This document shows positions 1 through 64,000 of a stretch of DNA of 64,000 nucleotides, piece after piece. Source of the DNA: Corynespora cassiicola (lineage: Eukaryota > Ascomycota > Dothideomycetes > Pleosporales > Corynesporascaceae); the NCBI GenBank assembly GCA_022059125.1, contig JAEUWY010000016.1, positions 868,001-932,000 of the forward strand, written 5' to 3'. The notes under the pieces are model-generated. The model was not told the DNA's origin. It made no database searches and saw only the letters and a list, made by a program, of their open reading frames with translations. The stretch's first letter is position 1. Every line of letters starts with the position of its first letter. A program made the translations under genes and the position numbers.

Positions 1-2543
1 CCCAAATTAGACGGGTCAACAGCATGAAGACGGAGTCGCCAGTGGTCCCTCACTCAAACATTAGCCCAATTCCACCGCACGCGTCCACCCCCATCAAACA
101 GGAGTCCATCTTGGTTCCTCAGCAGCCAGCCACTCCCGCCGAGAGCGTCCGGACCGACCACACGCAGCCGGTCGGCGACCCGTCCAAGGACAAGAGCGGC
201 CTCCAGAGCGATCACACCACGCCAGCCCACCAGCTGCTGGAAGAATGGCCCTCGATGAAGACCTTTTACGAGAATCTGCCCGCGTGGCGAAATCTCGCAG
301 AGAGAGGCCACAAGATCACAGACTATCCCATGGTCTTCGAGCAGGATCGCGGGCTCATTCGCGTCTGGGGCATCGGAGAGGGGCAGGACGCCAACGACGG
401 CGCTCAGGGTCCGTCAAGCCCTGAGAGCAACGATTCGGATGCCTCCTCGCCAGCGCCCGTTAGGGAAGGCATTTGGGGCTACCCACCCGCCGATCACTCC
501 AGCCCAAGCACTTTGGGCGGCGATGCCACTCCCCACTCGAGGGAGACGGTCGGCGGACTGGGCCCTGACGGCAAGCCAAATTTCCAGTCGGTGACGCTGT
601 GGCGACTGCACTCCTCGTATATGCAGCATATCCACAGTCTCCACCCCTTCCTGAACCCCAGCAAGCTGCGCAAGATGATCTCCGAGTTCAGCGCCGTCTA
701 CAGTCCCGACTTCAAGGGCAAGACGGCAGCTTCGCCTGGATCCGCCGTGCCGGGCTACCTCAACGCTGGTGTGAAGCGAAAGCGATCGTCTAGCGCGTTT
801 GGCGACCACTACACGCCCGTACAGGACCCCTCGGTGAACGGCATAGAGCGATCCCTTCGCAACGCCATCGTACTCTTGGTACTGGCGCTGGGCAAGGTCT
901 GCGAATACGAGGAGCCGCTGCCTGCTCCGCAGAGCGAACGGGGCCTCACTTCGGATGGATCTTGGGGCTTCACCCGTGGGTCGCCGCACTCGGCCAACAA
1001 CAGCTTCAGCGAGGAGATGGAGACGCCTCAGCGGAACATTGACATCATCCCTGGCATGGCCTACTATTCCTACGCGACGGACATCTTGGGCAACCAGCAG
1101 GGAGGAAACACAGTCGCCCATGCTCAAGCAATGCTCTTGGCAGCACTGTATCTGGGACAGTTTGCCAGGGCCTTGGAGAGCTGGAGCTGGATTAACAACG
1201 CCTGCCGGATCAGCCTGGTCCTGATCAAAGCGTAAGGTTTCAATCCGCACATTAATCGCGCTCACTAACACGGATCCTCAGGGATATGGACAAGATCGAA
1301 CGCAAGATCTACTTTGATGCGGCCCACCCTGTCCCTCAGTTTACCGAGAAGGAGAACTACCGACTCAACCTTGTAAAATGCGTTTACTGGACGTGTTTGC
1401 AATTGGAAACGTACGAAAAAAAAAACACGGCCCCAACCACAACCTCTGCACATGCTGACCTTTTCACCCCAGGGACATTCTTGCCGAAATGAGCACGCTG
1501 CCTCCGACCGAAATCTCAAAATACCAAGACCGGATCTCGTATCCGTCTGGCGTCTTTGAGAAATTCCCAACGAACCCTGATGCAATGACATATAATGAAA
1601 ACTCCGAACACGATAAGACGATGTGGATTTATTCTAGTCATATCCATTTGCGCGTCATTTTGAACGAGGCGCATAATACCCTGTATGGTGCCAGTACGTA
1701 CAGAAGCACGCACCCCCCCTCCAGCTCGGCTTGCGCGACTAACCGAGAACAGCTGGCCGCAAGAGGTCGCCAAACTTCGACACGACTAATGTCAAGGAGG
1801 TGGCAAGCACCGCGCGCTTCCACGCCGACATACTCCTCAGCTGGAGGCGACTTCTGCCGCAGGAACTTTCTTGGGATGACGGGGACCCTCCGTCCACCGA
1901 CATCCACATTGCGCGACTACGCGCAAAGTACTACGGAGGCCATTACATGATCCTCCGACCGTTCCTGCACATTGCGGTTCACGACATTCCGCTTCCGCCG
2001 GGCCCGCCCACGGCATGGTCTCAGACCAGCTCGCCGGCCGCCATGGTGGAATCGGCGGGCACGCCGACGCACAACTCTATGTCCAGGAACCTGATCGACT
2101 TGACTCCCGGCCAAGACGAGGTCCTCAACGTTGCGCACCAATGCATCACTAGCGCCATCCGGAGTACGATCGCATTCGATCGCGTGGGCGCACACCCCAA
2201 CGGAGCCTACACCCGGTTCGAGAATAAGCGTCCAAGAAGGCTGATTCTGACCAACATATTTGGAACAATGCATGCGTAAGTGGTCTTTGAAGATCCTCAT
2301 ATTGGCAACGATGCTAACGGGACCTGCAACAGGCAATTTGGCAACATGATAGTCCTTGCAGCCGTGTGGAAGTCACGCTTACGACAGTTTTTGCCCGAAG
2401 ACACGATGCTCACGAAGAGCAACCTCATCGACCTTTTCGACAGGACGACCAAGGTCTTGGGCGAAGTTGCGCCGAACTCGCCAATCTTGAAGATGGACCT
2501 GGACATCCTACACAACGTCCGCAAGCAGCTCAACCTCAAGTAG
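1..2543 (+). CDS. Fungal-specific transcription factor, C-terminal part (5' end outside window)
   Basis: Exons read as <1..1231, 1282..1410, 1473..1693, 1753..2275 and 2333..2543. The four introns are 50-62 nt, and those at 1232 and 2276 have clear CTAAC branch points. The frame is open to the window edge, so the ATG at 24 is probably internal and the DNA-binding zinc cluster lies upstream. About 770 residues are visible: a Ser/Pro-rich linker, then the middle-homology region typical of Zn(II)2Cys6 regulators. Diagnostic stretches are KCVYWTCLQLE followed by a DILAE..LPP motif, RLRAKYYGGHYMILRPFLH, and an amphipathic C-terminus. A basic KRKR near residue 260 may be a nuclear signal. The family binds DNA as a nuclear regulator; the target pathway cannot be told without the zinc cluster and a search. 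Confidence 0.9.
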
Positions 2544-4233
2544 TTTGATTGCCACAAAAAAAACATATTCTATCTTCCTCCCCAAAATCCGCGTCGTCCG
2601 AAGGAAAGAACACCTTCGCCACGCATCTTCTTTGCCGAGAGTTTCAGAAGCTCTGGTTATTTTTTGTAATTTGAAAGAAAAAGTAGCCAAACACATGTTT
2701 ATGAAGCGGTAGCGCAGCGCGTCTGCAGCAGGCGGTGGCGTACCTGGGGGTGTGGGCGCGCCCGTCCACCCGCCCGCGCGCGTGCGAAATGCATGGTAGC
2801 AGCAGCAAAGCAAGCCTTGGGATAGGACAAACATGGATGCAGCAGCAGCAGCAACAGCGCAAACGTTGGTTTTTAGCATTTCATCGGCGCATTGTTCATT
2901 TTAAGGCCATTAGCACATTGGGCGGCAAGCGCTTGCTTTTTCTTCCATATCCTCTACATGACATTTTCTTTTTTCCCCGTCTTGACATGGTTTTTTTTCT
3001 GCGCTCTTTTTTTTTCTCTCTGCCTCCTTCGTCGGTTTTTTTTTTGCGACGGCTTTACGTGTTGCTGCTATTGCTGCGACACTACATACAAGTCCGATAT
3101 CCTGATATTTATGAGGAATGATTGGATGTGTGTGGTGGCCAATCCAAGGAGGGAACTCGACTTTTTTTTCGTTTCCTCTCCGTCTTTTCTTGATATTTGG
3201 GGTTTTTTTTTCTATCTGCGCGCTCGTGGAGGTTCTTTGGCTTTTGGGAGGAAACAATGCACAACGTTTGGATACCTTAGCAACATTCTATACCCAGACA
3301 TCACACACACACATATTTGGCACTTTTGTTCATCGACGAGAACATGTCGTTTGAACTGCGCTTGGGCGAGGGGATGATGAAGGGATTTGAAGTTGTTTAC
3401 TATTCGGTTTTTGCTTTTATATTTTTATTTCCCGGGGGTGGTGCTACCTACCTACGATACCTATAGCCATCTGCCTAGGTGTTGGAAGGGAAGGTTCTAG
3501 CTAGATTGATGGGTACATGGCAGCAGCATGCACACCTCGCGCGCAAATGACACCCCGTTCCGTCCTGCTTCTGCCCACTGTTCCTTTTTTATCCCTACCT
3601 ACCTCTCGGGCCCGGCGACGTAGTTGTTGCGAGCAACAAGTTTCACACGCCGTGGCCTGTTCCTTCCAGCTGGGATTCAGGCAAACGCGGGGCAGGCTGG
3701 CGCAGCGATGGCGCGGAGAAAGGGGTGGGCGATGGAAGGATTAGCATTCCCATACCATCAGCACGGGCGGGCGGGCAGACCATGGGCGCGCATGGCATGG
3801 CATGGCCGATCGCCAGACCTGCGCAGGCTGAGCGAAAAAAAAGTTAGGTTTCGGAGCTTTGGGCGATGACGAGATTTATCGGTCAGCTACACATGAGCGA
3901 GCGAGCGAGCAGAGCACAGCACAGCAGAGCAGCTGGCCTCAGGCGCGCCCTTTTCGGCCGGCAAAAGGTTAGGTTTTGGCGGACGGCGAGCGAGCGAGGC
4001 GCTAGTATCTACATCCTACGCTGCCCTTCCCCCAAGGGCGCGCTCACCTCGCGCCTCCTACGCCCATCATTGGACCTCTCTGTTTTTTTCGCTCCCTCCC
4101 AGGCTATGTATGGATAGACAGGGCTTTTTTTTCCCACGCCAGATTAGGGTACGTTGGCGGGGATGTGCTCTCCCGCAAGTTGGGTACGCACAATAGGTAC
4201 ATTACACTCTTCCGGCCGAACCCTCCCTAACCA

Positions 4234-4246
4234 CCCCCCCCCCCCC
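4234..4246. repeat. C13 homopolymer
   Basis: A run of 13 C residues in gene-free DNA. Confidence 0.9.
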
Positions 4247-7200
4247 TCTCACAAAAACCTGCAAGCGTACAGCACAGTTTCGGCATTTCCAGCCGTGGAA
4301 AAGGTTTGGAGTGGGAGGGGGGTTGGCACGTGGGGGGTGGAGGGGCTTCCGGGATGGGCGGTTGTGAACTCTTTTTGAGCGCGAGGCAAAGTTTATTTTT
4401 TTGGGGGGGGGATGGGGAGGGGGGTTAGCGTAGGTAGGGGGTTGACGGCTTGGGGCGCATTGAGGGAGGAGAGAGGAGGGGAGGGAGGTTGGGCGTTGTT
4501 TGGCATAAGGACCCTGGGAGGGGGGAGTCACGATGTGGTTGTGCCATGCCTAAATGCTGGTGCTGGTGTTGTTGTTGTTGTTCTTGGGGGCATACCGGGC
4601 GGCGAGAAACGCGGTGCGAATTGGCGGTCAGGGAATGGAGATGGGAGGGAGACCGACCGACGTTACCTGCTGGTACGCGCCCGATTAGGCATTTTCTGAG
4701 GTTCCACGAGCGCGTGGGAAAGCTGATGCTGCTACGGCTGCAGGTCCCACCAGGCCAAGTGGCATGCTCCACGATGCGGTGAGGGCCAACGCGCTACCTA
4801 CGCTACGTACCCATCTCAATTTATCCGTCCGTCCCGCTCATCAGTCAGTCGCAAAAGTCGCGAAAGGAAAGGATAAGGGGGGGGAAGGAAAAAAAACCAC
4901 GCGGTTTGGGTCGTCACATGGCCCTCGAGATGGGCAGATGGGCGGATTGATGTGCACGTACCTAGGCAGCCCTGGAGGTCCGTCCGACGTGTATCTCGCA
5001 TCCCAGCACGCGTAGCCGCCATACCCGATCAACCGCCCGCGGCCACCCGCCCATCCACTTCGCACGTCGTCTCGTCTCGTCTCGTCTCGTCTGCGTATGC
5101 GCCTACGTCTACGTCTGCAGCCGTATGCGTGTGCCCCTCACCATACCCAAGCGCACTCGCCCGTACATTGCGCTGCTGCCGAACTACCTGAGACGTTCCT
5201 GAGCTGGCGGGAGCCCTAGCGGAAACCCTAAAATAGCCCTCCCCTCCCAAGGCGGCGCGCCCGCACGCCAGGCAATCAAACCATTTGGCCCCCCCCTCCT
5301 CCTCCTTCTGCCGGCCTTGTTCCTTATTCCCATCGCTCGCTCGCCCTCCCTCCCACAAAAAACCCCTCGCCAACTAAAAACAGGTGCACAATGTGGAGTG
5401 GGCATGCGCTAGAGCCAAAGGGAGCCTGTTCGCAAACTCCTTTGGGAAAATGTCCTGCCGCGGCGCCCAGCCTGACCGTTCGCCCTGGGGGAGGTTACTT
5501 GGGGCTTGCTTTTGGCAGATGCTTTCTTTGCTGATTTCTAAGGGTCCCGGTGCATGGGTGGAAGGATTATTCATTTTGCGGGCGGGCGGGGGGGCGGTAA
5601 TGGTGCGGGGGTAGCATAGGGAGAGAGAAGGGGGAGGGGGAGGGCGCATTGGGGGAGGCAAGGGAGCAGACGTCGTGGTTGCGAGAGGGCCGTGATACAG
5701 GCTGTGCCGCGTGATGAGAGGCGCGGAGCGTTACATGACGGGCGATCACTGTTTGTGTGGTTGATGGCTGAGGCCGCGCCCCCGGCCGCCGGCTCGCTCT
5801 GCAATGCACCGCACACGCAGTGCATCCCATGCCATCGTACCGCACAGGGCCTAGAAGCAATCCCCGACCACCCGCTACACGCTCCTGACGACGACGACGA
5901 CGACGACGACGCCTCTCCTTTGCTTTCTCCCCTTTTGCTGCTGCGCGGCCGTCGTCTCCCAACTGCACCGCACCGCCGATCATTCGTGCCCGACGTCCAC
6001 GACAACCACCGAGACTACGAAGACGGCCTCTCTTGCCGAGGGGCGGCTCGGGCTTGATCCGGGTCGGGTTCATGGTGGTAATGGGGATAAGGAAATGAGG
6101 GACAGCACTGGGGGAGGCCAGGGCTGTGCGCCCCTCTGTATGCGTTCGCCATACGTCGGATGTGCTGCGGAGCGTTTTTTTTCCTCCTAGGCCCCGTACG
6201 TACCCGCGAGATGTCCCTGCTGGGCATCTTGCTTGGGGGGGAGGGGGTGCGTGCGTGCTGGCTAGCGCCGACGACTGCGGTGGAGGGGGACAGTCCGCCT
6301 GACCTGTCCAGCAGCATACGCATCGAGTATCCCGCCAGTCACGGGCATGCCCAGCAGCAGCAGCACAGACACGGGGCCGACGACCCCTCGCATCTTATCT
6401 CCTGCGCGTGCTTTGTGCCGGGCCATGGTGGATAGCCTCTTTTTTTTTTTAGGTCCACGCTTCCCGCGCTGCGTCGTTCTCCGCGACTACTTTGATGCCC
6501 TGCTCGTGTTTTGGGCTGCGAGGAGGCCCAGAGGCCCCGAGGCTCCGAGCCGGCGAATCACAGGCCTCGGGTCCTGTCCCGGAGGGGTCCTCTTGGACGG
6601 CTTGGGAGGGCGACGGGAGCTTTGTCGGAGCGGGCGCGTCTTGGACCGTCAACAAGCTCAGGGTGCATTGGGTTGACAACCGCCCGGCGACGGCGACGGC
6701 AACGGAGACGACGACTAAACGCAAGAGACGGTTCGGGTCATCAACGTGCCTTGGTCTCGGCTGACTCCCAATCTGGCCCTTGACGTCTCAAGTGCCGACA
6801 TTCGCCTGTGTCGCCTCCAATGCGGTGTCTTTTTCCCGCGCCCGCCGTATCTGCTGTGCTCGGTGACGGGGTGGGCAAACTCTAACTTGTGGCCTCCGCG
6901 TCCTTGGTCGTTTCGCGGCAGTCGTCCTGTGTCCTCTTTTGCAGAGGGATTGGCACCGGCTTCGGTGCGCAGTCGACGGTCGGCGGGCGCTGAGGCAGAG
7001 GCACCCGGTACCTTCCTGTCCGGCACCTGTCAGGACGGGCGATTGGGCCGGCATACCCTTCCTGGCGCAGGGCACGCTCTGCCCGTGTCGTCTTTACTTT
7101 CTTTGCTTCGCTTTGGGCCATGTCTTGCAGAGACAGAGTTGGGGGCGGTGCCGCATGGAGACGACTGGATTTGGCCGAGCCAGTAGTCGGCACGGGTGCC

Positions 7201-9967
7201 TCCGTCACTTACACCTACCGCCAGCGGACCCTGATCTCCCCGTCGCAGCCAGGCTACGGCGTCGAGTCACCGCAGTCGACGCGGCGACATGGCGTCATGT
7301 TCCAACGTCTGCGCGCTGATCGCCCGCGGTTGCTCGACGTTGGCGTCTTCTCCTCCTTCTTCTTCTTCTTCTTCTTCTTGTCGCTGATGCTGCTACCACA
7401 GGCACCCCCATCCCCCCTCCCCGCTTTTGCGCGCCTCACTTTTTTGCTCTTTACCGTGTTTCCAGCAGGTGCTCAAAACCATAACCCGCTCAGGGCCAGC
7501 TCTCGAACGAAAAAGCAGCGGCGGCAGGCCCTGGGGAGCGCTGGGGTTGGACTGGGGTCGGCATGGCATTGGCATATACACATGTTACACAGCATGTTCA
7601 GTAATCAGGACCCTCTCCCCTAGACGCATCCTGGCCCCAACCGCGCCCTCGAGCGCCTCCCCACCAATCCTCCACCCGTTCGCTCACCGATCAGTCCGGG
7701 TTCACAGCCCCGGCCTGCATTTGACAAGAGGCTCCTTCCGCCCACTACCGCCTACTACCGTCCACCACCACGCCCACCGATTAGCGACGCCCTGCGGCCG
7801 GCATCGCGCTGCATCTCGCGTCCGACATTGGCCTTCGCACCGCGCCCGCTTGCTCGCTTTCACGCAGTGCGCCGCAAAAACAAAACACCACAAGCCCTCT
7901 GTTTCCACCACCCCACATCGTCGCCCGCCGCAGCATGCCTGCCGCCAACCCGTGCCATCCGTATCCGTCCTCCTGCCGTCCCTGTCAGACGTCTACCGCC
8001 CGCTCCAGGGCTGCCCACGCCCATGCCCACGCCTACCGTCTAACCGTCCGCCGCCGTGCCAGGTCGCCCGTCCATGGTCCATGGCCCACGGCTCCGTGCC
8101 TCCATGGCGCCCGTCGGCCCTCGCTCCCCCCGCACGCCACCCTGGACCCCGAAATACGAACCCCAGCACTTTGCTTCTTGCACACCACCGCCAGCCTCGC
8201 GAGTCAGCCCGCCTCCAGCGTTTGCGACGTATGCAAGTGAGCCCTTTTGCTCAATCCGTGCCCGTCCCGAATGTCTCGCTGCCGTCGCTGCTGCTGCTCC
8301 TGCTGCGGCCGCCCCGCCGTCGCCGCCCCCGCCGACGCTGCCGACGCTGCCGACGCGTGAGCGTTTGCGGCAACGAGCGAGCCATCGAGCGGGCGAGCCA
8401 TCGAGCCGCAACCTGCCTATCGCGCCCGCCCTGGCAATAGACATGGCTCCCGAACTGTGCATCGCCGCCCATAAGGTTTTCGTGTATCTTGCGTGCATGT
8501 GGCACATTAAAGGGCCGAGATTGATTGATTCCATCGACAGATTGATGGATTGACTGCGGGCATGCGGCAATAGCGGCCTCCGTGGAGCACGAGCCTGGCC
8601 TTTTGCTGATTCCTGGTTGGGATCCGTTGTCCGGGAGAGCCAGCTGCGTACATGTTCATCCCTCGTGTCGCTCCACGCCAGTGGGACCAGAATAAGCAGA
8701 GTCACAACTTTGCCATTGTTGCCCCTCTGCGAATTGCCTCCCCATCACAACAAGGCTGGTCCCTCCGCATGCCTCACGATGGACAGGCACTTCGCCACCG
8801 GATACAGGGGCTTCTGCATCGAAACCGCAAGACCGTTCGTATCGCGGACGTTTCGGCAAGCGGTGAGGCTGTACGGCACTACACACGCATTCGCTCACAC
8901 ACCCTCTTCACCCACACCACTGTTGCGGTGAGATCGTGGCTCCGTCCAGTGCCATGGCGTCAGGTCGGAGGCGTGGAGATCACTCGCCGCATGCTCCCCT
9001 CCCATTGCTTCATCGTCTTTCTCCGCCCCGTCCACCAAGGCACTACTCTCCATGCCCTCTGCTTGTCAGACGCTGGTTCCCTCCGTATTGACGTGATCCT
9101 TCTCATCCTGGCCATTTCTTTCCAGTGTAGGGGTTTCTCGCCGAGTCTGCATATGCACATCGGGTCGGCCAAATCCCATCGTGCATTTCCCAACAAGCAA
9201 AAAGCAAGTCATGGTCCCAGATGTCTCATCCTTTTTGCCTGCTTTGGGATTTACCCCAAACTTAGTCATTGGCAGAGACGGCTCACCGACTTGTACCGAC
9301 AGGTTGTGGCTTGGAGGATTCCAATGTCCGTTTTGCTCAAGCCTCGTGGTTCTTGTTTTGTTTTTCTGCGTCTCGTCTGCCTCTATCAATGTTCTGATTG
9401 GGACGCTCTCATTTTCCGAATAGTAATCATGTTGTGGGCCCTTTTTTTTGGCGGCCTCGTGGTTCTCCACGTTCCTTTTTGATATTGACATTTCCATCGT
9501 CGTCGTCGCCGTCAACGACTTGTAATTCGTAGGGTGAGTTATCCGGACCCGCCCTGCTCATCAGTTCTCCGAGCCATCGAGACCTGCTAAGATGGCATGC
9601 AGCAAAAGAGCAAATAGAAAGAAAACTCGTCTCGAGTTTTTCACACAAACCACCGCCCCGTGGCTAACCCAACTAACCTATTGCCCCAAACCAACCATGT
9701 ACCTACCACCCCTTCCCGCCAGGTCATCCCCCCCTCCAACGCGCCGGGAGCGCCACGGTTCAACGCCGCAGATCCGATCACCGCCGGCAATCGCCCAAAC
9801 ATCCAGATCCGAATAGAACCTAATCTCGCATAACAGCATTGCACGGTTTCTTGCCCATGGCAGGCCATGGCATGCCCAGCAAGCGCTCGCTCGCTCCTGG
9901 AGCCTCGCACGTCTTCGTGACCGATCGCGCGCCCACCGCTTCATTTTTTTCCTGGCCATGGCCGTAA

Positions 9968-9981
9968 CCCCCCCCCCCCCC
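9968..9981. repeat. C14 homopolymer
   Basis: A run of 14 C residues in gene-free DNA. Confidence 0.9.
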
Positions 9982-11214
9982 TTGTACGGTTTTCCCAAGC
10001 GAGCTTGTCCGTGGGTTTTGAGCATGCCGTGAGGGCGAGAGAGAGAAAAGGTGCACGCTCGCGATCGTCGCGTATTGCGCAATCTGCCGCAATGGGGTGG
10101 TGGGTAGGTAGGCACCACATCCACCGGCCCGCCCGCTCGCCTGCTCTGCGAGTGATGAGCTAGTTGAGCGCACCCAACCATCCATCTATCCACCCATCTA
10201 CCTGCCTTGCCTAATCACTTTTTGCACATGGGCCACACGCTGTGCGCACGTCTGTGGACGTGCGGACGTGCGGTGCGGGAGCGAGGGTTGCATACGAGGT
10301 GTCCCATACGTGCATGTGTCTGTGTGTGTGTGTGGACGTGCGTGCATGCGCATGTGCGGCGCACATTGACGCCCACAGCGCCACCTAGCTTACCGGTTTG
10401 GGCTGCTGGGAGTGGTCTTGGTGGGTTTTTTTTCAGATGGAGGTAAGGATTGCTTTTTTTTCTTTGGGGTGTCGACAAGGAAGGGGAGAGGAGGATTGGG
10501 GCGGTGGGATCGTGACCGGACGGGATAGGATAGGATAGGACAGGGGGATCTGGCTCTAGTGAGGTGGGTATATGATATAGTGTACGATGAGATGGTAATC
10601 TACCTTTCCTTTTTTTTCTTGATCCTGCTATGTCCTGGTCTTTTGGGTCTGCGAGAGGGGGGAGTGTGGTCATGGTGGGGACGTTGCCTAGGTAGATGCT
10701 AGCTTGCTGGCTGGCTGGCAGGCTGGCAGGTGAGCAGCTAAGCTAGGTGGGTGGACTAGGTGTCAGATGCCAGATGCTAGCTCACAGGCAGGCAGGTGGG
10801 TGGGTTGGGAACAGAGGGCTAGATGTCTGCGATGCGATGCGATACTCGCTCCGACTCCCAGCCTGGCCTCCCTCCCTCCCTCCCTCCCTCCGATCCCATG
10901 CCGCAATCTGTCTAGCCCGCGGGCGGATGCCCCATCCCGCCTTCCCCGACAGGCGAGGGACGTTTGGACTTGCTGGCTTGGCCTCGTTTGGCTTGGTTTG
11001 GGGGCCGTCCGCCCTTTTGTCCATCTATTGTTGGCATGGTGGTACAATGGCAATGGGATTTTCGAGGGAGGGAGGGTGGCGGGCGGGCAGGCGGGCGCTG
11101 AGTGGATGGTGGGCGTTGTGTGGGTGAGTGGGGTCGATGGGCTTGCAGGAGCGGCGGGTAAGCAGTAACGTAACGAAGCGGTGATGATATGGCGGGACGG
11201 CGGCGGCCAGGGAT

Positions 11215-11244
11215 GGGGGGGGGGGGGGGGGGGGTTTTTTTTTT
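11215..11244. repeat. G20-T10 compound homopolymer
   Basis: A run of 20 G residues is followed directly by 10 T residues. The run length in the assembly is uncertain by nature. Confidence 0.9.
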
Positions 11245-12627
11245 TGGCGAGGGCAAAGGGGGGTGCGCTTTTTGGGACGGGGACGGCTCGGTCATGGACG
11301 GGCGGTGGTGGTGGCAGGGCGTAATGCGTACGTGCGTACATGCGTGTGGAGAATATGAAGAGGTCTGTGTTTGGTCGCCGAGGTTCTTGAGTGTGCATGG
11401 CTGAGCTGGGTGAGGAGTAGGTAAGCGGTATTACGAGATGGACGGTTTTGTAAATGCGGAGGGGGTTTTTTTTTCCCCAAGGGTGAAAGGTTGCTTTTGG
11501 AAGGGAGGGGTGGGTGGATAGGGAGTGGGTGAATGTAGGGGATTGGAGGGGAGGCTGTGGGTGAGTCATGTGGGAAGTTGAAGTTTGAGCTGTAGAGTCG
11601 CAATGTTGTGATGCCGTGGTGATAATGGCGTGAAACAGAGGCTATGCGGTGCATTGCTGGGTTTGGTTTACAGTGTCAAGGATAGTTATGTGAGGCGAGG
11701 CTGCTGACTCTTCTCGTGTCTCAACTTTGTTGTATCATACTAGGTTTCATGCCGTTGTGTGAGCATACGCGGCTTATGTCTGTTCGTTAGTGAATGAGCT
11801 CTGTTATCATGCCTATTAAGTATTTGACCGATTAGATGTTGCAACTTGCGGGGAGAAGGGGTGCGTATAGTGGCTAACATAACGTTTTAAAGGAAGGCTT
11901 TGGGCTTGATGTTTGTGTGGGTTGTGGGCGGCTTGACTATTGATCTTGGAACACGTCGAGTTGCTCACAATTACCTTGGCTCATACATCCTACTGTCATT
12001 CATGCATCGAGAGGACTGTCTCTCTACAAATCCTCCACCGGGCAAGCTATAGAACAGAGCTTACTACTCACAGGAGAGCCTCCAGAACTGCACCACCCTA
12101 TGGGTGTACACAGAATCTACGTGGGCAGAAAATTGCTGCCCTATCTAATGCCAGGTATACTGTTCCTTTAACATATTTACATTCACTAAGTCCCAGCTCC
12201 TACTGCCACCACGCTATTCCCTGCCACTATTTTATACACAACTTACTCAACCCTTCCCCTCTTCGCTACACTGCATTCACTATCACCCTCCCATGAACTA
12301 GGTTTACAAACCACACCCCACGCACTTCCGCATTCGCAACATCTACAGCCCTAAAACAACAAGCCGCACTTGTACTCCCATCTCCCCACCAGTCCCACCC
12401 CTCCTCCCAGCACGAAATTGTGGCAAGGCGTGAATCCATAACCCATATCAATTGTCTGGCTACATGTTCTACAATTCCATATGAAACCTGCTTTTGAAGG
12501 AAAAGGCAAAAAAACTCCTACGGGGAAGTACACCTCCCCTTCATCATCTGGACACACTCTTTCCTCATGCAAACACTTCAATCGCCTTGGCGCCCACAGA
12601 ACAACAACCACTGCAAAACGGCGCCAC

Positions 12628-14167
12628 TTACGCCGTCTTCTTCTTCCCGATACTCGTGTCCAAGCTTCCAACCACCCACACCGTCGCAAACAGCGCAAAC
12701 ATACCAGCGGAGATGACGAGCGGCTTCCTGTACCCCGCAGCAGCCGGGTAGTCATAGCTAATGACCAGATCCCTATCGCGGAAGTCATCCACCAGGTTGA
12801 TAGCCGTAAGCTCGAGCGTAGTCCGACCGACCGTATCCATAAATGTCTTATGAATGCCAGTCTTGCTCTCAACAAGCGGGACGGTAGTCTCAAACTTTAT
12901 ATTTTCCGCGCCCTCGGGGAGGACGACACGGAGATTGACGCGGGCGTAGGCAATACCCTCGCCCGAGCGCGGGCCCTCGAGGAAGGGCACCTTGAGCACG
13001 TACGACTCGCCCGTCGCAAGCTTGCGCAGGTACGTCGCGAGATCTGCGTTCCAGCCAACGCGGAAGCTGTACTTCCAGCCGCCGAAGACGGGGTAGCGGG
13101 GCTTGAGTTCGAGGGAGGCGTCCTTCCTTCCGGGGCGGAAACGGGACGTGGAGACGTTGCCGATGTCGTCGGTAAAGTAAGGGTCCACGGCGCCGGGGTG
13201 GAGGGTTAGGGTGAGGCCCTTGAGCGCCGACGTGGGCGGGTTCATGTACGACTGCTTCTGCCACTCGACACGGGAGAAGTGGTTCTTGAGAGATGCGCCC
13301 TGGTTGGTGAGCCAGTAGCGCTCCTCGGTCGCGAGATTACCGCCCCAGTGGGAGACTTCGATGTCGCGCTCCAGCAGCGTGGCATGCGTGAGCGGCTTGG
13401 TAAACTCGTAGCGCACACTGACCTGCTGCTGGGCGCCGGCAGGGACGTCGTTGTACGGGCCATAAGTAAAGGTGGAGCCCTGCTTCTGGGGATCGGCCTT
13501 CTTCTCCGCGTTCAGGTCTGCGGGCAGGGTCGTGTAGTCGGGGACATCATTGTTCGGGAATTTAACCTTGGTCTTCTGCTTCTCGGTGGTGTAGGCCGAC
13601 GGCGTGTATGCACTGAAGGTGTACTGCACGTATTGCTTGTCCGATTGCGCAATCTGTGCAGGGACAGGGCGAACTGCGGAAAGGATTGAGTAGGAGATGC
13701 TGAGCGTCTGCTGTTCCTTGGGCGCTAGAGGGGTAGGGAGGTGGATGAGGTAGTACTCGGTCGCGCTACGTCAGTCAGCCATGGCGCATGCATTATGCAG
13801 ATTCTAAAAGGTACCTCTCCGTGTCCAATCCGACGACCTCGACCTTGAAGTTGCCCTTTTCAGCCGCCTTCTTGTCCTTTACTTCCAGCCCTCCTATCCG
13901 CGATATCAGGTCCGTTTCGAATGGAAGGTAGTATTCCGATTGCGGTTTCGAGTCAATGTTCTCGATTATGACATTGATGGTATCCCTCGGGTAGGCCTTG
14001 TCCAGATTGGTCGTCCGGACGAGGTTTGCATTCTTAAACACCTGCGGCGGCTTGAATGTCGAGGGCAGGACCTGCTTGGAGAGCAGCGGTTGCGATAGGT
14101 TCAGTTCGGCGGACGCGAAGCTCGAGACAGCTGCGAGGCAGCTCGACAGGAATGGAATTGACCTCAT
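12628..14167 (-). CDS. OST1: Oligosaccharyltransferase subunit 1 (ribophorin I)
   Basis: Complement of exons 13815..14167 and 12628..13765, with a 49-nt intron between; the product is about 496 residues, close to the family's usual length. It is a subunit of the ER oligosaccharyltransferase that transfers the lipid-linked glycan to Asn of nascent proteins. The start at 14167 gives a signal peptide (MRSIPFLSSCLAAVSSFASA) and is preferred over an upstream in-frame ATG. The lumenal part carries ribophorin I hallmarks: FTYGPY.DVPA, a VSHWGGNLATEE region, the F.R..WQKQSY region and GWKYSFRVGWN. One membrane helix lies near the C-terminus, followed by KKKTA, which ends in a KKXX ER-retrieval pattern. 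The gene is divergent from the pseudouridine glycosidase, with 222 bp between start codons. Confidence 0.95.
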
Positions 14168-14389
14168 ATTTGGCAGCCGCAAAGTCACCCGGTCACAGAT
14201 GAAGTTTGCGGAGGTAGAGGGCGGGAATTGGGGAGATGGTGGGTTCCTGGACAATTGTGGACGCGGCGGGCTGATGCGTCGTGTTCACTTCGGGGATTCT
14301 GCCGGGCGGTGAGGCGCACCTACCCTAAGCTCCAGACCGAGGCCGCCCGTTATCACTGCAACCCCTCCACCACATTCACCCCGGGCGCA
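14168..14389. promoter_or_regulatory. Divergent promoter between OST1 and the pseudouridine glycosidase/kinase
   Basis: A 222-bp gap separates two start codons on opposite strands, so both promoters must lie here or overlap the 5' ends. No clear TATA box is seen. Confidence 0.6.
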
Positions 14390-16918
14390 ATGAGGTTTCT
14401 CTCTCGGGCTGTTCCAAGGCCGCGGCTAGCAAAAGGCGGTCTTTCACTATCGTCGGTGGCCGGGAGGCGCTACCTCACTAACAATGGCTTCTTTCGCGTT
14501 TCGGAGGAGGTGCGGGAGGCCCTGAATTCGAATAAACCCGTCGTTGCGCTTGAGACGACGATTTATACGCATGGTAGGCGTGATGTGGTGTGCTATAGAT
14601 GACCGTACAGCTTACCACTCACACAGGCTTTCCATATCCTGAGAATGTAGCCCTGGCCTCCCTCCTGGAAAGCGTAGTCCGTGTCAATGGCGGTGTCCCT
14701 GCCACCATTGGAATCCTGGATGGTGTCGCACGCGTGGGCATGGACCCCGAGGAGATTATTCGCCTTACCGAGTCTGCAGGCAAGAGTACAACATTGAAGC
14801 TCTCCAGAAGGGATCTGAGCTATGTGTGCGGTCTGCGACTTGCAGGCAAGAACTTCAATGGCGGAACCACCATCGCAGGAACCATGCTGCTAGCGCACCT
14901 AGCTGGTATCAAGATCTTTGGAACTGGTGGTCTCGGAGGTGTTCACCGCGGCGCAGAGTCCAGCATGGATATTTCCGCCGACTTGACTGAGTTGGGACGG
15001 ACGCCAGTGACGGTCATCTCTAGCGGCTGCAAGAGCTTCTTGGACATTCCTCGCACTCTGGAGTATCTCGAGACCGAGGGAGTAGGTGTTGGTACTTTTG
15101 CCGACGGGCGCAAGGGCAACGTCGACTTTCCTGCCTTTTGGTCCAGAGACAGTGGCGTGAAGAGCCCTACCACCATCGAAAACGAGGTGGAAGCTGCTGC
15201 CATTATCCGTAAGTCTTTCAATGCTGCCTTCTTATATTGTCTGACAGCAGAGCAGATGCGCAAAATGAATTGCAGATTTCCTCTGGTCTCCTCTTTGCAA
15301 ACCCCGTTCCCAAGGAGGCGGAGATTCCAAAGGCCAGGATGGATGTAGTGATTGAAGAAGCCATCAAATACGCCAACGCTGCTGGAGCTTCCGGCAAAGA
15401 CAACACACCTTTCATTCTAGCCAAGATCAAGGAGCTCACCAAAGGCGATACCATACCTGCCAACCGAGCATTGATCGAGTCAAACGTCAGGAGAGCCGCC
15501 ATTGTAGCCAGAGAGCTCGCTATTCTCGAAGCTAAACAGAAAGAAGCCCAGGGGTGAGCCAGGCACTCTTGTCGTGCAAACGTAGACTGGCGCTGATGTA
15601 AGTATCTAGAACGACTCCTTCATATTTCAATCCAGTTCAATCTAGCCCTGCTTCCACTGCCGAAGCTCGACTAGCAAACGCATCTCTCTCTCCTACAGAA
15701 CCAACTTCGACGCCAACACAGAAGCCCCCGCCTGCCGACATTGTTGTAGCGGGCGCTCTTGCTGTTGATTTCTCATGTGACTATGCTCCTTTGCCTACTT
15801 CATCTAACAAGAAAGATCCCTCGCCGCACACGTCTAACCCTGCCGTCATCAATCAAACACTTGGTGGAGTGGCTCACAATATCGCCAAAGCCGCACATTT
15901 ACTGGGCTCCTCGGTACAATTGCACAGCGCTGTCGGAGACGACTTCACTGGAAGAGCGGCCTTGTCCCAATTGGAAAGTGAGGGCATGCGTGTCGATGGT
16001 GTGGAGACCCTTCCTAGCCCGGCTCGGACCGCCCAATATGTTGCCATCAACAATGTGGACAAAGACTTGGCTGTTGCCATGGCCGACATGAGCATTCTGG
16101 AGTCCATTTCCCCGGAGAACTTGATGGAGCGTAGGAAGATTCTCCTCGGCAGCCAAGCCAGTCTTCCAAAGATCGTCGTTGCAGACGGAAATTGGGACCA
16201 TCGCCTGCTTCAGCACTGGCTTCGGTTGGGCCGCGACGCAGGCGCAATTACCATATTTGAGCCTGTATCGACTGCAAAGTCAACTCGCATTCTCCCTACC
16301 GTCCAGGAGTCTGAATATGACTCCGGCGTTTTCTACCCTGGTTCACTGGCAAACATCATCACCCCCAACGAGCTTGAACTCAGAGCCCTGTTCGACCATG
16401 GAAACAAAACTGCCCTCTATGAACTGCCCGAGTGGTTCCATGTCATTGATGCGTTGGGCACTCCATCATCGGGTCTCCGCGTTCCGCTTGCTCTGACGAC
16501 TACCCCTGAGCTTGTCGACCGCGGTATCCCGCAGCAAGCCATCAAGTTACTTCCCGTGTTCCCTACGATCCTGACCAAGTTGGGACCCCAAGGAGTGCTT
16601 TTGACACAAATTATCAAAGCAGGCGACCCCGTTCTGTCCTCTGCAGCAGAATCCCAGTACGTCCTTTCACGATGCTCGTGGGCACACCCGGACATTGGTG
16701 GACTCTATGTGAGACTGTACCCTACGGAAAAGATAGTTCCAGCCGAGGAGGTCGTCAGTGTTAACGGCATCGGCGATACTTTCCTGGGGGCACTGGCGAG
16801 CGAATTGACCAAGGGCAAGAGGGTACAGGACGCCATTCCCTTTGCACAACGGGCGGCAAGCTTGACACTCAAGAGCAAGGAGAGTGTGAGTCCTGAGTTG
16901 GTGCACTTGAACAGCTGA
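14390..16918 (+). CDS. Bifunctional pseudouridine-5'-phosphate glycosidase / PfkB carbohydrate kinase
   Basis: Exons 14390..14573, 14627..15208, 15256..15554 and 15722..16918 give about 753 residues. The first half is a pseudouridine-5'-phosphate glycosidase: ALETTIYTHGFPYPENV with the catalytic Glu region, a GGVHRGAE motif, and SSGCKSFLDIPRTLEYLE. The second half is a PfkB-family sugar kinase: GGVAHNIAKAAHLLG, an AVGDDFTG loop, and NGIGDTFLG with the catalytic Asp at about residue 707. Together they would phosphorylate pseudouridine and split it to uracil and ribose 5-phosphate. The N-terminus is basic and hydroxylated and may be a mitochondrial presequence. The third intron (15555..15721, 167 nt) is the least certain; its acceptor was chosen because it alone restores frame into KPPPADIVVAGALAVDF. 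The fusion is common in filamentous fungi. Confidence 0.92.
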
Positions 16919-19233
16919 TCATCGCAGACCAAGGCGCTTCTGCACTGGAAAAATAACTTTGTTGATACTTCACACGTACGTTCCAAGATAATATTCTACT
17001 AGCATACTCCACCATCTAGTCCCTTCACTACTACCCCGACGCATGGGGCTCAATTTATCCTACCAATCTGCAACCGACACATATTGCCAGCATGACCTCT
17101 CTCGTTTCGACCATGCCATATCCATCTCGTGCCCTCAGCTGTTAGCATCATTATCCTCGTTGCCTCCGCAGCGCCCAAACACTAACCCGCAGGTTACTTG
17201 TACCCTGTCTCTTACAACACCAAACCCAATACCTAGTCTAGCCCCCACGTCTGTTGTTGATCTTTCAACGGTCTCAATGACTTTCACTTCGCCGTTCACT
17301 ACATGGCACCCCTACACCGCCGTCCGTATTCCCGAGGAACCTCATGCACAGCATCCCGATCTGTAACTAGGAACCTTCTGACGTCTTTTTCATGCAAGGT
17401 CGTGGCCAATATTCACCATCCTCAACCCAGCCCTCAAATCCCTACTGAATCTGATTATGCGAAACATCACCCCGACCCGCCGAAATCCCACCGCATACTT
17501 GTATCCACAACCTGGCTATACCAGATCTGTACCCTCTTATCCACAACCCGTACTGTTTCCGGACCCTGGCGTGGTCGCAACATGCGTGCCGAGCCGTCCT
17601 TATCCTATCCCAACATTTCACCATCCCGAATTCGCAGAGTTTATATCCAACCATGGCTGAAAAAGGTCACGCTACATGTCCTGCAAACGCGGGCTTGACG
17701 ACTGCTGCCATTTCCGGTTTCCGGCAAAAGAATTTATGCTTCGCTATTCCCTGATCCGACGTCTACGGCGTTGACGCCACCTGCACCCTGGCTCAAACCG
17801 CACGTTCCTATTCCGCAATTGCACGTCGGTGGGTCCCAATTGTCGACTTCATCGCCGACCTCGTACAATGGTCATGCAGGCAACGCCCATGGTCACGACA
17901 ACTCAGCGTCTGCGTACGCAAATTCGATATTTGCGCCGCATTTTTGCCAGATCCAGACACATCCGGTTAGGATTGCGCCGCTCCACTAAACGGACTCGCC
18001 CCCGGCCCCCGCGATCCCAGCGACACTACAATTCTTACGCAGAGGCCATGATACCTCACCTCCCCACCAAAAGACCCGCTGCAAAAACTATCTATCTATC
18101 TCCCCACTAAGCAATCTATACCCTGCCCTGCTCATCGGACACTCCGCTCTCTTCCCATCACCTAAGCGCCGGCCCAGGACAAAGTTCAAGACATACAAGG
18201 CCCCCCCCGTGCAAAATGAGAACATGCACGTACATGGACACCTTTACCCGTTCCACCCAGCACCATCGCCGCCTCCTTGACGGCATGAAACCTTACGACC
18301 TGGTACGAGGTACAGGTGGAGCTCAACGGACGCAATCCCTGCCCCAAAGCACCTTCGCCGCAACCCCCCGCCAGGATAGAGAACAAACGTCTATCACGAA
18401 CAGGGTGAATGTGCGACTCGCGCTACATGTACCCTAGCTGGCAGGGCTGATGGGGAATCCGACTCGTGGATATGCATGCCGGTGGGGATGGGGCTGTATG
18501 CCATTCTCTCCTTCATCCCTCATCCCCCCCCGCTTTCCGCCCAGCCCGTGGCGTCCCTTGCGCGGCGTTGCGTTGCGCAGGATTGCGTAGCATCCAGCCC
18601 CCCCCCCCCCCCAGGCCTAGCTCGTTGACCTGGCCGTGGCGTATCAAACACCTGCCCGGCCTGCTCGCCGGCTAACCGCAGGCAGGGTCGACGCTATGCC
18701 CCCCCGCGTCCAGGGCTACATGTGCGCTTACGGATGCTACATTCGTGTTGAGGACGAGTCGCGCGTCGGAAACCCAGGTGCGCGCGTTTTGCAAGAGGAG
18801 AAGGGTGTTTGAAACAGCGCTGGGATGCTGACTCGGGCCCGCGTCAGCGTGGATAAGTCATGGATAGCCCGCGCATATGCTCGCATGACGTGCCACGGAC
18901 ACATGACTGGGGCGTCCGGATAAGAGACAAAGGCAGAAACACGGATAGAATGCGGCCAGGCCGCGGAAAAAGACGATAAACGTGTACACTTGTTTTGCTA
19001 GCTGGCGTCGTGTGTGTGAAAGCTGTTTATTGAGTTTTGTACAGGAGCGTGCTGCTGACATACCAGGAAACCCTTGAGTAACGCCCGTTTTTTTCTCACG
19101 ATACGAATGACAGACAGATAGACATACAACTAGCCCTCCCTTATCGACAGTCTCGTTCTCGCATTGCACTACCACATCTACCCCTTTGCCCCCCTGAAGC
19201 ACAGAACATAGGAAATATCGTCGTCTCATTTCT
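16919..19233. other. Intergenic region between convergent genes; no supported gene
   Basis: Short Pro/Ser/Thr/Tyr-rich ORF fragments occur in several frames on the + strand between 17043 and 18110. They do not join through plausible introns and carry no domain I recognise. They may be remnants of a decayed gene. A C15 run lies at 18598-18612. Confidence 0.5.
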
Positions 19234-21796
19234 TCATCCCTTCAATCCGCCGTCCTTGAGTCCACCGTCGTATCCTCCTTTTCCGAGCCTGAAGCCAAAG
19301 CTTATGGCGACGGCGACGAGCAAGCCGAGACAGAGAAGCGTCGGTCCCCACTTGTCGTGGTAGGTGACGGCACGGCGCTTCCTAATCATGCGTACACGCC
19401 AAAGGTACAAGCCCGCGCTGTAGAACAGGGCGACACAGGCGATGACGGTAAAGGCCCAGGATGCCGCAATGGCAAGGCTGTCGCCAAAGTTGAGCAGCGT
19501 GGCTGCAATGGAGCCGAGGAGGATGCTAAACTCGAGCCAGGAGAGGAAGGTACGCTCTGTGGCGAGCTGGACCTTGGGCTCTACACGGACGGGGACGTGG
19601 ATACCTGTAGTGTGTTAGTTTGAAGATGCCCAAGGAATGAGAATGATGGATTAAACTTACGCTTTCCCTTGGGAGCTTTGAATTTCTTGATCTCGCCGGG
19701 CTGCTTCCAGCTCGGGACTCCCAGTTGGAAGCCCCCTCCACCAACATCGGTCGGCGTTGGCTTGGGAACCACAGCCAGCGCACCGTTTATTAAGGCGTCA
19801 CCCCACTCCTTGGCCTTCTTCTTGACCATGGCAGACTTGTATTGCCAGCCTCCAACGCGCCTGGCCTCCTCAAAGTCTTCGTCCTCACTGTCCGAATCAT
19901 ACAAGGGGTAGTCGTCCTGGTTGGTAGGCTGAGCAGCAATGCGCTCCTCTACGTCGAGAGCGTTGGGCCCTTCTCCGTTAGTGACTGTGCCGTAGTCCCG
20001 TCGTTGATCAAGATCGTGCTGTTCCATCGCATCGCGGGCCTCCCGGAGCCGCCTCATCCTATCGTCGTCTTGTCCATCATATGTGAGCCCCATTGCGGCA
20101 TCTTCATCTTCGCTCTCGTCGTCCAGATTGCCGCTTGTACTAATGTCGTTGCTAGCACCTGGTCGCTCGATACCAAACTTGTGGCTAACAGGCTTGCGAA
20201 TATCGACATCCATCTGCGGTGCCCAGTAAGGAAGCAGTTTAATCCTGTTAGGGTTGAGGGTTGCTGTTCCGTGGATATACTTGGAGAATTTGGGAACGGC
20301 CTCTACTAGATGGGAAGAAGTGAGGTCTCGAATCCACTCAGGGGGCTCCTGTCCGGCCTGTGTCTGCAGCTTGACTTCGAGCACAGCATAGGGGAACCTC
20401 TCGATATCCTCGGGCGGGAGTTGGTTGAATGGGTAGTCAACACCAATATCCATGCGGCGCCAGTTCTTGCCGGCGCGCTGTCGGCCATCGAGGTTGTCCT
20501 CGCGGACCATGGTAAGATCTGTATCTAGTGAAATTCGAACGCGGGCATCGCCGGGAAGCTGGAAAGCCGTGCGGTGGTAGAAAGATCGAGTAACGGGGAC
20601 AAGGCTGCGCGTCAGAACGCGGTACTGAATCTCCCTGGCAAGCTGCTCATCAGAGGCAATGTCCTTCTCGGGCCTCTTACGGTCTTTTCGCTCCTTCTCG
20701 AAGATCTTTTCCGGGGTAAGCTCTCCGCGCATGTATGCGTTGACAAACTTCTCCTTTAGCTTGAATCGTGCCTTGACCGACTCCTCGCCCGTCCAGTCCT
20801 CACGATGTGTCTTGCGCTCGACGAAGATGGTCTCGCTCGACATGCCACCATACCATCGCAGACGAATGGCCTCGGCACCTTCCGTCTTCTTAAGACGACC
20901 CTGGTACAATTCCCACGTGTCGGTGTTGTCATAGTAGATGGACGTAATGGCAGCATCGTCATTGTCAAAGTCCTTGCTCGGGTTGAAGACCAGCACGGGC
21001 AAATGCTTCAGGACGATGAGCTTGAGCTCAACAATATTGTCCGGGTGCACCCAGTACTTGGTTGTCTGGCGAACGAAGTTTTGTTGTTTTCCTCCGGCCG
21101 ACGAATCTCCCTTGACAGGGTTACCCCGTGTTCGGACGGTATCGTAGAGCTTGGACAGCTTGACCACGTAGGCATCGTAGTTGTCCTGGAAGAAGGGCTT
21201 GCGCTTGAGGCGGGCGGCGAAGACGGGCTTGAGGATCAGGCGGGTGGTTTTCTGGAGAAATCAGCATGGACAATGGGAGCAAGGTCAGAGAATCCACTTA
21301 CGTCGTGCTTCTTGATGATCTTCTGAAAGCCGGTGTAGTTGAGTTGGGTGAATTTGGCGAGGTCGTGCACGTCGGCAATGATGTCGCTCAGGTCCTCCTC
21401 AAGCAGCTCAAAGTCCTCCTCGAAATCATCGCTGTTCCCGCCGTTGGCCTGGTCGGCTTTGGCAACCACCTCGGTGACCTCCTTTTCCGACGAGGCAATG
21501 CGCCGAATGATCTCCTCGCTCTTGACCTTTTGGAAAGTGTAGACCTTGTCGAGCTCGCCCTCGAGCTGCTTCACGAAGTTCTCCTCGGAGCGCTCGTCCC
21601 ATACGCGATGGGAGCGCAGCGCCTCCTTGAGGCTCTCATAGTCGATGTAGTTGTAGACCCAGCTCTTGTTGAGCGACGACTTGAGTTGCTCGCCGAATCT
21701 ACGGGCTGTGGGTTAGCAATGGCCTGATGTGGTGATGCTGTGCGACGATTGGAGGGGACTCGGAATGGCGTTGCCGGGGCGGGAGACGCACCTCAT
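19234..21796 (-). CDS. VTC4: Vacuolar transporter chaperone 4, polyphosphate polymerase
   Basis: Complement of exons 21792..21796, 21302..21698, 19661..21251 and 19234..19604, about 787 residues. VTC4 makes inorganic polyphosphate from ATP and moves it into the vacuole. The N-terminus is an SPX domain ([22 protein letters not shown] start, [19 protein letters not shown] core) that senses inositol pyrophosphates. The polymerase tunnel domain follows, with SIYYDN, the basic RLRWYG motif and FVERKTHRE. An acidic linker leads to a C-terminal DUF202 segment with three membrane helices, opening with [14 protein letters not shown]. The first exon is only 5 nt (ATG plus two bases), required because the SPX N-terminus MRFGEQL forms only across the 93-nt intron with a CTAAC branch point. 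Confidence 0.95.
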
Positions 21797-22363
21797 AGTG
21801 GCGGCTGGCACAGGCGAGCAGCACGCCTAAACCCACAGAAAAATGCGTAGAAAGCAGTGGACTAGAAGATGGAATTGAGCTGAAGGCAGGGCGCGGGAAG
21901 GCAACGATCGTTTGAGACAAGAAAAGCTCCCCGCTGCCCAGATGTTGTGGAAACGATGTCAATGAAGCTTGGGCCTCGTGGGTCCGTGGACGATGGCAAC
22001 CGCATGTGACTGACGAACTAGAAGGCCCGAAGAACCCACGTGTGGCCGCGGGCCATGGGCCGATGCAGCTACTGAGCCTCTGCCATCGTTTGTCCAGACG
22101 CACGCTTATCGGGCTTTTGAAGCTTGAATTCTTCGTTGCAACTCGCCTGCAATCATGCGGTAATGGTTCGCCAAGACAGGTGAAGGATTTTGCCGTGCCA
22201 TTGGCCAATGGGCGCCCCTGCCTTGTCCACACGGTAATTCACATTGAATAGACAAATCGCATGCGGGCTACGGAGTCCAAATATCGCAGAACAGACACAC
22301 AGGAGCTATCCCTAACAATGCCCGGAGACAGAGAAAACGTAGGGGGCTCGCAGACAGGTACAT
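21797..22363. other. Intergenic, VTC4 promoter side; nothing else seen
   Basis: 567 bp upstream of VTC4 and downstream of the 22364 gene. No supported ORF, RNA or repeat. Confidence 0.5.
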
Positions 22364-23386
22364 TCATATGGTAAATCGCCTCTCCACGGGTACAACACCG
22401 TCCTCTCCATCCTTTTGACACTGGCCAATTTCCTCCCAGAGCTCTCTCTCTATTCCCACGATGATCTCATCCTCCAACATCCCCTCTCCTAGTACAACAT
22501 CCTCCCCCACCAACCCCCCAACATCCCTCCAAAGCCTCTCAAACGCCAATTCAACCCCATCCCTCCATTCCACCCACTCCCCAACCAACGCCTCAACCTC
22601 CTCCTCCCACACCTCATTCATCAACCCCGCCACAGCCTCAAGCTCCCCAAACCGACGTCCAAGCTCACCCCTATCCCTCCACCTCTCCCCCACCGCACCC
22701 ATCTCCTGGACCTCCCCCTCCCACACCTCATCCATCACCCCCCTCACCCTCCCCACCTCCCCCAGCTCAAGCAAAAACCTTTCGATACCGCTCTCAACGC
22801 CTTGCACCAGCCCCCGCAACTTCCTCCCCCCGCCCCTCCACCGCGCCGCATTGACTTCTCCCAACTCCCGCACCAACTCCCTCCGCGCTGCGTATACCCC
22901 CTGCATCCCCACCCCCCAGGAAGTGCCATGCCGGTGCACGCCCATCCACGTGCGGTACGCCATATCCCGCACGACGCGCGCGAGCTGGGCGTTGTATCCC
23001 GGGTCGCGGATCCGGGACTCGAAGGCGTGGAGGAGGGATGTGCCTTCGATGTCGAAGCAGATGGCGTTGTAGGTGTGGGGGTGGTGGGAGGATGCGAGAC
23101 GGGTGAGTTGGGAGTGGAAGATTAGGAGGGTGTATTCGGGGTGGGAGGTTAGGGTGCGGAGGTATTTGGGGGTGGGGAGGGGGATGGAGGGTGCGGTGAG
23201 GGATTGGGGGGAAGTGCAGAGGTGGGGGCAGAGGATGGGGGTTGCGGTTGGAGTTGGGGAGATGGACATTTTGGGGGGGAGGGTGAGGGAGGGGATGGAG
23301 GGTTTTGGGGGGTTTGTGGTAGGTGTCGATGTTACATGGCTGGATAGGAGTATGGGGAACATCTCTGCAGCTTTGTTACCTGGCAC
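22364..23386 (-). CDS. Hypothetical protein, 340 aa
   Basis: A single uninterrupted ORF. The N-terminal ~75 residues are Pro/Ser/Thr-rich and low complexity. A more conserved-looking middle follows (LRTLTSHPEYTLLIFHSQL and YNAICFDIEGTSLLHAFESR). The C-terminal half is rich in Glu, Gly, Val, Trp and Arg, probably helical. I recognise no family. The start at 23386 is the most upstream; internal Met residues at about positions 9 and 39 are alternatives. The sense strand is C-rich in the first half and G-rich in the second. An antisense ORF (22461..23072) exists but is Pro/Ser/Thr-biased and looks like a composition shadow. Confidence 0.6.
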   Translation of the reverse strand: MPGNKAAEMFPILLSSHVTSTPTTNPPKPSIPSLTLPPKMSISPTPTATPILCPHLCTSPQSLTAPSIPLPTPKYLRTLTSHPEYTLLIFHSQLTRLASSHHPHTYNAICFDIEGTSLLHAFESRIRDPGYNAQLARVVRDMAYRTWMGVHRHGTSWGVGMQGVYAARRELVRELGEVNAARWRGGGRKLRGLVQGVESGIERFLLELGEVGRVRGVMDEVWEGEVQEMGAVGERWRDRGELGRRFGELEAVAGLMNEVWEEEVEALVGEWVEWRDGVELAFERLWRDVGGLVGEDVVLGEGMLEDEIIVGIERELWEEIGQCQKDGEDGVVPVERRFTI

Positions 23387-24034
23387 TGTTAAGACTCATA
23401 CGACGAAAGGTTACGTCCCAACTTAGCTTCTACAAAGAAGTGCACAGTCAGACCCATTAGCGGGACCTGATCAACCTCTGGAAGCGTATTGAAGGCGACT
23501 TTCCGAACCCCAAATAGTATTCATTTACCACTTTATCAACGCAAACCCTATACCCAACTCAGCCCCCTCCCCTCAAAGCCCCAGAGGCACAGCAACCCCC
23601 AAAATACACGCCTGAATTTCCAGCTTCAAGATTTTAAACACTACCAAAGCACCCACCCAGGAACAACAAAAATGGTATATCCCCCAACCATCGCAAAACA
23701 TGTATTCATCAAATTGCCCTAAAAACCCATTCATCCCGAATAAAACAGAAAAAAAACAAATACCGAATAAAATCATGAAATCGTACAAGTACAGGAGGCG
23801 GGCCGCACGAATAGAAATCGCAGCTTCCGCGGGACGGTGTATAAAACTCCACTGATCCATGCTTCGCTATGCCGGAAAATGAGTCACGGGTGGTGAGGTG
23901 CTGTGTTGGTGGGTAGGTGGCGAGGTGAACGGTTGTGGAGCCGACGAAGGGCATTGTTGTGGCCATGGTTCGCCACTTCGCTCATGGGCCGGTCTTGCTA
24001 CGCAAATATCTGCGTTGCCAAAATCAGGCACGCT
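23387..24034. other. Intergenic; nothing supported
   Basis: 648 bp between the hypothetical gene's start and the 3' end of patatin 1. Only short AT-biased ORFs are present. Confidence 0.5.
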
Positions 24035-26274
24035 TCACTTTTGAATAGAAGTTTCTTCGACAACGATGGCGGGGATCGATTGGGTGGGCGTTTCGACCCT
24101 TGGGCTTTGGGAGACTGGCGGGGGCGCCGGGGTGCCTGTAGATTGAGAGGCGCGGCGTGGAGACGTGGTGGCCTGGGACGAGCGGCGTGGAGAGAGGGTA
24201 GCTTGAGAGGTACGCCGCGATGCGGACGAGATGCTCGAAGGGTGCATCTCTCTTGGCAGCATGGCGTCTTCGTCGCGCAAATCGCCCGTCATCCACTGGC
24301 CCATGTGCGATTGCCATCTCTTCAAGTTGTCGCTTTTGGTGGCCTCGCGAAGCCTCCTGTGGCGGACTAGTCTTTCAGCGACCTGCTGCAGAACAACCTT
24401 TGGCGGCGCGTACTCGAGCAGCTTCTTGTTTGCGGTGTCGCGGTCGAGATAGGCTCTGGTTGCCTTCTCCATCCTAGTCAGGGTCCTACCCCCAGGGACC
24501 TCCTTGGTTTCGCCGGTAAGAGGGTTCTTCCAAGATCCCTTTTCCCAGTTGTCTAGCTTCAGGTCTTCAAGCCCTTGGTCAACGTTGAGGCGCTTGTACC
24601 AACGATGCTCGCCCTTTGCTATCGTACGCATAGTCTTGTGCTTTTCTTCACCTTCGGTGTACTTGATCAAAACGTTCTTGAACACGGCGAATTTCTCGGA
24701 CCATTTCTTGGTGACTGGAAGTTTTCCAAGAGGGCCTGGCCACACAGACGCGAAACCATCGTTGGAGGTATCAGGTCGCCCCGTGCCAACAGAAAGGAGG
24801 AGAGCGGGTTCGTGCTCATCTCCCCTCAACGACGCATGTTCACTGTAAGCAGCATAGGAAGGGTTGTTTTCTCGAATCCCGCCATCTTTGAAGCTTGTTT
24901 TTCCTTTGTTAGGGACATCTGCGACCAACATTTCGAAAAAGAAAGGCGCCGCGGACGTGGCCCTGGTGACCTGCCATATCTTGAGTTGGTCTGCTCCCTC
25001 GTTGTAGGGAGTGACCCAGACTGGGGCAATGTTCGGGTCGTATCGGTGGTCGTAGCTTCGGAGAAGGTATGCTTCATCGATTTGGCCAGAGTGTGTTGCA
25101 GTAAGGCAAATCCTGCGCAGTTAGCACCAACACTTCCAATTTCTAGCAGGCCGATAGTGCTTACGATTGGCATATCCTCTCGTGCTTGTTCAAAGGATCA
25201 TATGTGCTTGATCCTGCCTGACTGACCTGGCTCCGGGCTGTATCGTCGAAAACCTCCCATGGATGCCAGTCGTCTCCGTCGCAACTGTCGTGGATCTTGC
25301 AAAAGGTCTTTACTATTCTTTTTACGGCCCTTTCCAGAGGCTTATGGCTGTACTTCGTTGCCAAAGGTAGCAAATTCCTCCTGTGTCCGAACAAATCATT
25401 GCCAACCTGCCGGTATATGTCCAAGCATTGTGGGACCGTCATGCGAAGCCGCGCCAGCATCACGGCGATGAGGCCACCCGTGCTTGTTCCGTACATGAAA
25501 TCGAAATAATGGCATGGGAGGAGTTCGTCTTCGTTAAAGGTCTGCCGTGTAGAGCCTGCGACAGGTCCATATTCGTCTTGCATTCGTTTTTCGCATTCGG
25601 CGACCTCGTGCATGAGGTCTTTGAGGATGAGTAGGCTTGAATAACCCCGAATTCCGCCGCCATCTGCAAAAAAAGCATAATTAGCCTCGTCAAGCCGTCA
25701 AGTGTTGGCAGCTTTGTGTGCTCCACAATGTGCATGGCAAAGTATCTTGTCGGCTCCACAATAGGTTGTACAGCTTCGGGATTAAGGCACGGTTGAGTGT
25801 CTTGTCGGCTCCACAATGTGCTGTGCAGGGTCCCCAGCGCATACGATGAGGGGACGTTGGAAGGGTAGCACAGCGCCCGGTCGACCTCCTGGCATGTTGC
25901 CAGCTCTGCACGAACGCAGACTCCGGCACGCCAGAAACTCGACGTCCATGGCGTACCTGGCGGCGGGGAAATACAAGCCTTTCGGCCCATATTCTCTCAC
26001 GGCCGCCCGCAAACCCCCCGTCTCGTATGCGCCGTGGTGTAAACACTTGTTCGTTGCTGGCACCATTCGCAGCCTAGCACACGCGCGCGTCGCGAATAAG
26101 GAGAGGAGACGTGTACATACCTAAAGTTAGTATGAGATCTTCCCAGCAGTTGTCCTCGTTGACGGCGATCGACCAAGTGTGCCCAGTCTTGTCTCGTGCG
26201 GTAGCTGAAGTGGCCGTTGTCATAATGGAGAGAGGCCGCCGCGGCGACTCGATGGGGGGTTCCAGGTGCGACAT
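24035..26274 (-). CDS. Patatin-like phospholipase 1 (catalytic dyad intact)
   Basis: Complement of exons 26121..26274, 25165..25663 and 24035..25112, about 576 residues. The family hydrolyses acyl esters of phospholipids or other lipids. All parts of the fold are visible: the oxyanion DGGGIRG at about residues 52-58 (its Asp codon is split by the first intron), the nucleophile elbow GTSTGG with Ser112, and the catalytic Asp in DGGIRENNP. The RATSAAPFFFE stretch before the Asp motif is typical. The C-terminal ~70 residues are a Ser/Arg/Pro-rich tail with repeated SPRR.SQAT units, likely disordered. The first intron is unusually long for the locus (457 nt) and carries a short direct repeat. No signal peptide, so probably cytosolic or membrane-associated. 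A second patatin gene lies at 41145. Confidence 0.92.
25746..25817. repeat. Direct repeat inside patatin 1 intron, 55-bp spacing
   Basis: A 17-bp exact repeat (cttgtcggctccacaat) occurs at 25746-25762 and 25801-25817. A weaker third copy (gctccacaatgtg) begins near 25720. The core resembles the tandem repeat at 60083. Confidence 0.8.
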
Positions 26275-27722
26275 GTTTGCGAGCGGGTTAGTGGGAGGAT
26301 ATGAATGCAACGCGTGGGAAGGTGAGAAGATGGGCGCGCGCAAGGCTAGGGGATAGCCTGGCAATAAAGGCCCGCAGTGGTGAGCCTCATGAGCAGTGCA
26401 AATCCACCCTGCTGGAGGTGTAGTGGGCCAGGGCGGGAGTGGCTCGCAGCCCCGGGGCCGGCTGCAACCCAAAGGAGTCAAGCTCTGGGGTCTTGTGGCT
26501 TAAACGATCGAGGTACTTGGTCTTCATTTGTCCACCGGCGCGAGGCTCCAGGCAGTGCACTGGCAAGACGACAGCTCCGCCTCACGCTGCGGCTGGGTAT
26601 TCGGTATTCGCGCTCCCCTGAGATTGAATGGCTCTCTGGCGTCAATTGTTGTCTGACGGTTGCTCGGTATGCGTGGATAGATGGCAAAGAGTAGGCAACT
26701 GCGAGACGGACCGAATAAGGTTATGAGATCATCCCGTTCCCGAGCCCCATCCGTCCTTCGTCAGACCCCTGGCACGACTTGACCATCCAGTCACTCGCCC
26801 GACAATGTCAGATCTCGTCTGAGCGGTCAAATCGTGGCCTCGCGGCAGTCCCAAAACTCAGAAGATAGGCAACAGTACCGGCGCGCGCGCGAAGCTTGAT
26901 GCCACGGGCCCGCACGCGGAAGAGTTAGGAAGCAAACGGTTCGCAGGTCCAGATGACGCCGCCGTGTGATCTAGGGTGGTGAGCATGCAAACCTACCGTC
27001 GGGATGCTCGGAGCAGTCAGGGGGAATCAGTCACCTGCATGGCTGATTCTACGATGTGACACGGCGACGCTTAACCTTCCTGTGATAAAGGCCGTATGGA
27101 TGGTGTCTCACTGTGAGGATGCTGGGGAAGATGCCAGGGGCGGCGATGTGGAGGCCATCGCCCAGCGGTGGGTAGGCTTGTCGCGATGAGCTTGTTCTGG
27201 TTACAGTGCGAAAAGCAACCGGATGGTCATGGCACGACGCATGCCCTTTCATCGTGGAAGGGACTGGATGTCTCCAGACATCACATGCCTTACATAAGTG
27301 TGTTGAGAGTGCTGAACCACCAATCATCGCCTAGCCTTTCACTGCCCCACGGACCCCTAACGCCTCCGCCAATGATCTGCACCCGTATCGCCAAGAGCTG
27401 ATCTTCCACCGGTGCCACTTCACCAGCCACGGTGGATTTGCCTGGCTCCAGTCTGTCCGGACACAGCCGCTGTGACGCTATTCTTTGATGACCCAGGCCC
27501 GGCCCAGGCGCGCTTCGCCTGCGACTCTCTCCTTCGCTCTCCCCATCACCAGACTCGCGCCCTGCCTCACTCCGCCCTCCGCCCTTCCTATTAAACAAAT
27601 CGAGACTCCGCCTACGTACAACCGCACCCTCCTAAACACTCACCGCGAACCAAAGCCCTACGAAGCCCAGTTTCAGCCCCGTTTTCAACCTGGCGGACCC
27701 AAACGACATTTCCGGGTCCAAG
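26275..27722. other. Divergent intergenic region; no supported gene
   Basis: About 1.4 kb between patatin 1 (-) and the hypothetical gene at 27723 (+). It should hold both promoters. Short ORFs on both strands show no conserved features. Confidence 0.5.
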
Positions 27723-28295
27723 ATGACCTGGAAGACGGACTCGACCGGAAACACGACGTCGAGCAAGGCCAGCTCGCTGTTTGGTCTGGACGAGGAGGAC
27801 AAGTCCAATATATTGGTCTACAAATACCGATCAGGCTGCAAAGCCCTCGATGTGACGACGCAGCAGGAGCTGTGCAAGAATTTGGACAGTGGTGAGTGCT
27901 GGTATTCGTCTGATGTTCTGCCGGATGCGCTAACAACAGGCGGCCTCCCAGACCCGAACCTTGCCTTCACGCGCGTCACCAAGAAGAAGATTCCGCGAGG
28001 CAACAGCCGGCTAGAGATCCACACCGAGGACATTCTCATGCCCGAGGACCTGCAACGATACGCCGATAAACCCACCCTCAAGGCTTCCCTCGCCAACGTC
28101 GGTCTCCCTTCGAGCGCATATTGGAAGCGACTCCTCTTCAACTCGTTTCCTGAGCTGTACATCGTGTCGCGCTCTCCGACCCCTACTCCAGAGAGCTCGA
28201 CGCACAACTCCCCAGAGAGCTCGCAGCATGTGAGCCCCGCGGGCACGTTTCCGCGCGACAACGCGCATCCCTTGCAGGATCCGCAGGCATCGTAG
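27723..28295 (+). CDS. Hypothetical protein, about 174 aa
   Basis: Exons 27723..27891 and 27940..28295, separated by a 48-nt intron with a GTGAGT donor and GCTAAC branch. The intron length is a multiple of three and its frame is open, so the unspliced form would encode a 190-residue variant. The core (NILVYKYRSGCKALDV, PDPNLAFTRVTKKKIPRG, KASLANVGLPSSAYWKRLLF) looks like a real globular domain. The C-terminus is a Ser/Pro/Thr-rich tail. I recognise no family. The protein is acidic to neutral with no signal peptide or membrane helix. Confidence 0.7.
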   Translation: MTWKTDSTGNTTSSKASSLFGLDEEDKSNILVYKYRSGCKALDVTTQQELCKNLDSGECWYSSDVLPDALTTGGLPDPNLAFTRVTKKKIPRGNSRLEIHTEDILMPEDLQRYADKPTLKASLANVGLPSSAYWKRLLFNSFPELYIVSRSPTPTPESSTHNSPESSQHVSPAGTFPRDNAHPLQDPQAS

Positions 28296-28995
28296 TCTGC
28301 CTGGTACGTGGTTGTCGGAACGACTCAGTCCATCAGATGGGGTTTCCGACTCTGTCTAATACCGATACCTTACTCTGTTGGATTCGCCACTGTTCCCATG
28401 GTAGGGTAGTTGACTCTTGGAGACCGAGTCACCGCAGCCACTGGATACATGCCGGGGCTTGCACATGATTGATTTGTTCCCTTAGCGATACCCAACGTCC
28501 ACATCGACATTTCAGCTAGGCGCTTGGGGTGTTTTTTGGTGTTTTTTTTTGTGCTTTGACACATTCTTTGAACTTCTCTATGTTGGGATATGGAAAATGG
28601 GAGGCATCCTATGACTTGAATGACATATCTTATCTGGTCTGCACATAGTCGCCATTGGAAGACTGCACAATACATTCAACATTCCACAATCATCGTCTAC
28701 TGTCTGATGACATCACCCAAAGTCAAAGTGCCACCAACATGTCCGTGTACACTAATATACATGGCTGCAGATACCCGTCGGCCCCGGGAGTACGCGGAAC
28801 ACGCTACCCCGCCTAACGTCATGCAGAGGAGCCTCCCGCCCCGCCCCGTCCCATCTCAACGCCCTGCGTCTTCCTCGGCAGGCCCTTTGGATTTGTCAGG
28901 CGGAGTTCCGAGTACATACATAGAACAAGTATACAGAATTTCGACTTGGCCATAACCATTCTGTCCACCACTTCAAGCCGTGACACACCCCAACC
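28296..28995. other. Intergenic; nothing supported
   Basis: 700 bp between two + strand genes, holding the 3' UTR of the first and the promoter of the CinA-type gene. No RNA gene or clear repeat. Confidence 0.5.
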
Positions 28996-29571
28996 ATGAC
29001 CTCCCCCTTCCCCCCCGAGCTCCAACAAGCCGCCCAAGAAGTCGCTACCCTCCTAAAAACCCACAACCAAACAATCTCCGTCGCCGAAACGGTACCCCCC
29101 CCCCCCCCCCCCCTCCCTTTTTTCCACACCCACTCACACCCCCAATAGGCAGCCGGCGGCCTCATCTCCGCAGCCCTCCTCTCCTGCCCCGGAGCCTCCT
29201 CCTACTACAAGGGTGGCCTCACCCTCTACACGCTCGAATCGCGCATCGCGTTCGCGGGATGGACGCAAGACACAGTCAAGGGGTACGCGGGGCCGACGCC
29301 TGAGATTGTGACTGGGTTGGCGGAGCATACGCGCAAGACGCTGGGGAGCACGTTTGCGGTGGGGGAGAGTGGGACGGCGGGGCCGACGGGGGGAGAGGCG
29401 CGGAATAGGAGGCCCGGCTATGTGGCCTTGGCGGTTAGTTGGGAGGGAGGGGTGAAGACGAGGGAGGTGGAGACGGGGTTGGGGGGGGATAGGGGGGGAA
29501 ATATGGTGAGGTTTGCGGTGGAGGGGTTGGGGTTGGTTGCGGAGGTTGTTAGGGAGGGGGGGAAGCTGTGA
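28996..29571 (+). CDS. CinA C-terminal domain protein (NMN amidohydrolase-like)
   Basis: Exons 28996..29091 and 29149..29571, about 172 residues, the size of a stand-alone CinA C-terminal domain. Bacterial relatives deamidate nicotinamide mononucleotide. Visible hallmarks are ISVAETAAGGLISAALLS (the SVAES-TGG loop), the YYKGGLTLYTLESR segment, and VGESGTAGPTGG, the second glycine-rich active-site loop. The first loop has Thr-Ala-Ala in place of the usual Ser/Cys-Thr, and the effect on activity is not known. The 57-nt intron contains a run of 19 C. The sense strand switches from C-rich to strongly G-rich midway through the gene. Confidence 0.88.
29095..29113. repeat. C19 homopolymer inside CinA intron
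   Basis: A run of 19 C residues begins four bases after the intron donor GT, filling much of the 57-nt intron. Confidence 0.85.
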
Positions 29572-30453
29572 GGGATAGATTGTTGGTGGTATGGGGTTTG
29601 ATAATGAATTGTTTATCGGGTTGCTGAATGCATCTATAGCTCTGATTACGCAATTAAGCATTGATCTTTCAAAAAAGCTTGCATGGTTATTTTTCTATGC
29701 TCCTAAGCGCGTTTGACGGGAGTTTGGATAATCTGGATGTGGGTTGAAAGCAATGTAGTATAGCTTTCGAGCTCATAAGCTACTACCCGGCTTGGAATAG
29801 GCGACATCCTGAACCCGGGGTACGCGAGGCGCACTGGGAGGCTTCCCGGAGGGAGTGGAAATAAAACAAAAAGGAATGATCCGAAATTTGTGCAATGTAC
29901 CATAACGACGGTTCTCTAACGGTGGGTTGCAATATATTAATTCATTGTTTTCCGTCATTTCTACCTAACCTTTTTCCCCGTGGGCAACAGTGGACATTCA
30001 TCAGTCCTGGAAGCATGCGTCCATGTAAGATTACCTTGTATATAATTCGTTCTTCTCTAATCTTATCTCTTTGAAAGCCGACAGTACAACAGTTCGTGGC
30101 CTGTTGTAAGCTACTCGTCATCTCAACTCTGTATACTAACCATTCAGTCGAATATTCCTGACATGTATGATGACGGCCCAGTCCACTTTGGCTTTTGCAT
30201 CAACTAGTCTTATGAAAAGATGCTTGGCTCGATACTCACTCTGTACCATCGCACGGAAGTAAGGATATGTATTTATGAACGGTGGGGAATGGAAAATTTA
30301 TCAATTAGTGACGTCCCATTGTTACTATACGAAATTCTTGGCATGATGGAGATCAAATCTCCTCGCTGACATATTTATACACTTAGTACATGATATCCAT
30401 TATTGTTCATTCATCCTTGATCTTGGCCGCCATGACGTGTCCCATATCTATCC
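29572..30453. other. Intergenic between convergent genes; nothing supported
   Basis: About 880 bp of moderately AT-rich sequence between two 3' ends. Only short, unconvincing ORFs are present. Confidence 0.5.
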
Positions 30454-32672
30454 TCATCCCTCGCGTTCCAGCAAACCGCCCTTTTGTTCCTCTCCCCTCT
30501 CAACGAGCACCACCTCAGTCTTCGCCAAATAACTAGGTAGAGGACTTTTACCATCCATGTCCTCGGGAATGATCTCATTAGCCAGCTTAGCTTCCCTGGA
30601 AACGCGGAATACCGTCGAAAACGTATTGTCATAGCTAGCCCCGCTCGCAATAATTGTGACAAGACCGATGATGACACAGAGCGTGGCGGCGAGACAGGCT
30701 GTACCATAGGCAGCCCAAAGCCTTACAACATTATAGGAATAGACTGTTTGAGCAGTAAATGTCGTGATATTTGTTTTGGCCGGCGGAGAAAGGGAGGAAT
30801 AGTTGGGCCTGTTGACGTAAGCGTATGAACGAGCATAAAAGGGGGTGATGATGATGAATATCCTTGCAGTATTGAGGGTGCTGAATACATATGATTCATA
30901 ATCGACTGGGTTGGAAAATGATTGTAAAAGAAAATGATAGCAAGAAAATGGACTTACTGCAATGCTGCTGAGCTCATGAGGCTGATGGTAATGTTCTGAA
31001 ACATCTCTTCGAGTGCGTCCTCCAATGACTTGTCTCCAGCGGCCGATTTTAGCCGTGCTAGTCCGCTTACATCCGGTACAGTTGAGTTGGAAAAAGAGTA
31101 CTGCAAGTCTGGCCTTACAGGATACGAATTCATATGTCTTTCGTAGTCACTCAAGTAGCGGAGCTCTTTGGTGTCGGTCAGACTTGTACTTCGGATCCTT
31201 GTCGACTCTCTGTGGGACTCCATGACGGATTTGAAAGTAATGTTGCCAGTTACAAGATTGGAAAAGGCATTCAAAACACTCTGATACGATAGCTGTGAGA
31301 GTAGGTTCCTGTCAAATCGACAACGTTCCTCTTCGTTTTTTTCGAACTTTAGCTCGGCGCAGTTGTCGAAATCTTCGACACCGACAAAGTCTTTGCCAAT
31401 AACGCTGCCTATGATTGGAACGACAAGATCCTCAGGTTGATGGGTGACGTTGATTTTTACGTCTTGTTGTCCGTTGATGTACGAAAATTCTGTCCGGTAT
31501 GTCGAATTGTATAGCTGGCAGCGTATCATGGTGATATCTTCTCCCAAGAGTTCTGGGGCAGCTTCATCATCGAACGTCCCGTTCATTAACGGCAAGCACG
31601 CTTTGTTAATATATGTGTCTCCTTCAAATAGCTCTTCCTCAAGCAGGTGTGGCATGGCTGCAATATACAGGCTTGTATCCGGGCTATACTGCCCGAGCTT
31701 CCAAATATCTGAGACGAAAATTTCATCAGGATCTTTCCATATGTAAGACGTTATGTTAGATTCTGGGTCCCGATAGTACGGCTCGCGATAGAACTCTGTC
31801 TCCTCATTATAGAGCCTTCTGGGATACCAAGCGAGGAAAGTTGGGGCGTCGAAGCAATTCGTAAGAATGTACTCTCCGATGTTTCGTTGGAATTCCAAGC
31901 TTCTATCTGATGATAACGGCTCACACTTGAGAGCCGGTCCCTGGAAATCAAGGGACCACGACGAGTTTGGGTGAGGCGCCGTAATAGGTAGAATGTCATT
32001 CTGGGCAGCAACAGCTGTCGCAATCTGCTGTGTAATTTGGCTCGAGCCTTTATAGTCGTATCTCCCGTTCAGATCACCGGGCATTGCGGCGACAAAGTTG
32101 AGGTTATCAAAGTCAATCTGCGGAACAAATCCCCAGGTGCTGTTCGCTACATTCTCCCGAAGAGCGACTGACAAAGTCGAAGGCGTGATGATGGACGCTA
32201 TGGGTATCAACCTACTCGCCAACCTAGATTAATACCTGCATTCCGCCATAGAGTGATTTACGTACCACACAAAGAGTGCTACCACGAACAAAAGCGGGTA
32301 TCGGAACCACAAGGGCACGTTTAACAAAGATACAAGATTGTTTGTTCCGGAAAATGTAGCATCAAGCGACCCCAATGTCGGGCCGCTGCCTGATTTGGTG
32401 ATTCGCTTTGCAGCCTTCCAAAACAGCTGATAATATGCCGTAGTCACAGATACCACGAAAGAAGCCTTGACTAGGAATGCAAATGCAGTACCGATGGCAA
32501 TGTTAAATTGCTGCCCATACTGTTGAGTTCCTCGTCCTCCGGTTGATGAAGTCGGCTTGCCGTTTAAGGACTGATAGAACAGGTGATGGCCAAGAGCGAG
32601 AAGAACACCACAAAGTAATGTCGAGAGCATCAGGGATGGTATTCCCCAATGGAGGCCTTTGAGTTGTGCCAT
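30454..32672 (-). CDS. Fungal multi-pass membrane protein with large extracytoplasmic loop
   Basis: Complement of exons 32266..32672, 30958..32223 and 30454..30880, about 699 residues; the introns are 42 and 77 nt. Hydrophobic helices lie near the N-terminus (GIPSLMLSTLLCGVLLALG, AIGTAFAFLVKASFVVSVTTAYY, the PLLFVVALFVWLASRLIPIA region), and one lies near the C-terminus (LWAAYGTACLAATLCVIIGL). Between them is a roughly 400-residue hydrophilic region with many N-glycosylation sequons (NSTW, NSTY, NVTH, NITF, NITI) and several Cys, so it probably faces outside the cytosol. The layout matches a common uncharacterised fungal family often mislabelled formylmethionine deformylase-like. Function unknown. 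Confidence 0.8.
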
Positions 32673-33728
32673 TTCGGTCTATAACGCTCCGCCAAATCAC
32701 GGTTGAGACACTAGACTTGCGAAGGGTGATCAGGAAATGGAGGGAGGCTAGAATTTAAATAGGCCTAATATTAGCTTAGCTTTCAAAACTGCCATCACCC
32801 TGTAACCGCTACGAAGGATTGGCCTAAGTGTGAGACTGAGATGTATCCTAGTCCGGATAAGCGGATTCTAGCCCACCAAGGGGCCTTGGCCCCCAATCTA
32901 AAATTCTTCCGCCTTGTGACCCGCATCGCTTCTCTAAAAACAATATTTGGAAAGACATAGCATTCCTAAAGCGATCTTTGAATAGTCTCTTAGATCTAAA
33001 TAACTATTAGTCTACTTGGTTGAAAACTTATGCCAGAGCATGTAGTTCTTTATCTCGTGCAGAGAACAAGGTGCTGCCGCCGTGAATAAGCGAGCCGATT
33101 CTGAGTTGGCCATCCGTACCCACATCCCCACTCATGACGCTAAGCCTAAAATCGGTCAATGGTACGCAAAAGAGACGCTAAACATGGCGTATGTGCTCAT
33201 GTATTCAGATCTGAATACACGCCTGTTGAATTCACCATATCCATACGAAGGCCTAACAGCAACAGTCTTTTCAACCTAGGTCAAAACGAGAAGGACAACC
33301 TGCATGTTACTCGCGAACATCACGCCCAGAGCTAAAAGCCTACAGCTACAAGGAGACAAGATATTTGTCTGACGACTCTGCTTAAAGAGTTTTTATCTGT
33401 TGTGCTGTGATAAACAAAAGGGAAATAGTTACCCCCAAGCACCATTCCACTCTTCATGAAGCATTAAGGCATTGTCAGGGCCAGAAAGATCACAGTCATT
33501 ATATGGAGGTTTTGGACTTGGAAATCAAACATTAAAAATAAAATATCTCTTGCAATTATAAACTTCTAAAAACTGTGCCTCTTTTGCAAAGAAAAAAATC
33601 TACAAATAAATCTAACTCAAAGTTTACTTAAAAAAATAAGAAACAGAACAGCTCTTTTTATTTTAACGCATTACAGCATTTTTGCCTGCGAAATGAAACA
33701 AAGAAACCTCCGATGTTCCCTTTCGAGC
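32673..33728. other. AT-rich intergenic region
   Basis: About 1.05 kb between the membrane protein start and the open 3' continuation of the NLR. It is AT-rich compared with the flanks and has no supported ORF or RNA. Confidence 0.5.
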
Positions 33729-36488
33729 CTATAGTGAAGCTAGAGATAATTTGATCGCTGAAAACTCCTCGTACCAGTCATCGAAAAGAAGATGGAAGTT
33801 GAATAGGTCAGGATGCATACAACCAAACATTTTCCCCCCAAGCTGCAAGAACTTTTCCATGGTCGAGATAGCCTTCCAGTATTGTCCTTGGTATTTATAA
33901 AGCATTGCGAGTTTTCCCATGTTGATAAGCAATTCAAATGTCGGTTCCTTCTTCCAGTTTGCATGTAATATTATTACACGAATCAGGAGACTTCTGGCTT
34001 CATCTCACCGATGAAATCTAGTCATTTCCATCGCTCTAGCACTCAATGCTGCAATGCCTTCCGGATTATTGATCTCTCTGAGTACTAATGCCTGTGACTC
34101 AAGTTCTTCAGCTTCTTGATACCGTCCCTGAAACCATATACAGCATTCTTGCTTCTGTTGAATAACATCTATGCTCTGGTCCGCATACTTTAATATTTTT
34201 TTGGATATTCTGATCGTTTCCCCCAACAATTGTTCCGCTTTTCTGAAATATCCGGTCATAGTGTATATATTTGCAACTAAAACCATTGATCGAGCTGTTT
34301 TCTTGCTGTCAGGGCCGTGTATCTGAGCACAAGTCTCCACCAAACCTTCCGCCAGGATTAACGCCTCTTTGCAACGTCCTTGTTTGATAGAAGCTTGAGC
34401 TAAGTAAGAGTTACTTGAGAGAGTAAAATTAGATTCAGGTCCAAGTTTTTGTCTAAAAGCAGCGCTTGTCAGCTGTAGAATCAAGCGAGCTTCTTTATAT
34501 CGCCCCTGCAAGAACCATATTCGGCCTAGGCTGTCCATGTCAAAGATTGTGTCCAAATTGTTTACACCAATCTTTTTGATCTTCGAGATGACAACGGCCT
34601 TATACATGAGTTCTGATTCTTTAAAGTTCCTCCTTCTTTCGTAGCTAGAAGCCAGATTTACTCGGGTATTCCACACTTGAGGATGATCTTGGCCGTATAT
34701 ATCCTCTCTTGTCTTGAGAATTTGTGTCAACAGATCTTCTGCTACTGGATTTCCAGTTACAAGGTATATACCCGCCAATCTATCGACCATAAATTGTGTT
34801 TGAGGATGGTCCGGACCGTTTATCTCCTGTTGCATGCCCACAAGGCTCTTCATTGTATCCTCAGCTAATGTATGACCTCCCTTGAATGCTATGGCTTCTG
34901 CTCGTAATGCGATGGTAGCTAACACATTGCGGTCGTGCTGGCCAAACAACTCAGTACCAATTGGAATCAAGAAATCCAATATCGAAACCACATCATCATG
35001 GTTTGCCGAAAGAGCCGAAAATCTTGCTGCGAGGGTCATGAGATAAAACCATTCCTTCCTTGAAGCGGGTTCCGCTGGTAGATGCATCAAAGCCGATTTG
35101 ACATGCGGGAAATATATTCGAATTCTGTCCCATCCTTCATAATCTTTCTTTGGAAACTTCGCGAGCATGTTCGAGATAAAAACACTCTTCCAGTGCTCCA
35201 GTAGCTCTTTGCGTTCAAGCCACTTTTGCGTAGCGAGTTGGACAAGCGCATGCATATCAAAAGTGGTGGAACCGTTCGGCCATGTGGTGGTACTGTTTGG
35301 CGATGTGGTGATGAATGAGAAGTTTTCTAACATCAGGATATCGTCTTCGAATTCATCAGGAATATTGTTCTCAAAGCCTGAACCAAAATCCACATTGACG
35401 CCGTTCTGAAGTAGATCTTGTGGAATGCCTTGGCGGTCGAACAAGCTCATCAAAGATAATAAGTCAGCAGCCGATGGTCTGGTCGTCAATATATGCTCAA
35501 AAGAGATTTGCCAGGTTATTAGAATTGAACTGCTGGCATCATCATCTCTTTGATTATCCCCCCCCATCATGACGTAGTAGCGCTGTCTTGCCTTTGTTGT
35601 TTTTGTTGAATTTTTCGAGGTACCCCTGCAGGGTATATCGCGAACGATGTTGGTTAAGGAAAGCTCTAGCTTGAATAATAGCAAGAGGCATGAACTCAAG
35701 TGCGGCTGCAAGTTGTTCTAGATTGTCTTGATCTTTGTTCTCTCCGACGATACCCCGGAGAAGAGTCACTGCATCTGTGCTGTTCATTGGTTCAATTCCA
35801 ATGATATTTTGAGGTTCGCCGATAAGTCTTTGGGCAATATCTCTATTTCGACTTGTTAAAATGATCGATCCATGGTCTCTTACAGGAACATATATGGAGA
35901 GTTGTGGGTTCCTGGACTTCTGCGGAAAGATGGCTGTGTCGTCAATGTTATCAAACACCAAGAGCCATTTTCCGTTGTTATCGTCGTCCAACCAATTGAA
36001 CATCAGTTCAAATATATTCGCTTTGGAGTCTTCGCATCCACGTAATTTGACTCGGTTCGCAATATGTCGGTAGCTCTGCTCAAGTCGGGCCAGGTTGCTG
36101 CCATGGACCCAAAAAACCCATCTAGACGGCAAGGTCTCTGCTACGCGATAGCAGTACTCGATTGCAATTCGGGATTTTCCGACACCGCCTAGACCGACCA
36201 GAGCTATGCGTGATGCTGGGACGGCGCATCTAGTATTGAGGTCCTGGAGAAGCGTTCCGCGCTCGACGAAATCCGTCCCACGAGGGTAAGGAATGACCAG
36301 AGAAGGTTTCAAGCGCAGTTGAGAATTATCTATAGTTGATAGGTAAGTTTTGTAATGTATTAGAGATCAAAATCTGTCTCACAAGGCTGGGGATAGAAGT
36401 TGTTGGTGACATGGCTGTTCTCGACATTCCCTGCCTGGAAACTGCTACTGCTGTTACCTAGATTGAAGCGGCTGTTGCTTTGTGACAT
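33729..36488 (-). pseudogene. STAND NLR (NB-ARC-TPR) with N-terminal amyloid-like motif, disrupted by frameshift and stop
   Basis: Exon 36383..36488, a 53-nt intron, then a long exon from 36329. The first ~35 residues are Asn/Ser-rich and contain FQAGNVENSHVTNNF. An NB-ARC domain follows: P-loop GLGGVGKS at about residues 81-88, Walker B WLLVFDNIDD at about 157-166, LTSRNRD, and MPLAIIQARAF. After it come the typical WQISFEHI..TRPSAADLLSLMSLFDRQGIP region and tetratricopeptide repeats down to 34008. Two lesions are present. A G8 tract (plus strand 35558-35565) shifts the frame and gives a stop at 35554, leaving a 293-residue product unless one base is absent. An in-frame TGA at 34005-34007 precedes 91 further open codons ending at 33729. 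In this family ligand sensing by the repeats drives nucleotide-dependent assembly that seeds a cell-death effector. Intact elsewhere, so it may be a recent pseudogene, an allele, or an assembly error at the homopolymer. Confidence 0.85.
35558..35565 (-). other. G8 tract causing frameshift in NLR
   Basis: Eight G on the coding strand. Seven would keep NB-ARC and downstream TPR regions in one frame. Confidence 0.8.
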
Positions 36489-36724
36489 TGTGGTTTTGAA
36501 ACAATGGTATCACTAAGACAGAAGTGGAGTCTCTGGGTGATGAAGCGGGGAATAGATGTACAAGGCCGAGAGGCAATTAAATTCTGGGAAGGTGCCGGCG
36601 GTCATCTGATCCTCCTCGAAGCGAGACATGTCAGCTTCAGCCTTGTCAAGGCTTTCAGACCCATCTTTGTCTTCTAAAGAAACGAGCAGCTTTGAACCCA
36701 ATTTGGTTTATTAAATACATCGGA
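36489..36724. promoter_or_regulatory. Divergent promoter of the NLR / HELL-like pair
   Basis: 236 bp between the two start codons. The shared region suggests co-expression. No clear TATA box; an AT-rich TTTATTAAATA stretch lies just before the + strand start. Confidence 0.6.
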
Positions 36725-37634
36725 ATGTCGGATATCGTTGGCCTCGCCGCTAGTATCGTCACACTTGCAAGTCTCGCCTTACAGGGGGGAGCTCTTTTAC
36801 TTGACGAAATCAATAACTTCAAGGATGCCCCAAAGGCTATTCAGAGCCTCGAGGATGATGTTTCATCTACTGAATCCATCATCAATTCACTCAAGGAGAT
36901 GAAAGGTTCGGATTGGACGCTCCTAGGTCCGACAGTAGCCCAACAGACAAAGGTGGCTATCAACGACTGTGAAAAGGCTTACCGTAGTTGCCGAGAGAGC
37001 ATTCAAGACATGACACGACATTCGAAAGAGGAAAGACTATCGATTCGAGACCAAGTCAAAGTCAGCTTCTTCAAGGAACGACACCTGAAGGCAATGGCTG
37101 GACGGCTCCACGCTTGTAAGCTATCGTTAAACTCGGCAGTTGTTGTAGCCACACTGTGAGTTTACATCAACTAGCAACTGCAATTAGGACCCCAAGCATT
37201 TTCTGACAGATGACGACAGGTACATCTCCGTACGCCATGGATCCATCAGCGAGGAAATAAAGCAGCAGATCTCGATCAGAGAAGCAGAAGTCGTGAATAA
37301 CCTCAATTCAACAGACACGCAACTAATCACTACGAACGGAGAACTTGAGACCGCAAACCTAGAAGTGGCTGCTATCGAGTCGGATCACGTTTACAATAGG
37401 GCGCTAAATGTGATCAATCAAATGGAAGCTGAGCGGGACACGCTTGAGTGTTCACGTGGATTGCTTGAAGAACTTCGAAAGAAGGTTTGCATAGAGGAGA
37501 TAGAGAAGGCTGCAAAAGGTAATGAGGAGCGCATCACCTCCACAGTAACAATGGGAGATAACTTTCGAGGGGTGCAGACTGGGTTTGTCACTAATAGCAC
37601 CATAACAAATACATTTGGAGGAATGTCAACATAG
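36725..37634 (+). CDS. HeLo/HELL-like cell-death effector with C-terminal amyloid-like motif
   Basis: Exons 36725..37155 and 37220..37634 (64-nt intron), about 281 residues. The start MSDIVGLAAS is chosen over an upstream in-frame ATG because it opens the family's hydrophobic first helix. Residues 1 to about 140 match the fungal N-terminal STAND / HeLo-like type: a hydrophobic helix (IVGLAASIVTLASLALQG), DEINNFKDAPKAIQSLEDDV, and a helical bundle. A coiled, charged region follows. The last ~25 residues contain GDNFRGVQTGFVTNSTITNT. Aligned without gaps, Q263 onward matches the NLR N-terminus at 8 of 14 positions (Q.G.V.NS..TN.F). In known fungal systems such a motif is templated into amyloid by the NLR, and the helical domain then permeabilises membranes. 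The gene has no NB-ARC domain of its own, as expected of an executor. Function inferred, not shown. Confidence 0.82.
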
Positions 37635-38488
37635 ACGCTAAGATAATTATCTTAGCAGCAGGTCATCATACATATTTTGCATTAAAAATTACCCTTAAAG
37701 GGATCCTGTTTTACTCTATTACAATTCCCCCCCTCCTGCCCTCCTATCCCACTCTAAACCCCCGACATCCAGACCCAAACACAACTCGTCCATCCCTTCC
37801 AAACCGCTATCGCCACCTCCGCCGTGCTCCCACTCCCAACACCGCACAGCCTCAATATCTTCGGCTGATATCGAACCTATAGTGGTACCCCAACGCACCC
37901 CAATGCATGTCCAGGATCTCGCTCTTACTTTAGCGCTTGTTAGTACAGCCCAGCATATCGTACAGCTGCTCGAACGAAGAAACCCGTAAGAATTCAAGGA
38001 TAAGCCAAGTTGCTGAGGTAATGGTTTGGGCTGGAGGGTTGGTGGCTAGACTTGTGCGGCAGTTTGGGGGATACTGTCGAGCAAATATTTTATGGCAGGG
38101 GCGGAGCGGTTTAAGAAGAGTCTGGGCTGGAGACGTTGAAAGGGTTTACAATCGTGACCGGGGCGTTAACTATGGCGGAGCCAAGCCTAAGAACAGGTAG
38201 ATGCAGAGGAGAAGGGTGTTGTTAGATGCGTGAAGGTCCACAAACCCTCCGCTGACGCCTAAAAGCTCGACACCGCAATAACCCAGCAAATACAACCAAC
38301 AGATTTCTATTGCAAACTACCAAAGCCCAAACGCAACGTCTGAATCCAAGACGGACGGCCTAGATGTGGACCTCCAGGTTGGTCCGTGCGTACCGACCCG
38401 GTGATCCACCACAAACACCAGCACCGGCCCAAATATCCACAGCGGGCCAAAAAAGAACAAGAGGGAAGAAAAAAGAGCAAAAAATGAA
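37635..38488. other. Intergenic; nothing supported
   Basis: About 850 bp between the effector gene and the tRNA. Short ORFs on both strands have no recognisable features. Confidence 0.5.
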
Positions 38489-38577
38489 CGACCACGCCAG
38501 GGATCGAACCTGGAATCTCTTGATGTCTGATGGTTGATACATCGTAGTCAAGCGCCTTGCCATTTGGCCACGCGGCC
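38489..38577 (-). tRNA. tRNA-Arg(ACG) with 17-nt intron
   Basis: On the minus strand the acceptor stem GGCCGCG pairs with CGTGGTC (two G-U pairs), the D stem is GCC/GGC, and the T arm is CCAGG-TTCGATC-CCTGG. The anticodon stem CTTGA/TCAAG encloses C-T-ACG-A, then a 17-nt intron one base after the anticodon, then A. Mature length would be 72 nt including the discriminator G. The long ORF that overlaps it on the same strand is a shadow. Confidence 0.9.
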
Positions 38578-38741
38578 GGTTGTTGCTGATTTGATGGAAT
38601 TTTCTTCGCTTGTAAAATATTCATTCTAGGAACTGGAAAAACCGTGAAAAAAATTCCAATGGTATCGTAGACTATTAGCGCCAGTCCGATGCAGTCGACT
38701 CGGTCGTGGAAGTGCAAATGCCAAGGACGCCTAGTATATGC

Positions 38742-39978
38742 TTAGGATAGCCCCTTCCAGGCTGCACGCTGTTAGCGGACCGAAACAAGACTCTGGCCAT
38801 GTGACTTACTCCATACTGTCCGCCCATCGTTCACCTTGGTCACGTTGACCTCGTCTCCGACCTTGAACGTCTGCGTCGGGCTCTTCGGGTTCCAGTAGCT
38901 GTAGCGGCCAAAGACGGGGCTCCACTTTGCGCCCATATCCACCCTCCTGTCCTTTTGCAGCTTCTTCAACACCTCGCCCGACGGGCCGGTTCCGGGTTTG
39001 CCCGTTTCGTAATCAATGTTGATGCTCTTGCACCGCACGCAGTTGTGCTGCATGATGATCTCGGCATCTCTGATCTTGATCCGGCCCCAGAAGTCCTCCT
39101 CCCAGGGCTTGCCTGCGCCCTCGAGTACAATGTTTGGACGGAACTTGGTCACATCCATGTCCTCGCCGTCGGGGAGGCGGGCAGAGACATCCTCGAGGGA
39201 CGTCTTGGACACGATGAGATACGGGGCGCAGTCGGCAAAAGTGATCTGGAACTGCTCGTCGACTGGGATCCCCAGGAACGGATATTTTTGGGCAATTTTC
39301 CTTATCCAGGTGGGCCGGGGCGGGAGGACCATGTCTTCAAAAAGCACATTGCGCCTGTTTTCGCCCAAATAGACGAACAGCACCTCGTAACCAAAACAGG
39401 ACGTGAACCAATCGTTATACTTGGCAGGCATCTTGTAGGCCTGTGTGGGACTGTTGTGCATGGTGACCTCGAACGGCTCCAGTTTTTCGACATCGGGCAG
39501 TAACGGCACTTGGAGAGTTTTTGTTTGGTCAGCGTTGCCAAAGGCCTTGAATTTGACCGTGATGGAACCGCTTCCGCTGTTGTCCGTCTCGATCTCGGTC
39601 AGGAATTGCGTCATCTCGGGATAGCGGGATACGGCCATGTTCTTGTAACCGTCTGGAGTAACCTCGAGGAGCATGAACCTCCCTGCAAGAGGTTAGAAGG
39701 GCTCGAGTGTGGCTGCGCAAAAAACGTACGATCGTACTGGAACCCATGTTTTGTGGCGACGGCCTCGGGGACCTTTGTGGCGCGCAGGGACTTGATGGGA
39801 TAGACGTAAATCTCCAGGGCTGTCAGCAGTGGCGTGCCAGAGGGTACCCCAGACGGCCTACCTCGCTAATCTTCATGGGTTTCAGGTTATTGAGGAAGAC
39901 GTGCAGAAAGCTGGCCAGTCGGTACATGAGGACGGGGGCCACGAGTAGCCCCGCCACCAGATAGATTGTAGCCACCAT
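38742..39978 (-). CDS. MOSC domain protein, mARC-like molybdenum enzyme
   Basis: Complement of exons 39862..39978, 39730..39811, 38810..39682 and 38742..38761, about 363 residues. An N-terminal membrane helix (TIYLVAGLLVAPVLMYRLASF) anchors the protein. The beta-barrel N-terminal MOSC part follows (IYVYPIKSLRA, GFQYDRRFMLLE), then the MOSC domain with FADCAPYLIVSKTSLEDVSARL, KFRPNIVLEG and QHNCVRCKSINID..TG. The Cys in NCVRC is the expected molybdenum ligand. Relatives reduce N-hydroxylated compounds with cytochrome b5 as donor. The first intron must use the acceptor after CCCTGGAG to keep frame into IYVYPIKS. The last exon encodes only six residues plus stop; reading through the donor would give an alternative tail. 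Confidence 0.9.
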
Positions 39979-41144
39979 GTTGGGCGGCAGTGTGGTGAAG
40001 GAGAGAGAGCTCGGAATGCGAGGGACAGAAATTGGTGACCGACCGCAGGATGAAGCCTATATACCAAGCCCACGTGCGCCCTACCAACGACTACAGGCTA
40101 CGCCATGGGAGATAAGAGCCGAGGGGGAAGCTCGGGACCGCCTTTCCCGTCCTAGCCTAAGCGGGGGCTCGGTAGTGGCCAGCCAGCACGAGGGGAGTTG
40201 GTTCATCGAAGATGTGTGTCAGCACGTGACGAGCAGCGTCTATCACGGGCGGCCGTCGACAGCAACGCCAACACCTGGATGCCCACGTCTGCCTGCCATT
40301 TGGAGAAGCCGAAACGACTCGCTCGGAGCGCGCGATGAGGGGTTCCTTGGTGGAGGAGTCTCGGTGGGCTGCGGGCGGTGATTGGCGGGCGGCGGCATCG
40401 CTTAGCAGCGTCTGTGAGGTTCCTGAAGGCGAGAAAGCGGGCCAGCGGGCAGCCGCTGCAGGGGCGGAGATCGCAGTGCGAGGCCGACTGGACTGGCTCG
40501 ACGGGACGACGGTGTCATGCCAGGATACCGGGACGGCGAGGTCAAGTGAGTGTGGCTGTGCGCTTCACGATGGCTGCGGGAAGCATGCTCGCGCACGCTG
40601 TTCGCCAGCTGGGGACCGCCGGGGTCGCTGGTGGAGGGCCTTGGCAGTGACGTTTTGGCCGGATTGGTCTCCACGCAACCCAAACTTCGCCGCCCCATGA
40701 GTGCGCCTAGTCCTGACAAGACGCCCTCAAGAAGCCTGCCATTTCCACGTGCGTCTTCGACTCTTACTCGACCCTTCGCTCTCGTCCCCATGAGTCCTCG
40801 CTCCGCTGCCTGCCCTCCGTCTCTCTGCTCACCCCTCCGCCACTCTCGTTGAGCGCCCAAGGCGCGCGCGCATTTCTCCGTCAGCCTGGTTACTTCAGCT
40901 ACTCTACGTTAAACACCCGCCCTTCACTGCTGAGTCGGCGCCTACACCTCACCGCTTCCTCCCTCTCCATTGACTCGAGCTGCGCTCTTCATCCACTCCG
41001 CCGAGCACCGCTCTCACCGTCTGTTCGTCACGCGCCTATATTCCTGCCTACCTGACCCGCTTGGCTTGCGGGCCAGCGCCGGACTGCTCCCAACCCGCAA
41101 CCACAACCGCAACCGCGCCCCCTCACTCCCCCTCCGCGCCCGCC
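39979..41144. other. Divergent intergenic region, pyrimidine-rich leader toward patatin 2
   Basis: About 1.17 kb between the MOSC gene and patatin 2. From about 40720 to 41144 the + strand is C/T-rich, like a fungal core promoter and 5' leader. The ORFs present are composition shadows. Confidence 0.5.
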
Positions 41145-43089
41145 ATGGCCAACAGCGGCATCCGGCGGAAGGACACCACCAAGGGCCCGCCTCTGCGCAT
41201 TCTGTCGCTAGGTATGTTTCCATTGCCCTCCTGATAAGCCAGGCACTGACGCGGGGCTGCAGACGGCGGGGGTGTCCGAGGATACTCCATGCTCATCATC
41301 CTCCAGGAGCTCATGCACCGCACTTTTGTCGAGATGGAAGGCCGCGCCCCCAAGCGACACGAGATCCCCAAGCCATGCGACCACTTCGACCTGATTGCGG
41401 GGACAGGCACCGGCGGCCTGATCGCCATCATGCTCGGACGCCTGCGGCTGGACGTTGACACGTGCAAGGACGTGTACGTGCGGATGACCAAGCGCGTATT
41501 TGAGACCGACAAGACTTTTGCCGGCATTCCCTACCGCTCGACCCTGTTCAAGGCCTCGAAGCTGGAGGAGGCCATCATGGAGTGTGTGCGCGAGCACACC
41601 ATCTACGAGGATGAGGGCAACGACAGCATCAACGCCATGGTGTCGTCCTCCGACGTGCGCACTCCCATGTCCCCCGGCAGTGCCCTCGGTGGCAACACCG
41701 TGCAGAGGAGCGCGAGCAACGCCAGCAGGTACAGCCAGATTGGCATGTCTCCGGTGAACATGCGCATTGCTGCGCTCAAGTGGGGTAACCCTAATGCCCA
41801 GCTTTATGACACCAGGGAGGAACGTACCAAGACGTGAGTCAGTCGCATCTGCTCGAAACTTGCCGAAGCTAATGATGCACAGTGCTGTCACCGCCGTATA
41901 CAAGGGTACCAAGAAGGCCGGTACTGGTCAGATCCTCCTGCGCTCCTACGACTCGCGAAAAGAAACCTCTGTGGAGCCGAACGCCACCATCTGGCAGGCA
42001 GGCCGTGCGACCTGCGCGACTGCCTTGGCCTTTAAGCCCATCCAGATTGGCCAGTCCGTTTTCCTCGACGAAGGTGCCGGAAAATACAACCCTGCCCCTC
42101 AGATCCTCGATGAGGCCGTGGTCAACGAATGGCCGGGGCGCGAGGTCGGCTGCTTCATCAGCATCGGCACCGGGAAACGTCCCGAGGGCACCAACCAGCA
42201 ACAGCATCTATGGTGGGAGGGCTTTGTGTCGAGCGGCATGGGCGACTTTGCAGAGGCCAGGCGCAGACTGATTAGCAAGATTGAAGACTGCGAAAGGACC
42301 CATCTGTCCATGAAGGATCACCTGGCCAAGCGCCAGGTCAACCCCGAGCACTACTACCGTCTGAATGTCAACGTTGGCGTGGGCGAGTTTGGCATGAACG
42401 AGTGGAACCGCCTCGCCGAGATCAGTACCAACACGCGCATGTATCTCGCTGAGTCGGAGATTCAAAGTCAGAACTTGGACGCGGCCGCAAAACTTGCCCG
42501 CATCCACCGCGCAAAGATACGCTGGGAGCGTGCAGAGAGAGGACAACCGCCCGCGGGGCCAAAGATCAATCCCTGGGAGCGACCACTGCCTGCCGTCCCC
42601 AACGCATCGTCCTTTGCCGTCGAGCTCCCCGCCGACGACGTCACGCCTGATTTCTACACCCAAAATCAGGACTACAGCATGCTCTCCCCCTCGCACTACC
42701 GCCAGCCCTCGGACGCGGAAAAGTACCTCGTCGTCTCCTCGGATGAGTACCCGCAGCCCGCGACCGACATCCCGCCCCGCCACTCGGGCGAGCTCGTTTC
42801 CCCCAACCGCCGCTCCGCAGAGCAATTCACCCACGGAGGTATCAACTCAATCCACAGCTCCCCGCGTCTAAGCTTCGAGGAGCCCCACCGCACGAGCCCC
42901 CCACCCCGCCCCCCAAAGACGCCCCTCCAGGACGGAAACAAGCCTCAGGGTCTCTCTGGCCCGCCGACCCTGCCGCCAGCCGGGTCCACGCTGCCTAGGC
43001 CGCCGTCCGGGGCACCTTTGCCGTATCCGGATGACGATGGGCCGCCGCCGGTTGTGAATAAGGCGCGGAAACCAGAGTATATACGGTAG
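41145..43089 (+). CDS. Patatin-like protein 2 with Ser-to-Gly nucleophile replacement
   Basis: Exons 41145..41211, 41263..41833 and 41883..43089, about 614 residues, introns 51 and 49 nt. The oxyanion loop DGGGVRGYSMLIILQEL begins at Asp23, its codon split by the first intron just as in patatin 1. The nucleophile elbow reads GTGTGG, with Gly71 where the catalytic Ser belongs. The Asp motif is DEGAGKYNP. HYYRLNV and the WERPLPAVP region follow, then a long Pro/Ser-rich tail with PPPRPPKTP, a possible SH3-binding segment. The fold seems intact but ester hydrolysis by the usual dyad should be lost; a binding, scaffold or regulatory role is possible. No signal peptide. Confidence 0.9.
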
Positions 43090-44199
43090 AGGCAGGGCAT
43101 GCTCTGGGGATTGGTTGGGTGAGGGCGAAGCGGATGAGACGGAGGAGGTACCGATGATGTCAGCGACGCATCTGTTGGAACACAAAAAAAGTTGATCATG
43201 ACGAGCCCCCCGCGCGGGTAATGATTGCATGGTGGCGTTGCGTCTTTTTTTGGATTTGGCTTCCGAATTGTACCTATTTTTTTCTCTCATCGTTGCTTTT
43301 TTGGTTTGGAGGTTGACTCGTGGGGAGGGTTCGAGCTTGGATGGGGAGGATGATCTTGACCATGATGATGATGAAGGTTATGAGGCGAGGTGGAGAGATT
43401 GTTTAGATACCCTTTCTTGTTTTTTTTAGTAGCTTTTCTTTCGAGATGCATAGGAATTGAATGTCAATACGAATGTTTTGAGTTTGAGTTCGCACTCGGT
43501 ACTGTGGTGTTGACAGGTGGGGTGATTTTGTGGGCTGAGGATCGTCTGGGTTGGGGGGGTAGGAGCGGGAGGGACGGATGGCGGAAAGTGGATGGAGAGA
43601 CGTGCGGAGATGGGAATAGAAGGTTAGTGTGGTGGTGATGCTCATCTTGAAATTTGGCTTTGGGCCGTGGAGGGGTGGAGATTTGGGTTTTGGAAATGCG
43701 GATTTGCGAGGCGGAATTGTGCGGGTGCGAAATGCAGGGTCATGTATCTTTGCGCTCAGACTTTGGCTAAAAGGCTTGTTCATGTTGTTTGTGCATTGGC
43801 CCAGGGGCTGGAAGTCTGAACGTATGGGGAAATGCATAAATATGTCTTGCATGTGGGAATGTATATATGGGATCGGTAGCTACGCCTTCTTGGCGCATGG
43901 AAGCGAGGGCGAGGAGGCTATATAAAGCCATCTTTTCTGCCGTGTTGCACTTGTTCTGTACACTTGGGGTTGGGAGGTTGGGGACCAAAAACTCCCTAAC
44001 CGGTGGGTGATGGAGTTTAAAATCTCAGGAAAAGCTAGCGATGTGGCTTTTTTTCTTTGTTTGTTTGCGTTTAAAACGAAACCTTGACAATCCATGGGCG
44101 TGGGACTAAAACTGACCTGCGAAGACTGTGATGGGGTTTTCCCCCAAAAGAGAAAGAAGAGTACTTGATGGTGGGAATAAAGAAAAGTCTGAGGAATCT
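43090..44199. other. Intergenic; 3' side of patatin 2, nothing else supported
   Basis: About 1.1 kb, with T-rich and G-rich patches. It may include the 3' UTR. No gene supported. Confidence 0.5.
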
Positions 44200-46330
44200 T
44201 GATGGTACTAAAGTCGTTCTATTGCCTCCTGCATGGTTTGCAGAAACGCACGCATCAGAAGGACATGTCTAAGATTTGGGCCGCTCTTGCAACATGGACC
44301 TTAAAAAAAACTAAGAATGTGTCGAAATGCGCAGAACATACATGCACGAAGGCAATGTGCTGGAATCATCGGTCTCTCTTCATTGAGATGTTAAAAACCA
44401 AGTCCCCGACTGGATGTCTAAAAAGGTTCAGTATCCAGAGAGCATTTGGCATGTCAGTCATGCGCGAATAAAATCCGAAATAATAGAAGAATAAGATATG
44501 GCTCTAAAAGCCCAGAGTTACCTTCCATGTGCACAAAATTCTATGTCTAAAAACTCTGGTAGAAGTCACCGATATAACCAGAACACGATATATTACACAA
44601 AGAAGTTGTACCTGTTCATGTCTAAAAAACTCAACCACATGACTTAGATGTCTAGAAAAGGCTATGTCACCATCATAGGCTATTAAAATCTGCTTCACGC
44701 ATATCCATGAGACTTAAAACCGGGACAGTATCTTGAATTATTGTAAAATGGATATCCGGGATCACAATGTTCGTAAAACTCGCTTCAACAGAGAACATAT
44801 CTAGTAGAGATATGAAGAGACCACCGTGTCTAAAAGTATCTCGAACTCCTTTATTTGTGTCAAAAAATGCAAGCCGAAGATTATATGTGGCATTGAAAAC
44901 AGTCTTTCCTTTGGTCATGTCTGTGGACCTGGACAAGAACTGAAAGCTGAAACCCTTCTAAGTATGCTTGGAATCTCCTACAGAAACGCATATTTCTCTG
45001 AAATGCGTGTCTTTGATGGCCAATGTGGCGCGAGCAAAATTTGTTATTATGTCTTCGCGTATATTTGCGTGGACGAGCAGTAGAGAAGAATTAAAAAAGC
45101 ATACTTCCTACTTACGGATTTGTCTCAAAACAAAATCAGCCTTCCTACATGTGTCTGAGATGGTTCCATGAGAAGAACATGGGAGTCTAAAACTGCCAAA
45201 GATCCTATACATGTCCACAGAAGACTTGTAACACACATTAAGCGAGGACTAAAAAAAGGTTCGACCTACTGCGCATTTCGAAAATCTAATACCCGAAAGG
45301 TTCGAGTGTATAAATACCGATAGGCTCAAGGCATGTGTATTCAAAACGTTCCTCCAAAGCGATCCATGGCTGGGAAGGCGTGCAATGAGCAGAAAAATCC
45401 TATCCATCTGCACAAACTTTAAAAAAAATCAACATGTAAATTGATGTCCTAAAGATTTCAAGACCTGCGGCCTATGTGACTTAACTAAAAGATCCCAATA
45501 TATTGGCTTATGCCCGGAACCAAATTAAGCACACAGGGTGATGTTTGAAAAGATGCAAGCTTCAAGGCATGTCTCTAAAAATATCTGGGAACGTTACATG
45601 ATTGGATCGGGTAGTGATATTTTAGACGCGTATTAAATCGTTGATATTTCCAACCATGCACAAAATCATATTTCCATGAGGTCTGCAAATGGCTCAGGAG
45701 CTCCAATACGCATCACAACCACCATGGCCCGATGTGAACCCTGGGGCGACACCAGGTACATGAGCTCCGCTTCAACCTTTCTATGTTCTATTCTCTACTT
45801 TCATGATGATGGGTTTGAGGTCTAAAAATCGTCAAAGAGGGATCTTATGGGACTTTGACGCAGGCAAAGGGCGAAAAATAAATGCTTTGTAAAACAGAAT
45901 CTGCACCAGTTGTGTCTAAAAAAAAGGTGGCTCCTACTATTGCCTAAACAAAGCTACAGGAGACTAGAATGAGACTTGAAAGATGAAAACACGTGGTTTA
46001 TGTATAAAAATGGGGAGATGCTTCTCGATGTCTGAAATCAGCCATATCTCATCGATTTTTTTAAAAAGTCGCCTAAAATCGTGAGATAAGCGGAGACCTA
46101 AAAATTGTCTTAATTGACAACAAATGTTAAAGGCAGATTCTTATATTTACATGTATCTCAAAACCATAACTAACTAACACATGAGCGTGGCTGGAGCTTC
46201 TGGGCGATGCTTCTTGTTTTAAGATGTTGAGAACGGGTATCTTATGTGCGCGTAAAATGAAAGCACTAAAAAGCTACATGTACGTCTAAAATGGCTAGTT
46301 AGAAGAGAAAATGAACTTTTTTGTCACTTT
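44200..46330. repeat. Degenerate motif array with ~30-bp phasing
   Basis: The + strand repeatedly shows an atgTCTAAAA-like core. From 44621 to 44801 seven successive cores (tctaaaa, tctagaaaa, tattaaaa, gacttaaaa, ttgtaaaa, tcgtaaaa, ctagtaga) start exactly 30 bp apart. Looser copies continue: 44829, 44860, 44891, 45123, 45153, 45186 and 45569, for example. On the minus strand some copies read Phe-Arg-His within short ORFs (44504..44698, 44673..44936), hinting at a decayed 10-residue protein repeat, but frame is not kept. Confidence 0.6.
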
Positions 46331-47797
46331 AATGACTAAATACCTGTAGAAGACTGCGACGCACATTTCCAATGCCTGCAAAACTTGTTTTTGACGGCTT
46401 ATGACTCTTCAAGTTGCTGTATGTGGAACTAGCTTTTGTAAGTCCAGAAAATAACGCCTGGAAGTAGTTCCATGCTGAAACTCTAGCCTTCAGTTTAAAA
46501 TGTAGACTATAGATAAGGATGTCGAGTATGGTCCCGGGAGATTAAAGATACAGACTGTTATTCGATGTGCGGACCTCCTCGGGCGAACAGGCGTAAAAGC
46601 GAATGGAATAGTAAAACACCAGTCACGGGATCTATGAGTCTTGAATAGATATGGATGAATTAAACACTTGAAGAGAAAGAGGGCAAGACATGAAATAAAC
46701 TTACTACACCTGTGGCAAAACTAAATAGCCATTTTTCCATCAAAAAGTGTGTACCTTGAGCATAATATGCTAAAAAACGATTCTTTAGAGGTACATATGT
46801 CAATGAAATAGCATCAGAAATACTAAATGCAAAAGATTTTGCATGTAAAGCTGGAAGAATCTGGGAAATGCAAAGTTAGATCTAAGATCTCTGTTATTAG
46901 GAACCCTTCCGCGGGTCGGAAAGGTTCGGATACTCAACTGATGCGTTTTCAAGGTCTTTTCCAGAACCTCTTGTTAGTAATCTTATTAAAAATTAATACA
47001 TAACTCTAAGACTACCAAAGATGCAATATTCGAAGACTTGATGGAGCGGGTCTCGCATTATCAAGTAATCTCAAATGTATAAAATTCTTCCTTGATATTC
47101 AAAACAACCTCAACAATTACATGAACGTTTGGAGGCTTAGAATTCTAGAATCACATCACCAAACTGCACATCATGACATGGAATTAGTTAGATGATGAGC
47201 GAGCTACACGAGAGAGCAGTCATTGCGGGAGTGCGGCCTGCTATGATAACAAATCCATCAGAAAGCTAGATATGGGCGTTAGATGTCAATGTTTTCCAAT
47301 CATATACCATTGAAATTAGGGCTGAAGAACTACATTCATTGTCCGAATGCTGATTTAAATGAAGACGAATATGGACGCCTTAATTTGGGCCTTGTATTTG
47401 ATTGAAATGAGGACACGTTTGATTGGACACAGTTTATTTGGGAGATAAAATGGATATGACAGTTGAATTTAGACGAGATAGGGGAAAGCTTAGGAAGTGA
47501 TGTGGGGTGGGATTAGTGAAGGCTAGGTCTGCATAGAGGGAGAGATGCTGGGCACAGTAGCTATATGGAAACGTATCTGATACAATTAAAGTTTGAGATA
47601 ATTGAATTCAACTAACTGGTTATTAGCCTGTATTCCCATCTTCCATCCTCTTGAGTTGCTGCACCAATGCGTTGAGCGCGTTTGGTAGACCTGACCCCAA
47701 AGAACATCAGAAGACACATGATGTCAAATTTAGTAATCCAGCAACCTCTTTCTACTATGCATTGTTTATATTGACCCCAAGGTTGAAGAATCCTCCA
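46331..47797. other. AT-rich gene-free region
   Basis: About 1.5 kb continuing the AT-richer composition, with no supported gene or RNA. The 30-bp phasing is no longer clear to the eye. Confidence 0.5.
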
Positions 47798-50179
47798 TCA
47801 AGCCAATACAAACGTATCTACATCCCAGCCATAGAGTCGATTCAGTCTTCGCCCGTATCGCATCGCCTTGTAGTAAGGAATTTCGTTGCCAGGATGCGGC
47901 TTATGGAATTGAACACTATGCGTGGCAACCATATCTTTGCTTGGTGAAAAAGTCCATGCGGAGCCTTGAAGATTCGATATCCTGAAACCAATGGCGGACA
48001 TAGCTCTAGTGAATTCGTGCCAGGCAACTCCTCTTGGTGCTTGGTCTTTCGCAGAAGGTAAGCGGAAGAGGGTCCTAAATACCTTCAGTTCCCTACTTTT
48101 GAGCTTGAATTTGTTCTTTCCGTCGGTAAAGTCTGGGCCCCCAAGCTCCTGAATCGGTGTAGAGACTGGTGCGGCAGTGCCACGCGTCTTCTTCTTGTTT
48201 TTTCCTTGTACCGACATCTTGTCAAAAGATCCCGTGATGTCTTTTGAGGTATCATGGAAGATTTTGGAATAGGGCTCATGCAAAAATGGCGATTTTGTGG
48301 TTACGCCTCTAGTCGGCTCAACCCACGGGGGAGTTCGCCGCATTTCTCCTCCGTTCTGGAGGAAATCTCTCATGACCTCATGTTGTGGCATGTACGGATG
48401 CTCGGCAAGATTCTTGGAAAGACATGTGTCAATGTGATTCCAAAACTTGTCAAGTTTCCTCTCGGCTCTCCGCAGTGTATCCACAACGTCTTGGTTTCGA
48501 ACGCTCTGAACTGGATACTGAAATTTTCCATCTCTAGGGTCACCAAGGGTGTACATCTTCTTATTTCGGATGCTTTTTGTAACAAAGAGTTTCCAGCAAT
48601 TCCACTGCTTCTCCATAGATTGAAATTGCTCTTTAACCACTGTGGGATCCCGTAGAGTGGAACGCGCGTCCAGAAGGGCTGGTATTCTCATCAAATCGCA
48701 GTGCTGCAGAAACTCTGCAACGACAGAGGACTGACACAGAAATGAGGAAATGCGTGGAGTGACTCTGTCATGAATATTTGGGTTACCCCGCAAGATTGTA
48801 TCAATATAGTCAAGAGTGAAAAAAGTCGCATTTCCAGGGTCACAGGGATGCTTGTGTGATGTTTGGAGATTGGTAAGGTGAATCAAAAGCTCGTCCAACG
48901 CTACGTTGTTTCCACTTAAAATCGGCCTGTGAGGGATAGGATCATTGGATTTTCTTCCTTCGAAGTGATTACGAAGTTTTGGAGCACCCGCATAGCTTTC
49001 TGTGCTGTAATGTGCCAGAACCGAAAGGCTGTATCTGAGATACACGATGAGCTGTGCCCATGTTTCTTGACCACTCTCTTTGTTTTGTTGTTGTTGTGAT
49101 TCGTGCAAGCGCTGAGTTAAGCTGTATAGTTCCTGCCATAGAATCATGATATAATGTGCTTCCAGGACCATATCTGAAAGCCGCATCCCGAGACGAGCCA
49201 GGTCACCCGTTGTAGGCATATATGGATATTTGTTGAATGTGGATCCCCATCTGTGCCCCAACTGTTCCATCAAGGAATCATGAAAATATCCAGGATCCTC
49301 CCTTAGAGCCCACAGGTGGTCTTTTGCATTATTGAGCATAGATGACACATATTTTGCCAGTCTCGTTAGACCCTGCGATACATGGAACTCGTATGGAAGA
49401 ATTCGAGCCCTATTGGAAAATGATTTGACTACTCCTTCCAGGAACGATTTGGAATCAACTGGCTCGGGTTTGGGTTGTGCCGATGCCAGCTTCTCATCTG
49501 GAATGTCATGTAATAGCCGCTTGGAGAAACCAATCAGGATTTCAAGGAGCTTAATTTGTATAATAAGGATACATATTCCTCTCTTTGGGCTGAAATCGAA
49601 CCGGTGCCCTAGTGTATCGTTATGGTCGTCTGGAAAGCGAACAAAGCCGTAGCCGTTTGCAGAGGTAGTCTCATCAAGGACAATCCTGGCGCCATACCGA
49701 TCCAAAATCTCAACTGGTTGTACATAGTCGAGGAAGCTGAAAACACACTCCGTCATGCTGAAAAGCCCAGGGTCATTTCGACCCCGTGATTTCAACAGGG
49801 TCAAGAACGAGTCGGCGATTTCCAGATCTTCTACGTTCATATATGGCAGGAGGTAGCGATTGAACGGAGATCCCTTGTAAGAATCCTCAATAAGCCTTTC
49901 TTCCGCTCGATGAAATCTCGGAAATTCTGGCCAATGTTTCAAGATAAATTCACGTCGACTTCTAGTCGTCTTGTTGCGCCAACGCTTCTGAATAAGCTCT
50001 TCATGACGTGTCACAATGTAATTGAGAACTTGGTAATTGATCTTGACCATTTTACAAAGCACGGATATCTTGTTGACCATTTCGTTGAATGCCGGCATGT
50101 CCTGGGGCGTCACAATGCCTGCCTGAATAGATGAAGTTAGTGAACGATCGAGTCGGGCCATAGAGCAGAGACTCACCAT
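47798..50179 (-). CDS. Large fungal protein of unknown function with HicA-like C-terminus
   Basis: Probable exons 50177..50179 (ATG only) and 47798..50122, around a 54-nt intron with GTGAGT donor, CTAAC branch and TTCAG acceptor. The intron length is a multiple of three and its frame is open, so the 5' end is uncertain and may include another upstream exon. The product is about 775 residues, mostly helical, with no signal peptide. The C-terminal ~95 residues (FTRAMSAIGFRISNLQGSAWTF ..., QFHKPHPGNEIPYYKAMRYGRRL) resemble a GF...GS..TF / H.PHP / IP pattern that recalls the small HicA/YcfA fold; this is a weak inference. A basic KNKKKTRG patch precedes it. Similar long proteins occur widely in ascomycetes, often several per genome. 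Confidence 0.75.
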   Translation of the reverse strand: MVSLCSMARLDRSLTSSIQAGIVTPQDMPAFNEMVNKISVLCKMVKINYQVLNYIVTRHEELIQKRWRNKTTRSRREFILKHWPEFPRFHRAEERLIEDSYKGSPFNRYLLPYMNVEDLEIADSFLTLLKSRGRNDPGLFSMTECVFSFLDYVQPVEILDRYGARIVLDETTSANGYGFVRFPDDHNDTLGHRFDFSPKRGICILIIQIKLLEILIGFSKRLLHDIPDEKLASAQPKPEPVDSKSFLEGVVKSFSNRARILPYEFHVSQGLTRLAKYVSSMLNNAKDHLWALREDPGYFHDSLMEQLGHRWGSTFNKYPYMPTTGDLARLGMRLSDMVLEAHYIMILWQELYSLTQRLHESQQQQNKESGQETWAQLIVYLRYSLSVLAHYSTESYAGAPKLRNHFEGRKSNDPIPHRPILSGNNVALDELLIHLTNLQTSHKHPCDPGNATFFTLDYIDTILRGNPNIHDRVTPRISSFLCQSSVVAEFLQHCDLMRIPALLDARSTLRDPTVVKEQFQSMEKQWNCWKLFVTKSIRNKKMYTLGDPRDGKFQYPVQSVRNQDVVDTLRRAERKLDKFWNHIDTCLSKNLAEHPYMPQHEVMRDFLQNGGEMRRTPPWVEPTRGVTTKSPFLHEPYSKIFHDTSKDITGSFDKMSVQGKNKKKTRGTAAPVSTPIQELGGPDFTDGKNKFKLKSRELKVFRTLFRLPSAKDQAPRGVAWHEFTRAMSAIGFRISNLQGSAWTFSPSKDMVATHSVQFHKPHPGNEIPYYKAMRYGRRLNRLYGWDVDTFVLA

Positions 50180-52200
50180 CTTAGCCAACAAGGCAGTGCA
50201 GCACACCACCTTCTTGCAACTCGCTTTCCTTTATCTCTGCGTATTCCGGATAGATCTTGTCGCGGCCCAATGGAAGATAAAAGCGTACGATACACTGGTG
50301 GACCAGTTGACTGAGCGATTGCTGAATACCTAGGTATGGAGCCGCAATAAGGCACGCACATGCTCTCGGCGTGTCATGGAGGAGTTGTGGAAGGAGAGTA
50401 GAGAGTAGAGAGAGGGAAGAAGTAAGGCTTATTTACGCACCAAAAATTTGCACGTGCCTGCAAACGCTTAAAAGTGAGAGCAGTTGCTAGGTAAGTGAGA
50501 GATTACCCTTGAATAGGCTTGCATACAGCTCCCCTTTCAGCTTAGACATCCTGAATAACACGAGTTGCTTTAGTTAGCAAAGCTAATTACGAGGCGGAGA
50601 GAACATTAAGTAGCTTTTGCAAGAGACGCTAGTTATCTGAGATGGGAAGGTGGCTGTAGTATCGTATAATGGTCTCAAGCACTCATTGAAGCTGCCAATA
50701 GAGACCAATATGCTGATTAAGTCTGCCTCTCCGCCAACTGTGGAGGGACAAGGTGAGGTGCGTGCGAGGGCGGCTGTGCGGGATTTGGAAGATTGAATGA
50801 GGTCGTAGTTATTGTAGCCCGGCGTCGATTAAGGTACATGATTTGAGATTCTTGTTTACATTTCTAGGTGCGTGGAGATTGGGTCAGTGTGTAGTCCAAT
50901 GAGGCACCTGTGGCGGATGTTACTTGCCCAATCCCTGGGTGCCTTGAGATGGCCTCCTGATCTCATTCTTTTGTAGCTCATTAATCGTGAGGTGGCCTTG
51001 AAGACTTCTTAAATTTTCGCAAAGTAGGGCTATACAAGGGAATTTGGCTTGTGAGGTATGTCATCACAAAGGTGAGGTACTAGTTAGGGATGAAAAACAG
51101 CACCTGAAGGGCGGTGACATCTCATCCGATGAACACCGAAGCTGGAAAACTGTCCACCATTGTGTTTCGAATCCGAAATAGTACCTGCTGATTTAATCAT
51201 AACCTTCTCTCCAAAGGAAAAAGCACACAGCTAGTTCAATACAGAGCAATGGAAGAAACCCCCCATACCCTAGATCATGGCCGATGCACACCTTCCTCGA
51301 CCATTCCATTCACCTCTACACACCAGCCCAAGAAGCAGTCCAAGCCCTCCCTGGAAGTTTTGGACATTCAAAAAGATTGCTAAAAGTCCATGCATCCTCA
51401 TACGATGCCCACGTCCTAGGAATTTCCCATACTTGCCTACCCAACCCTCTCCCCTCCCACTCCCCCCTCGGAGCATGAGTAATCCCCCTCCCCCAACCCA
51501 CCCCTGACCTCCGGCCCACCCAAAACAGGCATCCCGCCCAAACACCCCATACCCCCATCACGATCCAACCCACCCAGAGCCCAAAGCCCAACAACTCACC
51601 TCTCACCCACAGCGCCACCCCTCCCCCCCCCAACAACTCACCACGTAACCGCCGCACAATCCTCTAAACCGCCTTTTAAAGCGCACAGCGGCACTAGCAA
51701 ACCCTCAAACCCGCATCTGGACGCCCAACTCAAAAAAAAAAACCCTGCCCGAACAATCTCTCGATCACTCGATTCAACACTTTTGCCCCCCCCCCCCCCC
51801 CCCCCCCAGAAGCGCACGCTTCGCTGGCACCTTCTGCGCTCTTCCATCTCTAGGAGTTAGCGCCCACCCACCCAGGTGACCCCCCCTTCGTCTTTCTGAC
51901 ATTGGGTACGGGGTGGTCGATTCGCTGGGCCGGTGGTTTCTCGGGGGTTTGCGGGATCCGGGCGAGTGGTTTGGCTGGGATGGGGGGGTTGTGTGGAAGC
52001 AGAAGCAGAGGGAGATCGTGATCTGTGTTTATGATGGGGGGAGAGGTGTGCGTGAGGGGGTTTTGTTGGGTGGGTGGTGACAGCGAGGACGTTTGATGGA
52101 GGGTTGGGGTGATGCTGCTGCTGCTGCTGCTGCTGGAAGTACAAAGATGTGGTTTATTTTCCGGTGTTGGCACATGGGGACCTGTTTCTGGCATGCGTAC
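50180..52200. other. Gene-free region
   Basis: About 2 kb upstream of the large protein. 50400-51250 is AT-rich; 51280-51850 becomes strongly C-rich on the + strand, including C23. No gene supported. Confidence 0.5.
51786..51808. repeat. C23 homopolymer
   Basis: The longest mononucleotide run seen in the window, 23 C. Confidence 0.9.
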
Positions 52201-52330
52201 GAGACGCCTAGTCTTGATCTTGTTGCTGTTTCCATCAGCGTGTAGAGGAAGAACAAAGTATGAAACAACAACTTCTTGGTCTCTTCTATGCGCTGATCGG
52301 AACAGCAACAGTATCCAGACTAGGCGTCTC
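52201..52330. repeat. Imperfect inverted repeat, 40-bp arms, 50-bp loop
   Basis: The left arm 52201-52240 and the reverse complement of 52291-52330 match at 35 of 40 positions (shared start gagacgcctagtct). The stem extends more loosely into the 50-bp spacer. It could fold as a long hairpin RNA or be a small terminal-inverted-repeat element. No coding capacity that I trust. Confidence 0.85.
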
Positions 52331-55300
52331 ATTATTGCAGAGGCGAGGCAATAACAAGTACCATGGGTCCAATCATATTGGGATTGAAGATCGGCGACGA
52401 TACAACTCCCTTGTACTCGTCCATCCTATCAATAGTCCGACCCCGGCCATGAGGGACTTCTTTTGGACCCAAGGGTGGTATGGGTTTTAAGTGCAAGGGC
52501 AGCGACCTACAATGCGACCGCATCGGCGAGGTACATCCTCAAGCCAGGCTCAACTGGCGGTCAACGCCCGCTTTTCCATTCCGAGCACACACCCACCACA
52601 GCAGAGTCAATTATTGCAGACATGCGGTGAGATAACTCATCGCCGTAGAGGGGAGGGGGGTGTCGGTGTGAAGAAAAAGGGAAAACGAAAGTAGGCGATT
52701 ATGCAATGGACCGCAAAAGAAGCCATGAAAGACTGCATGTAGGATAAGGCGCTTGCCAATGGGACGGACTGCCGGGAGCCACGCCGTTGCAAGCAGACCC
52801 TTTTCGTGCGGGCACCCGAGGCACACACATACACACACGACAAGACAGCTCACACAGCACTGCAGAGAGCGTCTCGCCGTCGTCGCCGTCGCCGGTGCCG
52901 CCAGACTCGACGTTTCACGATGATGAGGGAACGTTTCAATGCGGGCAAGCAGCCAGGGAGAGGGCGAGCGAAGGGGGGGCGGCTTTCCCCAGATCGGAGG
53001 GGGCTGGACTGGGAATGGGGCGGGCCCGCGCATTGTCGCAGCAAATACCTGAAAATGCTAGCCGAGAGGAGGGAGGATGCCGCTGTGCTACCGCCGGAAA
53101 TACCCAGACGATACGGGATGCGTGGAGGGCGAATGCCTGACAGATGTCTGCCCGACGATCCTATTCGATGTCTGGGTGGAATGACACGAAGAGGAGGGGC
53201 GCCTTGGCCGAAAAGCCAAAGCCACCTGGCTGGGCGACGCTCGACGCGAGAACCGAGGTGAGGTGTATGGCAGCGGCAGAGGATGCCACCCCATACCATC
53301 CCATGCCACAAGCGCCGCTTGCTGCTGCCATGCGAGGTAGCATCATCCCCGTCGCCAGGAATCTGGTTGCAGACGTCTCTTTTTCTTCGATCTGGACACG
53401 CATCCGGTTACGAGCTGGCGCCGGGCATCGGGAAAAGGGCCAATATTTGCTTCATTTCTCCAGGCGCTTTCGCGACAAGACGAGACGAGACGGCACCACG
53501 TCGAGGCAGAAATTCCGTTCTCCCGCAAATCTGCCGGTCCCCCATGGATGCTTGCGCGGATGGCTAACCCAGGGCGGGAGACGGACGGAAACGTTTGCAC
53601 AGGAGGGACTGTAGCAGGCCCACTCGTGGAATCCTTTGCCGAAGCAAGGCATGCGGCTCGAGCGCCCTTCCAAGGGCTTCCAGAAGCCCCTCCGCAGGAA
53701 GATCACGGCCCAAGAAGCAGGGCGAAATGAGAGTGCGCACCGGCCTGCCTATAAGGGAGACGGCTACGACTCGGCCCTGGGCTGCTACAGGGCATCTGGC
53801 AAGCAACAGGCGCCATCACGGGCCAGCGCTTGGGCTCTGGCAGGCCATGCCAGAGAGAGGGAGGGCGACGACAATTCGGGAGCCGCTCGCAATCGCAATC
53901 GCTCGCTCGGTCGTAACATGCAAGTGAGCCGGCGGCTGCAGCAGGAAGAGATCAACGAGGACGGCGGGCTGATCTGAGCGACGAGGGCGAGGTCTGGGCG
54001 AGGACTGAGCCGGTCTGAGCAGGCCCTGGCGACGAGGTCTGGGTTTGAGACGATGGCCCGGCTTGTTCCAGCGTGGTCGACAAACGAGGCTTGCGGCAAG
54101 GGGGTGGGGAAAGTGGAAGCGCTTCCCCGGGCGTAACCACGCGTCCGGAAACGATTCAGCAGCCCTCGCGTGGGGAAGTGCAGCACGCTGCATAAGGCGG
54201 TCAGTTGGAGTCTGCTTGCTTGGTCGTAAGACGACATTGTGCGCGGAGCCCACGTCAGAGCAAGACAAGACAAGGCGGCGATTCCTGGCCGCACCGCGCG
54301 GGAGCCCGTGGAAGCGTGCTGGTTGGCGCGTTTGCTTCTTCTTCGTCTTGCTCTGCCTCCGTCCGGGGGGGGAGCGTGGGCGGATGGGACGACGGGGACG
54401 ACGGGGACGACGGCGACGATATGGCGAGCCGGCCGGCTGCACGCCGCGGCACTCTGCACCGCACCCTGCGGCGTGGGCCTGGTGGGTGCCAGATCCATGC
54501 TCGCATCGACGCAGCGCGGCGCATTCTCGCGGTAAAAAGGTGATGGGTGGAGGGAAATCCCCCGACCGCCAGCGTGGGAGGTGGGCGTGGGGTGCTCTCT
54601 GCGCCGTCCCGATCGGGAAAGCCTCGTCGCTCCGCTTCATGTAGCAGCCGACGGGGAGGCAGAGATGCAAGGAGCCTGTCTGCACCCCCGTGCCGTGCGG
54701 GCGCCGGCGCTTTTACTCGCTGATACACTTGATTGTTTTTTCTCCTTTAGCCAGCGAGTCAGCCCGGACGCTGCTGGGCCTGTATAAGAAATGGCCGTCC
54801 CCCCAATCCGCCCTGCGTCTCGCCGTCCTCCAAGTCACAAACCACAAACCACAGCCCGCAAACAAAGCACAGCACAGCTCGGCACAGCTCAGCACATATC
54901 AGCGCCTCGCTCATACTCAGACTCAGTCATCGCCTTCGCCGCCGTGCCCTTTCGTCATCGCCGTCCAATCTTGCCCGTCCTCTCGCCTCGCCCTGGGAAG
55001 ACGCCGGATAATTCGTACCAACAGCGCCAGGCACTCGTCCAACCACAACCGCGCTCCCCACGTCGTGCATATCATTTGGCAGCAGCCTAGAAAACCAAAG
55101 TAAGCCTCGAATGCAGCCCTTGCCCATTGTGCACGCCCATCCGGGGTGCCCGTTTTCCTGCTTGGTCCCAGCCATGCACGCCAACGCATCCACATCAGCC
55201 CTGCGGCATCCATGATATTAAATCTGACTCACCAACCCAGGCTCTTGTCGCGCTGCATTCCAGCCCTTTCCGACGCCCAACCCTGCCCCCGGGACCTTGG

Positions 55301-55600
55301 ACTCGGCCATTCCATTTCTGAGCCCGTCTTTATTGCCTGTCCGAGACAGCTCATAACCGCATTGCGCCCCCCGAGCATCGACTTGCCGGCACCCTCTTGC
55401 ATCTCACCCAAGCATCGCATACGAGCCGAGCGACAACACGCAACCCTCGCACCCACTGTACCACCTGCGCTAGAATAATTAGCCCTTCCGTCCCCGAACT
55501 CCGCCCCAGGTTCTTTTTATTGCCCCAGACACGCATTCCTCGTGCTGCCCGGGCCTGCTGCCGTCTCTGTTTTCGTCCCATCCTTGACGTTTCCGCCCTC
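52331..55600. other. Gene-free region with promoter-like 3' part
   Basis: About 3.3 kb. 52700-54700 is GC-rich and has many overlapping ORFs on both strands, all Arg/Ala/Pro/Gly-biased. From 54790 to 55600 the + strand is C/T-rich and leads into the TATA box of the small gene, so part of it may be that gene's regulatory region. Confidence 0.5.
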
Positions 55601-55610
55601 GGTATATAAA
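55601..55610 (+). promoter_or_regulatory. TATA box of the 75-aa gene
   Basis: ggtatataaa lies 99-108 bp upstream of the ATG and is followed by a C/A-rich leader with CCACCACCACC and acctcaacc stretches, typical of strongly expressed fungal genes. Confidence 0.7.
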
Positions 55611-55708
55611 GACTCGGCTACCTCGACTAGTCCCCAAACCTTAACACCTCCACATCGGACCACCACCACCACCACCTTTCCACAAAACCTACCTCAACCA
55701 CCACAAAC

Positions 55709-55936
55709 ATGCCTGTCCACCAGCCCACCGCCATCAACCCCCGCCAGCGCCTCTCCATCCTGACAAACTCGACCCTCGGCCACGATGTGAGCGCCCGGTT
55801 CAAGGCGACTAGCATCGCCTCGCGCCCGCTGCAGGAGTTTGGCGAGACGCCCGCTCCGCCGCCGTCGCCCGTCGACTTCTCCTTCCCGTCGACGCCGTCG
55901 GAGAACCGCAGCCCAATCGAGAGTGACTCGAGCTAA
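55709..55936 (+). CDS. Small hypothetical protein, 75 aa
   Basis: Single-exon ORF in a good context (cacaaacATGcc). A TATA box and a pyrimidine-rich leader precede it. The N-terminus reads MPVHQPTAINPRQRLSILTN; the middle GHDVSARFKATSIASRPLQEF could be an amphipathic helix; the C-terminus is Pro/Ser-rich and acidic. No signal peptide or membrane helix. Codon use is strongly C-ending, as in expressed genes. I do not recognise the family. Confidence 0.65.
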   Translation: MPVHQPTAINPRQRLSILTNSTLGHDVSARFKATSIASRPLQEFGETPAPPPSPVDFSFPSTPSENRSPIESDSS

Positions 55937-58900
55937 TTCCCTGTCCACGTCTTTCCTTTCACAGACGTTTCGATCTTAGCTTTTCGTCATTCATGATTGT
56001 GCATTTAGCGGGCGGGGATAAACACGGGCTTTCACCACGGTCATTGGGAATGGGATATATATTTTACTAAAGGAGGGGGAGGGATCCCTGATCGATGGAG
56101 TTTTTTTTTTTTATAACTTTTCCAATTTTTATTTCTTGGATAGGGTCTATTTTAGTGGTACAGAGTTGTATTGTCGGCTTGGACTTTTTTGAGAGGTTTT
56201 GTCGCGCGTTGATCGCTGCGCTGCGGAATGCTCGAGGATCTCGTATTCTTCTTCTATACACATTTTGGTATTTAGATTCCCCGGACTATTTCTTTGTTGG
56301 CTTTGGGTTCGGTTCGGCTCAGTTCAGTCTGCTAGTGTCCATAACATACGTCTCTCATAGTTCGTTCCCAACCCTCCACGCATAATTGCTGCGTCGGCTT
56401 CACACTCCTCTTGGCTAATTCCACTGTGACCGCTAATCAAAGCCCCGTCGGCCCCATAATCAACCAGACGTCGCACCCTGGCGCTAGACACCCGGCCCGG
56501 TGCGGGCCCTCACGGGGAAGACTCGGGGCGGGTAGCGGGAGTGCGCTGCGTTTGCGTTTTGCAGATCAGCGGTGAGTGACAAAGGCGTTGTCCAGGTCTC
56601 CCATCCCATCCTCACTGGCCACCACCCATCCTTTGGCCATGAAGCCAGAAAACGCGCGGCGCGGAGGGAGGGGGCATTGTGCGGAAATTTGTGGGCACAT
56701 CAAGGGCTGTGGATTCACTCTTGGACATGGTCCAATACATTCAAGTATAGCACTGCACCCCCTTGCCCCCGCCACGCCTTACATATAGTACCTACCTACT
56801 AGTCTGTCTATCCTCCACTCCCTCCCTGCCCAGCACGGCCTTATCCCCCCGACCAAAAGAAAAAAAATCTGTCTGCGTGCTAAGGCCCCATATCCCCGCC
56901 TACACTCCAACCCGCACAGAAAACCCCCCGACCCCGGAGAAACATCAGCTTACCGCCACACGCAGCCACGCCGCCGCCCGCCTCCCAATACCGCAGCCGA
57001 CATCTCACACCGTTGCGTTGCGTCTTGATGACGGCGACGACGGACATTGTTACTCTGCACGAAAAAAAGGGGGAGGACACTTACCCACCACGCGCCGCTC
57101 CGCTCCCGCAGATGGGCGATCGGTGAGCTGACGGGGAAGGATCGCGCCGTTTTTTTTTTTTTGGGAGGGATTGCTTACCCCGGATTCTAGGATGGAGAGC
57201 AGGCTATGTGTATGTGTGTGTATGTGTGTGTGGGCTACGAGCTCGGGCATGGGATGGCGGGGAAGGGGAATCTTTGCAGGTACGTGTGTCCATCTCGATC
57301 CAGAGCGGCGTGATCTGGCAGAGAGGAAGGGAGGGAGGTAGGTAGGTAGGTAGGACGATATGGCCTGACAACTCCCCACGACGCGGCTAGCGCGGTCCGC
57401 ATGCGGAATCTATAGGTGCGGATCGGGGGGTATATCCAGGGCTATAGCACGAGTGAGTGACGGCCTGCTCGTAGGCAGAGTGCAGATGGAAGGACCGCGT
57501 TGGGGGAGCTGGCTGGCTTGATGGCGCCCCCTGATACGAGCGTATATCAGGAGCGTACCCCATGGTTTAGGAAGGCTATCTAGTGCTGTATGGGGGGCAA
57601 ACTTACCACCAGCATTCAGAGCTCCCACACAGCCCTATAGGCCGCCCTGCTATAGGACAAGCAACCCACAATGCGCGCCCATGCATTCTCCCGCCGGGGG
57701 ATCATACCCGCACCGCTATAGCCAGGGAGGAGCAAAAAAAGTCTGGGGGTTGCGGTTGCGGTCGCATTGTAGTGCAGTGTTGCGTCTACATAGACGCGAT
57801 CCGGGGATGGAGTCCTGCATGCCAGCAGTCAACCCGGCTTAGTAGAGTGAGTGAGTGAGTTGCTGGTTTGCAGACGTCACTCGTGTGTGCGCCTTGCGGC
57901 GGGGCTTTCCGGCCTGCATACATGTATGCATCCATGCGTGCAGTGTGCATACATACATGCATGTACACACACACGCCTTGGCCCAATTCGCGTCTGACAG
58001 CTCGATGGGCAGACAGGCAGGCTTCAGAAACAGCTGCCGGTCCCGGGGGGCGGATGATTAACACGTGGGGAGCGAGGGCGGAGGAAACCTTGTTTCCCTC
58101 TCCCTTCACAGATTGAGCATTCTCAATTAGGTTTTTTTTTTATTTCCCTCTTTCTGGGGTTGCGCGGAAGGCGGAAGCGTGGTACGGTGGTATGCGTAGC
58201 CCATCACTTTCCTTGCTGAGGAAGCCGGTTTCTCATCACCTGTTCTGATTCTTGCCTGAGTGTCCCCGGGGCCAAAGTTTAGGGCGAGAGAGAGGTGCAA
58301 AGTTTTTTTTTTTTTTCTTCTCTTCTCTTGCTTGGGGAGGGTGCGAGAGGTTCCTGCGGGATCCGAAGCCTCCCTGGGTCTCCATGCGAAGGTCTGGGGA
58401 GAACAGGGTAAGCGGACGAAACCCCCTCCGCACCCACTGCCATTCTTCCCCGTCTCACACCCGCCCTTGATGTAAACAAAGCAACAAAGCAAAGCCATGC
58501 ATGCATGCAAAGCAATGCAAAGGAAAATTCCAGACCCCCCAAAACAAACCACCAACACACCTCACACCCCATATCCGACGCCTCGCTCCCAGCGTTTCAC
58601 CCATCCGTCCCTGTCTCACCCAAAACAGGCCCCCCCTTCACCCACCACCCCCAATTTGCGGGGAAGCGCCCTTCCCTCCCCCAAAGAGAGTTAAAAGAAA
58701 AGAAAAGAAAAACTCTTGTCCCGGACCGCCCTCCGCGCCCGTTTTCTGTCCTTTTAGTGCCAGAAAAGGCGCCGCGGTGCTTGTCCCTGTCAGGACACTT
58801 CCGCCCCGCAAGCGCGCAGCGCCCGTGCCATTTTTTCCAAAACCTTATCCGCCCTATTCCGCCCAGGACAGGCAGGATGCGAATTGCCAGTCTGTTCGGT

Positions 58901-60082
58901 CGGCGAGAAGGGGACGAGGGAATAGGGCCGCGATCGAGATCGGAGCTATATGTGTGTGTGTATGGATGGGACAGCGCATCGCATCGCAGCGCCTTTTTGC
59001 GCTTGCAAAAGGGCAATGGCGGCTAAGGAATGTGCAGTTCAGATAAGCTAGGCGCTAGCTAGCGCGGTCGGGGAGTGATGGCGGTATACAAGCTAGGTAC
59101 ATGCATATGCATCATGCTAGCTTCCCTCCAGGGAGAGAGGAGTGATAAAGCCGACGACACGAGCGCAAAGGCGGAACCTTCTTGCGCGCCCGCCGTCGAG
59201 GCACGACTCGCTGTGCTGTCGCGTTTCTGACAAAAGACCTGGCGGGTTTGCGACCCGCGGGCGTAATCCGGGGCCCGGATGGGCGTTACGCTGCGGTGGG
59301 TGGGTTGCGCCATTCCTTGCGCGCGCGCGCGCCTGAGCTAGAAAACGGCCGAAGTGTTGTTGCTGCTGCTGCTGCTGCGCCGAGGACGGGCATAGGTACT
59401 TTGGTGCTCCGCGACGGACATACGCAACGTTGCCGCGGCGAGCTCGGCCTTGGGGCGGAGGGAGGGAGATGTCTTGCAGCCCCCCCGAGAGTGCGTGGGC
59501 CGGATGCCATGGTGCCCGCCCTTGAACGTTCAGTCAAAGCGTCGCATGTGCGGATGGATGGCAGCATCCGGGACCAGCTTTTCCGCTTGCGCGTCCGTAT
59601 CATTCTCGGCTGAAAGGCGCGGGCCAGGTCCATATATTATCTCGTCCGAGGCTGAATGGGATGGTCGAGCGTGGTACCCGTTGGGCTGCTTGCAAGCGGC
59701 ATCGCGCTGCCTGCCGCCGGAACAATCGACGTGTTTGCTCTCGATCGATACGTACTGGGGGCCTATCTCGCGGAAGGTGGGACGGCGCCAGGGATGGGAA
59801 GAGTTGGCTGGGTGTAGACACGTACTCGCCCGGTTGCGGGATGGGGACGTTGACAAAAGGTAGGGCAGGGCTAGGTCGCTTGCTATGCAATGCAATGCAA
59901 TGCGCTGCAATGCCGGCGGGAGTCCATGTTTCTGACGGCCCACTCCTGGAGCTGCGTGTGCAGAGCTAGTATGGAATCCTCCCAATCTGTCCAAAAGAGT
60001 TGGGCGCTCCGTCTATTTTTGGTCGTGGTACATGTTGATATCGTGTCTGTAACCCTACGGCCCCTTCCTTGGTTGAAGTCGT
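55937..60082. other. Gene-free region with simple repeats
   Basis: About 4.1 kb. Contains poly-T or poly-A runs, a GTAG repeat near 57338-57354, TG/CATG-type repeats near 57205-57235 and 57915-57970, and a palindromic GC run near 59319-59331. ORFs on both strands look spurious. Confidence 0.5.
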
Positions 60083-60330
60083 TGTCAGCTCCATGGATAC
60101 CGCTGAGTGCTTACCAGTCTTTTACCGATTACTGGCATGAATTCACTGTCAGCTCCATACACTGTTGAGTAATTATTAGTTATTTGTTGACTAAATTGAT
60201 TGTCAGCTCTATACACCACATGGTGCTTATTAGTCCCTTCTCATTTAAACTTATTGTCAGCTCTATGCATCATCAAGTGCCTATTGGCCTTGCGTTTATT
60301 GAATATACTATCGGCTCCATACACAATCAT
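60083..60330. repeat. Tandem repeat, ~54-bp period, about 4.5 units
   Basis: Units begin with TGTCAGCTCYAT at 60083, 60147, 60201 and 60255, with a diverged TATCGGCTCCAT at 60309. Spacing is 64, 54, 54 and 54. A second shared block (TTATTAGT-like) lies at about offset 27 of units 2-4. It sits just past the 3' end of the mitochondrial protein gene. Confidence 0.85.
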
Positions 60331-60423
60331 ACACTTGGCAATATCGCCAACCCCAGCTGCCCGTCCCATGGCCGTAAGATTTTTCTATGATACATTCAAG
60401 CTACTAGTACAAAAACAGGGTAT

Positions 60424-62995
60424 CTATGAAGAAGTGGTGGAGTTGCTGTTTCCTTTTGAGTCGCCGTTTACCTGTCCCTCATCGTCCAACTGTAAACTCA
60501 GATCGTTGGGATCCTTGGCTGCTCGTTTCTTGAGGGGCTGGTACTTGACTTGTGGAGCAATGTGGTGCGATTCCATGGAGATGTAATAACTCAGCGAAGG
60601 TATCGGAGACGCGGACTCGCCTTCTCCGTGCTGTACCGGCACTTCCTCTGCGTCTTTCCGTGAAGGCTTAGGCTTAGGCTTAGGCTTGGACGCGGTCCCA
60701 GATATGAGGGCTTCTTCCAGGCTTATGGATTCCACCCTGCGGATCTGGGGGCTGTCGAGAGCATCGGTGCTAGGTGAAGAAGATATGGTGATGTTTGGGT
60801 TGCGTAATTCCCTGATCCGGTTTCGCAGGCCGTCAACAGACTTGTACAATGAGCCATCGGCCGTGCTCAGATCCAACGAGAGCGCAGTTCTGACAAGAGG
60901 CTTCTTTTCCGCAATCGCACGGTCCACCAGTTTCTGCATCTTGACTTCATTGGCCTCGGCATCATTCAACAAGGTCACAACAGTTACCCAATTCTCAAAT
61001 CTAAGCTCATCCAAAGGAATTCCCGTAGCGCTGACTGGTTTTGTTCCTTCTTGCGGAGCTGGAGGCGAAGGTTGATTGGGATCTGTGGTGAACTCGTCAT
61101 ATACAGTGCGCAAGTCGTGTGTGGTACCCAAGGGTTGCTTGGCCGCGTTCAAGAACATGGGGAATGGCGTTGTGCGCAAATCCTGCGACCTCCCCGCCAT
61201 TGTTACTGCTGCTATGTTCCTTGAGTGTTCCTTGAACCCCTCCACTGCAGAATTGAAGCTTGCCATGTCCATCAACTCAAGATCTCGATCCGGCCGTGTA
61301 ATGTCTTGCTTGGTCAACTCTTGGTTACATCTCTCCTCAGCCCTACTATCAATAGCATGAGCGTTTGCCTGGAGCTGTGCATAAAAGTAATTGATGTGGC
61401 TGCATCTCCTGCATGCTTTCGCTAGAGTGATCCAGTCCTCGTAGGCAATCCTTCTACTTTCAGCATCGGCCTGGGATACAATCTGGGACCAGTATCGTTC
61501 CAAAAGCTCCTTGTTGTTCAGCATTCCAGCAGATGTGACAACGGTCCTTCGACCTATATCGGCTAGGTCCAGCCGAATCTCTTCGACATCACCGACAACA
61601 GACTCGAGCAAGCTCGGGACCTTCAGTTTGCCGGCCAGTGATATCAAAGCAGCGAAGAGATGAGGGCTCGGAGGCATGCCAGCTTGCAGCATGGTAGACG
61701 CAAATTCATGCGCTGTCGTCATGATGACGTTCCGAAAGCTTGCCAAATCCCCCTCGTAAGTCTCTCCGACAGCCAAGTCTGGAAGCAGGACCTCAAAGTT
61801 GGAGAGCAAAATGCCCACGTGTAGAGGTTCAAGTGACCCGCCAGACTGCAAGTACGCATAAATGGCGTTTGCAGTACCCTGCAGGATGGTAATCCGGGCC
61901 TGTAGACTTGTGCAGACAGCCATGGCCTGTTTCAACTTGGCCATGAGGACGGTAAGGTGACTGGGTTTGAAGACAATTCCAGCGCGGCACGCAATGAGAT
62001 ATACACTGTAGGCTTCGGACACGGGCCGTTCCGTCATGAATAGCTCGAAAAAGCGTGCAGGAAGTTGTGTCGGGTACAAGCGAAGGCCAGTGTCCAGCGC
62101 CAGGTAGGCATTCTTCCAATCGCGATTCAAAATCCGGGCGGTAAGGATGCCTTGCAGAAGAGACATGGGAAGGCCCGTGAAGAAGGTTGGCTGCGACCGA
62201 TCAGGCACAATGGCATCGGGGGAGAGGTGATACTCTGCAAAGGTGCCAGGAAAGCGTGACAGGGCATCCATGTAGAGAGATTCGAGCTCCTGAAGCTCGG
62301 CCATGCCGCCATATGCCATTAGCTCAATGGCAGCACCATACACGGACGGATCAACGTATAACTCGTTTTGCTGGACCAGCCACTGCCAAAAGTCGTGGCC
62401 TTGTTGGAATTTCTTCCAGTGCTTGTATATGCCAATCAGATGGACATGGGCAAATGGATGGGGAGGCAAGGCTCCGGAGCGAATATCCTCCACCACTCGG
62501 TCCACGAAAGGAAAGAGGTCTGAAGCCTTGATCTTGGCGGCACGAGAGTTACGGACGGCAGCATGCAGAGCTTGGGCGAGGCGGCGAGAATCATTGGGCT
62601 GCAGTTTCTTCGAAGCCACAGCGGCAGGGTATAGGCTCATCATTTCTGAGACGGAATTGACATTGCTATTTGCGCGGAATTGCTCCAGCAGCAGTTCAGT
62701 CTATGTACTGCGTGAGCGAGTTGCATGGGACGTAGGGCCAGGTCCATACCTCGTCTTTTGGCCTAAACTTTTTGAAGTTGGGGTTCCCTTGACCTTTTGA
62801 GTCTTTATTAGGCCCCTTTTTCTTGTGTCCTTTCGCCCTTGCTGCATATGTGCGCCGTTGCAGGCCGCTGGGTCCGGTCGCAGTAGAACATGGTGTGGAG
62901 AGAAGCACAATAGGAACGGGGGCGCGGAGGAGGCGCGGTACGAGAAACGGGGTCGAAGGGCAGACCAGCGACGCGAGCTGGGACCGAGGGAGCAT
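60424..62995 (-). CDS. Mitochondrial helical-repeat (PPR-like) protein
   Basis: Complement of exons 62750..62995 and 60424..62700 (49-nt intron), about 840 residues. The N-terminus is rich in Arg, Ser, Ala and Leu without acids and ends in QRRTYAARAKG, a convincing mitochondrial presequence, followed by a Lys/Gly-rich stretch. The body is a run of helical pairs (HVHLIGIYKHWKKFQQGHDFWQWL, DPSVYGAAIELMAYGG, SLLQGILTARILNRDWKNAYLALD) like fungal pentatricopeptide-type proteins that bind mitochondrial RNA. The C-terminus is low complexity, with a KPKPKPK stretch. The exact family was not settled. Divergent from coatomer zeta, 282 bp apart. Confidence 0.85.
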
Positions 62996-63277
62996 GTCTA
63001 CGGCGATTGTCGCGCAGTTGCGCGTGTCTTGAAGCTCGCGTGAACGCTCGTGAAAGTCGGAGCTGCACTTTTCAGGCCCGCCAAGCCTGGGCTTGATTCG
63101 CCGGGGGTCCGCTAAACGACGGCGGAGGAGACACCTATCAAATCCCCCACCGCATCAACAGACCCCCGGCATTCCGACGACGACGAGAGCTTCGACCGCC
63201 CGACACTCCTCGCCCTTTGCTGCAGAGCTCGCCAGAACCTCCCCCGAACCTCGCTTTCCCCACCACAAATCGCAACC
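62996..63277. promoter_or_regulatory. Divergent promoter, mitochondrial protein / coatomer zeta
   Basis: 282 bp between start codons on opposite strands. No clear TATA box. Confidence 0.55.
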
Positions 63278-64000
63278 ATGTCGCGCCCGCTCTCTCTCTT
63301 CAGCGTCTCGGCCATCCTCATCCTGGCCATTGATGATGGATCGCGCATTCTCACCAAATACTACTCGAACCCCCACCCGCCTGCGGGCAACCAAACCGAT
63401 TATCCTGGCGCAATTGCCTACAAGACGGTCAAGGACCAGAAGGCATTCGAGAAGGGCCTGTTGGGTACGTGGCAGATGACCGCCGCCTGGATCATGGCAA
63501 CTGGCAACGGGCGCGGGCTAACAGCTCGCAGAGAAGACGGCAAAGCAGACCACGGACATCATCCTGTATGACCAAAAGGTCATCGTGTTCAAGATGGAGT
63601 CGGACGTCATGCTCTATGTCGTAGGCGGCCCGGAAGAGAACGAGGTCCTCCTGTACAGGTATGGTTGTTGTACTGGCATGGAAGACCCAAAGCTGACAGT
63701 GCGGTAGCGTCGTCCTTGCCCTGCGCGACTCGCTCAACATCCTCCTCAAGTAAGATGTGCGCCCTGGAAATGGAGTGCAAGGCTAACGCATACCAGAAAC
63801 TCGGTGGACAAGCGCACCGTGATTGAGAACTACGACCTCGTGGTATGTACCCTAGCCATAGGAATACCCTCTAGCATGCTGACTTGCCCAGTCCCTCGCT
63901 GTCGATGAGCTGGTCGACGACGGCATCATCTTGGAGACAGACCCCGTCATTGTGGCCTCGCGCGTCAGCCGACCACCGGCACAAGACATGACCTCGATGA
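63278..64000 (+). CDS. RET3: Coatomer subunit zeta (3' end outside window)
   Basis: Exons 63278..63464, 63532..63658, 63708..63749, 63797..63842 and 63892..>64000; introns 47-67 nt. About 170 residues are visible; the last third of a fungal zeta subunit, roughly 30 residues, is missing at most. Zeta-COP pairs with gamma-COP in the COPI coat that drives Golgi-to-ER transport. Family marks are SAILILAIDDGSRILTKYY, KTAKQTTDIILYDQKVIVFK, LYVVGGPEENEVLLYSVV and ENYDLVSLAVDELVDDGIIL, the longin fold of small adaptin-like chains. The five-exon structure with short internal exons is unambiguous because each junction restores this sequence. Confidence 0.95.

Follow-up and report, generated by a model that had tools for sequence, protein, structure and literature searches.

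Fungal cell death by NLR receptors that hand an amyloid fold to a partner executor is well described as a general mechanism. In Podospora anserina, the N-terminal segment PNT1(1-31) is reported to form a prion and convert the tail of HELLP, which then goes to the plasma membrane and causes cell death (PMC7885112). This system and CgPNT1/CgHELLP/CgSBP of Chaetomium globosum are both described as PP motif systems (PMC7885112). The PP consensus is given as FxGx(x)NxGLQLxGxNxGxL (PMC3321046), with a canonical, pseudopalindromic NxGxQxGxN core (PMC9815663, PMC3321046), and PP-type N-termini are also described for Ascomycota NB-ARC/TPR NLRs (NLR07, PMC9815663). NWD2/HET-S and FNT1/HELLF use the HRAM motif, whose effectors are described as having two 21-residue repeats (PMC4518210, PMC7885112); Corynespora cassiicola is listed with only two HRAM2 proteins, another motif class (PMC4518210). 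Further motifs common to an NLR and its effector are Sigma, found in sesA/sesB/het-eN and described as three A/B repeats, GxGxQFNxx and GGTQNINT (PMC3321046), and PUASM, FxGxGxQxxGxGxF, described with PNP_UDP effectors (PMC9815663).

Here we describe a probable pair of genes of this kind from C. cassiicola, lying in a window of 64,000 nucleotides (contig JAEUWY010000016.1, positions 868,001 to 932,000), to which all positions below refer unless a contig is named. The motif subtype and the broken receptor are new here, and a literature search by title and start of abstract, mostly within journals open without subscription, found no prior description of the pair. The NLR gene occupies 33729..36488 on the minus strand, with two interruptions of its frame. 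Exon 1 (36488-36383) encodes 35 residues and is followed by an intron of 53 bases (36382-36330), an NB-ARC domain (E 8.4e-11) and a TPR part (TPR_12, E 6.6e-26, Pfam profile search). A deposited protein, P0001 (Corynespora cassiicola Philippines, 901 aa), reads through the modelled intron as predicted and is 94-99% identical to the window NLR when the two are compared piecewise, a level that, for this single gene, points to that species or one closely related to it. The adjacent, divergent gene lies at 36725..37634 on the plus strand, with exons 36725-37155 and 37220-37634 and an intron at 37156-37219. It encodes 281 aa in an intact reading frame, and the two start codons are separated by a common upstream stretch of 236 bases (36489..36724). 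The coordinates, strands, frames and gap given for both genes in a preliminary description were all correct on re-reading.

The HeLo-like N-terminus proposed there for the 281-aa protein is supported by a match to PF17111 (E 2.8e-18, 66.5 bits against a Pfam cut-off of 27.2), a family listed as PigL_N in the profile search and named Helo_like_N in PMC9815663. Single-sequence structure prediction gives four long helices at low confidence for exon 1 (pLDDT 65.6), and for exon 2 a single long helix and a tail of low confidence (pLDDT 79.8). Among the matches listed, the solved structures closest to this low-confidence model are generic helical bundles. The models would fit a helical executor domain, and they are compatible with one rather than proof of it.

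The layout follows that described for PNT1/HELLP: the genes are adjacent, the NLR combines NB-ARC with TPR, and the HeLo-like executor is of similar size. The motif is N-terminal in the NLR (1-31 in PNT1) and C-terminal in the executor (214-271 in HELLP), and a G-x-Q-x-G core is present on the executor side. Unlike PNT1/HELLP, the window pair lacks the core Asn on both sides and the core Gly in the NLR, the second half of its motifs is one residue longer, and its NLR frame is broken. In contrast to CgPNT1/CgHELLP/CgSBP, no lipase partner and no second executor are recognised in the neighbouring ORFs tested, and the two ORFs beyond the NLR have no Pfam matches. With NWD2/HET-S and FNT1/HELLF the pair has the layout and, presumably, the general mechanism in common, but its effector has one motif copy in place of the two HRAM repeats, and a six-frame scan of the effector gene finds no second copy. 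As with Sigma and PUASM, the motif is common to NLR and effector; neither of these patterns is seen in the window motifs by inspection.

The NLR motif, QAGNVENSHVTNNF, comprises residues 18-31 as read from the sequence (36396..36437, minus strand), and its counterpart, QTGFVTNSTITNTF, lies within the last 19 residues of the executor (37575..37616, plus strand). They align without gaps with 8 identities in 14, a number that shuffling of the termini reached once in 5,000 trials. A wider local alignment of the two termini scores 47, and 20,000 rounds of shuffling both 35-residue termini never attain it, even though their N/S/T-rich composition is preserved. Shuffles of the entire effector, aligned to all 293 aa of the NLR piece, reach 47 in 25 of 2,000 cases. 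The match is thus strong judged on the termini, where the preliminary description had placed it, and modest if all positions count. The six frames of the window yield 85,029 14-mers without a stop, and the next-best match in this set has 6 identities to the effector motif and 5 to the NLR motif. Among 334,167 16-mers from the window and further loci, with copies of the pair set aside (L009 and L010 repeat the window), each motif's best non-self match is the other motif, with a score of 38; the runners-up score at most 28 and 30 among the matches listed. Used as a protein query against the 44-Mb genome, each terminus recovers itself only. The motif match is real, and goes beyond what tail composition explains.

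The type of motif can be judged against related NLRs. The TPR frame and then P0001 residues 1-290 were searched against a database of 5.8 billion proteins, and the best 120 of 1589 and the best 120 of 496 matches yielded 231 proteins in total. The short-N-terminus pattern fits 126 of these; 15 have no recognisable core, and the other 111 of these best-listed relatives carry a PP-like motif, for example FGDANAGFQAGIINGPVNTTF, at the position of the window NLR's motif. This sample, drawn from the best 120 of each search, excludes P0001, as does a 35-member set, and one of its members, P0198, probably has no true PP motif. The PP-like N-termini agree with the PP class as described in PMC9815663. 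A tree built from 162 NB-ARC domains places P0001 on a long branch, within a group of 40 that has weak support (0.55), and 16 of the 40 members bear PP-like motifs.

Neither window motif has a complete NxGxQxGxN core. The effector reads G-V-Q-T-G without the flanking Asn, and the NLR reads S-F-Q-A-G, without Gly at Q-2. By a rough parse, Asn is present at Q-4 in 104 of the 111 relatives; it is absent from both window motifs. In a profile comparison, as suggested in the preliminary description, both motifs align with the 111-member profile from one end to the other, and the scores are weak (3.0 and 3.5 bits, equalled by 123 and 86 of 5,000 shuffles). The 35-member profile gives 6.2 and 0.6 bits, with 27 and 633 of 5,000 shuffles as good, in a rough control where the NLR query had 100 residues and the shuffles 40. 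Scored against the best single relative, the effector tail reaches 47 and the NLR motif 54, and in each case none of 400 shuffles is as good; shuffles of the NLR motif came near, at 53 versus 54. The likeness to the PP-type NLR07 N-termini, as these are described, extends to the place of the motif, the kind of NLR and the end-to-end alignment. A canonical PP motif was considered and rejected, because the core Asn is missing on both sides, the NLR Gly is missing, the profile scores are weak and the spacing differs, at +9 versus +8. We think that the window motif works like a PP motif, and the RHIM-like leaning of the preliminary description is supported by the effector G-V-Q-T-G and the NLR S-F-Q-A-G.

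What sets the pair apart is a lengthening common to its two halves. Both window motifs have a hydrophobic residue at Q+9, the stretch after the core Gln being one residue longer. In the sample of 111 relatives, this residue stands at Q+8 in 105 and at Q+9 in none; four have no hydrophobic residue there, one has it at +7 (P0198) and one at +10 (P0204). Likewise, the closing Phe is at Q+13 in both window motifs, and the aromatic of the relatives is at +12 in 67 of 111 and at +13 in a single one. The profile aligner inserts the same single residue into both. Total ungapped score does not single out the own partner, since the effector's partner is equalled by 1 of 111 relatives and the NLR's by 3 of 111; the case for co-adaptation thus turns on spacing. 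If the motifs stack in register, which would call for equal strand lengths, templating would require receptor and executor to be lengthened alike. We therefore read the motif as a divergent PP/RHIM-like subtype in which both halves appear to have changed together, and the earlier suggestion of a divergent subtype was right.

The receptor is broken in this strain. Sequence and frame comparison with P0001 place a frameshift at a run of eight G on the NLR strand (35558..35565, minus strand), and an in-frame stop lies in the TPR part (34005..34007, minus strand), about 90 codons ahead of the natural end. Apart from these two lesions, the frame is open, at 94% identity, to the orthologue's natural end near 33729. 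This break is new: the preliminary description missed it, and a working pair in this strain is not borne out. Barring an assembly error, this strain has probably lost the receptor or has it in truncated form. The frameshift could be a sequencing artefact or an assembly error, an explanation less easily argued for the stop. The intact P0001 frame keeps 14/14 residues of the window NLR motif, so the divergent motif predates the break. For the effector, a protein database search found no relatives, and its reading frame has no lesion. With the NLR frame broken and that of the effector free of lesions, the strain may have an executor without its receptor.

By analogy with tested relatives, the pair would act in a series of steps. 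The TPR part would sense a ligand, and the NB-ARC domain would drive oligomerisation of the NLR. The N-terminal motifs, once clustered, may fold into a cross-beta stack, which would template the C-terminal counterpart in the HeLo-like protein. Templating would free the helical domain of the effector, which would then attack the plasma membrane. The domains, the gene layout, the motif match and the common lengthening by one residue are observed at this locus; oligomerisation, amyloid folding, templating and membrane attack are carried over from those relatives.

The class proposed for the locus, an NLR next to a HeLo-like executor and a terminal motif common to the two, is supported by domains, layout and motif match. 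We consider it likely that this is a two-gene NLR/HeLo-like cell-death pair with the PNT1/HELLP layout and a divergent, co-adapted PP/RHIM-like motif, its receptor probably lost or truncated in this strain and its executor frame intact. It is very improbable that the match is instead a coincidence between two N/S/T-rich tails, in neighbours with no common task: the 25 whole-protein shuffles that reach the score would allow it, but terminus shuffles of the same composition never do, the next-best window 14-mers stop at 6 and 5 identities, and the position, strand layout and domains are those of a known class. It is possible, if rather doubtful, that the pair is of the ordinary PP kind and differs by neutral drift, cross-seeding freely with canonical PP motifs and with no role for the equal spacing. 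Both motifs can still be aligned with the PP profile over their whole length, and some canonical motifs match each half as well as the halves match each other; however, drift would have had to strike both halves alike to give the +9 spacing, found in 0 of the 111 sampled relatives.

The lesions raise another question, whether the whole locus is in decay, with the NLR a pseudogene and the effector an outgoing relic without present function in the strain. We regard this as unlikely, if still a serious possibility, for the frameshift and stop point that way, whereas the effector frame is free of lesions, the NLR has an intact orthologue in the Philippines strain and the G run may reflect an assembly error. 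A bolder form of the co-adapted pair is that it makes up an insulated, PP-derived amyloid channel. Its register would have changed jointly, allowing mutual templating but no templating with the canonical PP motifs of other NLRs of the species, and the executor, kept after loss of the receptor, might be triggered by contact with a receptor-bearing strain in the manner of HET-s incompatibility. This is speculative, and we think it improbable.

The separation of amyloid channels is a real question for C. cassiicola, since canonical PP cores are also present in NLRs of the Philippines strain (P0125, P0144 and P0231). How one species separates several amyloid cell-death signals is an open question, and the +9 pair, with a spacing absent from the sampled 111, is a natural case in which to test whether the seeding specificity of PP/RHIM-like amyloids depends on strand length. 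A broken receptor beside an apparently intact executor also lets one ask what restrains an executor without its receptor.

The assembly (44.35 Mb, 23 contigs) gives 36 matches in an NB-ARC search, and the N-terminal side was read for nine of them. By reading, an effector-kind domain (HET, lipase, patatin or PNP_UDP) lies upstream in seven of these nine NLR loci. Pfam confirms HET in L038 and PNP_UDP in L037 and gives sub-threshold matches only for L034 (esterase) and L035 (patatin); the domains in L036, L039 and L040 were assigned by reading alone. Ranked by E-value, the nearest NB-ARC relative within this genome (41%) is the NLR in L014 (contig C15:1158500-1168499), where a HET-domain ORF (PF06985) stands beside the NB-ARC/TPR frame. 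In the same locus, a NACHT/ankyrin-like frame comes after a PF17111 stretch, so that two in-cis architectures lie side by side. L032 (C9:61500-64500) and L033 (C1:425200-428200) are near-identical NLR copies with stop-broken frames and a PP-like first exon in which Glu replaces the core Gln. On contigs C1, C2, C3, C6, C9, C13, C20 and C22, several NACHT/NB-ARC matches are paired at identical scores, across contigs or inverted a few kb apart, and these are either blocks that were duplicated or inverted or copies left uncollapsed in the assembly.

Beyond the effector, the window holds two further genes with no tie to the pair: a MOSC-domain gene (38772-39674, minus strand) and a patatin-like gene (41140-43089, plus strand) whose Patatin match, at E 6e-6, falls just under the cut-off. 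A tRNA lies at 38489-38577 on the minus strand (Rfam RF00005, 51.4 bits); it is not reported by ARAGORN with the bacterial code and probably contains an intron.
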